Part shown: positions 1 through 64,000 of the stretch, one piece after another
Layout: each line of letters starts with the position of its first letter
How positions within the stretch are numbered: the stretch's first letter is position 1
Assembly: GCA_023444445.1 (NCBI GenBank)
Contig: JAEXMK010000188.1
Coordinates: forward strand, 16,667-80,666
DNA: 64,000 nucleotides
Direction: 5' to 3'
DNA from: Pseudomonadota bacterium
GTDB taxonomy: Bacteria; Pseudomonadota; Alphaproteobacteria; Rhizobiales; Rhizobiaceae
Program-made: the position numbers and the translations under genes
Notes under the pieces: generated by a model
Told to the model about the DNA's origin: nothing
The model's input: only the letters and a program-made list of their open reading frames with translations
Databases searched by the model: none

Positions 1-151
1 CAGCGCCGAAGCCCTTGCCGGAATCGGCGAGGCTGGTTGCGGCAAAAGCCGCCTTGTTCGCCTTCAATTTCTCTTGGGCGACCTGTACTTCCTGGGGATC
101 CGCCGCACGAACCACATCCATCACCAGATCGCTTATAACCGATATCGCCAC
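1..151 (-). CDS. Rod-binding protein, FlgJ N-terminal type (partial)
   Basis: Only the first 50 codons are present; the gene runs off the left edge. I place the start at a GTG (149-151) behind a GGGAG-like site. The peptide has the hydrophobic start, the AADPQEVQVAQEKL segment and the alanine-rich stretch that I associate with the small rhizobial rod-binding protein related to the N-terminal half of FlgJ. That family helps assemble the rod in the periplasm. It is the last visible gene of the flgE operon. The usual C-terminal muramidase half of enteric FlgJ cannot be judged here, but a separate transglycosylase lies at 10260-10838. Confidence 0.6.
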   Translation of the reverse strand, partial: MAISVISDLVMDVVRAADPQEVQVAQEKLKANKAAFAATSLADSGKGFGA

Positions 152-263
152 GTCCCGAACTCCCGAGCCGGTGAACGTGCCGACGCAAAACGGCGCGTTC
201 ACTCAATCAAGAAGCACCGCGGAAGGTTTGTTTAAGAACACCCGCGATGCAACAACGGGAAGA

Positions 264-683
264 CTATGAATCGCCAACCTTGCTGGAGGCTGGTGTCTGC
301 GAAACATTCGTCATTTCTAACAAATCGTAGATTGCATTATCATCGGCCTCGCGATCTTCGAGATCGCGGGCAATATGCATCCGGTCCTCCAACCGGTCGG
401 CCTTGGTCTTTTCCTTCAGAACCTTGTTTTCCTGAAAATGCTGAACGCCTTCAAGCTGGCGGTCCTGGACGACGAGACGGCCATAGCGATCGGAATAATG
501 CCTGGAGAAAGTCTGATGTACGGGCTCCATGGAGCTCATGGCCTCCAATGTGCTCTCCATCGATTGTGCCACTTCGGTACGCGCACGGGCGGTGTCGGCC
601 AATTCCACCTCGGCCATTTTTTCCATGTGCCGCTGGACCGTTACCAGACGTTTGAGCTTTTCCGAGCGTTTGTCCGAAGCCAT
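264..683 (-). CDS. FliJ-like coiled-coil protein of the flagellar export operon
   Basis: This 139-residue protein is highly charged and predicted mostly helical, with Lys/Arg/Glu/Asp-rich heptad-like stretches from about residue 5 to 115 and no membrane segment. A strong AAAGGAG site precedes the ATG. It lies 15 bp after fliR in the export-gate operon. Size, charge and coiled-coil character fit a FliJ-type protein, the stalk that links the FliI ATPase to FlhA and escorts substrates. No FliJ is otherwise visible in the window. The similarity is structural and positional rather than a recognised motif, so it may be a different rhizobial flagellar chaperone. Confidence 0.5.
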   Translation of the reverse strand: MASDKRSEKLKRLVTVQRHMEKMAEVELADTARARTEVAQSMESTLEAMSSMEPVHQTFSRHYSDRYGRLVVQDRQLEGVQHFQENKVLKEKTKADRLEDRMHIARDLEDREADDNAIYDLLEMTNVSQTPASSKVGDS

Positions 684-698
684 GGCGTCTCCTTTCGA

Positions 699-1454
699 TC
701 AAAAACCGATAAAGACCGGGCCGAACCCATCCACGAATTGCCGGATGAGGGCCGCGACCGACAGGTAGAGCATGAAAAGACCGCCCGCCAGAACAAACGG
801 TGTCGAGATGAAGAAGACCGGGATTTGCGGCGCGAGCTTATTGATGAGACCGACCGCGACGTTGAACATCAGGCCGTAGATCACAAAGGGGCTCGCCAGC
901 CGCAGCATGATCGAAAAGGATGCCCGCAGTGTATCCGTCAGCGTAATCAGCATCTTCTGGCCGCTGATGAGCGCGCCGACGGGCGTGGCGGTATAGGAAT
1001 CCACAAGCGCCTTCAGGACGATGTGGTGGAAATCCATCATGAACAGCACCAGCAGTCCACCGAAGGTGATGAAGTTGGCGATCTGATTTTCCTGCACGTC
1101 TTCGATAGGATCGGCGCCGCCCGGCGCACTGAGGCCGATGGAAGCGCCGATGAGCGCGCCGGTGAACTGAAAGCCGAGCGTGTAGAAGCGGGCAATCAGC
1201 CCATACATTGCGCCGATGAGGATTTCGGTGAAGATAAGGCCAACGACTGTGCCCTGGCTGGCACCGGAGACTTTGGGATAGATCGTATCCCACAGCACGG
1301 GAAGAAGCGCCATGGATACCGCGACACACAGAAGCATGCGGATCTGCGGCGAGATGCGCGAGCTGGAAAAGCCCGGCATGGTCATGAAACAAGCCCCGAT
1401 GCGGCAGATGGCAAGGAACAATGCAACGATTGTTCCCTGCGGGTCGGTGATCAT
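699..1454 (-). CDS. fliR: Flagellar export gate protein FliR
   Basis: FliR is a polytopic inner-membrane component of the flagellar type III export gate, assembling with FliP and FliQ. The 251 residues contain about six hydrophobic segments and the family-typical N-terminal stretch with an Arg in the first helix ([10 protein letters not shown]), followed by [10 protein letters not shown]. The length matches the family. Its ATG overlaps the flhA stop by ATGA, so translation is probably coupled. FlhA, FliQ and FlgD lie upstream in the same operon. Confidence 0.93.
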
Positions 1455-3538
1455 GAAATGGCGCCCAGAATCTTGATCTCGAGACCCTTGGCCAGTTCCA
1501 CATGCGAAAGAACCGGCAGGGTCGCAAAGAGTCGCTCGATAATCATGCGCACATAGGACCGCGTTTCCGGCGAGGTTACAAGGACAAAGGGCAGGCCGCG
1601 ATCCATGAATTCACGGATAACTTTCGACGCCTCGTCGGAAAACTCCTCGAGATGGCGGGGATCGATGTCGAATTCGACGATCTCACCCTTCTGATCGCGC
1701 TTGAGCGCCTGATGAAAAACCATGTCCCACTTGTTGCCGAGACGCAGCACCCGCAGCACGCCGTTATCGGCGAGATCGCCGCAGAGTTGCTGCGACATGC
1801 GCACCCGCACATGTTCGACGATCTGCTCGGTCTTGCGTACATGCGGTGCAAGTTCAGCGACCGCTTCGAGAATGAGATGCAGGTTGCGGATCGACACACG
1901 CTCGGCAAGCAGCAGCTTCAGCACCGCCTGCAGGCCGGAATAGGACATGTGTGATGAGCAGATTTCATCGGCGAGCTTCTTGTATTCGGGGTCGAGCCTG
2001 TCGATGAGGATCTTGACGTCCTTATAGGAGAGAAGCTGCGGCAGGTTGTTGCGGATAACCTCGCTCAGATGCGTCAGCACCACGGAGACGTTGTCGATCG
2101 GGTGGAAGCCTTCACGCTTCAGATCCTCGGTGAAGGTTTCGAGGATCGAGACGGCTGGCATGCCGAAAGCGGGTTCGCGGATTTCGTCACCCGGAATGCT
2201 CGGCTTGCGCCCTGCCCCCGTCACGACAAGAACATCGCCGACGCGCAGGTTGCTTGAAGCGATGGTCGTGCCGTGAACACGGATCTGATAGGCCTTTTCG
2301 GGGATCATGATGTCGTCGGAAACCTTGATCTCCGGCACGACGAAACCGTACTGCGACGCAAATTTCTTGCGCATCTTTCCGACGCGGAAAGCCAGCTCCT
2401 GATGCGCGCCAAGAAGGCGGGTGGAAACCTGCTTGCCGAGCGCCAGTTCGATTTCGGCGGTCTTCAGCACCTGCTTGACCGAATCCTTTTCCGCTTCGGT
2501 GGTCTGGAGAACCTTGTTCTCCTCTTCCTGGCGGCGGAGCGCGCTTTCGGCCTCCGCCTGGCGCGGAATATACCAGCTGCCGAAGGCCATGATGCCACCG
2601 AGGAACATGAACGGCAGGAAGGGAAGGCCGGGAATGATGGCGAGCAGTCCCATCAGCATGGCCGAGACCATGAGGGCGCGGGGATAACCGCTCAGCTGAT
2701 TGACAACAGCCTGATCCGTCGATCCCGCCGTGCCGCCGCGGGACACCAGAAGGCCGGCCGCCAGCGAGACGATCAGGGCCGGGATCTGCGAGACGATACC
2801 GTCACCGACCGAAAGCTTGACGAAAACGTCGGCCGCCTCGCCAATCGGCATGCCATGGCGGAAGTAACCGATGATGATGCCGCCGAAAACGTTGATCGCG
2901 GTGATGATGAGGCCGGCGATCGCGTCGCCGCGAACGAATTTCGAGGCACCATCCATCGAACCGAAGAAGGAGCTTTCCTCTTCCAGTTCCCGGCGACGAC
3001 GCTGGGCTTCCTTTTCGTCGATGATGCCGGCGGACAAATCCGCGTCGATCGACATCTGCTTGCCGGGGATGGCGTCGAGGGTGAAGCGCGCGCCGACTTC
3101 CGCGATACGCGTCGCGCCCTTGGTGATAACGATGAAGTTGACCGTGATCAGGATCAGGAAGACGATCAGACCGATCACGAAATCGCCGGACATGACGAGG
3201 CTGGAGAAACCCGCAATGACGCCGCCGGCCGCGGTCGGTCCCTCGCTGCCATGCGAGAGAATGACGCGCGTTGTCGCGATGTTCAGCGACAGGCGAATCA
3301 TGGTCGCTATCAGCAGCACGGTCGGGAAAGACGAGAAGTCCAGGGGCCGCTGGATCCAGAGCGCCACCATGAGGATAAGGACCGAGAGCGCGATCGAAAA
3401 GGCAAGGCCAATATCGACCAGCATGACCGGAATGGGCAGGAAGAGGACGCAGAGGATCGCCACAATGCCAAGGGCGAAGCCGATATCACGCGCGCTCGGA
3501 CTGACCTTCGGCAAGGAAATGACTGGTGGTTGCGCCAT
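1451..3538 (-). CDS. flhA: Flagellar export gate protein FlhA
   Basis: FlhA is the nonameric export gate that docks substrate-chaperone complexes and uses the proton gradient. The N-terminal half has about eight membrane segments; the [20 protein letters not shown] signature lies near residues 147-166, and the C-terminal half (from about 330) is the cytosolic docking domain. I choose the ATG at 3538 (695 residues, usual for the family) because AGGACG precedes it; the ATG at 3559 has no ribosome-binding site. A 157-bp gap separates it from fliQ, holding a degenerate repeat. Confidence 0.95.
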
Positions 3539-3608
3539 GAATTCGTCCTGTCTCTTCATGAGAAGGGCGACGGAAAAGCCGTCGCACGGTTCCGCGGCAC
3601 CGACCCTC

Positions 3609-3642
3609 GAAAAGCGAACGCAATTCGGGCCGATGCTTTAGC
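3609..3642. repeat. Degenerate copy of a short intergenic repeat
   Basis: The fliQ-flhA gap holds a stretch beginning CGAAAAGCGAAC and ending GGGCCGATGCTTTAG. The same tail, CGCCGATGCTTTAG, occurs at 41343-41356 after a perfect hairpin. I recall this tail from many Agrobacterium intergenic regions, but copy number in this genome cannot be checked here. Confidence 0.4.
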
Positions 3643-3695
3643 CCATCCCTAGCCGCTGAAGCTTGCGCGAAGGTGGCATCAACGGTGGACGGGCG

Positions 3696-3962
3696 TCAGA
3701 AACCAGATTGGATGCGAGAAAAGACGAGATTGGAAAAAAGCGATATTTGCGCGCCCACGAAGGGGGCGGCGACGCCGAGTACGAGCATGATCGTGACGAT
3801 CTTGGGAACGAAGGTCAGCGTCATTTCCTGAACCTGGGTCAGGGCCTGAATGAAGGCAATGACGACGCCGACGATCATGGCGGCGAGAACCGCCGGACCT
3901 GCCGCAACGAGAACCGTCCAGACTGCCGCCTGCATGATATCAAGCGCATCGGCCTCGTTCAT
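3696..3962 (-). CDS. fliQ: Flagellar export gate protein FliQ
   Basis: FliQ is a small inner-membrane subunit of the FliPQR export gate. The 88 residues form two hydrophobic helices (about 15-38 and 50-72) around the conserved ALTQVQEMTLTFVPKI segment, which is diagnostic. AAGGATG precedes the ATG. It follows flgD and precedes flhA in the flgE operon. Confidence 0.94.
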   Translation of the reverse strand: MNEADALDIMQAAVWTVLVAAGPAVLAAMIVGVVIAFIQALTQVQEMTLTFVPKIVTIMLVLGVAAPFVGAQISLFSNLVFSRIQSGF

Positions 3963-4007
3963 CGTCGCATCCTTGTTTCATAGAGGCGGCATCATGCCGC
4001 CTCGCTA

Positions 4008-4481
4008 TCAGGAACCGGCCGACGTATTCGAATCGACCGTTGTCTCGTCAGATTTAGACGTGATTGGGCCGTTGGAGAAGACCACACCAGCCTGCAGAAG
4101 CACTTTATCACCGGCTTCCGTGACGGCAACGATACCGTCGGAGAAGACCTGAACTTCCTTCACAACGCCGGTGACCTTGTCGTCGGCGCTCATGACGGTC
4201 TTGCCAACCAGATCGGATGCGCGTGTCAAGGCTTCCGCCTGCAGCATGCTCTTCAGGTGGGTATTGGTCTTGATCGTCTGTTCGACCTGCGAGAAGCTTG
4301 CGAGCTGCGACATCTGCTGACCGGCATCCATCGGGCTCGTCGGATCCTGGTTCTTCATCTGGGCGATGAGGAGCTTCAGGAAGCTGTCGTAGTTCAGCGA
4401 GGCCGCGTTCTTGTCGCTGCTGCTCGCCCCGGCATTCGCCCAAGGGTTTGCCGCTGCGGCGTTGACTGCATCTACCGCCAT
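4008..4481 (-). CDS. flgD: Hook-cap (hook assembly) protein FlgD
   Basis: FlgD caps the growing hook and is itself exported. The N-terminal half has the family signature: the [21 protein letters not shown] block (residues 30-50), then [18 protein letters not shown]. At 157 residues it is shorter than enteric FlgD, as is normal for rhizobia, so the C-terminal Ig/TUDOR part is reduced. AAGGAG precedes the ATG, which lies inside the 3' end of flbT (10-bp overlap). Confidence 0.93.
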
Positions 4482-4921
4482 GGTGCGATCTCCTTGCGAA
4501 TCTGTTCGATCGTTGCCGGGGTCATTTCCTGATTGGTGAGGATTTTTTCCTCGATCGGATAAAGACTGCGGATCGCCTTCAGCGCTTCGAAAGCCTTGCC
4601 TGACGCAACCAGCCCGTCGATCCGCTTCAGTTCCGCCAGAACCTCGTCATGCTGGAAGCAATTCAGCAGCATGCTCACCGACTTGCGGAACATGTTGGTC
4701 GACTGATCGCGCCCTTCCGGGTTGATGAGGATCATCTGCGCGATGAAATAGAGCTGTCGGAGCGGCGTCGTCGCCTGATCCGGCTGCAGAACGTGGTTTT
4801 CAAGCAGGAACGTGACATCATTCAGGAATTCAAGCGCGACCTTGCGATCTACACGCAGAACTGCGCCGTTGATGAAAATCTTTTCGCCCGATTTCAGCGA
4901 AATTCGAAGTGTACTTTTCAT
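4472..4921 (-). CDS. flbT: Flagellin post-transcriptional regulator FlbT
   Basis: FlbT is an alphaproteobacterial RNA-binding regulator. In Caulobacter it binds the 5' untranslated region of flagellin mRNA and represses translation or destabilises the message until the hook is complete. The 149-residue protein starts with the family-typical basic beta-rich segment ([20 protein letters not shown]) followed by a helical domain. It overlaps flaF by ATGA and flgD by 10 bp. Likely targets are the flagellin leaders at 32766-32815, 34098-34142 and 35304-35344, which share an RBS-hiding hairpin. Confidence 0.92.
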
Positions 4922-5262
4922 TTCAGTCCATCCCTGATGATGGTTGTCACGTCAATTATGCCCTGGAAATTCGTCGACTGACGTTTCCTTATCAGTTCGC
5001 ACTCTTTCAAAATCCAGATTGCGATGGAGATCAGATTGGCTCTGAGTTCCATGGCCAGCTGGTTGTCGGGTTGCTTGAGATCCTCAATGAAGCGGATCCA
5101 GACCCGTCGAGTGTAAAAAAGTGCTTCGATCGTTGGCCGCTGCGAGGAGGAGTCCCTTGCCTCCACCAGAAGGTCGATCGATTTTGTCAACGCCTGCCGC
5201 TCGCGATCTTTCGCGTTGGCGACACCATCCTCCATGATTTCGGCGTAGGAAAACTGGTACAT
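4918..5262 (-). CDS. flaF: Flagellin synthesis regulator FlaF
   Basis: FlaF is the partner and antagonist of FlbT in alphaproteobacteria, needed for flagellin synthesis and possibly acting as a flagellin chaperone. The 114-residue soluble helical protein has the family start [11 protein letters not shown] and the [11 protein letters not shown] helix. A clear AAAGGAT site precedes the ATG. It is followed by flbT with an ATGA overlap, as in Sinorhizobium and Brucella. Confidence 0.92.
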
Positions 5263-5296
5263 TCATGTATCCTTTATCTGCCGCCACCTCTGCTCA

Positions 5297-6400
5297 TCAG
5301 AGGTAGTTTACCAGACTCATTTTTTGCAGACGCGACGTGAGGCTGTATGCGATTTCAATCTGCTGCTGCAGCAGGTCGAGACGGGTCTTCGCCTCGTAGG
5401 TATCGATCCCCTCGATATCCAAGAGATGCGTTTCGATGATCTTCTTCTGAGCCTCCAGCGAATCATTGGCTTTCGAGACACGGCTTTCGGAAAGACCGAG
5501 CTGGCTTTGCTGCTGGTTCAGACCGTTGATGGCAGTGCCGATATTGGTGACAGACTTCATCGCCACCATTTCGCGGACGCCGCTGTCCACCTTTGGATCA
5601 AGGAAGGTCATTGACGTCATCGCGGTCAGTGCGAAATAGCGCATGCCCTGCGAATTGCTGTTGCTCGACGTCTCGACGATTTCGTTCTGGCTGATCCGGC
5701 TCGTCATGTTGGTGTCGCTCGCCTTCGAACCGAAGGTCGTCCAGAAATCATAGTTCTGGCCGGCCGTCAGGCTGCTGTGCGGCGGGTTCGTCACCGTGGT
5801 CGTGCCGTTGAACACGCCTTCGATATGGGTCATGAAGGCTTCGACCTGCGTTTTGGACAGGCTGGCGAAATCACCCACTGGCGGCGTCTGCGCTGCCATG
5901 AATGCATTCAGCTCCGTCTCGTAGGCTGCCTTCAGCGGCGAGCCATCCGCGAAATAATCATCGACGGGCTTCACATCCGTATTGATGCCGGAGAACAGAT
6001 ATTCGCCGTTAACAGCCGTATTGGCGAAGCTGGTGAAATTGTTGAACGCATTCGAGATGGTCTGGGCGACAGTCGTCAGCGTCGGTGCTTCACTGCCGGT
6101 ATTGGGGACCAGCACCTTCTGAATTTCCTGTGCGGCTTTCGCCATGCCGTCCAGCGCGGTCTGCGAGGATGTAAGGCGCTGCGTTGCGATCGAATTGACG
6201 CTGATCAGCGAGGAAATGCGGTCGACATCACGGTTGAGATCCAGGCTGCGGGCAGTATTGGCGCCGAGCGTCAGGCCGAGATCGGCATGCTTGCCCGTCG
6301 TCAGCTCGGTATTGAGACCGGTCATCTCAAGCTGAGCCTTTAGAATGGTGCTGCGCATGCTGTTCTGCATCGCCAGCGATGAAATGAAGGACGTTTTCAT
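5297..6400 (-). CDS. flgL: Hook-filament junction protein FlgL
   Basis: FlgL (HAP3) joins the hook-associated zone to the filament. The 367-residue protein is flagellin-like at both ends: an N-terminal D0/D1 region and a C-terminal helical region (SLEAQKKIIETHLLDIEG) ending in SRLQKMSLVNYL. The middle is variable and Thr/Ser-rich. GGTGAGG precedes the ATG, 3 bp after the flgK stop. It is secreted through the flagellar exporter, so no cleavable signal peptide is expected or seen. Confidence 0.9.
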   Translation of the reverse strand: MKTSFISSLAMQNSMRSTILKAQLEMTGLNTELTTGKHADLGLTLGANTARSLDLNRDVDRISSLISVNSIATQRLTSSQTALDGMAKAAQEIQKVLVPNTGSEAPTLTTVAQTISNAFNNFTSFANTAVNGEYLFSGINTDVKPVDDYFADGSPLKAAYETELNAFMAAQTPPVGDFASLSKTQVEAFMTHIEGVFNGTTTVTNPPHSSLTAGQNYDFWTTFGSKASDTNMTSRISQNEIVETSSNSNSQGMRYFALTAMTSMTFLDPKVDSGVREMVAMKSVTNIGTAINGLNQQQSQLGLSESRVSKANDSLEAQKKIIETHLLDIEGIDTYEAKTRLDLLQQQIEIAYSLTSRLQKMSLVNYL

Positions 6401-6403
6401 CGT

Positions 6404-7882
6404 TTACCTCACCATGTCCATCAGCGACTTGAGCATTTCGTCGACTGTGGTCACAAGTTTCGTGGCGGCCTTGTAGGATTGCTCGATATCCATGAGCAGC
6501 GAGAGCTCCTCATCCAGGCTGACCGCCGTATTGTTCGAGTAGGATGTGGCCGAGCGCTCATAAAGCGCGCTTTTCGCTTCGTTTGCCGAAGTCGCACCGG
6601 AACGTTCCTGTTCGAGCCACCCCACCGAATTGGTGCCGTATTTCAGAATGCTGGTATTCGTATCGATACGTGTCGACGCGGCAAAATTCATGGGCGCGTC
6701 AAAAGCAGTCACATAGCTGCGGATCAGGGCGGAGAAACCGGTTCCACCCGACGTTGCGGAGTTGATCACGTAATCGGTACCGTTGATACCGCCATCACGC
6801 AACAATTCCGGATTGCCACCTTTGGAAATAATTAACGCCGGGTTGACGGTAATGCTGGCTGCGAGCCCGGGAGAGACAACCCCGTCTGGCGGAATGGTCG
6901 TTGCCGCGGGCGAGCCGTACGTGAAGAGGCCGGGCATGTTCGGCAGACCGCTCGCGGGGTCGGCCGGCTTTTCCGCAAACATGGTGATGAGACCGCGGGC
7001 TATTTCATCAAGCTGGCTCTGCATTGTGGGCGCCAGATCGTCACGGACCTGCATCAGACCCTGAAGCGAGCCTTCCGCCGTCGTGTTGGCGCCATTGCCC
7101 GCTTTCAGCGCGACGCCGTCGACATAAATGGCGTTGCCCGTGGTCGTCGCATCGTAACCCGGCTGGACCTTGAAAGTGACGCTGCGCGGTACGATTTCGA
7201 ACAGCGTCGCACCGTCTGTCGTATAAAGCGCTACGTCATTGTTGGGACGATTGACGACATTGATGCCGATGATGGAGGAAATGTCCTTCAGAAGTGTCTC
7301 GCGCTGGTCGAGCGCGTCGCTCGCATCACCACCGATCGCCGTCTGCGCCTTCACCTCATTATTGGCTGCCTCGAACTTCGCGAGCAGCCCGTTCAGCTTG
7401 TCGACCTGAAGGGACATTTCCTTGTCGGCGCGCAGGCGCATCGCCTGCACTTCGCTCGACGCCTTGTTCAGGGAGTTGGCGACATCCGTCGCCGAGGTCA
7501 CCGCCGTTGCGGCCAGAGCGGAATCGCTCGGCTTCGCCGCGTAGCCATCCAGGCTCTTCAGCAGTTCCTTCATGTAGTTGGCTGGCGAACTCTCGTAACT
7601 GTTGCCACCGAAAATGCTCTTCATTTCTTCCAGACCGCTGAGCACGGTGCTCTGGCCGGAAGCGAGAGAAGAGCTGGAAATCGTCTGCCTGAGAAGACTT
7701 TCATTCTGGGCACGGCCGTTGGAGACGATACTCGCTCCACCCATGGTCGTGCCGAGAATGGCGGTTCGCTTGACGTAGTTCGCATTGCCGACATTGGCGA
7801 TGTTTTTCGAGGTAACGTCCGTCTGCTTACCTGTATTATTGAAAATCGACTGCGCAGTATTCATTGCTGACGTGAGCGACAT
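6404..7882 (-). CDS. flgK: Hook-associated protein FlgK
   Basis: FlgK (HAP1) forms the first hook-filament junction ring. The 492-residue protein has the flagellar rod/hook N-terminal motif (SKNIANVGNANYVKR, residues 25-39) and the matching C-terminal helical motif (SLDEELSLLMDIEQSYKAAT followed by LVTTVDEMLKSLMDMV). GGGGACAG precedes the ATG. It lies between flgE and flgL in one operon. Confidence 0.93.
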   Translation of the reverse strand: MSLTSAMNTAQSIFNNTGKQTDVTSKNIANVGNANYVKRTAILGTTMGGASIVSNGRAQNESLLRQTISSSSLASGQSTVLSGLEEMKSIFGGNSYESSPANYMKELLKSLDGYAAKPSDSALAATAVTSATDVANSLNKASSEVQAMRLRADKEMSLQVDKLNGLLAKFEAANNEVKAQTAIGGDASDALDQRETLLKDISSIIGINVVNRPNNDVALYTTDGATLFEIVPRSVTFKVQPGYDATTTGNAIYVDGVALKAGNGANTTAEGSLQGLMQVRDDLAPTMQSQLDEIARGLITMFAEKPADPASGLPNMPGLFTYGSPAATTIPPDGVVSPGLAASITVNPALIISKGGNPELLRDGGINGTDYVINSATSGGTGFSALIRSYVTAFDAPMNFAASTRIDTNTSILKYGTNSVGWLEQERSGATSANEAKSALYERSATSYSNNTAVSLDEELSLLMDIEQSYKAATKLVTTVDEMLKSLMDMVR

Positions 7883-7904
7883 TCATCTGTCCCCGTAGGA
7901 ATTA

Positions 7905-9200
7905 CTATCTCTTTAGATTGATCAGGACGTCCATCAAATCCGATCCAGTCTGGAAGACCTTCGAATTCGCGGTGTAGATACGCTGTGATTCAATCATGTC
8001 GGTGAGTTCGCTGGCGATATCGACGTTCGAGCCTTCCAGCGCACCCTTCTGGATGTAACCGAAGCTGCCCGATTGCGCGAAACCGATGGTGACGACACCG
8101 GACTCGTTGCTCGGCAGATAGACGTTGCCGTTCTGCGGGCTCAGATTGTCGACGCTCGGTACCGTTGCCAGCGCCAGCTGGTAGATGTTGCGGCGACCGC
8201 CATCCTGATAGACCGCCGTCACCAGACCGTCCTTACCTATTTCGACATCCTTGATCTGGCTCGGACCGTTGCCGTTCAGAATAGCCGTTCCGGGGGTGAA
8301 CTTGGACGAAAACTGCGTCATCTGCGAGAGATCAATATCGATCGCCTGCGCTACACCGCTATTGCTGTCATTGATCGTGAGCGATTTCGGTGAAGCAGTC
8401 GCGAGCTTGTTTGTAGCCGGGTCGAAAGTCAGCGTGACCGTTTCCTTGACAAGCGTCTTTGGCGCCGTCGCCGTATAGGGGAAACCGCCGTTTGTGGACT
8501 GATCCTGACGATAGACCGACACTTCCCACTGCGGATTGCCGGACGCGTCATTGTCGATGCGCGTGTAGTAGAAGTCGTAAAGAACCTTGGCGCCGCCGCT
8601 ATCGAAGGCGGTCAGCGATGTCTTCGCCCCAACCGTCGAGGTCGCAACGTTATCGCTCGGACGCGATCCGGCAGCAACAATGGCCTCATCGCGATTGAGG
8701 TTCGCCGGGAAGCTACCCTGTGTCGAAGGCGATGCCGTCAAGCCGAAATCATTGATGTTGATAGCTTCGAGACCGGTAAAGCCGTTGACAACCGCAGCAG
8801 GCGGATTGGCGCCGTAAGGGTAACCCATCAGCTTGAAGCCAGCCGCGTTCTCCAGAAAACCTTCCGAATTCTTCTGGAAGGAGCCGGCGCGGGTGAGGTA
8901 AGGCGTGCCCGCACCATCCTGAACCACGAAGAAACCGTTGCCTTGGATGGCAAGGTCCGTGCTCGAGGTGGTGTAGGAGAGGTTGCCCTGCTCCGAAATG
9001 CTGTAGCGAACGTTGGACTGCACGCCGCCGGAAGCGTAGCTGCCCGACGAGGAGGGCAGAACGAGCGAGGAGAACGACGTCGAAGCGCGCTTGTAGCCGG
9101 TGGTGCTTGCGTTAGCGATGTTATCGCCCACGGTGCCCAGCTTGTTCGCCTGCGCATTCATGCCGGACACACCGGTTCGCATAGTGCCGAAAATACTCAT
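7905..9200 (-). CDS. flgE: Flagellar hook protein FlgE
   Basis: FlgE polymerises into the hook. The 431 residues begin with the axial-protein signature (GMNAQANKLGTVGDNIANASTTGYK within residues 14-38) and end with the matching helical motif (DIASELTDMIESQRIYTANS, then VFQTGSDLMDVLINL). The middle contains the FlgE D1/D2 beta domains. It is the first gene of an operon running to the left edge. A 21-bp element at 9245-9265, nearly identical to one upstream of motA, lies 45 bp before the start and may bind FtcR. Confidence 0.95.
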   Translation of the reverse strand: MSIFGTMRTGVSGMNAQANKLGTVGDNIANASTTGYKRASTSFSSLVLPSSSGSYASGGVQSNVRYSISEQGNLSYTTSSTDLAIQGNGFFVVQDGAGTPYLTRAGSFQKNSEGFLENAAGFKLMGYPYGANPPAAVVNGFTGLEAININDFGLTASPSTQGSFPANLNRDEAIVAAGSRPSDNVATSTVGAKTSLTAFDSGGAKVLYDFYYTRIDNDASGNPQWEVSVYRQDQSTNGGFPYTATAPKTLVKETVTLTFDPATNKLATASPKSLTINDSNSGVAQAIDIDLSQMTQFSSKFTPGTAILNGNGPSQIKDVEIGKDGLVTAVYQDGGRRNIYQLALATVPSVDNLSPQNGNVYLPSNESGVVTIGFAQSGSFGYIQKGALEGSNVDIASELTDMIESQRIYTANSKVFQTGSDLMDVLINLKR

Positions 9201-9244
9201 TCAAAAACCCTCGTGGTCATCTTTCAAGGAGAAGGTAAAGCGTT

Positions 9245-9265
9245 TGGCTTGCGTGAAGCTGTCTG
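9245..9265 (-). promoter_or_regulatory. Shared promoter element upstream of flgE
   Basis: The plus strand reads TGGCTTGCGTGAA followed by GCTGTCTG. A copy upstream of motA (22524-22544) matches at 19 of 21 positions, in the same orientation to its minus-strand gene and at nearly the same distance from the ATG (45 against 50 bp). The core ACGCAAG, read in gene direction, also occurs upstream of flgB. This is a candidate FtcR-binding or promoter element; the function is inferred. Confidence 0.5.
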
Positions 9266-9305
9266 AAATACCGCGTTTGAAAAAGACCACGCGGGTCAAT
9301 GAAAA

Positions 9306-9977
9306 TCATTGCCAATCAATGCTGTAGCCGAGGAACCGCTTGGAATCGACCGGGTCGTAGCCGAGCTTCTTGCGCAGCTTCTTACGCAGCTTGCTGATGT
9401 GGCTTTCAACGACGTTTTCTTCGACGTCATCATCGAAGATGCCGTAGATAGCATTGAAAATCTGCGATTTGGAAACGCGACGTCCGCGGTTGGCAATCAG
9501 ATATTCAAGGATACGACGCTCGCGGCGCGGCAAGGCAAATACTTCGCCGCACACTTCGGGATCACGACCATCGGAGAAAACCCGGATCGGTCCAGCGTCG
9601 GTGAAGTTCGAGATGACCTGCAGCCGGCGACGGATGGCCGCCGCACGCGCAAGGATTTCACGGGGGTGAACCGGCTTACGCACGACATCGTCGACGCCGC
9701 TGTCGAAAAGCGCGAGTGTAGCTTCCAGCGAGGGCTGGTCGCTGACCGCAATCACAGGCGCCGTCGTGCGATCCCTGATCGCCTTCGGCAAAGAGAAGCT
9801 CCGGTCGCCTTGGCCGATCAAAAAGGCCTCCACGGCCGCAAGATCGCTTTCCGCTGCCGTCGAGACCCATTCCCCGAATTCAACCGGATCAAACCCGGTC
9901 GAGGGGATGCCCTCACGCCCAAATAGAGATGTATAGCCGTCTTTAACGAGCTCGCGCTCATCAACCACTACGATCAT
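9306..9977 (-). CDS. ftcR: Orphan OmpR-type regulator FtcR/Rem, class IB flagellar activator
   Basis: This 223-residue protein has an N-terminal receiver-like domain (1-115) and a C-terminal winged-helix DNA-binding domain (about 125-220; [20 protein letters not shown] and [12 protein letters not shown]). It matches Rem of Sinorhizobium and FtcR of Brucella, which act under VisN/VisR and switch on flagellar genes. By eye the phospho-acceptor Asp is replaced by Glu (E50 in AAVEAFLIG), while D6 and K101 are kept, so activity may not need phosphorylation. GGAGG precedes the ATG. It has its own upstream region with a perfect inverted repeat and no adjacent kinase. Confidence 0.92.
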
Positions 9978-10259
9978 TCGTCCGCCTCCGAATCAGTGTG
10001 GTGTTTTCCAATAAGGCATTGGTACGAATCGGCGGATTCACGGACAACTGTAGGAAATCATCGATAGTTATTAATAATTGATTAACCATTTTGTGCCGAT
10101 TTGATCTACATATAGTGGGTATTAACCATATATGGCACAAAATTTTTGTGTAAAAATTTTGAAAATCGGAAAAAACAGCTTGAAGTGCCTTTTTTCAGGC
10201 TTTCTCTCGCCACATTTCAAATTACGAGTCCCGAGCACCTGGAAAACAATCTGAAGTTG
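9978..10259. other. Intergenic region with the ftcR promoter
   Basis: This 282-bp AT-rich gap has no credible gene. Besides the operator-like repeat at 10088-10143 it holds the 8-base direct repeat ATTAACCA at 10081-10088 and 10121-10128, and a second inverted repeat, AAAATTTTT (10139-10147) and AAAAATTTT (10152-10160). The part near 10170-10259 is the 3' end region of the fliK-transglycosylase transcript; I see no convincing T-tailed terminator there. Confidence 0.6.
10088..10143 (-). promoter_or_regulatory. Inverted repeat upstream of ftcR, candidate operator
   Basis: ATTTTGTGCC (10088-10097) and GGCACAAAAT (10134-10143) are perfect 10-bp inverted arms with centres 46 bp apart, in AT-rich DNA 111-166 bp upstream of the ftcR start. 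Widely spaced arms like this suit two regulator dimers on either side of a promoter. VisN/VisR are the expected direct regulators of ftcR in rhizobia, so they are the first candidates. The binding partner is inferred. Confidence 0.5.
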
Positions 10260-10838
10260 TTATCCGTCGCAGAAGTTTTTTGCGTTGGGAGTCCATTTTC
10301 CGTAACCCGTGGCAACCAGATTGGCGATGACGCGGCAGACATATTTCTTCTGCGCGGGGTCATTATTCGGGCCGGCGTGATAACGCGCTACCGCCATTGT
10401 CCAGGTTTCATGTCTGTTATGGAGATTGCGCAGGAACATGGCGGCATATTCAACATTGCGGCGCGGATCGAACATTTCCCGCGCCGATGTGAAGTTTTCG
10501 CCGTGGAAATAATGATTTATCTGCATGCATCCGAGGTCGATCAGCTTGGCGCCGTTGCGCTTCGCCGCCTCGAAAGTCATCAGCGCCTCCTCCGTGGAGG
10601 CCGCAAATACCGGTTTTCCTTCGATATTCATGGCATTGGGGTCAAGCCGCCCCTTGCGGCCCGTCTCGGTCAGGCCGACGGAATAGAGAATTCCTTCAGG
10701 CACGCCATATTTGCGGGCGGCCGACTGGATCTCTCTTTCACAGACGCCTGATGTTGCCGAAGCCGAGGCTTTTTCAGAGGTAGACGCCATTGTCATTAGA
10801 AGAACGGCCAAAGCCGAGAGCGCCACCCATGCCTTCAT
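10260..10838 (-). CDS. Periplasmic SLT-type lytic transglycosylase of the motility operon
   Basis: This 192-residue enzyme would open peptidoglycan for the rod or stator. It has an N-terminal signal peptide (MKAWVALSALAVLLMT, then an Ala/Ser-rich cleavage region) and an SLT domain with the catalytic Glu in SVGLTETGR (E58), LGCMQIN near 93-99 and ARYHAG. I start at the ATG at 10838 because it begins the signal peptide and follows a GGGGG stretch. This start lies inside fliK, giving a 65-bp overlap. With a FlgJ-like protein at 1-151 it may replace the muramidase half of enteric FlgJ. Confidence 0.82.
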   Translation of the reverse strand: MKAWVALSALAVLLMTMASTSEKASASATSGVCEREIQSAARKYGVPEGILYSVGLTETGRKGRLDPNAMNIEGKPVFAASTEEALMTFEAAKRNGAKLIDLGCMQINHYFHGENFTSAREMFDPRRNVEYAAMFLRNLHNRHETWTMAVARYHAGPNNDPAQKKYVCRVIANLVATGYGKWTPNAKNFCDG

Positions 10839-12132
10839 TATGCACCCCCAAATTTTCACCATTGCCCTGCCGGCCATCCCGTGCGCCGGACTCGTCACGG
10901 TTGCGCCCTGTTGCGGCCTGCTGGCCCTGCTGCTGCGCCTGCTGATTTTGCTGATTGTTACCCTGTGTGCCCGTTTGGTCACTCTTATCGGAAGAAGCGA
11001 TGCTGATCGTGATATTGTCGACCGTCAAACCCTGCGCCTTCAGCCCCTCAAGGATGCTTTTGCTGTCATCCTGGAGCTTTTTATAGGCTGCCACGCTCTC
11101 TACCGTCATGTGAACGGCGAGCTCATCACCGGCAAGGCGCAGCGACATCGTCACCGATCCGAGCTCGATCGGCGTCATGTGCAGCTTCAGCGTATGCACG
11201 ACCTTGCCGGTGCTGCTCTGGGCCGCCGCGTTGGATAGCGACGAACCGGGCTGCATGGCGCTCACCCATTCCGGATCATTGACGATGAGGCCGGTCAAAG
11301 CCGAGGCATTGCTCGAAGGCGCCAGGCCGATGAACCGCCGCGAATCGACGACGGTGACCGTATCGCCCACCTTGCCACTGCTTTCACGAAGGTCGAACTC
11401 GACGCGGCCTTCACGCTGAACCGTGCCCATATCAAGCGCGCGGGCCGTGCCCGAGCGGGAGGACGCGAAACGGAAGGCCGAGGCATCATCATTGCCGCTT
11501 TCCGAGGCAGTGTCGGCCTCGTTTGCTGCAAGTCCCATCTTCGTCGGCATGTCCTTCAGCGAAGGCTCAGCTTTGCCGTGCACGGCTTCGGCCCTGTCGG
11601 ATTTCACCGAACCCGTCTTACCGGCAATCGCCTGCGCAATTTCTTCGAGCGGCGTCTTGGCCGTCGCAATATCGCTGGCGGCTATCATGACCGTCTTGAT
11701 CTCCGCAAGCTTCGGATCGATCGCATCCGCCGCCGTCTCGGCATCCTTGTCCGTCTCGTCCTTGAGCTTCTTGCCGGTCTTGCCGCTGTCAGCCGACGTG
11801 CGCACCGTTTTCAGAGCATTCTGAAATTCGGCAATTGTCTCACGGCTACGGGTTTCCCCGATATGCTCATGTGCGAGCGCATTCAGAAAAGTTGGAGGGC
11901 GTTTGACTGGAGCATCCATCTTTTCAGCCTCGCCATCGGGTGTTGCCTGCTCGTCCCTGGCCGAGCCCGCATCCTGCTGCTGATGGCGCGATTGTGGCGC
12001 ACGTTCTTCCCGTATCGTGGAAAGCGCATCGCCGAAACTGCCGCCCCCGGCGTCGTCCCTTGCATTTGCGCTGCCGGCGCGGGCGTCGGAAGGTGGCGCG
12101 CTCACTATCGCGTTGATGTTTGCGTCGATCAT
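10774..12132 (-). CDS. fliK: Hook-length control protein FliK (formerly MotD)
   Basis: In Sinorhizobium this gene was named motD and later shown to be FliK, the exported ruler and specificity-switch protein for the hook. The 452 residues are low-complexity and charged over the first two thirds, then fold into a hook-length-control domain (about 290-400) containing LKLHMTPIELGSVTMSLRLA, and end in a Gln/Asn-rich tail (NNQQNQQAQQQGQQ). It overlaps motC by ATGA. Its 3' end overlaps the transglycosylase start. Confidence 0.87.
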   Translation of the reverse strand: MIDANINAIVSAPPSDARAGSANARDDAGGGSFGDALSTIREERAPQSRHQQQDAGSARDEQATPDGEAEKMDAPVKRPPTFLNALAHEHIGETRSRETIAEFQNALKTVRTSADSGKTGKKLKDETDKDAETAADAIDPKLAEIKTVMIAASDIATAKTPLEEIAQAIAGKTGSVKSDRAEAVHGKAEPSLKDMPTKMGLAANEADTASESGNDDASAFRFASSRSGTARALDMGTVQREGRVEFDLRESSGKVGDTVTVVDSRRFIGLAPSSNASALTGLIVNDPEWVSAMQPGSSLSNAAAQSSTGKVVHTLKLHMTPIELGSVTMSLRLAGDELAVHMTVESVAAYKKLQDDSKSILEGLKAQGLTVDNITISIASSDKSDQTGTQGNNQQNQQAQQQGQQAATGRNRDESGARDGRQGNGENLGVHNEGMGGALGFGRSSNDNGVYL

Positions 12133-13409
12133 GGTGCCCCCTCGTTTTTCTTCAACAGGCTGTCGATTTCATTGAGCTTGCTGCGGCCACTCGTCACGAG
12201 TTGCCGAACGTTATCGCCCGCATCGTCCGCTTTCCGGGTTTCAACCCGCCATATGCTTTTTGTCTCAGCGGCGACCGCGGCCTCTTTTACAGGTGCTGTG
12301 CCCCCGGGTTCGTTCGTCGCAGCGGCCTCGGCATCGACGCTGATATCCGCGGAAGGAGGACGCATCACCTGGTGGGCAATCGCCCTTGCCGCATCGCGCA
12401 GTGCCTTGTCCCGATCCGACAGTTGTTCTTCGGGAATTTGGCCGATCGTCTCGATCGCGCTCACCACATCGGGCGTGCCGATGTTGGAGAGACTTTCATA
12501 GAGATCGGCCTGCACTTCCGGAGCGCCCGGCAAGGCCGGAGAAAGCGCCTTCGCCTTCAGGGCCGCCATGCGCGCCAGCGAATCCTTGCCGCTGATTGCC
12601 GCGAGACGGGAAAGGCGCAGATAAGCTTCCTTCTGCCTCTCCACATCCATCATGGCGAAGGTGTCTTGTATCGCCTCTTCACCAATGGAATCGGCGCGCT
12701 TGACCACAAGCGAGACCAGAAGATCCGCGAACTGGCTGGCATAAGGCGAATGCAGGAACCGTCGGGCATAACGCTGGGCATAATTGACGCCACGCGCTGC
12801 ATCGCCGTCCTCCACCGCAATGGCGAGTGATCGGCGCAATGCCGCTTCTTCAACGATGGTGCCCGGCGCCTCCAGCCGGGCGATGTCATAAAAGCCGAGT
12901 GCCGCCAGCGGGTCGCGCGGGATCGTCACATTGCCGCCGATCAGGGCCAGATAGGCACCAATCCGCTTGCCGCGATATTCCGGCACCATGGCAGCGATGC
13001 CCTGCGCCACCAGCGTTCCCTTGCCCGACAGATATTTACGGAGGATATCGGCAACACGGCTGTCGAAATTGCCGTCGACATCGCGTGCCACCAACAATTC
13101 CAGCGTGGCCGGGTTGCCGCCGCTCATCGCATAGATCAACGCCGCATCGACATTGCGCGGGTCCTTGAAGATCGCCGAAGGCGCGCTTCTCAGCCGCTCA
13201 TCGATGGTCTGAAGCAGGAAACGCTGCATTTCGGATGCTGAATGGTCGCCCATCGCGACCGAATCCTGCACGAATTGCAGGGAACGCAGCATGGCATAGG
13301 GCATGAGATTGTCTTGCGACTGGGAAAACGCCTCGCTCGGCTCGGAACCGAGACCGCAAAGCGTCGCCGCAAGAAGAAGCCAGCGTTTCGAGGTTTTCGT
13401 CACACTCAC
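12129..13409 (-). CDS. motC: Periplasmic chemotaxis/motility protein MotC
   Basis: MotC is a rhizobial periplasmic protein that binds MotB and is needed for flagellar rotation. The 426-residue product has a signal peptide (about 1-28, [22 protein letters not shown]) and a long helical Ala/Leu/Arg-rich body resembling TPR-like repeats, then a charged C-terminus. The GTG start overlaps the motB stop (GTGA). Its chaperone-like partner motE lies at 29930-30466. Confidence 0.9.
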
Positions 13410-14728
13410 CCCCGATCAGCCTCAAGCAGGATTTCGATGCGGCGGTTTGCGTCCGCCAGCGGGTCTGCCGGCACCTGCAATCTGCGGTCCGCGAAACCCG
13501 ATACCTGCTTGACCCGCTCCTCTGAAAGCCCGCCGCGCACCAGCATGTAATAGGCGCTGTGCGCGCGATCCATCGAAAGGCGCCAGTTGTCATTGGCCTC
13601 GCCCTTGAACTGCCGGCCGTCGGTATGGCCGCGGATCACCACGCTGCCGCCGCGCTCTTGAAGCAGCTTGCCGATCTTTTCCATGGCCAGAACCATTTCG
13701 CGTCGCGGCACGGCCGAACCGATATTGAACATCGGTGTTTCCGTCTGGTCGGAAATGGTCAGCAGCAGTCCGCCTTCGGCCGGCGTCACCACCAGTCCCT
13801 CTGAAAGCTTGCCGGTGATGCCGGCAATCTGCTTTTCGATTTCTTCACGCAGCGTACCGGCCTTTTCCCATTCGGCATCACTGGCTTTGCTTGCCTGATC
13901 CGGGTTGGGGCCTGGCTGGTCCGGTTTGGGCCTGGTGAGCGCGGCCTGCTCGGCGGCATCCGGGCGCTGCTGCGGCACCACTGCCGCGATTTCCGTCGGC
14001 TTGCCTTCTTCCGCCTTGTCGGAGGGCGTGCCGGCCTGCACAAGGGTAACCGCCTCGGTGCTCTTATCAGCCTCCTTGGCTGCCACATCCTGCTGTTTGC
14101 CATTGGCAGGCTGCGCGGTCTCCACTGGAACCTGCTTCTGGTCGGCGCGGGTGATTTTCACCTGCTGGGTCCAGAAATCCGGATCGAAGGGATCGCGATA
14201 GGCTTCGCCGCCGCTTGCGCCGGTCGCGGGGCCGGAATCGGCCGCACCGCCCTCACCCTTGGCGCTGACATTGGCCTGCTGCCCGACCTGCTGGGCGATT
14301 TCCGCCAGCACGGAATAGGGATTTTCGAAAAAGTCGGCCTCGGAGAAATTCGACTGTTCGCCGGTCTGCGACGTCAGATCCTCGCCGGTCGCCGCGGCAG
14401 AGCCCTTGGTCACCTTCTCCGCCTGGACGTTGGACTTATCCTTCTTCTGGACGCCCTCTTCCTTGTCGACAGGCTTTTCCAGCCCCTTGGACGAGGGCTT
14501 CTCGTCGGACAGTTTTATGGGGTTGAAATAGCTCGCGACCGAGGCCTTGGTCTCCTCGTTTGCGGCGTTGACCAGCCACATGACGAGGAAGAACGCCATC
14601 ATCGCCGTCATGAAGTCAGCATAGGCGATCTTCCACGCACCGCCATGGGCGCCATCGTGGTCGCCTTTGTGGCGCTTGACGATGATGATCTCGTTCTTGC
14701 CGTGGTGGTGATTTTCGCCTTCACTCAT
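13406..14728 (-). CDS. motB: Flagellar stator protein MotB
   Basis: MotB forms the proton-conducting stator with MotA and anchors it to peptidoglycan. The 440-residue protein has one membrane segment (about 33-55) with the proton-accepting Asp in [11 protein letters not shown] (D38), and a C-terminal OmpA-like domain (about 320-437; [10 protein letters not shown]). Between them lies an unusually long Glu/Lys/Ala/Pro-rich linker (about 75-310), longer than in enteric MotB, which may contact MotC. It overlaps its neighbours on both sides by TGA/ATG. Confidence 0.95.
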
Positions 14729-15381
14729 TTCATCACCTTGCGAAGACTGGATGCCCAGGCGGACATGCGCGTCACGAACACGCTTTCACCCAACTCGATG
14801 GAAAGATCGATATCGGTGGTCTCGGTAAATTTCATCGTCTCTTCTTCAAAGCCCGGCTGGGTCTTCAACTGGTCGAACAGGTTCTTCGGACCCTTCACGA
14901 CAAGCGTGACCGCCTCGCCATCCGGCATGGAGGCGCGCACCACATCCGCCAGCGCCGACACCGCCTTGAGCGACAGCTTTTCCGTCAGAAGCGGCGCGAG
15001 AATATTGGCGGTCTGTTCGCTGAGACTGGCGGCGATTGCATCGATACCTTCACGCAGACGGCGCGACAGAAAGCCGGCTGTCTCCTCAAGATAGACAGAA
15101 CGGAGTTCCTCCAGCTCGGCCGCGTGCGCGGCGAGCAGCTCTTCCCGCTCGGCCTGCATCTTTTCGCTGACCTCTCGGGCCGCATCCTCGTAGCCACGGG
15201 CATAAGCGGCCCGTTTCTCGCCTTCTGCGTCCAAGGGTGTCGGATCATCGAAACCGGACGTGACGTCGGCAAAACCTGAGGCGAAATCGGTATCGGCATC
15301 TGCCAACGGCTCACCGAAGGCCGGTGACGCCGGTTGAGGCTCACCAAAATCCTTGAGAAACCGTGCAATGGACGCGCTCAT
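14725..15381 (-). CDS. Putative FliH-like export ATPase regulator
   Basis: This 218-residue soluble protein has an acidic, Asp/Pro-rich first 70 residues, a long amphipathic helix with an [10 protein letters not shown] start and [20 protein letters not shown] (about 75-115), and a globular C-terminal part with [11 protein letters not shown] and a [12 protein letters not shown] strand. This layout is that of FliH, which holds the FliI ATPase. No other fliH is visible near fliI. I start at 15381 because GGAGG precedes that ATG. It heads the motB-motC-fliK operon and overlaps motB by ATGA. The family call is by layout only. Confidence 0.5.
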
Positions 15382-15478
15382 GCCTGCCTCCGGCAAAACT
15401 GACCGAAGGGGCGAGACATGTTTCGTTGCCGGCGATCCGGAGCGTTTTCGCTTTTCCTCGAATCGAAAAAGTCTCGCC

Positions 15479-15526
15479 GCATTTCCAAACGGAAAATCGG
15501 GGTCCACTCTTTCTGGAAATGCTCTA
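15479..15526. repeat. Palindromic intergenic repeat element
   Basis: GCATTTCC (15479-15486) and GGAAATGC (15515-15522) are perfect inverted arms around a 28-bp centre, followed by TCTA. I recall elements with these ends being abundant between genes of Rhizobiales. The copy lies upstream of the motB operon, where it may form RNA structure. The family assignment is from memory, and copy number cannot be counted here. Confidence 0.55.
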
Positions 15527-15657
15527 AGCCGTTTGGCGGCACCACCGTCATCCTTGCTACCCTGCCCGTCTCTTCCATGATTCCTGACCGGATCGCGCCA
15601 TGCGATCCACCCGATCTTGCCCCGACGTTAGGTGTTCAAACTTGTGCGAGGATGAAG

Positions 15658-15680
15658 GCGGGCCTGATCAAGCGGCCCGC
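15658..15680 (-). terminator. Hairpin downstream of flaD
   Basis: GCGGGCC and GGCCCGC form a 7-bp GC-rich stem with a 9-base loop, about 40 bp after the flaD stop. Read in the flaD direction it is followed by CTTC rather than a long T-run, so it may be a weak terminator or an mRNA-stabilising structure. Confidence 0.5.
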
Positions 15681-15717
15681 ACCATTCATCCGCGTGCCCC
15701 GCGCCGGTCGAAACCCG

Positions 15718-17010
15718 TTATTTGAAGAGCTGGAGAATATTTTGCGCGTTGGCATTGGCGATGGAGAGCGCCTGAATGCCGAGCTGCTGCTGCGTTTGCA
15801 GGGCTTTCAGCCTGGTCGATTCTTCATTCATGTCGGCATCGACGAGACGGCCGACACCCTTGTCGATCACATCCATCAGGCTCGAAACGAAGTTCTCCTG
15901 CATGCTGATGCGGCTTTGCAGCGAACCGAGGCTGGACGCCGTGCTGGTCATCGCCTCCAGTTGCTTATCCACGAAGGACATCATCGTATCGATGGCGTCA
16001 GAGTCGGTGTAGGTCGTGCTGCCGCCGGCAAAACCGCCCATGGCTGCAGCGACGAGATCCAAATTGCCGAGATCAAGGGTAGATACGGAAAAACCGAGAG
16101 AACGATTGGCAGAAGCCGTACCGGCGCTGACATCATAAAACCAGTCGGTGCTGCCGGTGTCGCGATAGGCCGGGGAAACGGTCGTGCCGCCGCTCGACGG
16201 GTTCGTCGCCGTGGCCTTGACCCAGACGTTTTCCGCAAGGCGAAGATAATTATCCGTGCCATTGCTGTAGAGATTGGGATCCGTATTCGTATCCGGCGTT
16301 GTGGCATTAAGCGCGCCGATCTGTGCGTCGCTCAACTTCTCAACGACGTAACCCGCTTGCGACTCTTTACCGGCCGTCGTCGAGGTCTGCTTGACCTCTG
16401 TCTCCGTCTTGCTGACGAAAACAGCGTTCCTATCGAGAATCCCAAGCTTTCCGCCGCTCAGGTCAAAAAGCACGGTGCTACCGTCGAGCGTATAATCGAC
16501 GGTGGTGACGCCCACATTGCCGGCGCCCGTGCGGGTGAAGGATGCGACGACCTTTTTCGTGATCGATTCTGCAACCGGCGGCGTGCCGTTGTTGCTGATA
16601 CTGGCCTGCAGCCAGTTCTCACCCGAGAAGGATGCTGATTCGGAGATGCTCTTCAGCTGCTCCTGAAGCTGCTTGATTTCATCCTGGATCTTGCCGCGGT
16701 CGGCACCCACGCCATAGGCGGCGACAAGCTTGGCCTTGATCTGCTTGACGACCTCGATCGTGCTTTCAAGCGCGTCGTAGGCGGTGTCCACCTTGGCGGC
16801 ACCGAGGCCCAATGCATCCTGCACGGCAGAAAGCGCATTGTTGTCGGAGCGCATCGTTGTTGCGATGGACCAGTAGGCCGCATTATCCGCGGCGGTTTCG
16901 ACACGAAAGCCGGACGACACGCGCGCCTGTGTTGTCTCGAGGTTCTTGTCGATCATACGCAGGGTTTGCAGCGCGGCCATTGCCGCCGCATTGGTCAAAA
17001 TGCTTGTCAT
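15718..17010 (-). CDS. flaD: Flagellin FlaD
   Basis: The 430-residue flagellin has the conserved N-terminal D0/D1 region (MTSILTNAAAMAALQTLR, then DNAAYWSIATTMRSDN) and the C-terminal one (DADMNEESTRLKALQTQQQL, QNILQLFK). The central part is about 120 residues longer than in FlaA-C and gives a different filament surface. I start at the ATG at 17010, which matches the other flagellin N-termini; 17061 does not. It stands alone, away from flaA-flaB-flaC, which fits A. tumefaciens, where FlaD is described as a minor flagellin. Confidence 0.94.
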   Translation of the reverse strand: MTSILTNAAAMAALQTLRMIDKNLETTQARVSSGFRVETAADNAAYWSIATTMRSDNNALSAVQDALGLGAAKVDTAYDALESTIEVVKQIKAKLVAAYGVGADRGKIQDEIKQLQEQLKSISESASFSGENWLQASISNNGTPPVAESITKKVVASFTRTGAGNVGVTTVDYTLDGSTVLFDLSGGKLGILDRNAVFVSKTETEVKQTSTTAGKESQAGYVVEKLSDAQIGALNATTPDTNTDPNLYSNGTDNYLRLAENVWVKATATNPSSGGTTVSPAYRDTGSTDWFYDVSAGTASANRSLGFSVSTLDLGNLDLVAAAMGGFAGGSTTYTDSDAIDTMMSFVDKQLEAMTSTASSLGSLQSRISMQENFVSSLMDVIDKGVGRLVDADMNEESTRLKALQTQQQLGIQALSIANANAQNILQLFK

Positions 17011-17318
17011 GGGGTCCACCCAACTCAAAATTTCAGAGAAAATCCGGCGCGGTGCCGACAACGAGCAGGAGCATCATGCGCATCGGCAATGGCTTGAAGC
17101 AGCCACCGCGACCTGCTGTTCGTTAACAAATCGTTAACGCGATAGGTAACAAACAACGCGACTGATTTGCAAGGCGTTCCTGACTTTCACAGCCGGGTTT
17201 CGCATAAACCGGCAGGCTTCAGGCAAGCCCGGATCAAAAAGCACCGGAAAAAAGCCGCAGCGCCCGTGATTTCAACGGGCGCGGCGGGCATGATGGAAAT
17301 ATGTGGCGGCTGATCCGG
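17011..17318. other. flaD promoter region and end of the motA operon
   Basis: This 308-bp gap holds the strong minus-strand terminator at 17248-17289 and the flaD upstream region. In flaD direction the latter contains CGTTAACGAACAGCAGG and GCATGATGCT; the second block recurs upstream of flaB at 34067-34076 at a similar distance from a CCGG. No gene is supported. Confidence 0.6.
17248..17289 (-). terminator. Rho-independent terminator of the motA-flhB operon
   Basis: On the minus strand GCGCCCG and CGGGCGC form a 7-bp core stem with a 9-base loop, extended by flanking GCC/GGC bases and followed by TTTTTT. It lies 30 bp after the orf145 stop and closes the motA-fliM-fliN-fliG-flhB-orf145 operon. 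Confidence 0.85.
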
Positions 17319-17756
17319 TTAAGCCGCTTCGCCCTGATGGGTGGCCACGAATCGGGCGGCCGCCAAGCTGCCGCGCAGAAACTCGGTATTTTCATCCGGG
17401 TTTTCGGAAGGATTCTGAAACGAGACGTGGTTGATCTCGATCGCCGCATGCCTGTCGGCGAGAATCAATCGCGCATAGACTGTTGCGCCCTTCGGCTTGA
17501 GCTCGAGATCGAGGACGATCTCGGGCACGCCTTCCCATTCGAGCTTATATTCCCCGCCGGCGCCGAAATTGATCGTCCCGGGATGATAATAAAGCTCCGC
17601 CGCCGATGAAACCAGATCGGCGATACTGCCATAGCACTCGAATCGCAGGAGCGAGATCAGGTCGGCCGGGTCTAACAGGCGTAATTCGGTGGCGATCGGG
17701 TTGATCGCCTCTGCGACGATCATTTCCCGCTGTTCGGAATAGGCGGATTTTTTCAT
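17319..17756 (-). CDS. Conserved unknown protein of the motA-flhB operon (orf145)
   Basis: I do not recognise a named family. The 145-residue protein is soluble and acidic, with no signal peptide or membrane segment. The N-terminal third is helical (EAINPIATELRLLDPADLIS), and residues 50-120 look beta-rich (YKLEWEGVPEIVLDLELKPKG, VYARLILADRHAAIEINHV). It starts 5 bp after the flhB stop with no strong ribosome-binding site, so translation is probably coupled to flhB. It is inside the operon, just before the terminator, so a flagellar role such as a chaperone or export accessory is likely but unproven. Confidence 0.75.
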   Translation of the reverse strand: MKKSAYSEQREMIVAEAINPIATELRLLDPADLISLLRFECYGSIADLVSSAAELYYHPGTINFGAGGEYKLEWEGVPEIVLDLELKPKGATVYARLILADRHAAIEINHVSFQNPSENPDENTEFLRGSLAAARFVATHQGEAA

Positions 17757-17761
17757 TGGTT

Positions 17762-18850
17762 TTATTGAACCCGTATTTTCGATGACTTCATGGCGTAAAC
17801 CCGATGAACGAGTTCAGCCACAGCCTTGTAAAAGACTGGTGGAATCACACTATCTACCGAGACTTGCGCAAACATGGAGCGTGCAAGCGGTGGGTCCTCA
17901 AAAACGGGGATATTGTTTTCTTCCGCAATCTCGCGGATTTTCAATGCGATAAGGTCCTGGCCCTTGGCAACGACGACAGGGGCGTCTCCCTCTTCGCGCA
18001 CGTAACGTAGTGCTACCGCAAAGTGTGTCGGGTTGGCGATCACGAGCGTTGCACGCGGCACGTTGTTGATCATGCGGCGGCGGGCGCGATCGCGGGCAAT
18101 CGACCGCTGGCGGGACTTGACCACCGGGTCGCCCTGCGACTGCTTGTATTCTTCCTTCACCTCATGCTTGGTCATTTTCAGCTGGCTGAACCAGTGATGG
18201 CGCGTCCACAACACATCGACCGCGGCAAGGAGCGCCGTCGAAAGCAGGATCACGACCATCATTTTTTTGACGATCTCCACAACCCGGACAAAAATCACCT
18301 GCGGGTCGGAAAACATCAGATCGATGAGGCTGTAGAAGTCACCGCGAAGCGCAAAGAACATGATGGTTGAAACGATCATGATCTTGAACACCGATTTGGC
18401 GAATTCCACGAAACCCTGTTTGCTGTAGATGCGCGTGAAGCCCTTCGCCGGTGACACGCGTGACCATTGCGGACGCACCCGCTCAAGCACTGGTGACGGA
18501 AGGTTCTGGAAAAAAGACGAGGCAAGGCCGAAGACGATGAACATGATCATGGCCGGCATGAGCAGGTAAGCGATGGACGTGCCGAGAAAATAGAGCAGCG
18601 ACAGGGCATCCGGCCGGGTGCTGAGGTTCCATTGCTCGGGCTGGCCGAACAAATCTTTCAAGGTGACTCCGAGACGGCCCGCACCATCGGGCAGGAAAAA
18701 AACCAGGTAGCAGTAAAAGGCGAGCGACGACGCAAAGATCGGCACTTCGCGAGAAAACGGAAGATTGCCCTTTTCCGCCGCATCACGGAGTTTTTTCTCC
18801 GTTGGGGCTTCTGTTTTACTGTCCTTGTCCTGATCGTCTGCCAAAGGCAC
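17762..18850 (-). CDS. flhB: Flagellar export switch protein FlhB
   Basis: FlhB is the export-gate subunit that switches substrate class from rod/hook to filament after autocleavage. The 362-residue protein has a charged N-terminus, four membrane segments (about 38-55, 85-110, 150-168, 190-212) and a cytosolic domain with the self-cleaving NPTH motif (N273-P274), followed by FAVALRY. The start is GTG behind CGGGAAC. It follows fliG after a 120-bp gap that holds small GC-rich hairpins. Confidence 0.95.
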
Positions 18851-18970
18851 GTTCCCGAAATAAGAAAGGCCCGCCGATCCCGGCAGGCCGTCATCCCGAA
18901 ACTAGCGTTCGTGGCCGGCCATCGCAATGGCCGGTTCCGCCTTGGCGGCGGGTTATCAACCGGCTTCCGC

Positions 18971-20014
18971 TTAAGCGGCGGCCGGCTGTTCGTCCGCAGC
19001 GGCTTCCTTCAGCTGGATCTGGCCGGAATTGGCGAGCCGGATAGCCTCCTGCGCCACCGCGCGGCGAGCGATCGCCACTTCGCGGGTGTTGATCGAGGCC
19101 TGCGGCACCGCAAGGTCCGATTCGATCATGCGGCGCTGGCGCGGGCTGATGCTGGAGAGCACACATTCCTTGATTTCCACCGTGGCGCCACGCAGCGCCA
19201 TGGTCAGAACATCCGCCGAGACGTCGTTGAGCAGCAGGACACGGCTGCGCTGCGGCATGAACATGAGATCGTCGAAGAGGAAGATCTTCGGCTTGACCTT
19301 GTTGGCGGCTTCCTTGCTGAGCGTTTCGAGCGAGCTGAGCAACGTGTCGACCTGCGGTTTGTCCAGTTCGTTCATCAGATCGGCAACCTTCGTGGAACCG
19401 CCGGCATTGCGCTCGGCCTCGATTTCGTTGATGAGGTTGACCACACGTTTCTCGATGATCTGGGCAGCCGTCGGGCTGACTTCCTTCATATTGACGGTGC
19501 GGTTCATGATATCGGCGCGCTGCTCTTCCGGAATGGTCAGGAGAACCTTAGCGCCGAAGGAAGAAGGCAGCATCGAGAGGATATAGGCGATGGTCTGCGG
19601 ATGTTCGCGCAGCAGGAACTTGCCGACGAATTCCGGCTCGGCTTCCTGCAGGCGGTCCCAGATCGACGCTTCATAGGCCTGGAAAGCCGCGCGACGGCCG
19701 AGAAGGCTGTCCACCTCTTCAGGGGTCAGGCCTTCTTCGAGAATGCTCTCTATTGCCTTGGCATTGTCCATCAGGCCCGTTCCCTCGGTGAACAGGTCTT
19801 CGAATTCGGCGACTATCTGGGCAAGTTCGTCAGGAGGAATGACACGCAGGGTCTGGGCCGAGGAAATGATCATCTGCAATTCGTGCTGCGTGAAAAATTT
19901 CAGCAGCTTGCCGGCGACGCCCTTGCCCATGGCAAGAAGCACCGCGGCCGCCTTGTCGGCCTGAGACAACGGTTTCCCTGCCAAGGGGTTACCGAAATCC
20001 TCGAAGTCCATCAT
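18971..20014 (-). CDS. fliG: Flagellar motor switch protein FliG
   Basis: FliG is the C-ring subunit that contacts FliF and the MotA stator. The 347 residues contain the N-terminal FliF-binding part (QADKAAAVLLAMGKGVAGKLLKFF), the middle FliM-binding domain (GLTPEEVDSLL, REHPQTIAYILSMLP) and the C-terminal torque domain (FLFDDLMFMPQRSRVLLLNDV, ALRGATVEIKECVLSSISPRQ). GAGGAAAG precedes the ATG. It lies between fliN and flhB. Confidence 0.95.
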   Translation of the reverse strand: MMDFEDFGNPLAGKPLSQADKAAAVLLAMGKGVAGKLLKFFTQHELQMIISSAQTLRVIPPDELAQIVAEFEDLFTEGTGLMDNAKAIESILEEGLTPEEVDSLLGRRAAFQAYEASIWDRLQEAEPEFVGKFLLREHPQTIAYILSMLPSSFGAKVLLTIPEEQRADIMNRTVNMKEVSPTAAQIIEKRVVNLINEIEAERNAGGSTKVADLMNELDKPQVDTLLSSLETLSKEAANKVKPKIFLFDDLMFMPQRSRVLLLNDVSADVLTMALRGATVEIKECVLSSISPRQRRMIESDLAVPQASINTREVAIARRAVAQEAIRLANSGQIQLKEAAADEQPAAA

Positions 20015-20041
20015 GGTCTTTCCTCTCCGTCCCCACAGGGA

Positions 20042-20581
20042 TCAGGCTTTCTTCGTACTCAGTACTTCAATCAATTTTACGCCGAAGCGCGTATCGTCGT
20101 CTTCCAGAACCGTTATTTCACCGCGCGCAATACGGCGGCCATTCACCATGATCTCGACCGGCTCGCCGATCTTGCGATCAAGCGCGATCGTTGCGCCCTC
20201 TTCGAGGCTCATCAGCCCCGAAACGAGCATTCTGCTGGTGCCGAGAACGATCTGGACATCGATCGGGATGTCCATGATCATTTCCATGTTTTCGGACAAT
20301 CCGCTGCCAAGCGGCGCCTTCACGCCCGTAACCTGGGGGGCAGCGGCAAAATCGTCCATCGCAAAATCGGCCGCTCCGCCACCAAAGGCGGAAAGGTCAG
20401 TGTCCGTCGAAGCCTCGTCCGTGCTGCCGAAATCGCCGAAGTCGCCAAAATCGGAGAGCGAGCCCGCCGCATCCGTCTTGAGGACGCCACGCAGATCGCC
20501 GATAGCCTGGTCGAGATCGCCGCCGTCTTCAAACGACGGCAACGCCGCATCATCGGTCACAGGTGTTTTCTTCGTAGCCAT
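20042..20581 (-). CDS. fliN: Flagellar motor switch protein FliN with acidic N-terminal extension
   Basis: FliN forms the lower C-ring and a docking site for export. The conserved SpoA domain fills the C-terminal 85 residues ([39 protein letters not shown]). Ahead of it is an acidic extension of about 85-90 residues with a DFGDFGDFG repeat and a MDDF motif, making this 179-residue FliN longer than the enteric one. AAAGGG precedes the ATG. The extension is unstructured-looking and could bind regulators. Confidence 0.93.
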
Positions 20582-20645
20582 GCGCTGATTATTCCCTTTG
20601 AAACTTGCGTCAGCCTGCCCAGAACCCGAAAAGGCCAGGCAGGAT

Positions 20646-21605
20646 TTAACCCATCAAATGTCGTAAGATCTCGTCGTCCGTGCTGACATTGTTCTTCACC
20701 CGAACCATGTAGCGGTCGCCGGACTTGCCGAATTCGCAATTATAGAGCTTGGAACCGTTGGCGCTGACCTCGACGCCGATATCGTCCTGCTTCAGAGCCT
20801 GGAACGGGATGACATCACCGGCCACCAGCTTGGAAATCGTCCTGAGCGTCAGTGTTTCAAGCTTGATGCGCGCCTCGAGCGTGACCTGCGACCGCTTCAC
20901 CTGCTCCGAGATCATCTCCATCCACTCTTCCTGCTTCTTCAGCGCCTGGGCTGAAGCCTTGGGGGCGACGATGGAGGTCTTGAGCAGCGGCCGCTGCGGC
21001 ACGATCAGAGAAAACTCCGAAGATACCTTGCCGATATCGATCTTCATGCGGATGGTCACGCCGTAGAGGCCGGCAATCATCTCGTCGAAGGCGCTCTTTC
21101 CATTGGAATTGAAGGGCGGCTCAATGGTCGCTTCAAAACCGCCCGGCGCGTTGACGCCGGAGCGCAGCACGCCGGCGATGCGCCCGAGAACCATGGCCGC
21201 CAGATCGAGCTCGATATGAGAGAGGCTGCGCTCATCGGGATCGCCGATCGCATCCGGTGCCGCACCAAGCATGCGCTCCATGAGCGCGATGACGAAGCCG
21301 TTGCCGACCGTCATCATGAAGTTGGGGCACCAGTTGCGCAGCGAACAATCGGCTACCGAAACATTCTGTCCGGCATTGGCGATGAGGTCGGTCATCAGCC
21401 CCGATTCGGAGCCGATATATTCAACGTCGATCGCGATTCCGGTCTCGCTGTGAAAGATATCGGGCAGGAATTCGCTGTAGAGATGGCCGATATCGGAGCC
21501 GATCTTGGCGATCGTCTTGCGATCGGAAAGGCCGCCTGTGAGTTTTGCCAGCAGTGCCGTGTCGATGGCAGGGGCTCTTTGCGCTGCAGCTTTTGCCATG
21601 GTCAT
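20646..21605 (-). CDS. fliM: Flagellar motor switch protein FliM
   Basis: FliM is the middle C-ring subunit. The 319-residue protein has the FliM middle domain (about 50-215; [25 protein letters not shown]) and a C-terminal SpoA-like domain with [12 protein letters not shown]. The N-terminal CheY-binding consensus (LSQ-EIDALL) is not present in recognisable form; only [14 protein letters not shown] is seen. The ATG at 21605 overlaps the motA stop (ATGA) with AAGG upstream; an ATG two codons later is possible. Confidence 0.93.
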
Positions 21606-22474
21606 GCCGCCTTGTTTTCGCCGCCGGGATTCATCATCTCCTGTTCGACGGCGTCAATCGACGGCCGCTCGTAGTTGGAGATGGTCTTGCGGCCGTATTC
21701 CAGCGCGACCTGCGGCACCGAACCGTTCATGTAGGCGATCAGCGTCTGCTTGACGATAATGTAGAGGCGATGCTGCTTGGTGCGGACGATCTTGACCTGC
21801 GATGCGAGTGGGTTGCAGATCGAATAGGACAGGATGATGCCGAGCATGGTGCCGACAAGTGCGGCGCCGATCAGGCCGCCCAGCACCTCAGGCGATTCGT
21901 TGATCTTGCCCATGGCCTTGATGACGCCGAGAACCGCCGCGACGATACCGATGGCGGGGAAGGAATCGCCCATGGTGGTGATCGCATGGTAAGGCTTCAG
22001 CTTGTCATGGAGGATCGTCTCGATTTCCTCATCCATCAGCGCCTCGATTTCGTGGCTGCGGGCATTGCCGATGATGATCAGGCGGACATAATCACAGATG
22101 AACGAGGTCAGTTCCTTGTTCTTCAGGACAGAGGGTGCGCTCTGGAAGATCGAGGATTCCTCGGGATTGTCGATATGGGCTTCGATCTCGTTGCGCGATT
22201 TCGTGCGCAGATCACGCATCAGCGAATAAAGCACGCCGAGCACGTCGAGATAGTTGCGCTCCTTCGGAACCGAATGCTTGAAGGCCTCGCCCAGCGCCTT
22301 GCCCGAGTCCTTCACGACCTTCATCGGGTTCGCCATGATGAAGCCGCCGAGACCGGCGCCACCGATGATCATCAGTTCGAACGGCTGAACCAGCACGTTG
22401 AGATGACCGCCCATCGCCATGTAGCCGCCGATGATGCAGCCGAAGGTGATTATAAGTCCAATTACAATATTCAT
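21602..22474 (-). CDS. motA: Flagellar stator protein MotA
   Basis: MotA pairs with MotB to form the proton-driven stator. The 290 residues have four membrane segments: two near the N-terminus ([20 protein letters not shown] and about 33-50) and two after the large cytoplasmic loop (about 170-190 and 203-222; [15 protein letters not shown]). The loop carries the charged residues that contact FliG. It is the first gene of the switch operon. A 21-bp element shared with flgE lies 50 bp upstream. Confidence 0.95.
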
Positions 22475-22523
22475 TGATCGACCACGCCCGAACAGTGTTC
22501 CATGACGCCATCTCTAGAAAATG

Positions 22524-22544
22524 TGGCTTGCGTGAACCTGTCCG
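22524..22544 (-). promoter_or_regulatory. Shared promoter element upstream of motA
   Basis: TGGCTTGCGTGAA followed by CCTGTCCG matches the element upstream of flgE at 19 of 21 positions. It sits in the divergent region between motA and the DUF1217 gene. Because it is oriented like the flgE copy relative to its gene, it most likely serves motA, but it could serve both directions. Confidence 0.5.
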
Positions 22545-22660
22545 CAATGCCTCCTGCGCCACCCTCGCCTCAGCCAGTTTCGCACAAGCAAGCCGCGACA
22601 TTATGCCGACAAGGGCGGACGTGCGCCCTGAAATCGGGATCAAACGAGAGCGGCGGTTCA

Positions 22661-23440
22661 GTGACTTCCACCTACACCAGCTACAGACTGATCAGTCAGG
22701 ATATCGGCAAGTCGCTCGAGCGGGTGTCGAAGCAGCCTGACGTGACGCGCGAGACCGAATATTACCGCGAAAAGATCGGAAGCGTGAAATCCATCGACGA
22801 TTTCATGGCCGATACACGCCTTTACAATTACGCGCTGAAAGCCCACGGCCTGGAAGACATGGCCTATGCAAAAGCCTTCATACGCAAGGTGCTGACGGAA
22901 GGGGCGAGCGACAAGAACGCCTTCGCCAACAAGCTCTCCGACAGCCGTTATGCCGATCTTGCAAAGTCGCTGGATTTCGCGACCCTTGGAGCTGTGGCAA
23001 CCGCGACCGAGGCGGCCAAGACCGGCGTCATCAGCAAATATGCACGCCAGACGCTGGAGCAGGAGGCGGGCGACGACAATAATGGCGTGCGGCTTGCCCT
23101 TTATTTCGAGCGCAAAGCGCCGACAATCAAATCCGGCCTCGATTTTCTGGCCGACGACGCGCTTGCGCAGGTGTTCCGCACAACGTTCAATCTGCCCGAC
23201 TCATTTTCCGCGGCCGATGTCGAAAAACAGGCCGCACTTATCGAAAAGAGCATCAATATCAAGGATCTGCAGGATCCTGAAAAGGTTGGTAAGCTGCTCG
23301 AGCGTTTCACCATCATGTGGGAAATGCAAAACCCTTCCACGACCTACGATCCTCTTGCCGTTTTCGGCTCCTCCAGCGGCTACGGCATTTCCCCCGACCT
23401 GCTGATTTCCATCAACTCCCTGAAACTCGGAGGCAAATGA
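22661..23440 (+). CDS. DUF1217 family flagellar protein
   Basis: This 259-residue alphaproteobacterial protein is regularly found just upstream of flgF and is assigned to DUF1217; I know of no firm function. It is predicted helical and soluble, with repeated segments of the form DTRLYNYALKAHGLEDMAYA. I start at the GTG at 22661 (VTSTYTSYRLISQD); the longer frame from 22502 begins with a Pro/Ala-rich stretch unlike coding sequence. It leads the operon with flgF, fliI and orf187, divergent from motA, and ends 1 bp before flgF. A rod or export role is inferred from position. Confidence 0.8.
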   Translation: MTSTYTSYRLISQDIGKSLERVSKQPDVTRETEYYREKIGSVKSIDDFMADTRLYNYALKAHGLEDMAYAKAFIRKVLTEGASDKNAFANKLSDSRYADLAKSLDFATLGAVATATEAAKTGVISKYARQTLEQEAGDDNNGVRLALYFERKAPTIKSGLDFLADDALAQVFRTTFNLPDSFSAADVEKQAALIEKSINIKDLQDPEKVGKLLERFTIMWEMQNPSTTYDPLAVFGSSSGYGISPDLLISINSLKLGGK

Positions 23441-23441
23441 T

Positions 23442-24176
23442 ATGCAATCCGGACTATACGTCGCCCTGTCATCGCAGATCGCGCTGGAGCGCCGTCTCAC
23501 CACCATTTCCGACAATATGGCGAATGTGAACACGGTCGGTTTCCGCGGTTCCGAGGTGAAATTCGACGCGATGGTTGCCAAGAACCACAATGACATGAAC
23601 GCCAAGGTCGCTTTCGTATCACAGGGCAACGACTATCTCTCCACCCGCCAGGGCGCCTTCGAGCAGACTGGCAACTCCTTCGATTTCGCGATCAAGGGCG
23701 ATGCCTGGTTCTCGCTGGATACACCTGATGGTCAGATTTTGACGCGCGACGGCCGTTTCACCATGCGCCCGGACGGCGCGCTGATATCGTCGGGCGGCTA
23801 TCCTGTTCTCGATGCCGGCGGCGGACCCATCCGGCTCAATCCGAATGGCGGCCCGATCACCGTCGGTCTTGATGGAGCGATCCGACAGAACGAAAACATC
23901 GTCGCCTCGCTAGGCATCTTTCAGGCCGATTTTTCGCAAGGGTTCCTGCGCCACCCCAATAGCGGTGTGAAGCCGGTGGCCCAGCCGGTTCCAGTCGTCA
24001 ACAATCACGAGGTCGGCGTCGTTCAGGGCTATCTCGAACAGTCCAACGTCAACGGCATTTCCCAGATGACGCAGCTCATCCAGGTCAACCGCGCCTTTGA
24101 GAGCATTTCCTCGCTGATGCGCGACACCGAATCGACCTTCGGCGAGGGCATCAAGACGCTTGGCGGCGCGCGTTAA
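23442..24176 (+). CDS. flgF: Proximal rod protein FlgF
   Basis: FlgF is an axial rod subunit. The 244-residue protein has the N-terminal rod/hook motif (ALERRLTTISDNMANVNTVGFRG, split around residues 10-32), a central FlgF/G beta domain (DFAIKGDAWFSLDTPDGQ) and the C-terminal helix (NGISQMTQLIQVNRAFESIS). A GGAGG site precedes the ATG, inside the end of the DUF1217 gene. FliI follows 11 bp downstream. Confidence 0.93.
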   Translation: MQSGLYVALSSQIALERRLTTISDNMANVNTVGFRGSEVKFDAMVAKNHNDMNAKVAFVSQGNDYLSTRQGAFEQTGNSFDFAIKGDAWFSLDTPDGQILTRDGRFTMRPDGALISSGGYPVLDAGGGPIRLNPNGGPITVGLDGAIRQNENIVASLGIFQADFSQGFLRHPNSGVKPVAQPVPVVNNHEVGVVQGYLEQSNVNGISQMTQLIQVNRAFESISSLMRDTESTFGEGIKTLGGAR

Positions 24177-24187
24177 GGAACTGACGG

Positions 24188-25609
24188 ATGACAATGCCGG
24201 AATCCATGCTTTCGGAAGCCAAGCCCTCGGGCTGGGCTATTTCGCCGAAGCTCGCCCAGCTCGCCAGCCTTGCCGGGCACTATGCCGATCCGGAGTTTTC
24301 GGTGGCTCATGGCGGCCATGTCCGCACCATCGCCGCCGGGCACTACACAGTATCAGGCCTGTCGCGCCACGTCAGGCTCGGCGAATTCGTTGCCCATCGC
24401 AGCGCCACCGGCATTCATCTCGGCGAAGTCGTGCGCGTGGAGCCGGACATCTGCTATGTCTGCCCCATCGAGCCCGGCGAGCCGATCGGCATTCATGACG
24501 TCGTGATCCGCAAGGGTGCCTTCCGCGTCTCGCCCGACGATAGCTGGTGCGGGCGCACCATCAATGCGCTTGGAGAACCGATCGACGGCCAGGGACCGCT
24601 GGCTCCCGGCCTTGAACGCCGTTCGATTTCCAACAATGCGCCACCCTCAATGACCCGTAAAAGGGTGGAGACACCCTTCAAGACGGGTGTCCGGGCCATC
24701 GATATCTTCTCCCCGCTTTGTCTCGGGCAGCGTCTCGGTATTTTCGCCGGTTCAGGCGTTGGCAAATCCACGCTGCTATCGATGCTCGCCAAGGCCGACG
24801 CCTTCGACAAGGTGGTGATCGCACTTGTCGGCGAACGCGGACGCGAAGTGCGCGAGTTCATCGAAGACACGATGGGCGAGAATATGAGCAAGTCCATTGC
24901 GGTTGTCGCGACGAGCGATGAAAGCCCGATGCTGCGCAAGATGGCACCGCTTTCCGCCGTTACCATCGCTGAGCATTTTCGCGATCAGGGCGATAACGTC
25001 CTTCTCATCATCGACAGCGTGACGCGATTTGCCCATGCGATCCGCGAGGTGGCGGTGGCTTCCGGCGAACCGCCGGTCGCGCGCGGCTACCCCGCCTCGG
25101 TCTTTACCGAACTGCCGCGACTGCTGGAACGGGCGGGCCCGGGCGCCGAGGGAACCGGCACCATCACGGCCATCGTCTCCATCCTCGTGGATGGCGACAA
25201 TCACAACGATCCGATTGCCGATTCGACCCGCGGTATCCTCGACGGCCATATCGTGCTGGACCGCAGTCTCGCCGAAGAGGGGCGTTATCCGCCGATCAAT
25301 CCGCTCGCCTCGATCTCGCGTCTTGCCAAGAAGGCCTGGACACCGGATCAGGAGAAGCTGGTGTCGCGCCTCAAGGCGCTGGTGCATCGCTTCGAGGAAA
25401 CGCGCGATCTTCGCCTCATCGGCGGTTATCGACCCGGCACCGATCCCGATCTGGACATGGCAGTGAAACAGGTTCCGATCATCTATGAAACACTAAAACA
25501 GCTGCCGGACGAACCGGCGGCACAGGATGCCTATGCTGACCTCGCCACCGCCTTGCGTGGCGGCGCGCAGAACGGTCAGCCGCAGGTAACCCCGAGAATG
25601 AGAGGCTGA
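24188..25609 (+). CDS. fliI: Flagellar export ATPase FliI
   Basis: FliI is the F1-like ATPase that unfolds and delivers flagellar export substrates on the cytosolic face. The 473 residues contain Walker A GSGVGKST (188-195), Walker B near VLLIIDSVTRFAHA, and the ADSTRGILDGHIVLDR segment typical of type III export ATPases. AAGGAA precedes the ATG. Its expected partners are the FliH-like protein (14725-15381) and the FliJ-like protein (264-683), both encoded elsewhere in the window. Confidence 0.95.
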   Translation: MTMPESMLSEAKPSGWAISPKLAQLASLAGHYADPEFSVAHGGHVRTIAAGHYTVSGLSRHVRLGEFVAHRSATGIHLGEVVRVEPDICYVCPIEPGEPIGIHDVVIRKGAFRVSPDDSWCGRTINALGEPIDGQGPLAPGLERRSISNNAPPSMTRKRVETPFKTGVRAIDIFSPLCLGQRLGIFAGSGVGKSTLLSMLAKADAFDKVVIALVGERGREVREFIEDTMGENMSKSIAVVATSDESPMLRKMAPLSAVTIAEHFRDQGDNVLLIIDSVTRFAHAIREVAVASGEPPVARGYPASVFTELPRLLERAGPGAEGTGTITAIVSILVDGDNHNDPIADSTRGILDGHIVLDRSLAEEGRYPPINPLASISRLAKKAWTPDQEKLVSRLKALVHRFEETRDLRLIGGYRPGTDPDLDMAVKQVPIIYETLKQLPDEPAAQDAYADLATALRGGAQNGQPQVTPRMRG

Positions 25610-25613
25610 CCCC

Positions 25614-26177
25614 GTGAGGAAAAAGCGGAACAACGATAGCCACGGTGAAGACGTGATGCCCAGGCGCGTATTCTTTACACCCGACCGTATTCTCGCATGG
25701 ACGGGCATCGGGCTTGCTGCTGCGGCAGCCTTCTTTCCCTGGTATGTCTTCTTCAACGAGGAAAAATTCGGCATGAAGGTGGCGGGCGGCGATCGCACCC
25801 GTGATCTGCCCCATACCGGCCCGCGGGAAGTCTTCAGTGTTTCGCCCATGGCCATGACCAACCGCAACAAGGAAGACACCCCGCCGCCGGCCGAGCTGCC
25901 GGACATGCTGACGACGGCGACCGTCAATGCCGGCGGCAAGGAAAAACAGAACAATCTGGCAGCCGGGGTCGAGGACCAGCCTTTCCCCGGCCAGACATCC
26001 TTCCGTCTGCTGCACGTCTCCAACGGCCGCGCCCTGATCGAAGACAGTTCGGGCATGTATATGGTGAGGGTCGGCTCGACCCTGCCTGATAATGCGATGC
26101 TGACGAAGATCGAGCAACGCAACGGCGAGTGGCTGATAGAAACATCCTCTGGAAAAACCTATCACCCCGAAAAATAA
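25614..26177 (+). CDS. Unknown bitopic membrane protein after fliI (orf187)
   Basis: The GTG start lies 4 bp after the fliI stop. The 187-residue product has a basic N-terminus, one membrane segment (about 26-46, WTGIGLAAAAAFFPWYVFF), a Pro/Asn/Thr-rich linker to about 125 and a small beta domain (QTSFRLLHVSNGRALIEDSS, MYMVRVGSTLP, TKIEQRNGEWLIET). The beta part resembles the short periplasmic domains of GspC/PilP-type secretion proteins, which is an impression only. Position before a strong terminator shows it belongs to the fliI operon; a basal-body or export function is likely. Confidence 0.75.
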   Translation: MRKKRNNDSHGEDVMPRRVFFTPDRILAWTGIGLAAAAAFFPWYVFFNEEKFGMKVAGGDRTRDLPHTGPREVFSVSPMAMTNRNKEDTPPPAELPDMLTTATVNAGGKEKQNNLAAGVEDQPFPGQTSFRLLHVSNGRALIEDSSGMYMVRVGSTLPDNAMLTKIEQRNGEWLIETSSGKTYHPEK

Positions 26178-26195
26178 AAGAAATTTCCCCCGATC

Positions 26196-26230
26196 AAAAG
26201 GCGCGCCGCATCTGCTGGCGCGCCTTTTTT
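26196..26230 (+). terminator. Rho-independent terminator of the flgF-fliI operon
   Basis: GGCGCGCC (26200-26207) repeats as GGCGCGCC, its own reverse complement, at 26217-26224, giving an 8-bp stem with a 9-base loop. It is preceded by AAAA and followed by TTTTTT, about 20 bp after the orf187 stop. Confidence 0.92.
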
Positions 26231-26290
26231 CTTTGTGCGGGCAGCGCATCCATACGCCTTTTTCTGTCGCGGTACCCCGTCATCCCTCCC

Positions 26291-26310
26291 CGCAAGTCTG
26301 ACGCAAGATT
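26291..26310 (+). promoter_or_regulatory. Partial match of the flgE/motA element upstream of flgB
   Basis: CGCAAGTCTGACGCAAGATT contains the ACGCAAG core (26301-26307), 48 bp upstream of the flgB start. In the flgE and motA copies the core lies 54 and 59 bp upstream. CGCAAG also occurs a second time here, 10 bp before the core copy. Outside the core the match is weak, so this is only a candidate site. Confidence 0.3.
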
Positions 26311-26348
26311 AGCCCCGTAGGTTCGGGCCATACGAGATGGAGAAGTCT

Positions 26349-26741
26349 ATGCAACCGATTCAACTGTTCGATCTGGCATCCCGCCAAGCGGAATGGCTGA
26401 GCGTGCGCCAGGAAGTCGTGGCGACCAACATCGCCAACGCCAATACACCCAAGTTCCGCGCAAAGGATGTAAGCCCCTTTGAATCGGTGATGCAGGCCAC
26501 CAGCCAGCAGGTCGGTATGGCGAGGACCAATCCTGCCCACTTCGGCGAAAGCACGCTCAGCGACAATATCGCGGTGCGCGATAACCCGGTCAATAACGAG
26601 ATCGGCATGCAGGAGTCGGGCAATTCGGTCGCGCTTGCGGAAGAAATGACCAAGACCGGCGAGATCAAGCGGCAGTACGACCTAAACGCCAGTCTCGTCA
26701 AATCCTTCCATCGCATGATGCTGATGACGGTTAAGAGGTAA
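26349..26741 (+). CDS. flgB: Proximal rod protein FlgB
   Basis: FlgB is the first rod subunit above the MS ring. The 130-residue protein carries the axial signature (VRQEVVATNIANANTPKFRA) and the C-terminal helix (LVKSFHRMMLMTVKR). I start at 26349 because GGAG lies 7 bp upstream; the ATG at 26337 has no such site. It begins the long rightward rod/ring operon ending at fliP. FlgC follows 3 bp downstream. Confidence 0.92.
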   Translation: MQPIQLFDLASRQAEWLSVRQEVVATNIANANTPKFRAKDVSPFESVMQATSQQVGMARTNPAHFGESTLSDNIAVRDNPVNNEIGMQESGNSVALAEEMTKTGEIKRQYDLNASLVKSFHRMMLMTVKR

Positions 26742-26744
26742 ACC

Positions 26745-27164
26745 ATGGATCCCTTGAGTGCGGCGAGCAAGATCGCGGGCAGCGGTTTGGAAGTGCAGTC
26801 CACGCGACTGCGCATTGTGTCCGAAAACATCGCCAACGCCCGATCGACCGGCGATACGCCCGGCGCCGATCCCTATCGTCGCAAGACCGTCACCTTCGGT
26901 TCCGAGCTCGACCGCGTCAGCGGCGTCGAGCGCGTGAAGGTCAAGAAGCTCGGTGTCGACCGTGGCGATTTCGTCAACGAATACGATCCCGGCAATCCGG
27001 CCGCCGATAGCAACGGCATGGTGAAAATGCCGAACGTCAACGTCCTGATCGAAATGGCCGATATGCGCGAAGCAAACCGCAGCTACGACGCCAATCTTCA
27101 GGTCATCCGCCAGACACGCGACCTCGTCGCCTCCACAATCGACCTTCTGAAGGCATCGCAATGA
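26745..27164 (+). CDS. flgC: Proximal rod protein FlgC
   Basis: FlgC is a rod subunit co-assembling with FlgB and FlgF. The 139 residues have the axial N-terminal motif ([20 protein letters not shown]), a short middle part ([20 protein letters not shown]) and the C-terminal helix ([13 protein letters not shown]). Its stop overlaps the fliE start by ATGA. Confidence 0.94.
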
Positions 27165-27499
27165 TCGACGGTATCAAGCAAGTCAGTTCCCTCTCGCTCA
27201 CGCGCGGCGCAAGCGGCGTCTCATCGCTGACGGAAGGCCTTTTCGGCAACTCGCAGCAGACGACGCCCGCGCAGCAGACGGGTCAAAGCTTCGCCAGCGT
27301 TCTCGGCAACGTATCGATGGACGCGATGAACAATTTGAAGAAGGCCGAAGTTGCCTCCTTCGAAGGCATTCAGGGCAAGGCGAATACGCGTGAAGTGGTC
27401 GACGCCGTGCTTTCGGCCGAACAGTCACTGCAAACCGCCATCGCGCTCCGTGACAAGATCGTGTCGGCCTATCTCGACATTACCAAGATGCAGATCTAG
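27161..27499 (+). CDS. fliE: MS ring-rod junction protein FliE
   Basis: FliE joins the MS ring to the rod and is among the first exported proteins. The 112-residue product has a loose Ser/Gln-rich N-terminus and the conserved C-terminal helices ([20 protein letters not shown] and [20 protein letters not shown]). It overlaps flgC and is 18 bp before flgG. Confidence 0.92.
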
Positions 27500-27517
27500 C
27501 CCAGCAGGAATATTGAC

Positions 27518-28306
27518 ATGAGAGCTCTTGCCATCGCTGCCACCGGTATGGACGCCCAGCAGACCAATCTGGAAGTCATCGCCAACAACATCGCCAACAT
27601 CAACACCACCGGTTACAAGCGGGCGCGTGCGGAGTTCACGGATCTTCTCTACCAGACCGAGCGCATGCAGGGCGTGCCGAACCGCGCCAACCAGGCCATC
27701 GTGCCTGAGGGCGCCAATATCGGTCTCGGCGTGCAGACCTCTGCCGTGCGCAACATCCACACCCAGGGCAACTTGATCGAAACCGGCAACAAGCTCGATG
27801 TCGCGATCATCGGCCAGGGCTGGTTCCAGATCGAGGCGGCCGACGGTTCGACGCTCTACAGCCGCGCCGGCTCTTTCAACAAGAATGCCGACGGCAATCT
27901 GGTGACGGTCGATGGCTATAACGTCATTCCGAACATCAATATCCCGACGGATGCTCAGGACATCACCATCACCCGCACGGGTCAGGTGACGGCGCGCATC
28001 GGCAATGCTGCTGACTTCACGCAGCTCGGCCAGCTGACCATCGCCAATTTTGCCAACGAAGCCGGCCTCAAGCCGCTCGGCGACAACCTCTTTGCCCAGA
28101 CGCCGGCGTCCGGCGCTGCGGTCGTCGGCGTGCCTGACGATCCGAGCTACGGCTACGTCAAGCAGTCATACCTCGAAGGCTCGAACGTCGATGCCGTCAA
28201 GGAAATCACCGACCTCATCACGGCGCAGCGCGCCTATGAGATGAATTCCAAGGTCATCACGACAGCTGACGAAATGGCTACGATTGTCAGCAAGAACCTG
28301 AAGTAA
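27518..28306 (+). CDS. flgG: Distal rod protein FlgG
   Basis: FlgG builds the distal rod inside the L and P rings. The 262-residue protein has the N-terminal motif ([21 protein letters not shown] within residues 11-31), the FlgF/G core ([20 protein letters not shown]) and the C-terminal helix ([20 protein letters not shown]). Length and motifs are canonical. FlgA and flgI follow. Confidence 0.96.
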
Positions 28307-28326
28307 GAACGGAAAGGCAGGCGAAC

Positions 28327-28815
28327 ATGAGGTTTGGCCGGAACAATAGCAGCTACAAGACGGCTCTCGTCCGTATTTGCCTCGCGTCTGCTTTTTCACT
28401 GGGGGCTCTTGCCCCTGCCCTCGCGCAGGCTCCGATGGCGCTGGTTCCCACGCGCACGATCTATCCGGGCGAGACGATTTCGCCCGACCAGGTGAAGCCG
28501 GTGGAGGTGACCAACCCCAACATTTCCGCTGGTTATGCGAGTGATATCAGCGAAGTGGAAGGCATGATCTCCAAACAGACCCTGCTTCCCGGCCGCACAA
28601 TCCCCATCGCGGCGCTGCGCGAACCCTCTCTGGTGGTGCGCGGTACGAGCGTCAAACTCGTTTTCCACATCGGCAACATGACGCTGATGGCGTCCGGAAC
28701 GCCAATGAGCGACGGCTCGCTCGGCGAGGTCGTCAGGGTACGCAACATCGATTCCGGCGTGATGGTCAGCGGCACTGTCATGAAGGACGGAACCATTCAG
28801 GTTATGGCGAAATGA
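28327..28815 (+). CDS. flgA: P-ring assembly chaperone FlgA
   Basis: FlgA is a periplasmic chaperone that helps FlgI form the P ring. The 162 residues have a signal peptide (cleavage likely after ALA near residue 35) and an SAF-type beta domain (TIYPGETISPDQVKPVEVTN, LLPGRTIPIAALREP, VVRGTSVKLVF). The stop overlaps the flgI start (ATGA), coupling chaperone and client. Confidence 0.9.
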   Translation: MRFGRNNSSYKTALVRICLASAFSLGALAPALAQAPMALVPTRTIYPGETISPDQVKPVEVTNPNISAGYASDISEVEGMISKQTLLPGRTIPIAALREPSLVVRGTSVKLVFHIGNMTLMASGTPMSDGSLGEVVRVRNIDSGVMVSGTVMKDGTIQVMAK

Positions 28816-29933
28816 AACTGCTTCGTATCATCGCTGCGGCTCTGGTCATTTCGGCCCTGCCCTTCCTCTCGACGCCGCCCGCTCAGGCCGATACGTCCCG
28901 TATCAAGGATATCGCATCCCTGCAGGCAGGACGCGACAACCAGTTGATCGGCTACGGTCTTGTCGTGGGTCTGCAGGGCACGGGCGACAGCCTGCGCTCC
29001 TCGCCTTTCACCGAACAGTCCATGCGCGCGATGCTCCAGAACCTCGGCATCACCACGCAGGGCGGCCAGTCCAACGCCAAGAACATCGCCGCCGTGATGG
29101 TGACGGCCAATCTGCCGCCGTTCGCAAGTCCCGGCAGCCGCGTCGACGTCACCGTCAGCTCCCTCGGCGATGCCTCCTCCCTTCGTGGCGGCACCCTCAT
29201 CATGACGTCGCTTTCCGGTGCGGACGGGCAGATTTACGCCGTCGCGCAGGGGGCACTGATCGTCAACGGTTTCTCGGCCCAGGGCGATGCCGCAACGCTG
29301 ACGCAGGGTGTGACCACCTCTGCCCGCGTGCCGAACGGCGCCATCATCGAGCGGGAATTGCCGTCGAAGTTCAAGGATTCGGTCAATCTGGTCCTTCAGC
29401 TGCGCAACCCGGATTTTTCGACGGCGGTGCGCGTCGCCGATGTCGTTAATGCCTTTGCCCGCGCCCGTTATGGCGATCCGATCGCCGAACCGCGCGATTC
29501 GCAGGAAATCGCAGTGCAAAAACCCCGCACCGTCGATCTGACGCGGCTGATGGCGGAAATCGAGAACCTGACGGTGCAAACCGACACACCCGCCAAGGTC
29601 GTGATCAACGAACGCACCGGCACGATCGTTATCGGCGCGGATGTGCGCATTTCGCGCGTTGCCGTGAGCTATGGAACGCTGACCGTGCAGGTGACCGAAT
29701 CGCCGCAGGTGATCCAGCCCGCACCGTTCTCGCGCGGCCAGACCGCCGTGCAGCCGCAGACGGATATCATGGCGTTGCAGGAAGGCAGCAAGGTCGCCAT
29801 CGTCGAGGGGCCTGATCTTCGCACGCTGGTGGCCGGTCTCAACAGCATCGGGCTCAAGGCTGATGGTATCATCGCCATCCTTCAAGGCATCAAATCCGCC
29901 GGCGCCCTTCAGGCGGAGCTTGTGCTGCAATGA
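28812..29933 (+). CDS. flgI: Flagellar P-ring protein FlgI
   Basis: FlgI forms the P ring around the rod in the peptidoglycan layer. The 373-residue precursor has a signal peptide (MKLLRIIAAALVISALPFLS, cleaved after PAQA) and the typical start RIKDIASLQAGRDNQLIGYG with LVVGLQGTGD. The C-terminal region (VTESPQVIQPAPFSRGQTAV, GLKADGIIAILQGIKSAGAL) is also canonical. Confidence 0.96.
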   Translation: MKLLRIIAAALVISALPFLSTPPAQADTSRIKDIASLQAGRDNQLIGYGLVVGLQGTGDSLRSSPFTEQSMRAMLQNLGITTQGGQSNAKNIAAVMVTANLPPFASPGSRVDVTVSSLGDASSLRGGTLIMTSLSGADGQIYAVAQGALIVNGFSAQGDAATLTQGVTTSARVPNGAIIERELPSKFKDSVNLVLQLRNPDFSTAVRVADVVNAFARARYGDPIAEPRDSQEIAVQKPRTVDLTRLMAEIENLTVQTDTPAKVVINERTGTIVIGADVRISRVAVSYGTLTVQVTESPQVIQPAPFSRGQTAVQPQTDIMALQEGSKVAIVEGPDLRTLVAGLNSIGLKADGIIAILQGIKSAGALQAELVLQ

Positions 29934-30466
29934 TGGAAGCTCAGAAGAAAAATGCATTGTCGAACGGCTTCGTCCGCTTTGCGGCCGTCGCATCGCTGCT
30001 GTTCCTGCTGCCGGCCGCTGGCGCCGAGAGCCAACAGAATGTGGTGTCGGAACTCAGCACGCAGGACGAGATTCAGAAATTCTGCACCAATATTGCCGAT
30101 GCGGCCCGCGATCAGCGTTACCTGATGCAGAAGCAGGAGCTTGAAAAGCTCCAGTCCGATGTCAACGAGCGCATATCCGTGCTGGAAAACCGCAAGGCGG
30201 AATATGAGGACTGGCTGGCGCGGCGCGAGCATTTCCTCGATCAGGCCAAAAGCAATCTCGTCAATATCTACAAGACGATGAAGGCGGATGCCGCAGCACC
30301 GCAGCTCGAAAAGATGCATGTGGAAATTGCAGCCGCCATCATCATGCAACTTCCCCCGCGTCAATCGGGCCTCATCCTCAGTGAAATGGATGCCAAGAAA
30401 GCCGCAACCATCGCCGGCATCATGTCGCAGGCAATCGATAAGAACACTTCGAAGGATCCAACATGA
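29930..30466 (+). CDS. motE: Motility protein MotE, periplasmic chaperone for MotC
   Basis: In Sinorhizobium MotE is a periplasmic protein needed for folding and stability of MotC. The 178-residue product has a signal-like N-terminus (about 14-32), a Cys in EIQKFCTNIAD that could form disulfides, a coiled coil (about 65-110) and a C-terminal helical part (IIMQLPPRQSGLILSEMDAK) resembling the N-domain fold of MgtE. It overlaps flgI and flgH by ATGA. Confidence 0.88.
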   Translation: MMEAQKKNALSNGFVRFAAVASLLFLLPAAGAESQQNVVSELSTQDEIQKFCTNIADAARDQRYLMQKQELEKLQSDVNERISVLENRKAEYEDWLARREHFLDQAKSNLVNIYKTMKADAAAPQLEKMHVEIAAAIIMQLPPRQSGLILSEMDAKKAATIAGIMSQAIDKNTSKDPT

Positions 30467-31179
30467 CCCCGCGTCTCCCGGCCCTCCTCCTCCCGCTTGC
30501 CCTGCTTGCCGGCTGCCAGAACAACCAGACCCTGAAGGAAATCGGCAACGCGCCCGCGATGAGCCCGATCGGCAGCGGTCTGCAATTCAGCCAGACGCCG
30601 CAGATGGGCATGTATCCCAAGCAGCCAAAGCACATGGCCAGCGGCTATTCGCTGTGGAGCGACAGCCAGGGTGCGCTGTTCAAGGACCTGCGCGCGCTGA
30701 ACATCGGCGACATCCTGACCGTCAACATCCAGATCAACGACAAGGCCGATTTCGACAACGAAACCGAGCGTAACCGCACCAATTCCAGCGGTTTGAACTG
30801 GAAGGCCAAAGCGCAGATCCTTGGGTGGACGCCGGACGCGGATTCCAACATCAAATACGGCTCCGACACCGACACCCAGGCCAAGGGCAAGACCAAGCGC
30901 TCCGAAAAGCTGACACTTATGGTGGCTGCCGTCGTGACCGGCATTCTCGAAAACGGCAACCTCATCATCAGCGGCTCGCAGGAAGTGCGTGTGAACCATG
31001 AAATCCGCATCCTCAACGTCGGCGGTATCGTCCGGCCGCAGGATGTGGATGCTCAGAACATGATCTCCTATGAGCGCATCGCCGAAGCGCGCATCTCCTA
31101 CGGCGGTCGCGGCCGTCTGACGGAAGTGCAGCAGCCTCCGGTCGGGCAGCAGGTCGTCGACCTGTTCTCGCCGCTCTGA
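30463..31179 (+). CDS. flgH: Flagellar L-ring lipoprotein FlgH
   Basis: FlgH forms the outer-membrane L ring. The 238-residue precursor has a lipoprotein signal with lipobox LAGC (Cys18), the family segment SLWSDSQGALFKDLRALNIG and the beta region ENGNLIISGSQEVRVNHEIR, ending VVDLFSPL. It overlaps motE by ATGA; fliL begins 27 bp downstream. Confidence 0.95.
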   Translation: MTPRLPALLLPLALLAGCQNNQTLKEIGNAPAMSPIGSGLQFSQTPQMGMYPKQPKHMASGYSLWSDSQGALFKDLRALNIGDILTVNIQINDKADFDNETERNRTNSSGLNWKAKAQILGWTPDADSNIKYGSDTDTQAKGKTKRSEKLTLMVAAVVTGILENGNLIISGSQEVRVNHEIRILNVGGIVRPQDVDAQNMISYERIAEARISYGGRGRLTEVQQPPVGQQVVDLFSPL

Positions 31180-31206
31180 CGCCGGCACACGGGAACGGAC
31201 TGACCC

Positions 31207-31707
31207 ATGGAAAACGAACAGGCAGAGGGCAAGAAGAAATCCTCCCCTCTGGTCATGACCATCGCAGGCGTTGCTATCCTCACCTTGCTCGGTGCGGGCG
31301 GCGGCTGGCTCGTGGGTGGCATGATCGCCCCGAAAGTCGCCGCAACGGAGGCCCATGCCACCGCTGCAGCCGGCGGCCATGGTGAGAAGAAGGGCGAAGG
31401 CATCGAGAAGATCTCGGCCGAAGCCAACGGTATCGTCCAACTCGATCCCATCACCACCAATCTCGCTTACCCTTCTACCAACTGGGTGCGGCTGGAAGTG
31501 GCGCTGATGTTCAAGGGGCCGGTGGAGGTCGGGCTGGCGGAGGATATCCACCAGGATATCATGGCCTATGTCCGCACGGTTTCCCTACAGCAGCTGGAAG
31601 GGCCGCGCGGCTTTCAATATCTTAAGGATGACATTCAGGAACGAGTTGACCTGCGCTCTCAAGGGCGCGTATCCAAGGTCATGTTCCGGACCTTTGTGAT
31701 CGAATGA
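31207..31707 (+). CDS. fliL: Flagellar basal-body protein FliL
   Basis: FliL is a single-pass inner-membrane protein beside the stator that supports torque and stator stability. The 166 residues have a short charged cytosolic start, one membrane segment (about 16-40, ending GGWLVGGMIAPK), a linker and a stomatin-like periplasmic domain ending DLRSQGRVSKVMFRTFVIE. The stop overlaps fliP by ATGA. Confidence 0.92.
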   Translation: MENEQAEGKKKSSPLVMTIAGVAILTLLGAGGGWLVGGMIAPKVAATEAHATAAAGGHGEKKGEGIEKISAEANGIVQLDPITTNLAYPSTNWVRLEVALMFKGPVEVGLAEDIHQDIMAYVRTVSLQQLEGPRGFQYLKDDIQERVDLRSQGRVSKVMFRTFVIE

Positions 31708-32441
31708 TTCGATTTCTTATAACTATCGCCGTTCTCCTTGCCTTGCCGGGTCTTGCCAATGCCCAGCAATTTCCGACTGATCTGTTCAACACGCAGATAG
31801 ACGGTTCCGTTGCGGCGTGGATCATCCGCACTTTCGGTCTTTTGACGGTTCTCTCCGTCGCACCGGGCATCCTGATCATGGTCACGAGCTTTCCGCGCTT
31901 CGTGATCGCCTTTTCGATACTGCGGTCCGGCATGGGGCTCGCCTCGACCCCATCCAACATGATCCTGCTGTCGATGGCGATGTTCATGACCTTCTACGTC
32001 ATGTCGCCCACCTTCGACAAAGCCTGGACCGATGGCGTGCAGCCGCTTTTGCAGAACCAGATCAACGAACAGCAGGCCATAGGGCGCATTGCGGAACCCT
32101 TCCGCACCTTCATGAACGCCAATACGCGTGACAAGGATCTGAAGCTGTTCGTCGATATTGCCCGCGAACGCGGACAGGAAGTGATGACGGACAACGTCGT
32201 CGACTATCGCGTGCTGGTTCCCGCCTTCATGCTGTCTGAAATCCGCCGCGGCTTCGAGATCGGTTTCCTCATCATCCTGCCGTTTCTGGTCATAGATTTG
32301 ATCGTCGCCACCATCACCATGGCCATGGGCATGATGATGCTGCCGCCAACCTCCATCTCCCTGCCGTTCAAGATCCTGTTCTTTGTGCTGATCGACGGCT
32401 GGAACCTGCTTGTCGGCAGTCTCGTCAGATCGTTCAACTGA
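31704..32441 (+). CDS. fliP: Flagellar export gate protein FliP
   Basis: FliP forms the pentameric core of the export channel. The 245-residue protein has an N-terminal signal sequence and about four membrane helices, with the family blocks VLSVAPGILIMVTSFPRFVI, ILRSGMG and LVPAFMLSEIRRGFEIGFLI. It closes the flgB operon and is followed by a terminator at 32484-32514. Confidence 0.96.
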   Translation: MIRFLITIAVLLALPGLANAQQFPTDLFNTQIDGSVAAWIIRTFGLLTVLSVAPGILIMVTSFPRFVIAFSILRSGMGLASTPSNMILLSMAMFMTFYVMSPTFDKAWTDGVQPLLQNQINEQQAIGRIAEPFRTFMNANTRDKDLKLFVDIARERGQEVMTDNVVDYRVLVPAFMLSEIRRGFEIGFLIILPFLVIDLIVATITMAMGMMMLPPTSISLPFKILFFVLIDGWNLLVGSLVRSFN

Positions 32442-32483
32442 CGGGCACTCGTGCCGGATTGACACCCATTAACCTTGTTTTTT

Positions 32484-32514
32484 AACCCCGTACGCCGAAG
32501 GCCGCGGGGTTTTT
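32484..32514 (+). terminator. Rho-independent terminator after fliP
   Basis: AACCCCG (32484-32490) pairs with CGGGGTT (32505-32511), with a 14-base loop and a T-run following. It closes the flgB-fliP operon. Confidence 0.85.
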
Positions 32515-32771
32515 GCTTATTGATGCTTTATTTACCATTTTTACTAGCCATTGGCTAACTATATTCATAAATAAAAAAGTTACCATTTAAGTAAATAAAA
32601 AAGTAACCATAAGTATCCTCCAATATTTCTTAATGCTCAAATTAATAATTGCGCAATTTTTCCCTGCGAAGTTCTGACTACACGCAGCGGGTTTGGTTTC
32701 CGAAACTAAGAATTTCTGGACCGAGTGGCATGAAGCCGAAACGTTGCGACCGGTAATACACAAACCCGGTA

Positions 32772-32807
32772 TGTCCCCACTCCAGTATCTCGTAAAAACA
32801 AGGGACA
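32772..32807 (+). promoter_or_regulatory. RBS-sequestering hairpin in the flaA leader
   Basis: TGTCCC (32772-32777) can pair with GGGACA (32802-32807), which includes the Shine-Dalgarno of flaA; the loop is 24 bases. flaB and flaC have the equivalent pairing with 8-bp stems, and where flaA has a U-A pair they have U-G, so pairing is kept although the sequence differs. It is a candidate target of FlbT. Function is inferred. Confidence 0.5.
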
Positions 32808-32815
32808 CATTTATT

Positions 32816-33736
32816 ATGGCAAGCATTCTGACCAACAACAACGCAATGGCCGCCCTGTCGACGCTGCGTTCGATCGCTTCCGACCTGTCGACCACGCAGG
32901 ACCGCATTTCTTCCGGCCTGAAGGTTGGCTCGGCTTCGGACAACGCTGCTTACTGGTCGATCGCGACCACCATGCGTTCCGACAACAAGGCTCTCGGCGC
33001 CGTTTCCGACGCGCTGGGCATGGGCGCCGCCAAGGTTGACACTGCCTCTGCCGGTATGGACGCTGCCATCAAGGTCGTTACCGACATCAAGGCCAAGGTC
33101 GTTGCCGCCAAAGAACAGGGCGTTGACAAGACGAAGATTCAGGAAGAAGTCTCTCAGCTTCTCGACCAGCTGAAGTCGATCGGCACGAGCGCTTCCTTCA
33201 ACGGCGAAAACTGGCTCGTTTCCACCGCCAACGCGACCAAGACGGTTGTTTCCGGCTTCGTTCGTGACTCAGGCGGCACTGTAAGCGTCAAGACGACGGA
33301 CTACGCGCTCGATGCCAACTCCATGCTTTACACGGAAGCTACGCCCGGCACGATCGACGCTAACTCCGGTATCCTGAACGCTACCGGTGCAACGACGACT
33401 GTTGGCGCCAAGACCTACACGCAGATTTCTGTTCTCGACATGAACGTCGGCACCGACGATCTCGACAACGCTCTCTACTCCGTTGAAACCGCCCTGACCA
33501 AGATGACCAGCGCCGGCGCCAAGCTCGGTTCGCTGTCTGCACGTATCGACCTGCAGACCGACTTCGCCAGCAAGCTGTCCGACACCATCGAAAAGGGCGT
33601 TGGCCGTCTCGTCGACGCTGACATGAACGAAGAGTCCACCAAGCTCAAGGCTCTCCAGACGCAGCAGCAGCTGGCAATCCAGGCTCTGTCGATCGCCAAC
33701 AGCGACTCGCAGAACATCCTGTCGCTGTTCCGCTAA
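32816..33736 (+). CDS. flaA: Major flagellin FlaA
   Basis: FlaA is the principal filament subunit in A. tumefaciens. The 306 residues have the conserved N-terminus (MASILTNNNAMAALSTLR; DNAAYWSIATTMRSDNKAL) and C-terminus (DADMNEESTKLKALQTQQQL; QNILSLFR), with a short variable centre (about 165-225). I start at the ATG at 32816, which aligns with the other flagellins and follows AAGGGA with a 10-bp spacing. It is monocistronic, with a strong terminator at 33867-33909. Confidence 0.96.
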   Translation: MASILTNNNAMAALSTLRSIASDLSTTQDRISSGLKVGSASDNAAYWSIATTMRSDNKALGAVSDALGMGAAKVDTASAGMDAAIKVVTDIKAKVVAAKEQGVDKTKIQEEVSQLLDQLKSIGTSASFNGENWLVSTANATKTVVSGFVRDSGGTVSVKTTDYALDANSMLYTEATPGTIDANSGILNATGATTTVGAKTYTQISVLDMNVGTDDLDNALYSVETALTKMTSAGAKLGSLSARIDLQTDFASKLSDTIEKGVGRLVDADMNEESTKLKALQTQQQLAIQALSIANSDSQNILSLFR

Positions 33737-33866
33737 GAACTGAACTTCTCATAGCCCTTCGGGGCTGGGGGACACATTTCTTCCCACAGGCAATCGGGGG
33801 CTGACCGAACGCAGACTGGGATAGAAAGCATAAAGGTCCGAAAGGCTGAATCGGACTGAATGCATA

Positions 33867-33909
33867 ATAAGGCCGCATCCGGAAACGGGTGCGGCCTTAT
33901 CTTTTTTTT
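33867..33909 (+). terminator. Strong rho-independent terminator of flaA
   Basis: A 14-bp stem (ATAAGGCCGCATCC with GGGTGCGGCCTTAT, one G-U pair) with a 6-base loop is followed by a run of eight T. It lies 130 bp after the flaA stop. Confidence 0.93.
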
Positions 33910-33992
33910 AAACTTTTGGGGTTACGCGCGCGTGCGCGCGAAGGTTGCATATTTAATTTGTCCGGGGCTGAATTTCTTTCCCCGCTTATCAA

Positions 33993-34112
33993 TTCATTAA
34001 CCAAACCCGCGTTACCTAATGCTCATCGAAACGGCGAGCTAACGTTAAAAATCAGCCAGTTAGCAGGCATGATGCTGTGCGCCGTTCCCCGGTGAAACCG
34101 GAATGTCCCTTC
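33993..34112 (+). promoter_or_regulatory. Conserved upstream array of flaB
   Basis: Four blocks recur upstream of flaC in the same order: TTCATTAACCAAA (33993), GCTCATCGAAACG (34021), GTTAGCAGGCAT (34059) and CCGGAATGTCCCTTC (34098). The last three have identical spacing (38 and 39 bp) in both genes. The array probably includes activator and promoter sites plus the start of the leader. Confidence 0.6.
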
Positions 34113-34135
34113 TTTAATCAGCCATTCAAGGGGCA
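34104..34135 (+). promoter_or_regulatory. RBS-sequestering hairpin in the flaB leader
   Basis: TGTCCCTT (34104-34111) can pair over 8 bp, with one G-U pair, with AAGGGGCA (34128-34135), which contains the Shine-Dalgarno. The loop is 16 bases and the start codon lies 7 bases beyond. It has the same position and geometry as in flaC. Confidence 0.55.
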
Positions 34136-34142
34136 CACTACC

Positions 34143-35105
34143 ATGACGAGCATTATCACGAATGTCGCAGCAATGTCTGCGCTCCAGACCCTGCGCTCTA
34201 TCGGCCAGAACATGGAAACCACCCAGGCCCACGTTTCCTCCGGCCTTCGCGTTGGCGACGCTTCTGACAACGCTGCCTACTGGTCGATCGCAACCACCAT
34301 GCGCTCCGACAACATGGCTCTCTCTTCCGTTTCCGACGCTCTCGGCCTCGGCGCCGCCAAGGTAGACACCGCCGCTGCCGGTATGAACTCGGCAATCGAC
34401 GTCGTAAAAGAAATCAAGGCCAAGCTGGTAACTGCAACTGAAGAAGGCGTTGACCGCTCCAAGGTTCAGGAAGAAATCGGCCAGTTGCAGAAGCAGCTCG
34501 CATCCATCGCACAGGGCGCTTCCTTCTACGGCGAAAACTGGCTTGTTGGCGCGTCGACTCTCGGCGCAGCAACGCCTGGTACCGACCCGGACAAGTCGGT
34601 CGTTGCCGGTTTCGTTCGCTCTTCCGGTGGCGCCGTTAACGTCACGACCACGAAATACGCGCTTGACAGCAGCGCAACCGGCAACACCCTGTTTGGCGCC
34701 GTCGACTCCGCAGGCGTTCCCGACACGACGGGCATTCTCGGTACGGTCGGCACGTTCACGACAGTTGCTGCCCAGTCGGTCTATACGCTTGATATCACCC
34801 AGTATGCAGCCGCTGATCGCGCCACCAACATGGCTGAAGCCCTGACGCTGGTTGAGAACTCGCTGAAGGCAATGACGAGCGCTGCAGCAAAGCTCGGCTC
34901 GCTCTCCATGCGTATTGGCCTGCAGGAAGATTTCGCTTCCAAGCTGTCCGACTCCATCACCAAGGGTGTCGGCCGCCTCGTAGACGCCGACATGAACGAA
35001 GAGTCCACCCGCCTCAAGGCCCTGCAGACCCAGCAGCAGCTCGGCGTTCAGGCCCTGTCTATCGCCAACAGCGACTCGCAGAGCATCCTGACGCTGTTCC
35101 GTTAA
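34143..35105 (+). CDS. flaB: Flagellin FlaB
   Basis: The 320-residue flagellin shares both conserved ends with FlaA and FlaC (MTSIITNVAAMSALQTLR; SDSQSILTLFR) and differs in the centre (about 165-240). I start at the ATG at 34143 behind AAGGGG; the upstream frame to 34077 does not resemble flagellin. FlaB is a secondary filament subunit in A. tumefaciens. It has its own promoter region and terminator. Confidence 0.96.
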   Translation: MTSIITNVAAMSALQTLRSIGQNMETTQAHVSSGLRVGDASDNAAYWSIATTMRSDNMALSSVSDALGLGAAKVDTAAAGMNSAIDVVKEIKAKLVTATEEGVDRSKVQEEIGQLQKQLASIAQGASFYGENWLVGASTLGAATPGTDPDKSVVAGFVRSSGGAVNVTTTKYALDSSATGNTLFGAVDSAGVPDTTGILGTVGTFTTVAAQSVYTLDITQYAAADRATNMAEALTLVENSLKAMTSAAAKLGSLSMRIGLQEDFASKLSDSITKGVGRLVDADMNEESTRLKALQTQQQLGVQALSIANSDSQSILTLFR

Positions 35106-35129
35106 TCGGTAGCTTCACTCGAAAAAATC

Positions 35130-35154
35130 AACCGCGCCGAAAGGCGCGGTTTTT
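35130..35154 (+). terminator. Rho-independent terminator of flaB
   Basis: AACCGCGCC (35130-35138) and GGCGCGGTT (35143-35151) form a perfect 9-bp stem with a GAAA loop, followed by a T-run, 24 bp after the flaB stop. Confidence 0.94.
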
Positions 35155-35199
35155 GTTTGTTCAATGATCTGCGAAATTAAGAACTTTTATGATTAAGAG

Positions 35200-35319
35200 T
35201 TCATTAACCAAATCACGGCTAAATCAGCGCATCGAAACGACTCGTTAACCAAGACGAAAAAGAGGTTAACAGGCATCACGCCGCTGTGTCGTTTCCGGCG
35301 ATCCCGGAATGTCCCTTCC
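35200..35319 (+). promoter_or_regulatory. Conserved upstream array of flaC
   Basis: TTCATTAACCAAA (35200), GCGCATCGAAACG (35227), GTTAACAGGCAT (35265) and CCGGAATGTCCCTTC (35304) match the blocks upstream of flaB at nearly identical spacing. The sequence between blocks has diverged, so the blocks look selected rather than recently duplicated. Confidence 0.6.
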
Positions 35320-35341
35320 TTTTAGCCAGCTCAAAGGGGCA
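35310..35341 (+). promoter_or_regulatory. RBS-sequestering hairpin in the flaC leader
   Basis: TGTCCCTT (35310-35317) pairs over 8 bp, one of them G-U, with AAGGGGCA (35334-35341), which contains the flaC Shine-Dalgarno. The loop is 16 bases and the ATG begins 3 bases later. It parallels flaA and flaB. Confidence 0.55.
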
Positions 35342-35344
35342 ATT

Positions 35345-36286
35345 ATGACAAGCATTCTCACAAATGTCGCCGCCATGTCGGCGCTTCAGACGCTGCGTGC
35401 CATCAGCGGCCAACTCGAAGAAACCCAATCCAGAGTGTCTTCAGGCCTGCGGGTCAAAAGTGCGTCCGACAATGCCGCTTACTGGTCGATCGCGACGACG
35501 ATGCGCTCCGACAACATGGCTCTCTCCGCCGTTCAGGATGCGCTGGGACTTGGCGCGGCCAAGGTAGATGTCGCTTATTCCGCGATGGAAAGCACCGTCG
35601 AAGTCGTCAAGGAGATCAAGTCGAAGATCGTTGCCGCAACCGAAGAGGGCGTCGACAAGACCAAAATCCAGGAAGAAATCGATCAGCTGAAAAAACAGCT
35701 TGAATCAATTGCGCAAGGCGCATCTTTCAGCGGCGAAAACTGGCTGCTCGGCACAGGCGCAAAGACCGTCGTTTCCGGTTTTGTGCGTGATGGCAGCGGC
35801 ACCGTCAGTGTGACGAAAACGGATTACACGCTTGTCGACACTACCGCCGGCACGACAAACGCCAATGTGCTTTTCGGCCTGACCGGTTCACCCGCGACGC
35901 TCGACACGACCAAGGGCATCATCGGTCAGCCAGGCACAGCATCCGGGATTTCCGTATGGGATATCGATCTCAAACTGTTCAATTCTGCAACGCCGCCGAC
36001 CTATACCATCGGTAATCTTCTCACCGATGTCGAAACAGCATTTCAGTCGATCAGCAGCGCGTCGGCCGCTCTCGGTTCGATCAAGATGCGCATTGGTCTC
36101 CAGGAAGACTTCGTTTCAAAACTCACCGACTCCATCGACAAGGGCATCGGCCGTCTTGTCGATGCGGACATGAACGAAGAGTCGACCAAGCTCAAGGCTC
36201 TTCAGACACAGCAGCAACTGGGCATCCAGTCGCTCTCCATAGCCAATACCAGTTCCGAAAATATCCTGTCGCTATTCCGCCAGTAA
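35345..36286 (+). CDS. flaC: Flagellin FlaC
   Basis: The 313-residue flagellin has the conserved ends (MTSILTNVAAMSALQTLR; SSENILSLFRQ) and a variable centre with a Thr-rich segment (about 160-215). I choose the ATG at 35345, which aligns with flaA, flaB and flaD. It ends with an extra Gln relative to FlaA and FlaB. It is the last gene of the rightward flagellar block; a terminator and a tRNA follow. Confidence 0.96.
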   Translation: MTSILTNVAAMSALQTLRAISGQLEETQSRVSSGLRVKSASDNAAYWSIATTMRSDNMALSAVQDALGLGAAKVDVAYSAMESTVEVVKEIKSKIVAATEEGVDKTKIQEEIDQLKKQLESIAQGASFSGENWLLGTGAKTVVSGFVRDGSGTVSVTKTDYTLVDTTAGTTNANVLFGLTGSPATLDTTKGIIGQPGTASGISVWDIDLKLFNSATPPTYTIGNLLTDVETAFQSISSASAALGSIKMRIGLQEDFVSKLTDSIDKGIGRLVDADMNEESTKLKALQTQQQLGIQSLSIANTSSENILSLFRQ

Positions 36287-36352
36287 GCGGCGCCCGTTGG
36301 CTACGGGCGGTTTCGTCCCGCTCTGGCAGCAACAGAATATTCGGACATGGAG

Positions 36353-36380
36353 ACCGCGCTTCGAAAGAGGCGCGGTTTTC
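36353..36380 (+). terminator. Terminator of flaC
   Basis: ACCGCGC (36353-36359) and GCGCGGT (36370-36376) form a 7-bp stem with a 10-base loop, then TTTTC, about 67 bp after the flaC stop. Confidence 0.75.
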
Positions 36381-36472
36381 CGTTTGCTGACGATTGCCCG
36401 GCACGCACATGCACAAACCGATGCAGGCGATCGGCTCAGCAACCACGTAAACTTTTGAATTTCGGAGAAAAA

Positions 36473-36547
36473 TGGTGCTGCTAGAGAGATTTGAACTCTC
36501 GGCCTCTCCCTTACCAAGGGAGTGCTCTACCCCTGAGCTATAGCAGC
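36473..36547 (-). tRNA. tRNA-Thr (anticodon GGT)
   Basis: The minus strand folds as a complete tRNA: acceptor stem GCTGCTA/TAGCAGC, D arm AGCTCAGGGGTAGAGC, anticodon stem CTCCC/GGGAG around TTGGTAA (anticodon GGT), T arm GAGAGTTCAAATCTCTC, and an encoded CCA (36473-36475). It lies between flaC and murA; no integrase or attachment repeat is seen beside it. Confidence 0.95.
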
Positions 36548-36702
36548 ATCCGGTGCCGAAGCGTTTGCTTCAGCATCAAGCGTGGCGGCCTATTGCCATA
36601 GGTTTTTGACGAGCGCAAGTCGCAAAACGATATTCTTCATTCAGCGGGGCAAAAAAGCGTTGCCCCTGTTGAAAAATGCATTTTTCAGATATTGCTCATT
36701 CT

Positions 36703-36957
36703 ATGAACGAACATCATGACAAACAGGCACAGTCAGCGGTTTCCGCCGGCGCGTCCACGGAGGCAGCCGATGGCAAGCCGCAGGCGGGGCCGGGCGAAAA
36801 GGCGCGCCAGCGCGAGGCGGAGCGCAAGGCGCGGGCGGCCAAGAAACTGCGTGAAAATCTTTTGAAGCGCAAACAGCAGGTTCGTGCGCGCCGTGCCGGC
36901 GAAGAAGACGAGACGATTGGCCTGCCTGCCGCAAAAACGGACGAATCATCCTCATAG
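36703..36957 (+). CDS. Small basic hypothetical protein
   Basis: I do not recognise this 84-residue protein. It is very hydrophilic, with a helical Arg/Lys/Glu-rich stretch (EKARQREAERKARAAKKLRE, then NLLKRKQQVRARRAGEED). The ATG at 36703 and one at 36676 are both possible; neither has a good ribosome-binding site. It ends about 100 bp before murA and may be co-transcribed with it. Arg-rich sequence from GC-rich DNA can be spurious, so confidence is moderate. Confidence 0.55.
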   Translation: MNEHHDKQAQSAVSAGASTEAADGKPQAGPGEKARQREAERKARAAKKLRENLLKRKQQVRARRAGEEDETIGLPAAKTDESSS

Positions 36958-37059
36958 ACAATTCATCAGCATAAAATTGAAACGCCGCGGAAACTGGTCT
37001 AAGGACACGCCTTTCCGCAAGGCATGATAAGAAAGGCGGGCACAGGCCCGTAGGGACGC

Positions 37060-38352
37060 ATGGATCGCATCAGAATTACGGGTGGCAACAAACTCAACGG
37101 CATCATTCCCATCTCAGGCGCCAAAAACGCCGCCCTGCCGTTGATGATCGCATCGCTTCTGACCAGCGACACGCTGACGCTTGAAAACGTACCGCATCTG
37201 GCGGACGTTGAGCAGCTCATCCGCATTCTCGGCAATCACGGCGTCGATATCTCGGTTAACGGCCGCCGCGAAAGCCAGGGCGAAGCCTATTCCCGCACCG
37301 TGCATTTCACCTGCCGCACCATTGTCGATACGACAGCCCCCTATGAGCTGGTCTCCAAGATGCGCGCAAGCTTCTGGGTCATCGGTCCGTTGCTGGCGCG
37401 CGAAGGCCGCGCCCGCGTTTCCCTGCCCGGTGGCTGCGCCATCGGCACGCGCCCGGTCGACCTGTTCATCGAGGGCCTGCAGGCGCTCGGCGCGACGATG
37501 GAGATCGATGGCGGCTACATCAATGCCAGCGCTCCCAAGGGCGGTCTGATCGGCGCTGTCTACACCTTCCCGAAAGTTTCCGTCGGCGCGACGCATGTGA
37601 TGCTGATGGCCGCAAGCCTTGCCCGCGGCACCACCGTCATCCACAACGCCGCCCGCGAGCCGGAAGTGGTGGATCTCGCGCACTGCCTGATCGCCATGGG
37701 CGCGAAGATCGAAGGCGCCGGCACCTCCACCATCACCATCGAAGGCGTCACCTCGCTTTCCGGTGCACGCCACCGGGTGCTGCCTGATCGTATCGAGACC
37801 GGCACCTATGCCATGGCAGTCGCCATGGCCGGCGGTGACGTGGTGCTGGAAGGCACACGCGCATCGCTGCTGGACAATGCGCTCGACACGCTGCGGCTTG
37901 CCGGCGCGACAATCAGCGAGACGGAGACAGGCCTGCACGTCGTGCGCAACGGCAACGGCATCCAGCCGGTCGATATCGTCACGGAACCCTTCCCCGGCTT
38001 CCCTACCGACCTGCAGGCGCAGTTCATGGCGCTGATGACCCGTTCTCAGGGCGTCTCGCACATCACCGAAACCATCTTCGAAAACCGCTTCATGCATGTG
38101 CAGGAACTGGCCCGTCTCGGCGCCAAGATTTCCCTCTCCGGCCAGATGGCACGCATCGAAGGCGTTTCCCGCCTGAAGGGTGCACCCGTCATGGCGACCG
38201 ATCTGCGCGCTTCCGTGTCGCTGGTCATTGCCGGCCTGGTGGCGGAAGGCGAAACCATGGTTTCCCGCGTCTATCACCTTGATCGCGGTTTCGAGCGCCT
38301 CGAAGAGAAGCTCACGCGTTGCGGCGCGCTGGTCGAACGCGTCAGCGATTGA
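37060..38352 (+). CDS. murA: UDP-N-acetylglucosamine 1-carboxyvinyltransferase MurA
   Basis: MurA transfers enolpyruvate from PEP to UDP-GlcNAc, the first committed step of peptidoglycan synthesis. The 430-residue enzyme has the substrate-loop Lys in [10 protein letters not shown] (K22) and the active-site Cys126 in [15 protein letters not shown]; Cys at this position predicts fosfomycin sensitivity. Further blocks are [18 protein letters not shown] and [21 protein letters not shown] precedes the ATG. Confidence 0.97.
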
Positions 38353-38465
38353 TCCTGTCTTCGCCGCTCATCCGTTTTCTACCCGTTGCAGAGTGAGCCC
38401 GGACTGCCTATTTCCAATGTAAGTCATGGAAATAGCGGTCCGCACCGCAGAAGAAGGAAAAAACG

Positions 38466-38906
38466 ATGAGCGGTCTGAAATTGCTGGCGCTGGATACTGA
38501 AGATCTCTCGATCATTTCGACACATATGCAGGACAGCGTCTTCAAGCTGAAGGATGTTGCCTTCGAGCCGAAGCACGGGCAGTTCACGCTGTCCGCCAAC
38601 CGTTTCGTTTGGGAAAGCACCACCAAAAAGAACCTGCCGCCAGAGCGCTGCCGCACAGTTGTTTTCCTGAAGCGCGTGTCCGCAGTGCGCTCTCAATCCA
38701 TCAACTTGGCCGACAGGGAGCAGGTGCTTTCGCTTCTGGCGATACGCTTCACACCGAACGGCGAAGGCCCTGATGGCCTTGTGGAACTGGCGCTTTCGGG
38801 TGGCGGCACCATCGCGCTTGACGTCGAATGCATCGAGGCGCAGCTAACCGATGTGAGCGGCGCTTGGGAAACCACGACCAAACCGCATCATCCCGACAGC
38901 GAATAA
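38466..38906 (+). CDS. DUF2948 family protein
   Basis: This 146-residue protein matches the alphaproteobacterial family I know as DUF2948 (LKLLALDTEDLSIISTHMQD, FTLSANRFVWE, LLAIRFTPNGEGPDGLVELA). It is soluble and beta-rich with no catalytic motif I can name. AAGGA precedes the ATG. The murA-DUF2948-hisD-UPF0262-phosphatase-infA-maf-yacG order is, as I recall, conserved in Rhizobiales, suggesting a housekeeping role. Confidence 0.85.
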   Translation: MSGLKLLALDTEDLSIISTHMQDSVFKLKDVAFEPKHGQFTLSANRFVWESTTKKNLPPERCRTVVFLKRVSAVRSQSINLADREQVLSLLAIRFTPNGEGPDGLVELALSGGGTIALDVECIEAQLTDVSGAWETTTKPHHPDSE

Positions 38907-39037
38907 GCGTCACGAGCCCTCGCAACGGTTGCCTTTCCTTGCCGTTTCGATTTATGCCACTTACCAGAGCCGCATTTTCGCGGGCAAGTTCGTGCACCTC
39001 GCGGGATCACCCGCGGGGACTATGAAAGGGTAATGGC

Positions 39038-40336
39038 GTGGCAATCTGGCTGGAGCGGGCATCGGCTGATTTCGAACAGAAATTCGCGGCCTTCCTGACA
39101 ACCAAGAGAGAAGTTTCCGAAGACGTCAATGCGACTGTTCGCGACATCATCAATGATGTCCGTGATCGCGGCGATGCGGCCCTTGCCCATTATTCCCAGA
39201 AATTCGACGGCATTGATTTTACCAAGGTTTCCATGCGGGTGACGGCGGATGAAATCGACGCCGCGTTCTTAATGGTCGATACAAACGTCATCCAGGCGCT
39301 CGAACTCGCGGCACGACGTATCGAAAAACACCATGCGCGGCAGATGCCGAAGGACGACATCTACGAGGACGATATCGGCGTGGGCCTCGGCTCGCGCTGG
39401 ACCGCCATCGAGGCCGTGGGTCTTTATGTGCCTGGCGGCACTGCGAGCTATCCAAGTTCGGTGCTGATGAACGCCGTACCGGCAAAGGTCGCCGGCGTGG
39501 AGCGTGTCGTCATGGTCGTTCCGGCCAATGGCGGTGCAGTCAATCCGGCGGTGCTGGCCGCCGCGCGTATTGCCGGTGTCGAGGAAATCTATCGTATCGG
39601 CGGCGCGCAGGCAGTCGCCGCACTTGCCTATGGAACGGAAACCATCGCGCCGGTCGCCAAGATCGTCGGCCCCGGCAATGCCTATGTGGCGGCCGCCAAG
39701 CGGCAGGTTTTCGGTACCGTCGGCATCGACATGATCGCCGGGCCTTCCGAAGTGCTTGTGATTGCCGACAAGGACAATGACCCCGACTGGCTGGCCGCCG
39801 ATCTTCTGGCTCAGGCGGAGCATGATCGCGGTGCGCAATCCATCCTGATCACCGACAATGCCGAACTCGGCAAGGCGGTGGAAGCAGCCGTCGAGCGGCA
39901 GCTGAAGCGCCTGTCTCGTTCCGAGACCGCGGCGGCGAGCTGGGCGGATTTCGGCGCGATCATTCTGGTCGAAAAACTGACGGACGCCATTCCGCTTGCC
40001 AATCGCATTGCCGCCGAGCATCTGGAGCTTGCCGTCGATGACCCAGATGCGCTGATGGCCCACATCCGAAATGCGGGGGCGATTTTCGTCGGACGTCATA
40101 CCCCGGAAGTGATCGGCGATTATGTCGGCGGTTCCAACCATGTTCTGCCGACGGCGCGCTCGGCCCGCTTTTCCTCCGGTCTTTCGGTGCTGGATTTCGT
40201 CAAGCGCACTTCGATACTGCGGCTCGGGCCTGAGCAGTTACGCCAGCTTGCACCGGCGGCGATCACTCTTGCCCACTCGGAGGGGCTGGACGCGCATGCG
40301 CGCTCGGTCGCCATTCGCCTCAACCCGGAAAGTTAA
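39038..40336 (+). CDS. hisD: Histidinol dehydrogenase HisD
   Basis: HisD carries out the last two NAD-dependent oxidations of histidine synthesis, from histidinol to histidine, using zinc. The 432 residues contain VGPGNAYVAAAKRQVFG, GIDMIAGPSEVLVIAD, the zinc-site region DLLAQAEHDRGAQSIL, IAAEHLEL and GGSNHVLPT. The start is GTG at 39038 with AAAGGG upstream. It is an isolated his gene here. Confidence 0.97.
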   Translation: MAIWLERASADFEQKFAAFLTTKREVSEDVNATVRDIINDVRDRGDAALAHYSQKFDGIDFTKVSMRVTADEIDAAFLMVDTNVIQALELAARRIEKHHARQMPKDDIYEDDIGVGLGSRWTAIEAVGLYVPGGTASYPSSVLMNAVPAKVAGVERVVMVVPANGGAVNPAVLAAARIAGVEEIYRIGGAQAVAALAYGTETIAPVAKIVGPGNAYVAAAKRQVFGTVGIDMIAGPSEVLVIADKDNDPDWLAADLLAQAEHDRGAQSILITDNAELGKAVEAAVERQLKRLSRSETAAASWADFGAIILVEKLTDAIPLANRIAAEHLELAVDDPDALMAHIRNAGAIFVGRHTPEVIGDYVGGSNHVLPTARSARFSSGLSVLDFVKRTSILRLGPEQLRQLAPAAITLAHSEGLDAHARSVAIRLNPES

Positions 40337-40339
40337 GCG

Positions 40340-40813
40340 ATGGCTTCAGGCGACTTCCGGCTCTGCGACGTGGTACTGGACGACAGCATCGGCCGGTCTA
40401 CACCCGATGTGGAGCACGAACGCGCCGTCGCCATTTTCGACCTGATCGAAGAAAACACCTTTGAGCCTGCCGGGCATGACGGCGGGCCCTACCGGCTGCA
40501 TATATCGCTCGTCGATTCCAAACTGGTCTTCTCGATCAAGACCGAAGACGATACCGATGTCTCCACCCATATCCTGTCGCTGACGCCGTTCCGCCGCATC
40601 ATCAAGGATTATTTCCTGATCTGCGAAAGCTATTACGAGGCGATCCGCTCGTCGACGCCAAGCCAGATCGAGGCGATCGACATGGGCCGGCGTGGTATTC
40701 ACAATGACGGTTCGCAGACGCTGATGGACCGGCTGTCCGGAAAGATAAAGGTGGATTTCGACACGGCGCGCCGCCTCTTCACCCTTGTCTGCGTGCTTTA
40801 TTGGCGGGGTTAG
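40340..40813 (+). CDS. UPF0262 family protein
   Basis: The 157-residue protein belongs to the alphaproteobacterial UPF0262 family ([52 protein letters not shown]). No function is known to me. It starts 3 bp after hisD and ends 2 bp before the phosphatase gene, so the three are probably co-translated. Confidence 0.88.
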
Positions 40814-40815
40814 AG

Positions 40816-41304
40816 ATGAGCGATCCTGCCGCAGCACCGAATGAAGGGCGAGCGCCGAAATCGGTTCTTTTCATGTGCGGCATGAATTCCATCCGATCCC
40901 CCATGGCCGAGGTGATTGCCAAACGACTGGTGGCGCCTGGCATCTACATTCAGTCGGCCGGTGTGCGGGCGGGCGAGCGCGACCCTTTTGTCGATGCGGT
41001 GCTGGAGGAGCAGGGCTTTTCGCTCGGCAAACATAAACCGCGCACTCTGGACGAGATCGAGGATGATTTTTTCGATCTAATCATTACATTAACACCAGAA
41101 GCGCATCACGCCGCACTGGAACTGACGCGCTCGAACTCTCTCGATGTGGTCTATTGGCCCACCATGGATCCGACGGTGACGACGGGCACGCGGGAGCAAA
41201 TTCTCGACGCCTATCGCGAGGTGCGGGATCATCTTGCAAAACTGATCGCCGAGCGCCTGCCAAAGCGGCAGCAGCCGGTGGCGGATACGCTTTCAAAAGA
41301 CTGA
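40816..41304 (+). CDS. Low-molecular-weight protein-tyrosine-phosphatase-like protein
   Basis: The protein has the P-loop CGMNSIRSP (C21 to R27, the C-X5-R pattern) and an acidic loop [10 protein letters not shown] near residues 117-126, typical of low-molecular-weight phosphatases and related arsenate reductases. I start at the ATG at 40816 (162 residues), 2 bp after the UPF0262 stop; a TTG at 40801 would add five residues. The physiological substrate is unknown. Confidence 0.85.
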
Positions 41305-41321
41305 AAACGGCCTCGGCCTCT

Positions 41322-41356
41322 GAAAATCGATCGCGATTTTCGCGCCGATGCTTTAG
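41322..41356. repeat. Hairpin-plus-tail intergenic repeat
   Basis: GAAAATCG (41322-41329) and CGATTTTC (41334-41341) form a perfect 8-bp stem with a 4-base loop, followed by GCGCCGATGCTTTAG. The same tail ends the degenerate copy at 3609-3642. I recall it as a widespread Agrobacterium/Rhizobium intergenic repeat. Here it separates the phosphatase gene from infA. Confidence 0.5.
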
Positions 41357-41447
41357 AGGTTCACAAATGTGCCGGGATTGTGTAGTTTCCGCGCAATTTT
41401 CCCGGACAGGACACGTCCGGCACTATCAACAGGAAGAAAACCCTTAC

Positions 41448-41666
41448 ATGACAAAAGAAGAAGTCCTTGAATTCCCGGGCATCGTAACCGAATTGCTGCC
41501 GAACGCAACGTTCCGCGTGAAGCTTGAGAACGAGCACGAAATCATCGCCCACACGGCGGGCCGCATGCGCAAGAACCGTATCCGCGTTTTGGCGGGCGAC
41601 AAGGTGCTGGTCGAAATGACGCCTTACGACCTGACCAAGGGCCGCATCACCTATCGCTTCAAGTAA
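41448..41666 (+). CDS. infA: Translation initiation factor IF-1
   Basis: IF-1 binds the ribosomal A site during initiation. The 72-residue OB-fold protein reads [19 protein letters not shown] at its start and has [20 protein letters not shown] and [25 protein letters not shown] precedes the ATG at 41448. Maf follows 33 bp downstream. Confidence 0.97.
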
Positions 41667-41699
41667 TCCACGTTCCGCAACGGACGGCCGGGCCGCGCA

Positions 41700-42323
41700 A
41701 TGACCAATTCAAAACAAAAGCTCGTTCTGGCATCCGGTTCGCCGCGGCGTCTGGAACTGCTGCATCAGATCGGTATCGAACCGGCGCGTCTGATGCCGAT
41801 GGATATTGACGAGACACCCGCAAAGCTCGAGCATCCGCGCACGCTCTGCCGCCGTCTGTCACTGCAGAAGGCGGAAGCCGCGCAGGCGGCGCTGAAGGGC
41901 GAGCTGGCGTGGAAAGACGCCTATGTTCTGGGCTCCGATACCGTGGTCGCCGTTGGCCGCCGCATCGTCGGCAAGGCGGAATATACGGAAGAGGCCTCAG
42001 CGGCGCTGCATCTCCTCTCGGGGCGCAGTCATTGGGTCTATACCGGCATCTGCCTCGTGACCCCTGGCGGCAAAATCCGCCAGAAGGTGGCGGAGACCAA
42101 GGTGCGTTTCAAGCGCCTCTCCACGCGCGAGATCGATGCTTACATCGCGTCTGGCCAATGGCGTGGCAAGGCGGGAGCCTATGGCATTCAGGGTATTGCC
42201 GGCGCATTCGTGCAGAAGCTGACCGGTTCCTACACCAATGTTGTCGGACTGCCGCTCTATGAGACCATGTCGCTTCTTTCCGGTGAAGGGTTCGAGGTGA
42301 CTTCGGGCTGGCTCGAAGGATAG
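41700..42323 (+). CDS. maf: Maf-family nucleotide pyrophosphatase
   Basis: Maf proteins hydrolyse non-canonical nucleoside triphosphates and were linked to septum control. The 207-residue protein has the N-terminal LVLASGSPRRLELLHQIGI, the central VLGSDTVVAVGRRIVGK and GKAGAYGIQGIAGAFVQKL, all diagnostic. Subfamily (dTTP- or m7GTP-type) cannot be set with certainty by eye. It overlaps no neighbour and precedes yacG by 3 bp. Confidence 0.94.
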   Translation: MTNSKQKLVLASGSPRRLELLHQIGIEPARLMPMDIDETPAKLEHPRTLCRRLSLQKAEAAQAALKGELAWKDAYVLGSDTVVAVGRRIVGKAEYTEEASAALHLLSGRSHWVYTGICLVTPGGKIRQKVAETKVRFKRLSTREIDAYIASGQWRGKAGAYGIQGIAGAFVQKLTGSYTNVVGLPLYETMSLLSGEGFEVTSGWLEG

Positions 42324-42326
42324 GCC

Positions 42327-42551
42327 ATGGCAAAATCTCCCGAAGGCGTCGGAAAAGTCACGCCGCTTCGCAAAACCCAGCCATGTCCGGAATGTGGCCG
42401 GCCGTCGACGCGTGAGGACTATCCCTTCTGTTCGGATCGCTGCCGCTCGCTCGATCTTGCCCGCTGGCTGAACGGCTCCTACGCCATTCCCGTTGCGGAC
42501 GATGAAAGCAGCGCCGGCGGACAGGACGGCGGCAAGAACAACTCCGAATGA
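42327..42551 (+). CDS. yacG: Zinc-binding DNA gyrase inhibitor YacG
   Basis: YacG is a small zinc protein that binds GyrB and inhibits gyrase. The 74 residues hold the four zinc Cys as CPEC (about 20-23) and CSDRC (about 36-40), followed by the family block [19 protein letters not shown] precedes the ATG. The order infA-maf-yacG is usual in Rhizobiales. Confidence 0.95.
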
Positions 42552-42700
42552 GAACCTGCACCGCCGAAAACTTCGGCAGTGAATTGCATAAGATTTTCAG
42601 AGCCACCGCTCACACCACATATTCGCCGGGTTTCCGACAGCCCGAAAAACCATATGAGAACCGGCTGACGCTTTTTCCGCCAGCCCTTTAAGGTCTTGCG

Positions 42701-43534
42701 ATGGACGCAGGCTTGCAAAAGAGAGTGAGCCATGGCGCGCTGCTGTTTGCGGTGCTGGCCGTTTGCCTTGCCATAGGCGCGACGGTGCTGCTGGCCAACG
42801 ACAAGAAGCACCTTAAAAGCCTGCTGGCCTATCTCAATCTGGCGCCCGCCATACAGTCCACCACGCCACCGAAGATGAAGCCCGTCAAGCGGCAGAAACT
42901 CGCCGTCCAAAAAGTCTTTCTGCCGCCGCATCTGCTGAAGGTCGAGCAAGTGGGCGACAGAGCATCTTTCGCCCGCGATTTCGTTGTTTCCGGCAACGAG
43001 CTTTGCGACCGCTTTACCGCCGCAGGTTTCTCCAACCCGCGGGGCTGGCACGCAAGCCCGGTCAAAATCCGCAGTTTCGAATGCATGGCCGATCTTGCGG
43101 CGGGAAACGCATCAAACCCGGTCGAACGGGCATCGCTCTTTCTTGAAATCAGGGGCGAAGCCTCGGGAGAAATTCGCTCCATCAGGATAAAGGCCGTTGC
43201 GCCCGAGACACCGGACGGGGCGACCGTTCTGACGAAGCTCGATGAAGCACTCACCATGATTATCGGACAGACACGCTGGGCCGATCTAGCGGACATGCTG
43301 GAGCCGGCACGTCGGATGCAGCCCTATCAGGCACAACATTTCGGTATTTCGGTTTCCATAAAAGCGGAACCGACGGCGTCGCATCGCCTGAACGTGATTT
43401 TGCTTGCAAGCGAACAATCGCCGGGGGTGAAGCTGACACGCAGCTTCTTTGACCGGGATGACTGGCTTAGCTCAGCCGCTCCACTGGATCGGCCGGCGCT
43501 CTATCCTTCCGTCAATAAAGACCGTGTCCGGTGA
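42701..43534 (+). CDS. Membrane-anchored hypothetical protein
   Basis: I do not recognise the family. The 277-residue protein has one N-terminal membrane segment (about 12-32, LLFAVLAVCLAIGATVLLAN) and a presumed periplasmic domain with three Cys (FVVSGNELCDRFTAAGF and FECMADL among them), a conserved-looking FSNPRGWHASPVK block and a C-terminal beta/alpha region. AAGG precedes the ATG. It is convergent with galE, 12 bp away. A cell-envelope role is a guess from its anchor and the galE neighbour. Confidence 0.75.
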   Translation: MDAGLQKRVSHGALLFAVLAVCLAIGATVLLANDKKHLKSLLAYLNLAPAIQSTTPPKMKPVKRQKLAVQKVFLPPHLLKVEQVGDRASFARDFVVSGNELCDRFTAAGFSNPRGWHASPVKIRSFECMADLAAGNASNPVERASLFLEIRGEASGEIRSIRIKAVAPETPDGATVLTKLDEALTMIIGQTRWADLADMLEPARRMQPYQAQHFGISVSIKAEPTASHRLNVILLASEQSPGVKLTRSFFDRDDWLSSAAPLDRPALYPSVNKDRVR

Positions 43535-43546
43535 GGCAAAGGCCGC

Positions 43547-44578
43547 TCAGCCTATCGCTGCCAGCTTGCGCCGCACCGGCGGAATCCTGTCGCTTTGATG
43601 GCCCTGACGCTTGGCCTCCCACTGAAGTGCTGTGCGAACAATTGTCGCCAGATCGTTGAAGCGGGGACGCCAGCCCAGTTCCGACTGGATACGCGACGAA
43701 TCCGCCACCATGGCCGCGATGTCGCCCGGACGGCGCGGACAATGGATGATCGGAAAATCGCGTCCCGATTCCCGCTGCACGGCCTGCAGGACGTCCAGAA
43801 CCGAATAACCAACGCCATAACCGCAATTGAGTGTGCGGGTGCCACCACCAGCGCGCAGATGCGCCATGGCGAGCATATGGGCGTCGATCAGGTCGCTGAC
43901 ATGAATATAGTCGCGGACGCCGGTGCCATCGGCGGTCGGGTAATCGGTTCCGTAAACTTCCAATTGGCCGCGGCGACCGGTTGCGGCTTCACAGGCGACT
44001 TTGATGAGGTTTGCCACGCCCGTGGGGGAAGGCCCGGCGCGGCCCTGCGGGTCGGCTCCGGCTACGTTGAAATAACGCAGTGCCACATAGTTGAAATCAT
44101 GCGCCTTGACGACATCACGCAGCATGATCTCGGAAGCGAGTTTCGATAGGCCGTAAGGGTTCTCAGGGCTCAGGACCGCTGTCTCCGGAACCGGGCCGTC
44201 GAAGGGCTGGTTTCCATAGACGGCGGCTGTCGAGGAGAAGATGAAATTGCGGATGCCATGGGCAACCGCCGCAGCGACGAGGGCGCGGGTCGTGCCCGTA
44301 TTGTTTTCGTAATATTCGAGTGGCTGGCTGATCGATTCAGGAACGCTGACTGAGCCTGCGAAGTGGAAGATGGTCTCGATCTGGTTTTCTTCGAAAATCT
44401 GGTCCAGCAGGGCGCGGTCCGCCACGTCGCCCAGATAAAAACGCGCCGCTGGCGCAACAGCCCAGCGCGACCCCGTCGAAAGCCGGTCGACAACAACGAC
44501 CTCTTCCCCGGCATCGAGCAAAGCCCACACCATGTGGCTTCCTATATAACCGGCCCCACCCGTGACCAGAACAGCCAT
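43547..44578 (-). CDS. galE: UDP-glucose 4-epimerase GalE/ExoB
   Basis: The enzyme interconverts UDP-glucose and UDP-galactose; the rhizobial copy called exoB supplies UDP-galactose for exopolysaccharide and LPS. The 343 residues have the NAD-binding VTGGAGYIGSHM (6-17), the catalytic Ser region FSSTAAVYG, the YxxxK pair in NPYGLSKLASE, and GVRDYIHVSDLIDAH. AGGGAAG precedes the ATG. Confidence 0.94.
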   Translation of the reverse strand: MAVLVTGGAGYIGSHMVWALLDAGEEVVVVDRLSTGSRWAVAPAARFYLGDVADRALLDQIFEENQIETIFHFAGSVSVPESISQPLEYYENNTGTTRALVAAAVAHGIRNFIFSSTAAVYGNQPFDGPVPETAVLSPENPYGLSKLASEIMLRDVVKAHDFNYVALRYFNVAGADPQGRAGPSPTGVANLIKVACEAATGRRGQLEVYGTDYPTADGTGVRDYIHVSDLIDAHMLAMAHLRAGGGTRTLNCGYGVGYSVLDVLQAVQRESGRDFPIIHCPRRPGDIAAMVADSSRIQSELGWRPRFNDLATIVRTALQWEAKRQGHQSDRIPPVRRKLAAIG

Positions 44579-44907
44579 GACAATACTTCCCTGTTTGCTT
44601 TTCTTGAGCCTATCAAAGCCAATAATTCTTCATCATTGATTACTTGCACAGCGAATATACAACCGAGCGCCCGCCCCATTAAAAAGGTGGCTTACGATTG
44701 GTTAGCGCAATGAGTTTCTTTTTAGTGATTAGATGAAAATGTTCTCATAAATGGAACAAGGAGCGAATACCACAGAAAAAGCCCCACGTCGATGGTTACG
44801 CCGTGGGGTTGCAGTTATAGGTCTTCGCTGTGATTTTGTTGCCGATTTCCCTACCGCAGCGCGATGCCCTGCCCTGCAGGGGACACCGTTGTCAGGAAGA
44901 TCGAGGC
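44579..44907. other. galE promoter region and aminotransferase 3' region
   Basis: This 329-bp gap contains the aminotransferase terminator (44775-44810) and an AT-rich part (44579-44760) that should hold the galE promoter. I cannot fix a -35/-10 pair with confidence. No gene is supported. Confidence 0.6.
44775..44810 (-). terminator. Rho-independent terminator of the aminotransferase gene
   Basis: On the minus strand CCCCACG and CGTGGGG form a 7-bp stem with a 13-base loop, followed by CTTTTT. It lies 100 bp after the aminotransferase stop. Confidence 0.8.
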
Positions 44908-46074
44908 TCACCTGCCGAGAATGTAGGATGCCAGCCGATCGGCCGCATCTTCTATCTGCCTGGGGTTGCGCAGGAAGCAGGCGCGCAGGAACAGTTCGCC
45001 GCCCGGGCCGAAAGCGGTACCGGGCGCTAGGCCGACGCCGGTCTTGTCGACGACATCGAGCGCCGTGGCGCGGCTGTCCGTGACGCCGTCGATCTTGAGG
45101 AAAGCGTAAAGGGCGCCATCCGGCTTCAAGGTTTCCACACGGTTCGTGGCTATCAGCGCGTCGCAAAGAATGTCGCGAGAGGTCAAGGCACGGTCGTAGT
45201 TCTCGCGGATGAAACCATCGCCATGGTCGAGCGCGGCAACAGCACCGCGCTGCATGAATTGCGCCACGCCTGACGTGGAATATTGAATGAGGTTTTCGAT
45301 CACCTGACCGATGGCGGGCGGCGCAACAAGCCAGCCGACGCGCCAGCCGGTCATGGACCAGTTCTTCGAGAAGGAATTGGCAAAGACGATCTTGTCGTCC
45401 GGCTCCATCACGTCGAGGAAGGACGGCGCGCGGCTGCCGGCATAGTGGTAGAGTGCATAGATTTCGTCAGCGACGATCCACAGATCGTGTTTGCGGGCGA
45501 GCGCCAGAACGTCACGGAGGTTGTCGCGTGTTGCCGTCCATCCCGTGGGGTTGGAGGGCGTGTTGATGAAAAGCGCCTTCGTCTTGCCGGTGATCGCGCT
45601 TTCCAACCTGTCGATATCCAGATCCCAGCGGCCATCGCGGAAATCGATACCGACCGGAACCGCCTTCGCGCCGGCCACGCCAATGGCGGCAACGATATTG
45701 GGCCAGGTGGGTGAGAGATACACCATCTCGTCGCCCGGCGAGGTGAGCGCCTGCACGGCAAGCACGATCGCCTGCATACCGGAGCCGGTAGCATAGAAAT
45801 GCTCCAGCGGCAGCGACGCCGCGAAATGGCGCTCGTAATAACGGCTCAGCGCCTGCCGCAGTTCGGGAATGCCACGCTGCCAGGTATAAAAAGTTTCGCC
45901 GTTGTTCAAGCCGTCAATGGCCGCCTGATTAATGAAATCGGGGCTTGGCAGATCGCCTTCGCCAACCCAGAGCGGCAGCAGGTTGTCCCGGCCGCGGGCA
46001 TAGTTCACGACTTCGACGATACCGCTCTCGGGAGCCGCCAGAGAGCGCGCACTCAGACTGTTCAAAACCGACAT
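44908..46074 (-). CDS. Class I/II pyridoxal-phosphate aminotransferase
   Basis: The 388-residue enzyme has the fold-type I signatures: YLSPTWPNI, NTPSNPTGW (substrate/PLP site), IVADEIYALYHY and the PLP Lys in NSFSKNWSMTGWRVGWLVAP. The family covers aspartate and aromatic aminotransferases; the exact substrate cannot be read from sequence. I start at 46074 because GGAG lies just upstream and the longer frame adds a poor N-terminus. It is monocistronic with its own terminator. Confidence 0.88.
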   Translation of the reverse strand: MSVLNSLSARSLAAPESGIVEVVNYARGRDNLLPLWVGEGDLPSPDFINQAAIDGLNNGETFYTWQRGIPELRQALSRYYERHFAASLPLEHFYATGSGMQAIVLAVQALTSPGDEMVYLSPTWPNIVAAIGVAGAKAVPVGIDFRDGRWDLDIDRLESAITGKTKALFINTPSNPTGWTATRDNLRDVLALARKHDLWIVADEIYALYHYAGSRAPSFLDVMEPDDKIVFANSFSKNWSMTGWRVGWLVAPPAIGQVIENLIQYSTSGVAQFMQRGAVAALDHGDGFIRENYDRALTSRDILCDALIATNRVETLKPDGALYAFLKIDGVTDSRATALDVVDKTGVGLAPGTAFGPGGELFLRACFLRNPRQIEDAADRLASYILGR

Positions 46075-46222
46075 TAAAGACACTCCATTTCGTGCCTTCT
46101 TATCGCATCGCATCCGCCATGTGCATGATAATCCGTGAGGCGATCATGGATTTTCTTTATGGATCATCCCGTCAGGAGATCGCCGGCCGCACGGGCCGGC
46201 GGTTAAACGAGATATATCTGGC

Positions 46223-46651
46223 TCAGCGCGTCTTCAGCAGATCGCGAATTTCGGTAAGGAGCCGGACGTCTTCCGGCGGCGGGGCAGCTGCCGGCTTTTC
46301 CTCGACCTTCTTGCGTTCGACGGACTGCCGCAGCGTGTTGATGCCCTTGACCATCAGAAAAATGATCCAGGCAAGGATAAGGAAGTTGATCACAGCGGTG
46401 ATGAAGCTTCCATAAGCGAAGACGGCGCCCTGAGCGCGCGCAGCTTCCAGCGACGGCGCCGTGACATTGGCGCTTAACGGTAAGAAGTAGTTAGAAAAAT
46501 CGAACCCGCCGAAGATCGCGCCGACGATAGGCATGATCAGATCTTTGACGACGGAGTCGACAATCTTGCTGAAAGCGGCACCGATAATAACACCCACGGC
46601 AAGATCCATGACATTGCCGCGGGCAATGAAGGTTTTAAATTCGTTAAGCAT
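46223..46651 (-). CDS. mscL: Large-conductance mechanosensitive channel MscL
   Basis: MscL opens under membrane tension to release osmolytes. The 142-residue protein has the start [20 protein letters not shown], with TM1 ([20 protein letters not shown]), a periplasmic loop and TM2 (about 78-100, [18 protein letters not shown]), then a charged C-terminal bundle. GAGGGAC precedes the ATG. A GC-rich stem-loop (about 46182-46200) follows the stop but lacks a T-run. Confidence 0.95.
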
Positions 46652-46869
46652 TCAGATTGTCCCTCTCTCCTGCTTCACGAGCTGAAGCTATGTGACTGTC
46701 CCTACAGCTTCGACCATACAGATTCGCTGACCCATTTGGAATTCGTCAAGATTGCATTTATTAGCTTTTTTGCACGCTGATCTTGAACTTTATGATCAGA
46801 GCACGCTCATTCTCAAGGGGGCGGATTTCGCCTATGCTGATATAAGGAATTCCTGCATGGGGAGGATGC

Positions 46870-49800
46870 GTGCTTCCTGGGTGGCTCATATTCGGCTCGG
46901 CCTTCGCTTATATCCTGCTGTTGTTTGCGGTCGCGAGCTACGGGGACAGGAAAAGTCGTGAGAGGAAGGCGCCGAAAAAGGGACGCCCGTTCGTCTATGC
47001 GCTCAGCCTGGCGATCTATTGCACTTCCTGGACCTATTTCGGCGGTGTGGGACTTGCGGCCGATAAAGGACTTGAATTCCTAGGCATTTATACCGGCCCC
47101 ATCCTTGCCTTCACCCTTGGCATGCCGATCATCCGCCGCATCGTCGATCTCGCCAAGACGGAAAAGCTGACCTCGGTTGCAGATTTCATCGCCGCCCGTT
47201 ACGGCAAGAACTCCACCGTGGCGATGATTGTCGCCATCATCGCGCTGGTCGGCGCCATTCCCTATATCGCGCTGCAGCTGAAGGCGGTTTCCAGTTCCGT
47301 GGCGACGATGGTCGATCCCGGCGATTACGGTATCGGCAGCGGTAATCTTTATTTCCTCGACCTGCCGCTTGTCGTCACCCTGGTCATGGCCGGCTTCGCC
47401 GTCATGTTCGGTACCCGCCACACGGATGCCACCGAACACCAGGACGGGCTCATTCTGGCGATTTCAATGGAATCGCTGGTCAAGCTGGTCGCCATGTGCA
47501 CGGTCGGCTTTTACGTGCTCTTCGTTCTTTTCGATGGCCCTACACACCTGTGGCAGCTGGCGACGAGCAATGAGCAGGCCATGCGGGCCATTTCCTATCA
47601 CACGCCCATCAGCCGCTGGATCGTGATGACGTTGCTGTCAGGCTTCGCCATCATCCTGCTGCCGCGCCAGTTCCACGTTACCGTGGTGGAAAACCGCACG
47701 CCGGAAGAGCTGCGCATGGCGGGGTTCCTGCTCCCGCTCTATCTCATAGCCATCAACATTTTTGTGCTGCCGATCGCGCTCGCGGGTATTCTGACGCTTG
47801 GCGCCAATGGCGATGCCGATCTCTATGTGCTGCAACTGCCGCTCAATCATCAGATGCCGGTCGTCTCACTGATCACCTTCATCGGCGGTTTTTCGGCAGC
47901 GACCGCAATGGTGATCGTCGCTTCGGTGGCCCTGTCGATCATGATTTCAAACGACATCGTCATGCCAATCTTCCTGCGGCAGAAGCTCCTCAACCGCTCG
48001 CCGCACCGGGACAACTTCGCCAAGACGCTGCTCAATATCCGCAGGACAGCGATCTTTGCGGTGATGCTGCTCGGATACGGTTATTACCGCGCCGCCGACA
48101 GCGCCACGGGACTAGCCTCCATCGGCCTCCTGGCTTTCGCCGCCATCGCCCAAATGGCGCCTGCTCTGTTCGGCGGACTGTTCTGGCGCCGTGCCAATGC
48201 CCGTGGCGCAATCGCGGGTCTGAGTTCAGGCTTTTTCGTCTGGGCCTACCTGCTGTTCCTGCCGAGCTTCGGCGGCCCCGACAATTCCGAGGTGGCAGCG
48301 ACCATTCTCGGTTTTCTGTTCTCCGGCAGCACGGTGTTTAACGGTCCCGAGGCCGATCCTTTCGTCAATGCGGTCATTCTCAGCCTGCTCGTCAACAGCC
48401 TCGCATTTGTACTCGGCTCGCTCTCGCGCAATCCACGTCCGGTGGAACGCATCCAGTCCGGCATCTTCGTCAAGCGCCATTCAAAATCGCAATTTGCGAC
48501 GCGAGGCTGGAAAACCCGTGTCAGCGTCGGCGATCTCAAAAGCGCGATCGCCCGCTATCTCGGCGAAGAGCGCATGCTACGGTCACTCGCCACCTATGAG
48601 AAGACGGCGGGCAGGAAACTCAATGACGACCAGCCGGCGGATATGGCGCTTATCCATTTCTCCGAACAGTTGCTCGGCAGTGCCATCGGCTCCTCCTCCG
48701 CCCGTCTGGTGCTCTCGATCATTCTGCAGAAAGCGGAAGATACCAGCGCGGATACGGCCTGGCTGCTCGATCAGGCGAGCGAGGCGCTGCAATATAATCA
48801 GGACATGCTCCAGACGGCGCTGGCGCAGATGGATCAGGGCATTGCCGTTTTCGACAGTTCGCAGCAGCTGACCATCTGGAACCGGCGTTTCCGCACCCTG
48901 CTGGACCTGCCGGAACAATTTGGCCAGGTGGGCGTGCCGTTAACCGAAATCGTTACCATGCTGCAGGAGCGCGGTGACATGCCTCCTGGCGATACGGATG
49001 AGCTGATCACCAGTTTCCTCACCATGGACCTGCCCTTCTCGCTGGTGTTGGCAGGCGGTGAGCGCATCATCGAGGTGCGCTCCAACACCATGCCGGACAA
49101 GGGCATCGTCGCCACCTTCACCGATATCACCCAACGCGTGGCGAGCGATCAGGCACTGAAACAGGCGAATGAAACGCTGGAGCAGCGGGTGGAGGAACGC
49201 ACCGTCGAGCTGACCCGCGTCAACCGCGCGCTGGCGGAGGCGAGAGCCTCGGCCGATGAAGCCAATATCGGCAAGACGCGCTTCTTCGCCGCCGCCGGTC
49301 ACGATATTCTACAGCCTCTGAATGCCGCGCGCCTCTATTCGTCCTCGCTGGTCGAACGGCTTGGTGCCTCAGGGGAAAGCGATCTCGTTCGCAATATCGA
49401 TTCGGCGCTGGAATCGGTGGAAACCATTCTCGGCGCGGTTCTCGATATTTCCCGCCTCGACACCGGCTCGATGAAGGCGCGCATGACATCCGTGCCACTC
49501 AACGAGCTCCTGAAACGCATCGAGACCGATTTTGCACCCATGGCGCAGGAGAAGAACCTCGATCTCGTCGTTATGCCCACGTCGCTCACGGTTCGCTCTG
49601 ACCCCAATCTGCTGAGGCGGCTGATACAGAACCTTGTTTCCAACGCCATCAAATATACGTTGGGGGGCAAGGTGATTGTCGGCGCGCGCCGCCGGGGCGG
49701 GGAAGTCGTCATTCAGGTGACGGATTCCGGCATCGGCATACCCGCCTCCAAATTCCGCACGGTCTTCAAGGAATTCGCCCGGCTGGACGAAGGGGCAAAA

Positions 49801-50379
49801 ACGGCATCGGGCCTCGGGCTTGGCCTTTCCATCGTCGACCGGCTGTCGCGTATGCTGCATCATCCGGTGCAGCTCATTTCCACCCCCGGCAAGGGCACGA
49901 CCTTCCGCATCCATCTGCCGCGCGAGGCGGACCGTCTTGCGCCTGTCAAGGCGGAGCGAGGGATAAGTCATCCTGCAGCAAGCGACCGTCTTCAGGGTAT
50001 CCGGTTGCTGTGCATCGATAACGAGCCGAAAATCCTCGAGGGCATGACGCTGCTTTTGACGGGATGGGGTTGCGAGGTTTTGCCGGCGGGCTCCGTGGCG
50101 ACACTGGAGGAACCCTTCCTCACTCTGGCCGCAGCGCCCGACATCATCATCGCCGACTATCATCTTGATGATGGCGACGGCATCAGCGCCATCCGCCTCA
50201 TCAGGACATTTTACGGCAAGACGATCCCTGCCCTGCTGGTGACGGCGGATCGCAGCCCGGAAGTGCGTAGCGATGCCGAAAAATACGGGATTTCCGTGCA
50301 GCACAAGCCGGTCAAGCCTGCTGCGCTGCGTGCCTATATCAACCAGATATCCAGCACGGTCCGGGCAGCGGCCGAATAA
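46870..50379 (+). CDS. Hybrid sensor histidine kinase with sodium/solute symporter-like sensor domain
   Basis: This 1169-residue membrane kinase starts at GTG behind GGGGAGG. Residues 1 to about 500 are polytopic and resemble the SSS symporter family (TSWTYFGGVGLAADKGLEFL, TSVADFIAARYGKNS). Then follow a PAS-like domain (about 640-755, MDQGIAVFDSSQQLTIWNRRF), a coiled coil, a HisKA domain with H811 in AAAGHDILQPLNAARL, an ATPase domain (NLVSNAIKY, GLGLGLSIVDRL) and a C-terminal receiver with D1096 (IIADYHLDDGDG). The layout is like CbrA/PrlS-type kinases plus a receiver. No response regulator is adjacent. Confidence 0.9.
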   Translation: MLPGWLIFGSAFAYILLLFAVASYGDRKSRERKAPKKGRPFVYALSLAIYCTSWTYFGGVGLAADKGLEFLGIYTGPILAFTLGMPIIRRIVDLAKTEKLTSVADFIAARYGKNSTVAMIVAIIALVGAIPYIALQLKAVSSSVATMVDPGDYGIGSGNLYFLDLPLVVTLVMAGFAVMFGTRHTDATEHQDGLILAISMESLVKLVAMCTVGFYVLFVLFDGPTHLWQLATSNEQAMRAISYHTPISRWIVMTLLSGFAIILLPRQFHVTVVENRTPEELRMAGFLLPLYLIAINIFVLPIALAGILTLGANGDADLYVLQLPLNHQMPVVSLITFIGGFSAATAMVIVASVALSIMISNDIVMPIFLRQKLLNRSPHRDNFAKTLLNIRRTAIFAVMLLGYGYYRAADSATGLASIGLLAFAAIAQMAPALFGGLFWRRANARGAIAGLSSGFFVWAYLLFLPSFGGPDNSEVAATILGFLFSGSTVFNGPEADPFVNAVILSLLVNSLAFVLGSLSRNPRPVERIQSGIFVKRHSKSQFATRGWKTRVSVGDLKSAIARYLGEERMLRSLATYEKTAGRKLNDDQPADMALIHFSEQLLGSAIGSSSARLVLSIILQKAEDTSADTAWLLDQASEALQYNQDMLQTALAQMDQGIAVFDSSQQLTIWNRRFRTLLDLPEQFGQVGVPLTEIVTMLQERGDMPPGDTDELITSFLTMDLPFSLVLAGGERIIEVRSNTMPDKGIVATFTDITQRVASDQALKQANETLEQRVEERTVELTRVNRALAEARASADEANIGKTRFFAAAGHDILQPLNAARLYSSSLVERLGASGESDLVRNIDSALESVETILGAVLDISRLDTGSMKARMTSVPLNELLKRIETDFAPMAQEKNLDLVVMPTSLTVRSDPNLLRRLIQNLVSNAIKYTLGGKVIVGARRRGGEVVIQVTDSGIGIPASKFRTVFKEFARLDEGAKTASGLGLGLSIVDRLSRMLHHPVQLISTPGKGTTFRIHLPREADRLAPVKAERGISHPAASDRLQGIRLLCIDNEPKILEGMTLLLTGWGCEVLPAGSVATLEEPFLTLAAAPDIIIADYHLDDGDGISAIRLIRTFYGKTIPALLVTADRSPEVRSDAEKYGISVQHKPVKPAALRAYINQISSTVRAAAE

Positions 50380-50406
50380 AAACTCCCGGACCTTGCGATC
50401 CGGGAG
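50378..50406 (-). terminator. Terminator between the hybrid kinase and the chemoreceptor gene
   Basis: CTCCCGGA (50383-50390) and TCCGGGAG (50399-50406) form an 8-bp stem with an 8-base loop. On the minus strand it is followed by TTTTTAT, so it terminates the chemoreceptor mRNA; it may also slow the convergent kinase transcript. Confidence 0.8.
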
Positions 50407-50433
50407 CCGTATTGGCCTTCGAAAATGGAGATA

Positions 50434-52281
50434 TCAGGCCGCCTGGTTGTAGCGATCCCGGCCGGTCGCCGAACCCTGCTCCATCTGGAACCGCTGTACG
50501 AGTTCGAGAAGTGCCTTGACCTCGCCTGACAGGATCATGCTGGCCGCGCTCGACTGTTCGGCAAGCGCTGCGTTCTGCTGCGTCATCTGGTCCATCTGGT
50601 TGACGGAGCTGTTGACGTTGTGAAGCGCGGACGACTGGTCCTGTGTCGCCGTCGCGATCGTTTCGACATGCTGGCTGACGGTAACGATCTGCTGGCTGAT
50701 GGCGGAGAGAACGGTGCCCGCCTCCTGCACCAGCTTCGAACCGGAACTGACCTCATGGGTCGACTGGTTGATGAGCTGCTTGATTTCGCGGGCCGCGTCG
50801 GCGGAGCGCTGGGCGAGTTCGCGCACTTCCTGCGCCACGACGGCAAAGCCCTTGCCCGCTTCACCCGCGCGCGCTGCCTCGATGCCTGCGTTGAGCGCCA
50901 GAAGATTGGTCTGGAAGGCGATGTCGTCGATGACCTCGATGATCTGCTCGATCTTGCGCGAGGCGCCTTCGATGCGGCTCATGGCATCTACGGCATTGCT
51001 GACGACAGAACCGGAACTATCGGCGCTCTGTTTGGTGACGCGCACGGCCTCGTTGGCCTCCCGCGCCCGCTCTGCCGACGATCTGACGGTTGCGGTGATT
51101 TCCTCGACAGCGGCGGCGGTCTCCTCCAGCGAGGCGGCTTGATTTTCCGTACGCTTCGAAAGATCGACCGAGGACTGTTCGATTTCGAAGCCGCTATGCT
51201 GAATAACGAGCGTGCGTTCGCGGATCTGCCCCAGCGCGTCCCGCAGGTTGAGCAGGGATTCGTTGAAATCCGTGCGCAGCCGGTCGAGGCGGCCTGCAAA
51301 GGGCGTCTCGATCGTGCGGGTAAGATCGCCACGCGAAAGCCTGCCGAGGCCGGAGGCAATCTCACCGACCGCAAATTCGATCTGACTATCCATTTCCTGT
51401 TTTTCGGCGTCGTTGCGGTGACGTTCAGACTCGGCTGCAGAGCGCTCTTCAGCACTTTTCCCCTCGATCGCCAGCTTCTCAACCGCATTCTCGCGGAAAA
51501 TCACCAGCGCGCGGGCAATGTTGCCGAATTCATTGGTATTGGTGGCGTAGGGGATCGGCGTATCGAGATTGCCATCCGAAAGGGATTTCACGGCATCGGT
51601 CAGCTTGCCAAGCGGCTGAAGCGTACGCTTGATGACGAAATAGGCGAGCAGTCCGACGCCGAGCATCGCAAGCGAACCACAGAGCAGCATCATGTCGCGC
51701 AGGCTGTAAATCTGGGCATCATAGACATCCATTGGGACGCCAACGAACAGAATGCCGACGGTTGCCCCGGTTTTGTTCGTAACGGGCATATAACCCGTCA
51801 TATAGCTGGTGCCGAACAGCGTCGCGGTACCAAAATAGGACTCACCCTTGGAGACTTTTTCGAAGGCCGGATGATCGGTCGCAAGCTTGGTGCCCGCTGC
51901 TCTCTCACCCTTCTCGTTCTTCAGATTGGTAACCAGGCGAATGAAGTCGCCGCCCTTGGCTTCAAAGACGGTGGAGATGCCGCCATTGCCGGCTGCGGTG
52001 CGATCCACGAGATCATTGTCGCGCATCGTTCCGATGCTGGCGCGGCCCACACTCTTGAGGTCACCATCCACCATTTCGAGGGCAACACCGCCGACCTTCA
52101 GTTCGTAGAGGATCGCCATGCTACGCATTGCGCTGTGCGTATCACGCAACGCCGTGGTGATGATGTTGTCCTTCAAGCGAACATAGGTCGAAAAACCAAC
52201 GGCCGCCACGCTGAGCGCGATCAGGCCGATCGTCAATGCGACGACCTTGCCAGCAACGGACTTAAAGAGCCGGTTGTGCAT
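50434..52281 (-). CDS. Transmembrane methyl-accepting chemotaxis protein
   Basis: The 615-residue chemoreceptor has TM1 (about 12-32), a periplasmic cache-like sensor domain (about 35-190; [20 protein letters not shown]), TM2 (about 196-218), a HAMP domain with a second HAMP-like segment ([20 protein letters not shown]), and the conserved signalling hairpin ([40 protein letters not shown]). It has no NWETF-type C-terminal pentapeptide. I start at 52281 because GGGGGAA precedes it; 52326 adds a poor N-terminus. The ligand is unknown. Confidence 0.92.
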
Positions 52282-52425
52282 GAAACAGTTCCCCCAAGCC
52301 AAACTTATAAAAGTTCTAGTTGGCAACTGTTAAAAAACCGCGAAGCGCCGATGGTGCCTTTTAGGAGCGTGCGGAAGTCCAGCGAGCCTTCTGCGCGCAT
52401 AAGGTGGACGGGAGAACCCGTCCCA

Positions 52426-53181
52426 TCAATGGATGTAACCGAGCCTGATCGCTTTGGCGATCGCCTGGATGCGGTTAACGGAATCGAGCTTGATTGTCGC
52501 CGAACCGAGATAGGCATTGACGGTGTGGACGGAAAGGCCGAGCTTGACCGCGATTTCTTCGCTGATACGGCCATCCCCCGCCAGCTGCAGGCAGGCAATT
52601 TCTCTCTCGCTCAAGGCTTCCGAGGGGGCGACCTTACGCTCGTCGAGCGCCAGCATATCCACCATGATTTCGCAGCACTTGATATGCTGCTCGATTACGA
52701 CCTCATTGTCGAGAATGAGATTGGTGCCGCAGAACACGATATAGCCGTTGCCGATGGTGCCGAGCCGCACCGGCAGAGCCAGCCCCGCATAGGGCACTGT
52801 GTCGTTCTCGATACGCCGCAAAAGTGCCGGCACATCGGGAAGATCGGCGAAGCCGCCGGCGTTCTTGTTGCGCCAGATGACCGGCAAAAGCGATGTCTCG
52901 ATATGGTCGAGAAGAATGTCGCCGACGGCGCGGATGAACTGCGCGCTCTGTTCTGCGGCATTCATGCCCCAGTTTTCCAGCTCGCAGGTCATCTTCTTCT
53001 TGTTCGGGAAACCGGAAGCGGCAGCCTTCGTCACCACGAAGTTGCGCGCACCAACCAGTTTTTGCATGGCGACCAGCTTCGGAAACAAATCCGAGCGGCT
53101 CGTCACAACGGGACTGCGGTAAAACATGCCCATATGACCTGTTCCCTCATTGTCTTTCGTCTGTACCATCCGTCCGACCAT
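52426..53181 (-). CDS. visR: LuxR-type flagellar master regulator VisR
   Basis: VisR acts with VisN at the top of the rhizobial flagellar cascade. The protein (up to 251 residues) has an N-terminal sensory region and a C-terminal LuxR helix-turn-helix (about 185-250; LSEREIACLQLAGDGRISEE, LGLSVHTVNAYL). The first ATG overlaps the visN stop (TAATG), allowing coupling. A later ATG at 53133 has a better site (GAGGGAAC) and would give 235 residues; I report the longer form. Confidence 0.9.
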   Translation of the reverse strand: MVGRMVQTKDNEGTGHMGMFYRSPVVTSRSDLFPKLVAMQKLVGARNFVVTKAAASGFPNKKKMTCELENWGMNAAEQSAQFIRAVGDILLDHIETSLLPVIWRNKNAGGFADLPDVPALLRRIENDTVPYAGLALPVRLGTIGNGYIVFCGTNLILDNEVVIEQHIKCCEIMVDMLALDERKVAPSEALSEREIACLQLAGDGRISEEIAVKLGLSVHTVNAYLGSATIKLDSVNRIQAIAKAIRLGYIH

Positions 53182-53912
53182 TATACGAGGTTGTTGCGCA
53201 CGGCGTAGGCAATTGCCTCCGAGCGGGTTTTTGTCGCGGTTTTACGCATCACGCTTGTGATGTAATTATTGATCGTATTGCGTGAAATGCCAAGGATCAT
53301 CGCAATTTCATCGCTCGTCTTGCCTTCGGCAATCCAGAACAAGCACTCGAGCTCACGTTCGGTGAGATCAATATCGCGCACTGTCTTCGCTTCGCTGGCG
53401 ATGCCGAAGCTGACGCAATAACCCGTCAGCAGGGCGATTTCCCGCAGTCTTTCCGGCGAAGGCACTGCTTCTTCCGGAAACAGCAGCAGAAGGGAAAGGC
53501 GGATGCGGCCCACGCAGAAGGAAAGTGCCGAATATTGCCTGTCGATGCCATAGGGTACCGAAACGTCGTCGGGCAGGAGAAGCAATCGCGGCTGCAGAAG
53601 CGAAAGGCATTTCTCCATTTCGCTCGACCGGTTCTGGCTGTTGGTGAGTTCAATGCCAAGCCTGCGGACCAGATCGAAAGGCCAGTCCGATGTGACGATG
53701 AATTTCAGCCCGGTTTCTTCGAGAAGGTCATCCCGCGCCAGCAGATAATGCGAGGCGCCGGCATAGGTTACGAGCAGATCCAGCGCGCCTGCAACGTTAC
53801 CGGCAGCAGCCGTGGCTGCGACGTTTTTAGCAAGCTGATCGCGCGGCAAGGGCTTACCCATGCCCTCCATAGGCTTGGCAGACAGCCTGCGGATATCAAC
53901 ATCGACTTTCAA
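53181..53912 (-). CDS. visN: LuxR-type flagellar master regulator VisN
   Basis: VisN pairs with VisR, probably as a heteromer, to activate ftcR/rem and through it the flagellar genes. The C-terminal helix-turn-helix is clear (LTERELECLFWIAEGKTSDE, GISRNTINNYITSVMRK); the N-terminal part is an unassigned sensory domain. I choose a TTG at 53912 (243 residues) because AGAGGG precedes it and it lies downstream of the apparent promoter. ATGs at 53870 and 53861 are alternatives. A frame reaching 53999 would start upstream of the -10 box and is unlikely. Confidence 0.88.
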   Translation of the reverse strand: MKVDVDIRRLSAKPMEGMGKPLPRDQLAKNVAATAAAGNVAGALDLLVTYAGASHYLLARDDLLEETGLKFIVTSDWPFDLVRRLGIELTNSQNRSSEMEKCLSLLQPRLLLLPDDVSVPYGIDRQYSALSFCVGRIRLSLLLLFPEEAVPSPERLREIALLTGYCVSFGIASEAKTVRDIDLTERELECLFWIAEGKTSDEIAMILGISRNTINNYITSVMRKTATKTRSEAIAYAVRNNLV

Positions 53913-53929
53913 TCGCCTACGCCCTCTTG

Positions 53930-53970
53930 CTCCCAGTGGGAGATTATACCTCGGGATGGAATCATTCCAT
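53930..53970 (-). promoter_or_regulatory. visN promoter with two flanking palindromes
   Basis: On the minus strand a perfect TATAAT (53943-53948) lies between two perfect odd palindromes: ATGGAATCATTCCAT (53956-53970), at the -35 position, and CTCCCACTGGGAG (53930-53942), at the expected start site. No TTGACA-like -35 is present, as expected for an activated or repressed promoter. The binding proteins are unknown. Confidence 0.55.
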
Positions 53971-54249
53971 TCGAGTAGCTTACCAAAATGGGACGGCAAG
54001 CCCCCGGAGACCGAATCACTTCATTTTATGGAACGGACTGGGATTTGCCATTACCTGACACCAGCCTTTCCACGTATTTCACAGTTCGTCTATTGCTAAA
54101 AAAACATACTGAAAAGCTGTTCAATCCATAAACGGCATTCTCAGCCAATTCCCAGCAAACTGTATCGTTGCTGAATTTTTTGTAAACACTGTCCCGAAAG
54201 GAGATTGCCACGATGCGCCCGCCAAGCATAGCAAAAACCCCAGAAACGG

Positions 54250-54279
54250 AAAAAAGGCCGGGTAAAACCGGCCTTTTTA
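54250..54279 (-). terminator. Rho-independent terminator after fliF
   Basis: GGCCGG (54256-54261) and CCGGCC (54268-54273) with flanking A- and T-runs form a stem that can work in both directions, 4-30 bp after the fliF stop. It closes the chemotaxis-fliF operon. Confidence 0.88.
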
Positions 54280-54282
54280 TCA

Positions 54283-55965
54283 TTATGCTGCTTTTTCCAC
54301 AGCCCATTTGCGCAAAATCTTGGCGGCTCTTTCCTCGCTGATTTCCACCATGCGGGAGAGCCTGCGTTCGGGCCCTTCGCGAACCCGGCGGTTGAATGTG
54401 CCCTCGCCATCGCCGCCCGCCAGAAGATCGTCGGTGCTGTCGAAACCAAAATCCGCCCCGAAACCTTCCATAAGACCGCCTGCGCCCGCCTCCATGCCCG
54501 GAGAGAAATCCGGCAATTCGAGACCGGCAGACTCCTGGCTCAGCTGAGCCGCAGCCGAACCATTGGCGGTGACCGTGCGAACCAGAGGGCGTACACCGAG
54601 CCAGATGACAAGGAAGGCGACGGCGACGAAGGCAAGCGAATTGATGATGCCGGCGGAATTGCGGCTCAGCACTTCCATAACGCCCGGGCCGGCGGCAGCT
54701 TCATCGAGCAGCTGCGTTTCGAGGAAGTCCATCGCCGTCAGGGTGACCATGTCGCCACGGTCGGAGGAAATGCCAGCGGCCGAAGTGACGATCTTCTGCA
54801 TTTCCGCAAGATAGGCGTCGACCTTGGCCTGATCGGCTGGTTCGCCGACCATCTTGGCAATGCGGCCCTTGTTGACGACCACAGCAACCGAAATCTTCTC
54901 GACGGTATAGCCGTTCTTGACCGTAGCGACCGTCTTGGAATTGATCTCGTAGTTAGTCTGCTCTTCCTTCTTGGCCGACTGATCGGAAGACTGCGGGCCG
55001 CCGCCGCCGCCCTGCGGCGCTGCCTGCGGCACGTTCTGTTCCACGGTCGCGGCCGTGTCCGGCTGCGTTTCCTGGGACTTCTGGTCTTCCTTCACCGTGC
55101 GAACGGAGCGCTCCACTCGCGATTCCGGATCATAGACGGTTTCCTGGATTTGGCGGCTGTCAGTATTGATCTGCGCCGTGACGCTGGAGCGGAAATTGTC
55201 CATGCCGAGGAAGGGCGCGAGCGCCTTGTCGATATTGGTTTCAATTTCCTGCTGAACATTCTGTGCCAGCGTCAGCGAGCGGTTCATGGCAGCATTGGTG
55301 ACATCGTCGCCGGAAGCCAGGAGTTGGCCGGTGGAATCAAGCAATGTCACGTCATCGACTTCGAGGCCGGGAACGGCCGAGGCGACGAGGTGACGAATGG
55401 AGGCGGACGCCTTGCGGCCGGCGGATGCGTTCGCACGGATCATGACCGATGCGGTGGGCTTCTGTTCGCCACGGCGGAAATTGCCGACGTCAGGCATGAC
55501 GATATGGACGCGTGCGGCCGCGATCCCGTCGATCTGCTGGATGGAACGGCTGATCTCGCCCTCAAGCGCGCGAACGCGTGTCACTTCCTGCATGAAGGAG
55601 GTCAGGCCGAGAGAACCGACATTGTCGAAAAGCTCATAACCCGCATTGGCACTGTCAGGCAGGCCGCGTTCGGCAAGAAGCAGCCGTGCCTTGCTGGTGA
55701 GCCCTACGGGAACCTGGAGGCTGGAACCGTCTGTTCCCACCTGGAAGTCCAGTCCTGCTTCGGCAAGCGCAATGCTGATCTTGTTAACGTCACCTTTTTC
55801 AAGCCCTACATAGAGCGTTTCATAGGCAGGACGGTTCACATAAAGAGCTGCAGCGAGGATAATGGCCATGGACAATACGCCCACGCCGCCCAGCATCAGC
55901 AGCCGCGTCTGGCCCAGCGCCGCGACATTCTTCAAGACCTGAGGGATTTGATTTAACAGATTCAT
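54283..55965 (-). CDS. fliF: Flagellar MS-ring protein FliF
   Basis: FliF forms the MS ring in the inner membrane, the base on which the flagellum is built. The 560-residue protein has an N-terminal membrane segment (about 22-44), ring-building domains (PAYETLYVGLEKGDVNKI, LPDSANAGYELFDNVGSLGL), a Gln/Gly-rich loop (about 305-340), a second membrane segment (about 440-460) and a C-terminal FliG-binding tail (ISEERAAKILRKWAVEKAA). I start at 55965, aligned with the usual MNLLNQIPQ. It is the last gene of the che operon. Confidence 0.95.
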   Translation of the reverse strand: MNLLNQIPQVLKNVAALGQTRLLMLGGVGVLSMAIILAAALYVNRPAYETLYVGLEKGDVNKISIALAEAGLDFQVGTDGSSLQVPVGLTSKARLLLAERGLPDSANAGYELFDNVGSLGLTSFMQEVTRVRALEGEISRSIQQIDGIAAARVHIVMPDVGNFRRGEQKPTASVMIRANASAGRKASASIRHLVASAVPGLEVDDVTLLDSTGQLLASGDDVTNAAMNRSLTLAQNVQQEIETNIDKALAPFLGMDNFRSSVTAQINTDSRQIQETVYDPESRVERSVRTVKEDQKSQETQPDTAATVEQNVPQAAPQGGGGGPQSSDQSAKKEEQTNYEINSKTVATVKNGYTVEKISVAVVVNKGRIAKMVGEPADQAKVDAYLAEMQKIVTSAAGISSDRGDMVTLTAMDFLETQLLDEAAAGPGVMEVLSRNSAGIINSLAFVAVAFLVIWLGVRPLVRTVTANGSAAAQLSQESAGLELPDFSPGMEAGAGGLMEGFGADFGFDSTDDLLAGGDGEGTFNRRVREGPERRLSRMVEISEERAAKILRKWAVEKAA

Positions 55966-56091
55966 TCTGTTCCGCACCGTCATTCATAGAGTCCGAGACC
56001 TTTTGGCCCCGTAATGACAATAGGGTGCGAAGCTTGCGCGAGCGTTGCCTTTCTCCGCATTCAGCGAAGGAAGGAACAGCCGGAATATGCT

Positions 56092-56475
56092 CTAGAACAG
56101 GTCGAAGTCTCCGGAAGCCTTGTCCAGCGGCTGGGAATGGCCGTGACGGAAGGCGGCGCCCAGCGCCTTCTGCATTTCGGCAAGCTTGACCAGGCTTAAC
56201 GCCGTGGAGACATCCACGAACCAGTCTCCGGGAATGGAGCCGGTGATGGTGTCGATGAATTCTGCAAGACCGCGGGTCTTCTGGACTGCGAGATCAATGC
56301 CCTGCAGCAGCTTTACGCCTTCGCTGGACAATTGACCGCTGGTCACCTCCAGCAACTGCGGCTCGATGCGCTCGATAAGATAGGCGACGTCGTGCAGTTC
56401 CGATACCACCCGCATCAGCACATCCGGCAGGGCTTCTTCGAACGGAGTGGCGGCGGTGTGCTCTGCAAGCTGCAT
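56092..56475 (-). CDS. cheT: Chemotaxis protein CheT (orf10), CheZ-like phosphatase candidate
   Basis: In Sinorhizobium the protein at this position is CheT, reported to speed CheY1-P loss and to interact with CheR. The 127-residue helical protein carries a DXXXQ motif, DLAVQ (D61, Q65), as in CheZ phosphatases, on a predicted long helix. It ends in GDFDLF; the neighbouring CheD ends in NDIEFF. GGAG precedes the ATG. It lies between cheD and fliF, as in A. tumefaciens, where it was called orf10. Confidence 0.85.
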   Translation of the reverse strand: MQLAEHTAATPFEEALPDVLMRVVSELHDVAYLIERIEPQLLEVTSGQLSSEGVKLLQGIDLAVQKTRGLAEFIDTITGSIPGDWFVDVSTALSLVKLAEMQKALGAAFRHGHSQPLDKASGDFDLF

Positions 56476-56489
56476 TGGAAACTCCGTGA

Positions 56490-57035
56490 CTAGAAAAATT
56501 CGATATCGTTGGCGACGGGTTTGGGTGCCGGCACCGGACGCGTTTCCATGGCAACCGTCTTCTGGGTTTCCGCGCCGCTGAGGGGATGCTGACGTGCGCG
56601 ACCGGAGACCGGCCAGAATTCGATCTTGCGGCCGTGATCCCCGCCGGTGGAGGAACTTATGACCGGAATGCCTTCATCCTTCAGAAACTGCATGGCGAAG
56701 ATGGCGTTCTGTTCACCGACATTGGAGAAGCTGGCGATCGTTTTCGCACCGCCGAAAACCTTGGCTTCCAGACGATCGCGGCGGGCGCCCTGCTTCAAAA
56801 GGCCGTTGATCAGCAATTCCATGAGATGCACGCCATAACGTGTCGCATCTCCTCCGGTCACACTACCCGTTCCCGGCAGCAGAAAGTGGTTCATTCCTCC
56901 GACGCCGGCAACGGGATCTCTCAGACAGGCAGCCACGCACGAGCCGAGTATCGTCGTCATCACCACGTCGGGATCGCTGACGACCTTATACTCGCCCTGA
57001 ATGATATGTACGCGCTTGGCCGCAGCTTCGATCAT
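56490..57035 (-). CDS. cheD: Chemoreceptor glutamine deamidase CheD
   Basis: CheD deamidates receptor glutamines and tunes adaptation. The 181-residue protein has the catalytic Cys33 in [14 protein letters not shown] and His50 in [10 protein letters not shown], with the family block [20 protein letters not shown] Pro-rich linker and the tail NDIEFF extend beyond the core domain. Its ATG overlaps the cheY2 stop (ATGA). Confidence 0.94.
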
Positions 57036-57421
57036 TTCAGCGATCCGAAAACCGCCTCGATGGCTGCACGCATCTTGTCGATGGTGAAGGGCTTGGCCAG
57101 CACGTTGTTTGCGCCGAGCTGCGCTGCTTTCTGCACCAGCGCACGGTCGCCCTGCGCGGTCAGAATGATGAAAGCGGCCTTCTTGGTGGTCGGGTTGGCC
57201 CTGACGGCGTGCAGGAAACCGAGGCCATCCATCTTCGGCATGTTGAAATCGGAAATGACGAGATGATGGGGCTGCTGCTCCATGATCTTCATTCCCTGCT
57301 CGCCGTCACCGGCGGCGGTGATCTGCTTGAAGCCGAGCTGTGTCAGCGCATCGCTGAGGAGCAACCGGCTGGTCACCTGATCGTCAACGATCAGAACTTT
57401 GATCTTTTCTGCGAGAGACAT
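57032..57421 (-). CDS. cheY2: Chemotaxis response regulator CheY2
   Basis: In rhizobia CheY2-P is the main regulator that slows the motor, while CheY1 acts as a phosphate sink. The 129-residue receiver has the acidic pair D13/D14, acceptor D58 ([12 protein letters not shown]) and K110 (VLAKPF). It overlaps cheB and cheD by one to four bases, implying translational coupling. The assignment as CheY2 rests on position after cheB. Confidence 0.93.
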
Positions 57422-58476
57422 TAGTCAGCACCTTCTTTGCGGGCAGTGGTTAGTTTCAGGATTTCTTCGCCGATGGAAGCCAACGGCAATTGCTGCTCTA
57501 CCGCGCCAAGCTCATAGGCCACGCGGGGCATACCATAGACGACACATGTTTTTTCGTTCTGGCCGACGGTGCGCGCACCGGCGTGGCGCATCTTCAAAAG
57601 TCCAGCCGCGCCATCGCGGCCCATGCCGGTGAGAATGACGCCGACGGCATTGCGTCCGGCAAGTTCGGCCACCGAATCAAACAGCACATCGACGGAGGGG
57701 CGATGGCCGTTGACGGGATCGCGTTCGATAAGGCGGCAGCAGGGTGCTGCCCGGTTGGCGATCTGCAAATGGCGTTCGCCGCCCGGCGCGAGGTAGATCT
57801 TGCCGGTCTGCAGGCGTGCGCCGTCCGTCGCCTCTTCGACCACCGGGGCGCAGATGCGGTTCAGCCTTTCCGCGAAACTCTTGGTAAAGGTCGGCGGCAT
57901 GTGCTGGGTAATCACGGTCGGCGGGCAATTGGCCGGGAACTTCTGGAGTACCGCGATCAGCGCTTCGACGCCACCCGTGGAAGAGCCGATGGCCACGACC
58001 TTGCGGCCCGCCCGATAGTCGCTCATCGGAACCGGCTGCGCCACGGCGGCGGCTTCCGGCCGGGCTGCACGGTAGGCGGCATGTTGCGAGCGGGCGGCGG
58101 CCTTCACCTTGTCGGCCAGATCGCCGAAGGGGCGCGCATCACCTGGGGCAGGCTTGCCAACACAGTCGAAAGCACCAATTTCTAGTGCGGCCAGCGAAGC
58201 ATCCGCACCGCGATGGGTCAGCGACGAGACCATGATGACCGGCATGGGGCGCAGCCGCATGATCTTTTCGAGAAATTCCAGTCCGTTCATCTCCGGCATC
58301 TCGATATCGAGCGTCACGACATCGGGATTGAGCTGCTTGATGGCGGCACGTGCTTCCATGGCGTTACCGGCCTGGCCAACGACCTCGACTTCCGGATCGG
58401 CTTTGAGGACGGCGGAGATCAGGCCACGCATGGTGGGAGAGTCGTCAACGACCAGGACCCGTGCGAGTGCGCTCAT
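57421..58476 (-). CDS. cheB: Chemotaxis methylesterase CheB
   Basis: CheB removes methyl groups from receptors when phosphorylated by CheA. The 351 residues have an N-terminal receiver (D11/D12, acceptor D57, K109) and a C-terminal methylesterase with the triad Ser165 ([14 protein letters not shown]), His192 (VITQHMPP) and Asp288 (LTGMGRDGA). It overlaps cheR by ATGA and cheY2 by TAATG. Confidence 0.96.
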
Positions 58477-59381
58477 GCCTTCCTCCCGGACGTGTGACCA
58501 ATGAAGCGGTAGGTGGTGATGCCCGTATTGTCGAACAGGTTCTTGGCGTCACCGGAGACGCGTTCGGAATGGCCAATATAAAGATGACCACCTTCCGGCA
58601 GCAGCCCGGCGAAACGCGACCAGATGCGAGTCTGCGTCGGCTCGTCAAAATAGATGACGACATTGCGGCAGAAGATGACGTCGAAATTGCCCTTGAAGGG
58701 CCATTGCGTCATCAGGTTCAGCTCGTTGAAGGTGATGAGGCGCTTGACCTTGTCATCAATGCGGAACTTGCGGCGACCACCGGCATCGACCTCCGTGAAC
58801 CATTGCTTACGCATGGCGGGCGACACGGTTTCAAGAGCATTGTCGTCGTAAACGCCGGCCCGGGCCTGCGCCAGAATTTTCGGATCGATATCGGTGGCAA
58901 GAATCTTGAAGTCGTAGTCAGCCGCATTCGGGAACATGGCGAGCACGGTAAGCGCAATCGAGTAGGGCTCCTGCCCATCGGAACAGGCAGCCGACCAGAT
59001 GCGTGCGCGCCCGCCGCTCTTTGCGCGGGCGATAAGGCCCGGGAGGACCTCGTCACGAAGATGTTCGAAATGGTGGTTTTCACGGAAGAAGCGGGTGAAA
59101 TTCGTCGTCAGGTGCGACAGCATTTCCCGACGCGGCTGCGCACCTTCGGGTGAAGACACCAGTGCGCAATATTCGCGGAAACCGGAAAGGCCGAGATTGC
59201 GAATATGTTTCGAAAGGCGGGAATAGACCAGCGATGCCTTGGTGTCATTTAGATAGATGCCGGCATCGGCGTAGATCATCGCAGCGATTTCCGAGAGGTC
59301 GCGTCTCGTCAGCGGGTATTCACCGCTGGCAAGAACCTCGTCGGGAGACTGGCGCTGGTCGCTGAAATTAGGTGCTGCCAT
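58473..59381 (-). CDS. cheR: Chemotaxis methyltransferase CheR
   Basis: CheR methylates receptor glutamates with S-adenosylmethionine. The 302-residue protein has the N-terminal helical domain ([20 protein letters not shown]) and the methyltransferase domain ([50 protein letters not shown]). It lies 13 bp after the cheA stop and overlaps cheB. Confidence 0.96.
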
Positions 59382-59394
59382 GGATGATCCGCTT

Positions 59395-61656
59395 TCAACC
59401 CGTCGCCGCGAGCGACATTTCCTGCTTCAGGGGCTGTCCGCGCGAGGCGCTGACGATGGCGTCCACATCCAGAATGAGCGCAACGCGCCCGTCACCCAAA
59501 ATAGTGGCGGCAGCAATGCCCGGTACATGGGTATAGTTGGCTTCCAACGACTTGATGACGACCTGACGCTGGCCCTGGATGGCGTCAACCATCAGCGCAC
59601 GCTGGCCGCCGCCTTCCGATTCCACCAGAAGCGCGACGCCTTCGACCGGATCGGCCTGGGTGGGGCGGAAGTTCAGGACGCGGCCGACATCAACGAGCGG
59701 GCAGAAGGAATTGCGGATGGAGATCAGCCGCTGGTTGGCGCCAAAGGAGTGAATATTCTTCGCTTCCGGCTGCAGGGTTTCCACGATCGCGGTCAGCGGC
59801 ACGACCAGTGTCTGGCCGGCAACCGTGACCACCATGCCGTCAAGAACGGCAAGCGTCAGCGGCAGGCTCATGGTGAAGGTCGAGCCATGGCCGGGGCGCG
59901 AGGAGATGCTGATGCGGCCGCCAAGCGCCTGAATGGAACGCTTGACCACATCCATGCCGACACCGCGACCGGAGATGTCGGAAATCTTGTCGGCCGTGGA
60001 GAAGCCCGGAGCGAAGATCAGATTGTCGATCTCCTCATCCGTCAGGTTCGCATCGGCGGCGATCAGATCGTTGTCGATTGCCTTCTGGCGGACGCGCTCA
60101 CGGTTGATGCCGGCGCCATCGTCCTGCAGCTCGATCAGGATGCGGCCCGAGCGATGCTTGGCCGAAAGCTTGATGGTGCCTTCCGGGTTCTTGCCCGCCG
60201 CTTCGCGTTTTTCCGGCGTTTCGATACCGTGGTCGACGGCATTGCGGATCATGTGCGTCAGCGGTTCGGCCAGCTTGTCGATGACCGTCTTGTCAACTTC
60301 GGTGTTCTCACCTTCGGTGACGAGGCGGATCTGCTTGCCGATCATGTCTGCGACTTCACGGACGATACGCGACATGCGCTGGAAGACAGGCTTCACCGGC
60401 TGCGCGCGGATGGCCATGACGCTGTCCTGGATTTCGCGCGTCAGCTGCTGCAGCTCGTCCAGCCCCATATTGACGGCGGACGTGCCGCTGGCATCGTTTT
60501 CGATAACGCTCTGCGACAGCATTGCCTGATTGATGACGAGCTCGCCGACGAGGTTGATCAGGCGATCAACGCGATCGAGATCGACGCGGATGGTTTGGCC
60601 GGCGCTCGCATTGGCGGCAGCGTTGGCATTTGCCTGCGCCGCTGCAGGCGCTGCCGCCGCGTCGCGCTTCTCGATCGCGGCATTGACACTCTGGGCGATC
60701 TGCGTCGTCGCGACGGCGGCCTCGACGGTCGCGGCAACGAAAGATTCTTCCACCACGGCTGCTTCGACGGCGGGCTGTTCTTCCGGCCCGTCATCGAGAG
60801 CAGACAGATCGAACGGAACCGGGATCATCGGCAGTTCTTCCTCATCCGCGGCCGCATCCGAAACGTCAGGGGTGATTTCGAGATCACAGTCCCATTCGGC
60901 AAATTCGAAGACGCTGCGGATCCCTTCCTCACCCTTTTCGGTGGCGATGGAAATCGTCCACGAAAGATAGGAGGCTTCAGGATCGAGCTTGTCGAGCGCC
61001 GGCAGTTCGGACATGTCGCAGTTAACGCTCATGTCACCGATGCGCGCGAGATCGCGCAGCAGAAGTGCTGCCTCATTGCCCTTGGAATAAAGCGATGCGT
61101 GCGGCTTGAACGTGATCTGGAAGGTCGGCACCTCCATCAGCGGCGTCGTCTCGTCGGCAAAATCGGAGAAAGAGAAAGGGATCGGCTCGAAGCCGCTTTC
61201 ATCCGTCGGTTTGACCTTGACGGGTTCCGGCGCCTTAACAGCGACGGGAGCCGGTGAGGATGCCGGAACGGCTTCGCCATTGGCCAGCGCTTCCAGCTCC
61301 TTGACGAGGCCACGGGTACGACTTTCATCGACGCTCCCGCCGTCCCTTGCGGCATTGGTCAGGTCCGCCAGCACGTCGGCGGAACGCAGCATAACCTTCA
61401 GGACGTCCTGTGTCGGTTCCAGCTTGTTGGAACGGACGCAGTCGAGCGTCGTTTCAAAAACGTGAGCGAAGGCCACGAGATCATCGAGACCGAAGGCCCC
61501 TGCCCCGCCCTTGATGGAATGAACGGCTCGGAAAACGGCATTGACGGTTTCCGGATCACGGTCGCCGTCATTCAATTTAAGAAGCCCGGATTCCAGTTCT
61601 GCGAGCTGTTCTTCGCATTCCTGGAAAAAGATTTCCTTGATTTCGTTCATATCCAT
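59395..61656 (-). CDS. cheA: Chemotaxis histidine kinase CheA
   Basis: CheA phosphorylates CheY1, CheY2 and CheB in response to receptors. The 753 residues have the P1 phosphotransfer domain with His46 (AVFRAVHSIKGGAGAF), a P2-like region, P3 dimerisation (RVDRLINLVGELVINQAML), the P4 ATPase (HMIRNAVDHGIETPEKRE, ISGRGVGMDVVKRSIQAL) and the CheW-like P5 (LPLTLAVLDGMVV). AGGACA precedes the first ATG. No separate cheW lies beside it. Confidence 0.96.
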   Translation of the reverse strand: MDMNEIKEIFFQECEEQLAELESGLLKLNDGDRDPETVNAVFRAVHSIKGGAGAFGLDDLVAFAHVFETTLDCVRSNKLEPTQDVLKVMLRSADVLADLTNAARDGGSVDESRTRGLVKELEALANGEAVPASSPAPVAVKAPEPVKVKPTDESGFEPIPFSFSDFADETTPLMEVPTFQITFKPHASLYSKGNEAALLLRDLARIGDMSVNCDMSELPALDKLDPEASYLSWTISIATEKGEEGIRSVFEFAEWDCDLEITPDVSDAAADEEELPMIPVPFDLSALDDGPEEQPAVEAAVVEESFVAATVEAAVATTQIAQSVNAAIEKRDAAAAPAAAQANANAAANASAGQTIRVDLDRVDRLINLVGELVINQAMLSQSVIENDASGTSAVNMGLDELQQLTREIQDSVMAIRAQPVKPVFQRMSRIVREVADMIGKQIRLVTEGENTEVDKTVIDKLAEPLTHMIRNAVDHGIETPEKREAAGKNPEGTIKLSAKHRSGRILIELQDDGAGINRERVRQKAIDNDLIAADANLTDEEIDNLIFAPGFSTADKISDISGRGVGMDVVKRSIQALGGRISISSRPGHGSTFTMSLPLTLAVLDGMVVTVAGQTLVVPLTAIVETLQPEAKNIHSFGANQRLISIRNSFCPLVDVGRVLNFRPTQADPVEGVALLVESEGGGQRALMVDAIQGQRQVVIKSLEANYTHVPGIAAATILGDGRVALILDVDAIVSASRGQPLKQEMSLAATG

Positions 61657-61672
61657 CGTGAAATGTCCTGTA

Positions 61673-62038
61673 TCAGGCAGTTACGCGCTCAATGGCATCG
61701 ATGAGTTTTGCGGGATCGAAAGGCTTGACGATCCAACCCGTTGCACCGGCCTGCCGGGCGCGGTTCTTCTTCTCTGCATCGCTTTCGGTCGTCAGAACGA
61801 GGATCGGGATCGCCCGGTACTTTTCGTTGCGACGCACGCCCTCGATGAAGCCGAAACCGTCGAGACGCGGCATGTTGATGTCGGTCACGATGACATCCGG
61901 GTTGCTCTGTTCCAGCACTTCCAGACCCTCGATGCCGTCCTCGGCCTGAATGGTCTCGAAACCGGCATTGTTAAGGGTGACCAGGAGCATGTTCCTGATC
62001 GTTCTGGAATCATCCACGGTGAGAACTTTTTTCTTCAC
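61673..62038 (-). CDS. cheY1: Chemotaxis response regulator CheY1
   Basis: CheY1 in rhizobia drains phosphate from CheY2-P back through CheA. The 121-residue receiver has D9/D10 (VLTVDDSRTIRNM), acceptor D53 (VIVTDINMPRLDG) and K105 (WIVKPFDPAK). I start at the GTG at 62038 because AAGGAG lies 8 bp upstream; the longer open frame to 62185 reads antisense-like sequence through cheS. It overlaps cheS by four bases. Confidence 0.94.
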   Translation of the reverse strand: MKKKVLTVDDSRTIRNMLLVTLNNAGFETIQAEDGIEGLEVLEQSNPDVIVTDINMPRLDGFGFIEGVRRNEKYRAIPILVLTTESDAEKKNRARQAGATGWIVKPFDPAKLIDAIERVTA

Positions 62039-62334
62039 TTTTGCATCTCCTTGGGGAGCAAATGGTCGATATCGACGCCTATCAGTTTCATGGTCTTGTC
62101 GAATGCATCGGAAACCCTTGCGAAACCAAAGGGTTTGCCATCCTCTTCCCAGGATTTCGCGCCGGCCATGAGGACCTGGGCGCACAGCGCGCCGATGCGC
62201 TCCACCTCAGACGCATCGACGGACAAGGGTGCTCCTCTCAGCGTCATCAGCTTGCCGTGCAGGGCCGATGCTTCGTTGAGATCCAGCACCGGTGACAGTT
62301 TCAGCGTCGCCTCAGCTGCTTTTCTGGCTGCCAT
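62035..62334 (-). CDS. cheS: STAS-domain chemotaxis protein CheS (orf2)
   Basis: In Sinorhizobium CheS binds the CheA P2 region and increases the affinity of CheA for CheY1-P, speeding signal loss. This 99-residue protein has a single STAS fold (LSPVLDLNEASALHGKLMTL, PLSVDASEVERIGALCAQVL). The residue following the DAS pair is not an obvious phosphorylatable site, so it probably acts without phosphorylation. It overlaps the MCP stop (TAATG) and cheY1. Confidence 0.9.
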   Translation of the reverse strand: MAARKAAEATLKLSPVLDLNEASALHGKLMTLRGAPLSVDASEVERIGALCAQVLMAGAKSWEEDGKPFGFARVSDAFDKTMKLIGVDIDHLLPKEMQK

Positions 62335-63941
62335 TACATGACTCCCTGGCGCTTGACTTGTTGGTAATACTGGCCGTTCTCCGTACGGTTATCCGCACGG
62401 GCCATAAATGATGAGTGCTGCCGATCCGCACCGGCGGCGGCAGCGAAATGTTCCTGGCGGGCAATACGAAATTCGCGCACGGTCCGGCCGAGTTCCAGAA
62501 TGACGGTATGAAGCTCGTCGGCCTCGGAGACGCAGGCATTGCTATCGGCCACATTTCGACCGGCATCCCTTTGCTGCTCGACGATATCGGCAGTGACCGA
62601 TTGCAGTTCGCCGGCATGATCGGCGGTGCGGCGCGAGACCTCCACGATCATGTCGTTGATGCCCGACACCTGCTTGACCACGCCGTCAATCGCCTCCTGC
62701 GTGCGATTGACCATACGCACGCCGCCTTCGACCTGGGTCTTCGTGGTGACGACGAGGCTCTTGATCTCTCTTGCGGCATCGGCGGAACGCTGGGCCAGTG
62801 CCCTGACTTCCTGCGCGACGACGGCGAAACCACGACCGCTTTCGCCCGCTCGCGCCGCCTCGATGCCGGCATTGAGGGCGAGAAGGTTGGTCTGGAAGGC
62901 GATCTCGTCGATGGTGCCGATGATCCGGCCGATCTGTTCGGCCGACTGTTCGATGTCAGACATGGCGTCGATCGCCTCGCCGATCGCCCTGCCGCTTTCG
63001 ACCGCCGCGTCGCGGGCGCTGGACACTGCCTTTTCCGTCGCCGAAATGCGCGCACCGTTTTCAGCCACGCTCGCAATCATCGCCTGAAGTGCCCGGGACG
63101 TCTCGGCAAGCGCTTCGGCCTGCTGGTGCGAACGCTCAGCGATGGAACGACCGAGATCGGCAAAACGTGCGCTCAACGCCTCGGCCTCGCCGACACCGTT
63201 CTGAGCTGATACTAACGACGCGCCGATCGTCGCGAGCGCCGTATTGAAGGTTGCCGCAACATCCCGATAGGCATCGGGGATGTCACCGTCGATACGAGCC
63301 TGCAAATCGCCCGCCGCAAAAGCCGTCAGCGCCGCGCCGAGCAGGCTTGCCGCTTCAGCGCGGTCATTGTCGCGCTGTTCCTGAAGTTCGCGGCCATGGC
63401 GCAGGCGCAGTTCATTAAAGCGCAACGATACGGCGATCTCGGTATCGACCATCACCAGACGGACGACGTTCTTCACGGCTTCCGCCAGTTCACGGCTCTT
63501 TTTGCGGTTGCCGGGCAGGATGGAACGCGGCGCATGTTCGGCCACCAGCCCGCCAAGCAGATGCTCCAGAACGACGGCGTGACTGGCGATCTGCCAACGC
63601 GGATCGAGACCCATGCGGCTGGCGTTGTCGGAAAGAACCTTCACCCGTTCGGCATAAAGCGCATCGAAACGTGCATCCGTCAGCACGCTCCAGTGCGAGG
63701 ATTGCAGATCATGCAGCCGGTCGAGCTGGTTTTCGCTTTCGAAGGATGGCGAACAGTCCGGCATGGACTGGAAACGGGTCATCACGTCGCGCAGGCCGGC
63801 CTTGACGTAAGGCTCCAGCATGCCGCGGTAGCTGCGCAGAAAATCGGATTGCGTTTCATCGAGGCCGGCAAAACGCAGCCGTCCCGCCAGGCTTCCGCCT
63901 GCCGATCTGCGCGCTTGATCTGATGGCAAGTCCTGCCCCAA
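62334..63941 (-). CDS. Soluble globin-coupled chemoreceptor at the head of the che operon
   Basis: The 535-residue protein has no membrane segment. Residues 20-185 look like a globin-coupled sensor ([20 protein letters not shown]; the proximal haem His is probably H83), then a HAMP-like linker, and the MCP signalling hairpin ([40 protein letters not shown]). It would sense oxygen or another haem ligand, like HemAT, or internal signals as proposed for rhizobial IcpA. The start is TTG at 63941 behind GGGGA; no ATG or GTG is available nearby, so the N-terminus is uncertain. Confidence 0.85.
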
Positions 63942-64000
63942 CCGACGTCCCCAACAACATGACGGCCGGTAAACCCGGCCGAATTGGCCAAGGTTCAGAA

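Follow-up and report, generated by a model that had tools for sequence, protein, structure and literature searches.

Three tandem flagellin genes, flaA, flaB and flaC, of a Rhizobiaceae bacterium are each preceded by a leader in which two hairpins, H1 and H2, stand back to back, the 3' arm of H2 being the Shine-Dalgarno sequence. We consider it fairly probable that this leader is a conserved cis-regulatory RNA in which H2 sequesters the ribosome-binding site until a trans-acting factor opens it, and the opening and closing of H2 probably control the timing of flagellin protein production. The architecture and position of the element, its conservation, the preference of its arms for their own partners and its tie to one flagellar system are direct observations on the sequences compared.

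The flagellin leaders of the window

The window, the whole stretch of 64,000 nucleotides analysed, carries flaA at 32816..33736 (Pfam Flagellin_N/_C), flaB at 34143..35105 and flaC at 35345..36286 (both Pfam; all on the + strand). A preliminary description had noted a sequence common to the three leaders 41-50 bp before the ATG, and an upstream UGUCCC able to pair with the Shine-Dalgarno sequence in stems of 6, 8 and 8 bp; both were recovered. Exact copies of the common sequence, CCGGWATGTCCC, are at 32766, 34098 and 35304 (+), that is 50, 45 and 41 nt upstream of the ATGs at 32816, 34143 and 35345, and in each leader it is the junction of the H1 3' arm and the H2 5' arm. Only these exact copies stand out, because with up to two mismatches the window holds nine matches against a chance mean of 9.95. 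The pattern TGTCCC-N(10-30)-GGGRCA was confined in the window to the flaA, flaB and flaC leaders, with four rows (one being the flaA palindrome read in reverse) against 0.22 expected, a number reached in none of 100 shuffles. The similar TGTCCY-type pattern by itself was not enriched over the reversed control in six genomes.

H2 was present in the minimum free energy folds with 6 bp in flaA, 8 bp in flaB and 8 bp in flaC, and for the run of G within the Shine-Dalgarno sequence the predicted probability of being unpaired was 0.00 in all three. Pattern, fold and this probability place it at 32772..32807 in flaA (UGUCCC 32772-32777 with GGGACA 32802-32807, the loop containing GUAUCUCGU at 32785-32793), at 34104..34135 in flaB (UGUCCCUU 34104-34111 with AAGGGGCA 34128-34135, the loop containing the motif CAGCCA at 34119-34124) and at 35310..35341 in flaC (UGUCCCUU 35310-35317 with AAGGGGCA 35334-35341), always on the + strand. 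A U-A pair of flaA that becomes U-G in its paralogues had been put forward as a sign of maintained pairing; the stems do persist, but the change is one-sided and, among tandem paralogues, weak evidence by itself. Total folding energy was unremarkable for flaA (z 0.17) and flaB (z 0.08) and moderately low for the flaC leader (z -2.21).

H1, a second hairpin of all three leaders, had been overlooked. It joins ACCGG 32749-32753 with CCGGU 32766-32770 in flaA (32749..32770, +; fold, covariance model R1 and own-partner pairing across leaders), CCGGU 34089-34093 with ACCGG 34097-34101 in flaB (34089..34101, +; fold and R1) and UUCCGG 35293-35298 with CCGGAA 35304-35309 in flaC (35293..35309, +; fold and R1). 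Further upstream lies the motif P1, found as GGCATGAAGCC at 32727..32737 before flaA (+; pattern match at 32728-32736), GGCATGATGCT at 34066..34076 before flaB (+; pattern match) and, by sequence and fold, the variant GGCATCACGCC at 35272..35282 before flaC (+); the flaA copy is ambiguous between a promoter-proximal DNA element and a 5' mini-hairpin.

Occurrence in related genomes

The covariance model of H1+H2, R1, whose training set includes the three window leaders, gave matches in 111 of 199 genomes of the family and in 35 of 199 of the order, 28 of these immediately before a flagellin. The nearest genome had exactly three matches at E<=0.001, each ahead of a flagellin. Beyond this nearest relative (G001), only weak matches appeared, in 5 of 240 genomes of the class, none of them upstream of a frame fitting the flagellin profile. 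Inspection by eye of 29 other class leaders, some with uncertain starts and none from Caulobacter, revealed no P1-H1-H2 arrangement. Among the 64 best-scoring R1 loci, the flagellin start lay 0-6 nt downstream in 56 (55 by script and the contig-edge locus L112 by coordinates). The P1 motif stood ahead of 417 of 454 flagellin leaders; a P1-like motif without H1/H2 was also seen before a flagellin of another order (L284).

For alignment, 454 distinct leaders were reduced to 406 by a filter that itself required an H1 stem of at least 4 bp; 342 of these were aligned (64 dropped: 38 without P1, 24 without the 3' arm, 2 overlapping) and 201 remained after dereplication. Anchoring required TG in the H2 5' arm and G[AG]C in its 3' arm, which guarantees one H2 pair by design and the others in part, and which excluded any leader lacking G[AG]C at that place. 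Another alignment, A2 (87 rows, window leaders included), was assembled by motif, so that selection accounts for part of its invariant columns. The H2 3' arm coincides with the Shine-Dalgarno sequence. The latter had a probability of 0.23 of being unpaired; a single shuffle of the sequence upstream raised this to 0.38, and 156 of the 201 leaders had a lower value before shuffling than after it. The loop, mostly 17-24 nt long, contains GUAUYNYGU in many flaA-type and CAGCCA in many flaB/C-type leaders; loop motifs, defined after looking, were enriched (30/263 against 0.4 and 22/263 against 0.7).

H2 is absent from many minor flagellins. A fourth flagellin of the window, overlooked in the preliminary description (430 aa, 15718..17010, minus strand, start codon at 17010; Pfam), has a leader (17011-17090, minus strand) that keeps P1 (17071-17079) and has no H2. 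One flagellin paralogue clade lacks H2 in 34 of 38 members, and of the 62 loci that hold at least three flagellin genes, 50 include one or more such genes. Assigning paralogues by their best-matching window flagellin proved too ambiguous for use.

Pairing and covariation

The pairing of arms with own and foreign partners was compared in 379 leaders placed by sequence-only anchors (75 of 454 left out), with 40 shuffles for H1, H2 and controls alike. Own partners paired better than foreign ones in H1 (z -12.9, n 187) and in H2 (z -9.1, n 297; omission of the most divergent family left -6.7, and further removal of loci L174-L240 left -6.1), and 20 relatedness-matched segment pairs from the same leaders, used as controls, gave z from -4.3 to +5.0. 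Within the divergent family, where anchoring succeeded for 28 of 33 leaders (23 distinct), the seven H2 arm types, among them the pairs GUCUUUC/GAAAGAC and UGUUUC/GAAACA, reached on average -5.93 kcal/mol with their own tail against -4.08 with foreign ones (fraction 0.0001). Across 39 H2 arm types own pairing was no better than foreign (12%).

The covariation analysis that had been proposed for these leaders, run with a home-made tree-aware null, gave a divided result. Of the proposed pairs it supported only the H1 closing pair, which had the top score of 1653 column pairs, was equalled by none of 99,180 null pairs, and forms a standard pair in no more than 115 of the 201 leaders. All H2 pairs were non-significant in the tree-aware G-test (E 8.8 or worse), 11 of the 14 column pairs at E<=0.033 were non-proposed pairs, and three spacer-column non-pairs reached E=0, the same as the H1 closing pair. 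RNAalifold found no both-side change; in its alignment, pairs with such change numbered 3 against 2.9 in shuffles, and cells with such change 25 against 9.7. Distribution, position and own-partner pairing support the claim that a conserved hairpin of the leader covers the ribosome-binding site, although no H2 pair passed the tree-aware test.

Several further readings of the leader were discarded. A leader peptide starting from the ATG inside P1 would have scattered lengths, with a stop codon ahead of the flagellin start in 206 of 379 leaders; the second position of its codon 2 varies freely, ATC occurs in 8 leaders, and the third letter of codon 2 is uninformative, being fixed by the P1 search pattern. 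What remains of that reading are the 74 of 379 frames whose stop falls at the H1 loop after 8 codons. The flaC fold suggested that the P1-H1 spacer might pair with the start codon, but own (-4.34) and foreign (-4.31) partners paired equally well, and an anti-sequester formed by P1 and the H1/H2 junction was likewise unsupported (own partners -4.65, foreign ones -4.53, sd 0.09). The flaA 3' UTR holds a further copy of the H2 3' arm (33767-33779) that might serve as a decoy, but it recurred in only 5 of 125 flaA-type genes, and its longer string in 0 of 298 loci.

Alternative explanations

The conserved sequence might work at the DNA level, as a promoter, an operator or an activator site whose inverted repeats are protein half-sites, which we consider unlikely. 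Its core sequences are almost invariant; the upstream P1 GGCATGANGCC resembles a separate, possibly DNA-level module, and the flagellin at L284 has such a motif without the hairpins. However, the arms of H1 and H2 favour their own partners, and the H2 arms are spaced by loops of 8-39 nt, a variation expected for RNA, unlike a fixed DNA operator. Moreover, H2 often contains U-G pairs, found at one of its pairs in 79 of 201 leaders, and in 200 of the 201 leaders aligned its 3' arm, as the Shine-Dalgarno sequence, stops 0-9 nt short of the ATG.

A trans-acting small RNA that pairs to the loop or the 5' arm of H2 would suit a loop that is predicted to be single-stranded and has a conserved sequence in many leaders. 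We find it improbable, as paralogues of one cluster use two unrelated loop types and an Rfam scan of 26000-56000 at the gathering threshold yielded one tRNA only. Similarly improbable is a main effect of the hairpins on mRNA stability, through 5' protection or an RNase site, with incidental Shine-Dalgarno pairing: FlbT binding promotes flagellin mRNA degradation in Caulobacter, according to one report (PMC4347634), yet the H2 3' arm, where present, lies at the Shine-Dalgarno region even after sequence change. The window leaders pair the Shine-Dalgarno sequence in a stem of 6-8 bp closed by a loop of 16-24 nt, an anatomy like that of an RNA thermometer, in which H2 would melt with temperature and need no ligand; the conserved loop sequences and second hairpin would then be superfluous, and no thermometer family appeared among Rfam matches at E<=10, which makes this reading quite improbable. 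Plain similarity of tandem paralogues with coincidental pairing, to which the identity of flaB (63%) and flaC (62%) to flaA, the ordinary folding energies of flaA and flaB and the lack of an H2 pair in the tree-aware test would conform, is very improbable given that the element precedes flagellins in many genera despite divergence and that its arms favour their own partners.

A possible role of FlbT in the timing of flagellin synthesis

To our knowledge, it is unsettled how rhizobia and agrobacteria delay flagellin pending completion of the hook-basal body. As the cis-regulatory RNA that we favour, the three leaders would be copies of one element of flagellin mRNAs in the window's order, consisting of H1 (NCCGG-loop-CCGGN) back to back with H2 (UGUCCC-loop-GGGRCA), whose 3' arm, a few nt upstream of the AUG, serves as the Shine-Dalgarno sequence. 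When H2 is closed, pairing would occupy the ribosome-binding site and keep translation initiation low; a trans-acting factor recognising the H2 loop, and perhaps H1, would set the balance of open and closed states and so couple flagellin synthesis to flagellar assembly.

This factor may be FlbT, in our analysis the likeliest candidate ligand of the leader. As stated in the preliminary description, flbT (4472..4921, minus strand; PF07378, E 1.1e-42) and flaF (4918..5262, minus strand; PF07309, E 5.6e-33) both lie in the window. All 28 order genomes with the element before a flagellin carry flbT, a co-occurrence that amounts to a necessary condition only, because flbT is found in 138 of 199 order genomes overall. 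In all six genomes with the element and two flbT genes, one flbT is 12-21 kb away from the element and the second is on another contig or 600 kb or more away. Published reports give FlbT the role of repressor in Caulobacter and of activator in Brucella, and a motility screen of A. fabrum hit both flbT and flaF, so that FlbT may act in either direction.

In Alphaproteobacteria no flagellum-specific sigma factor is known, according to one source (PMC12826043), and FljJ is described in another as acting with FlbT as a co-regulator in Caulobacter (PMC7591256). A tentative and rather doubtful extension is that in this order the H1-H2 leader provides a translational checkpoint specific to the flagellar system, replacing the missing FliA/FlgM checkpoint, in which FlbT would read most flagellin mRNAs and the H2-less paralogue would escape, acting as a secreted co-regulator like FljJ. 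With a covariance model, loop motifs that recur and a paralogue that naturally lacks the hairpin, the FlbT question becomes testable, namely which RNA is bound and why the protein is reported to repress in one genus and to activate in another.

Relation to known systems

Our search of the open-access literature turned up no description of an H1-H2 flagellin leader, in line with the preliminary description, which was aware of none for such a switch; the two-hairpin leader of Agrobacterium and many relatives is apparently undescribed. Closest to it is the fljK leader of Caulobacter, which Anderson and Gober are said to have described in 2000 as controlled by FlbT. It is likewise the 5' UTR of an alphaproteobacterial flagellin mRNA under post-transcriptional control, and flbT and flaF are also present in the window; in contrast, the H1-H2 architecture was recognised only within the window's order, in a comparison that held no Caulobacter sequence, and FlbT is here a candidate ligand.

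The flg-Rhizobiales RNA motif is, as its name indicates, also linked to flagellar genes. Two sources present it as a structured RNA of Rhizobiales with three stem-loops (RF01736; PMC3765529, PMC2864571), and its 141 model positions contrast with the two hairpins of the window leaders. No Rfam family reached threshold over the leaders, RF01736 was absent from the matches at E<=10 in 32400-35500, and in 41 relatives it gave one match, below its cut-off; the leaders were on these grounds rejected as members of that family. In the ROSE and fourU RNA thermometers of rhizobia, a hairpin pairs with the Shine-Dalgarno sequence, a feature common to the window leaders; these, however, use a UGUCCC-type partner instead of the ROSE and fourU motifs, add a conserved loop and a second hairpin, and had neither family among Rfam matches at E<=10. 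Finally, the CsrA-FliW system of Campylobacter, as outlined in one report (PMC4894983), is a protein-based post-transcriptional control of flagellin mRNA like that proposed for our leader, in a different phylum.

Two predicted hairpins before the flagellin genes

The leaders of the tandem flagellin genes flaA, flaB and flaC belong to a family that is real, conserved and apparently new to the literature, and the reading we favour, with moderate confidence, is translational control through Shine-Dalgarno sequestration. The DNA comes from a relative of Agrobacterium: named Agrobacterium and R. rhizogenes records share 95-97% identity with its FlaA protein. The three genes, assigned by Pfam, start at 32816, 34143 and 35345. 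As the preliminary description held, CCGGWATGTCCC lies 50, 45 and 41 nt ahead of these starts, and UGUCCC can pair with the Shine-Dalgarno sequence (hairpin H2), the partner being GGGACA in flaA and GGGGCA in flaB and flaC, where UU/AA extends the stem to 8 bp. In the predicted fold of each leader the Shine-Dalgarno is paired, with a modelled unpaired probability of 0.00 for the G run. The total predicted folding energy was ordinary for the flaA and flaB leaders, so energy alone is not enough to single the leaders out.

In addition, folding predicts a second hairpin, H1, absent from that description, whose 3' arm contains the CCGGW portion of CCGGWATGTCCC (arms ACCGG/CCGGU in flaA, CCGGU/ACCGG in flaB and UUCCGG/CCGGAA in flaC). 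H2 follows H1 almost directly, with 1, 2 and 0 nt between the two, respectively. A sequence close to the 3' arm of H2 (GGGGGACACATTT) also occurs in the flaA 3' UTR (33767-33779) and is not conserved in relatives.

Pairing across relatives

Across 201 aligned non-redundant leaders, each of the six core pairs of H2 was a standard pair in 172-201 leaders and each of the four core pairs of H1 in 191-199, values partly built in by the sequence anchors of the alignment and the H1 filter. Under a custom tree-aware null, built on the tree of flagellin proteins with columns independent, the H1 closing pair ranked first among all column pairs (AU 47, GC 37, GU 21, UA 6, CG 4, not paired 86), and H2 pairs received no support among the 201 leaders (E of at least 8.8). 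This test also gave E=0 to three spacer-column non-pairs, and 11 of the 14 pairs at E<=0.033 were not proposed pairs. Thus it deserves little weight, and because it scores non-pairs too, our confidence in the sequestration reading is slightly trimmed.

The pairing of each leader arm with its own partner was compared with its pairing to those of other leaders, using sequence-only anchors (379 of 454 leaders). Own-partner pairing exceeded foreign pairing for H1 (z -12.9) and H2 (z -9.1), against a range of -4.3 to +5.0 for 20 control pairs of segments, drawn from these leaders and so carrying their relatedness. The H2 value was -6.7 minus the most divergent family and -6.1 minus that family and loci L174-L240. 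In the divergent family (matches in 9 of 10 genomes searched) H2 is written in other letters (GUCUUUC/GAAAGAC, GUUUCC/GGAAAC, UGUUUC/GAAACA, others), and its seven arm types gave a mean own-tail value of -5.93 versus -4.08 kcal/mol for foreign ones (fraction 0.0001). When each of 39 H2 arm types, many of them belonging to minor flagellins whose H2 has decayed, was represented once, own pairing was not better (12%). The covariation evidence points both ways: own/foreign pairing of both hairpins goes beyond the 20 controls, whereas the tree-aware test backs no H2 pair. We consider a genuine RNA helix very likely for H1 and probable for H2.

Among 263 non-redundant H2 loop regions, GUAUYNYGU recurs in 30 and CAGCCA in 22 (0.4 and 0.7 in shuffles), both motifs being defined post hoc. 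Such recurrent letters on a hairpin that would already hide the Shine-Dalgarno suggest that a trans factor may recognise the loop.

Upstream of H1, a third block, P1 (GGCATGANGCC), was found in 417 of the 454 leaders; it usually sits 65-90 nt ahead of the ATG, and its spacing to H1 hardly varies (20-22 nt in 300 of the 384 leaders where it was measured). Its copies precede flagellins at 32727-32737, 34066-34076, 35272-35282 and, on the minus strand, 17071-17079. P1 could be a 5' mini-hairpin of the RNA or a promoter-proximal DNA element. Its halves pair better with their own than with foreign partners (-1.67 versus -1.11, sd 0.13), and P1 pairs scored E 0.017 and 0.033 in the tree-aware test. 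A P1-like motif precedes a flagellin of another order where H1 and H2 are absent (L284), which favours P1 as a separate module.

Distribution and novelty

R1, a covariance model of H1 and H2 built from 87 motif-selected leaders including those of the window, was searched with the stricter Infernal filters, counting matches at E<=0.001. In the window it matched the three flagellin leaders (E<=4e-12), the next-best match having E 0.18. Matches occurred in 111/199 genomes (65/109 genera) of Rhizobiaceae, 35/199 (21/100 genera) of Rhizobiales and 6/240 genomes of Alphaproteobacteria, the nearest relative being one of the six. By coordinates, a flagellin lies directly downstream in 28 of the 35 Rhizobiales genomes; the other seven have weak matches only. 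Flagellin starts fell 0-6 nt past the match in 56 of 64 fetched loci, 55 by script and one, at a contig edge, by coordinates (L112; match 359-412, start 417), and the remaining eight, three from the order and five from the class, are weak matches (E 8e-5 to 1e-3). In six genomes TGTCCY...GGGRCA alone was not commoner than the reversed pattern used as control; hence specificity lies in H1, H2 and position together.

Two genomes of one family (G406, G326) carry weak element-like matches, that of G406 (L164) without a recognised flagellin downstream. In other alphaproteobacterial orders, several flagellin leaders (L274, L284, L289, L290) lack H1/H2 and have in common a Shine-Dalgarno context of CCAAGTAGGAG or CCATGTAGGAG that is open, which would fit a different conserved type of leader there.

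At gathering threshold Rfam 15 returned only a tRNA (26000-56000); over 32400-35500 every match up to E 10 fell below threshold, and the flg-Rhizobiales motif RF01736 was not one of these. An S. meliloti start-site mapping study names CtrA motifs at flaA, flaC and flaD (PMC3616915). No description of the leader was found in the open-access literature, a scope mostly excluding subscription journals and probably the original FlbT papers.

FlbT and comparison with Caulobacter

Both flbT (4472-4921) and flaF (4918-5262) are indeed encoded in the window, on the minus strand. FlbT is encoded in all 28 Rhizobiales genomes where a flagellin follows the element, yet also in 138/199 genomes of the order overall. 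In six genomes with the element and two flbT genes (G254, G336, G360, G366, G391, G396) the element lies 12-21 kb from one flbT, the other being at least 600 kb off or on another contig; thus it goes with just one of the two flagellar systems. In A. fabrum, flbT and flaF both turned up in a screen for motility (PMC9812332). According to sections of three papers, FlbT is a proposed binder of the flagellin 5' UTR whose mechanism is unclear; it is described as favouring degradation in Caulobacter and as an activator in Brucella (PMC4347634, PMC8781033, PMC3930126). FlbT is a plausible candidate ligand of the leader; the portions available of these papers and of PMC7591256 and PMC9812332 do not describe the element.

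Loci with at least three flagellins numbered 62, the window among them and many being from closely related species; H2 is missing from at least one flagellin in 50 of these and present in exactly three of four in 41. A tree of 228 flagellins, 48 of which lack H2, shows 13 changes in the presence of this hairpin versus 43.8 in shuffles. Those without H2 make up 34/38 of one clade, 6/7 of another and eight elsewhere, including the window's fourth flagellin (minus strand, start codon 17010). In Caulobacter, FlbT and the flagellin FljJ repress jointly until FljJ is secreted, as stated in part of PMC7591256. If this logic holds, the unswitched flagellin without H2 would be the obvious candidate co-regulator.
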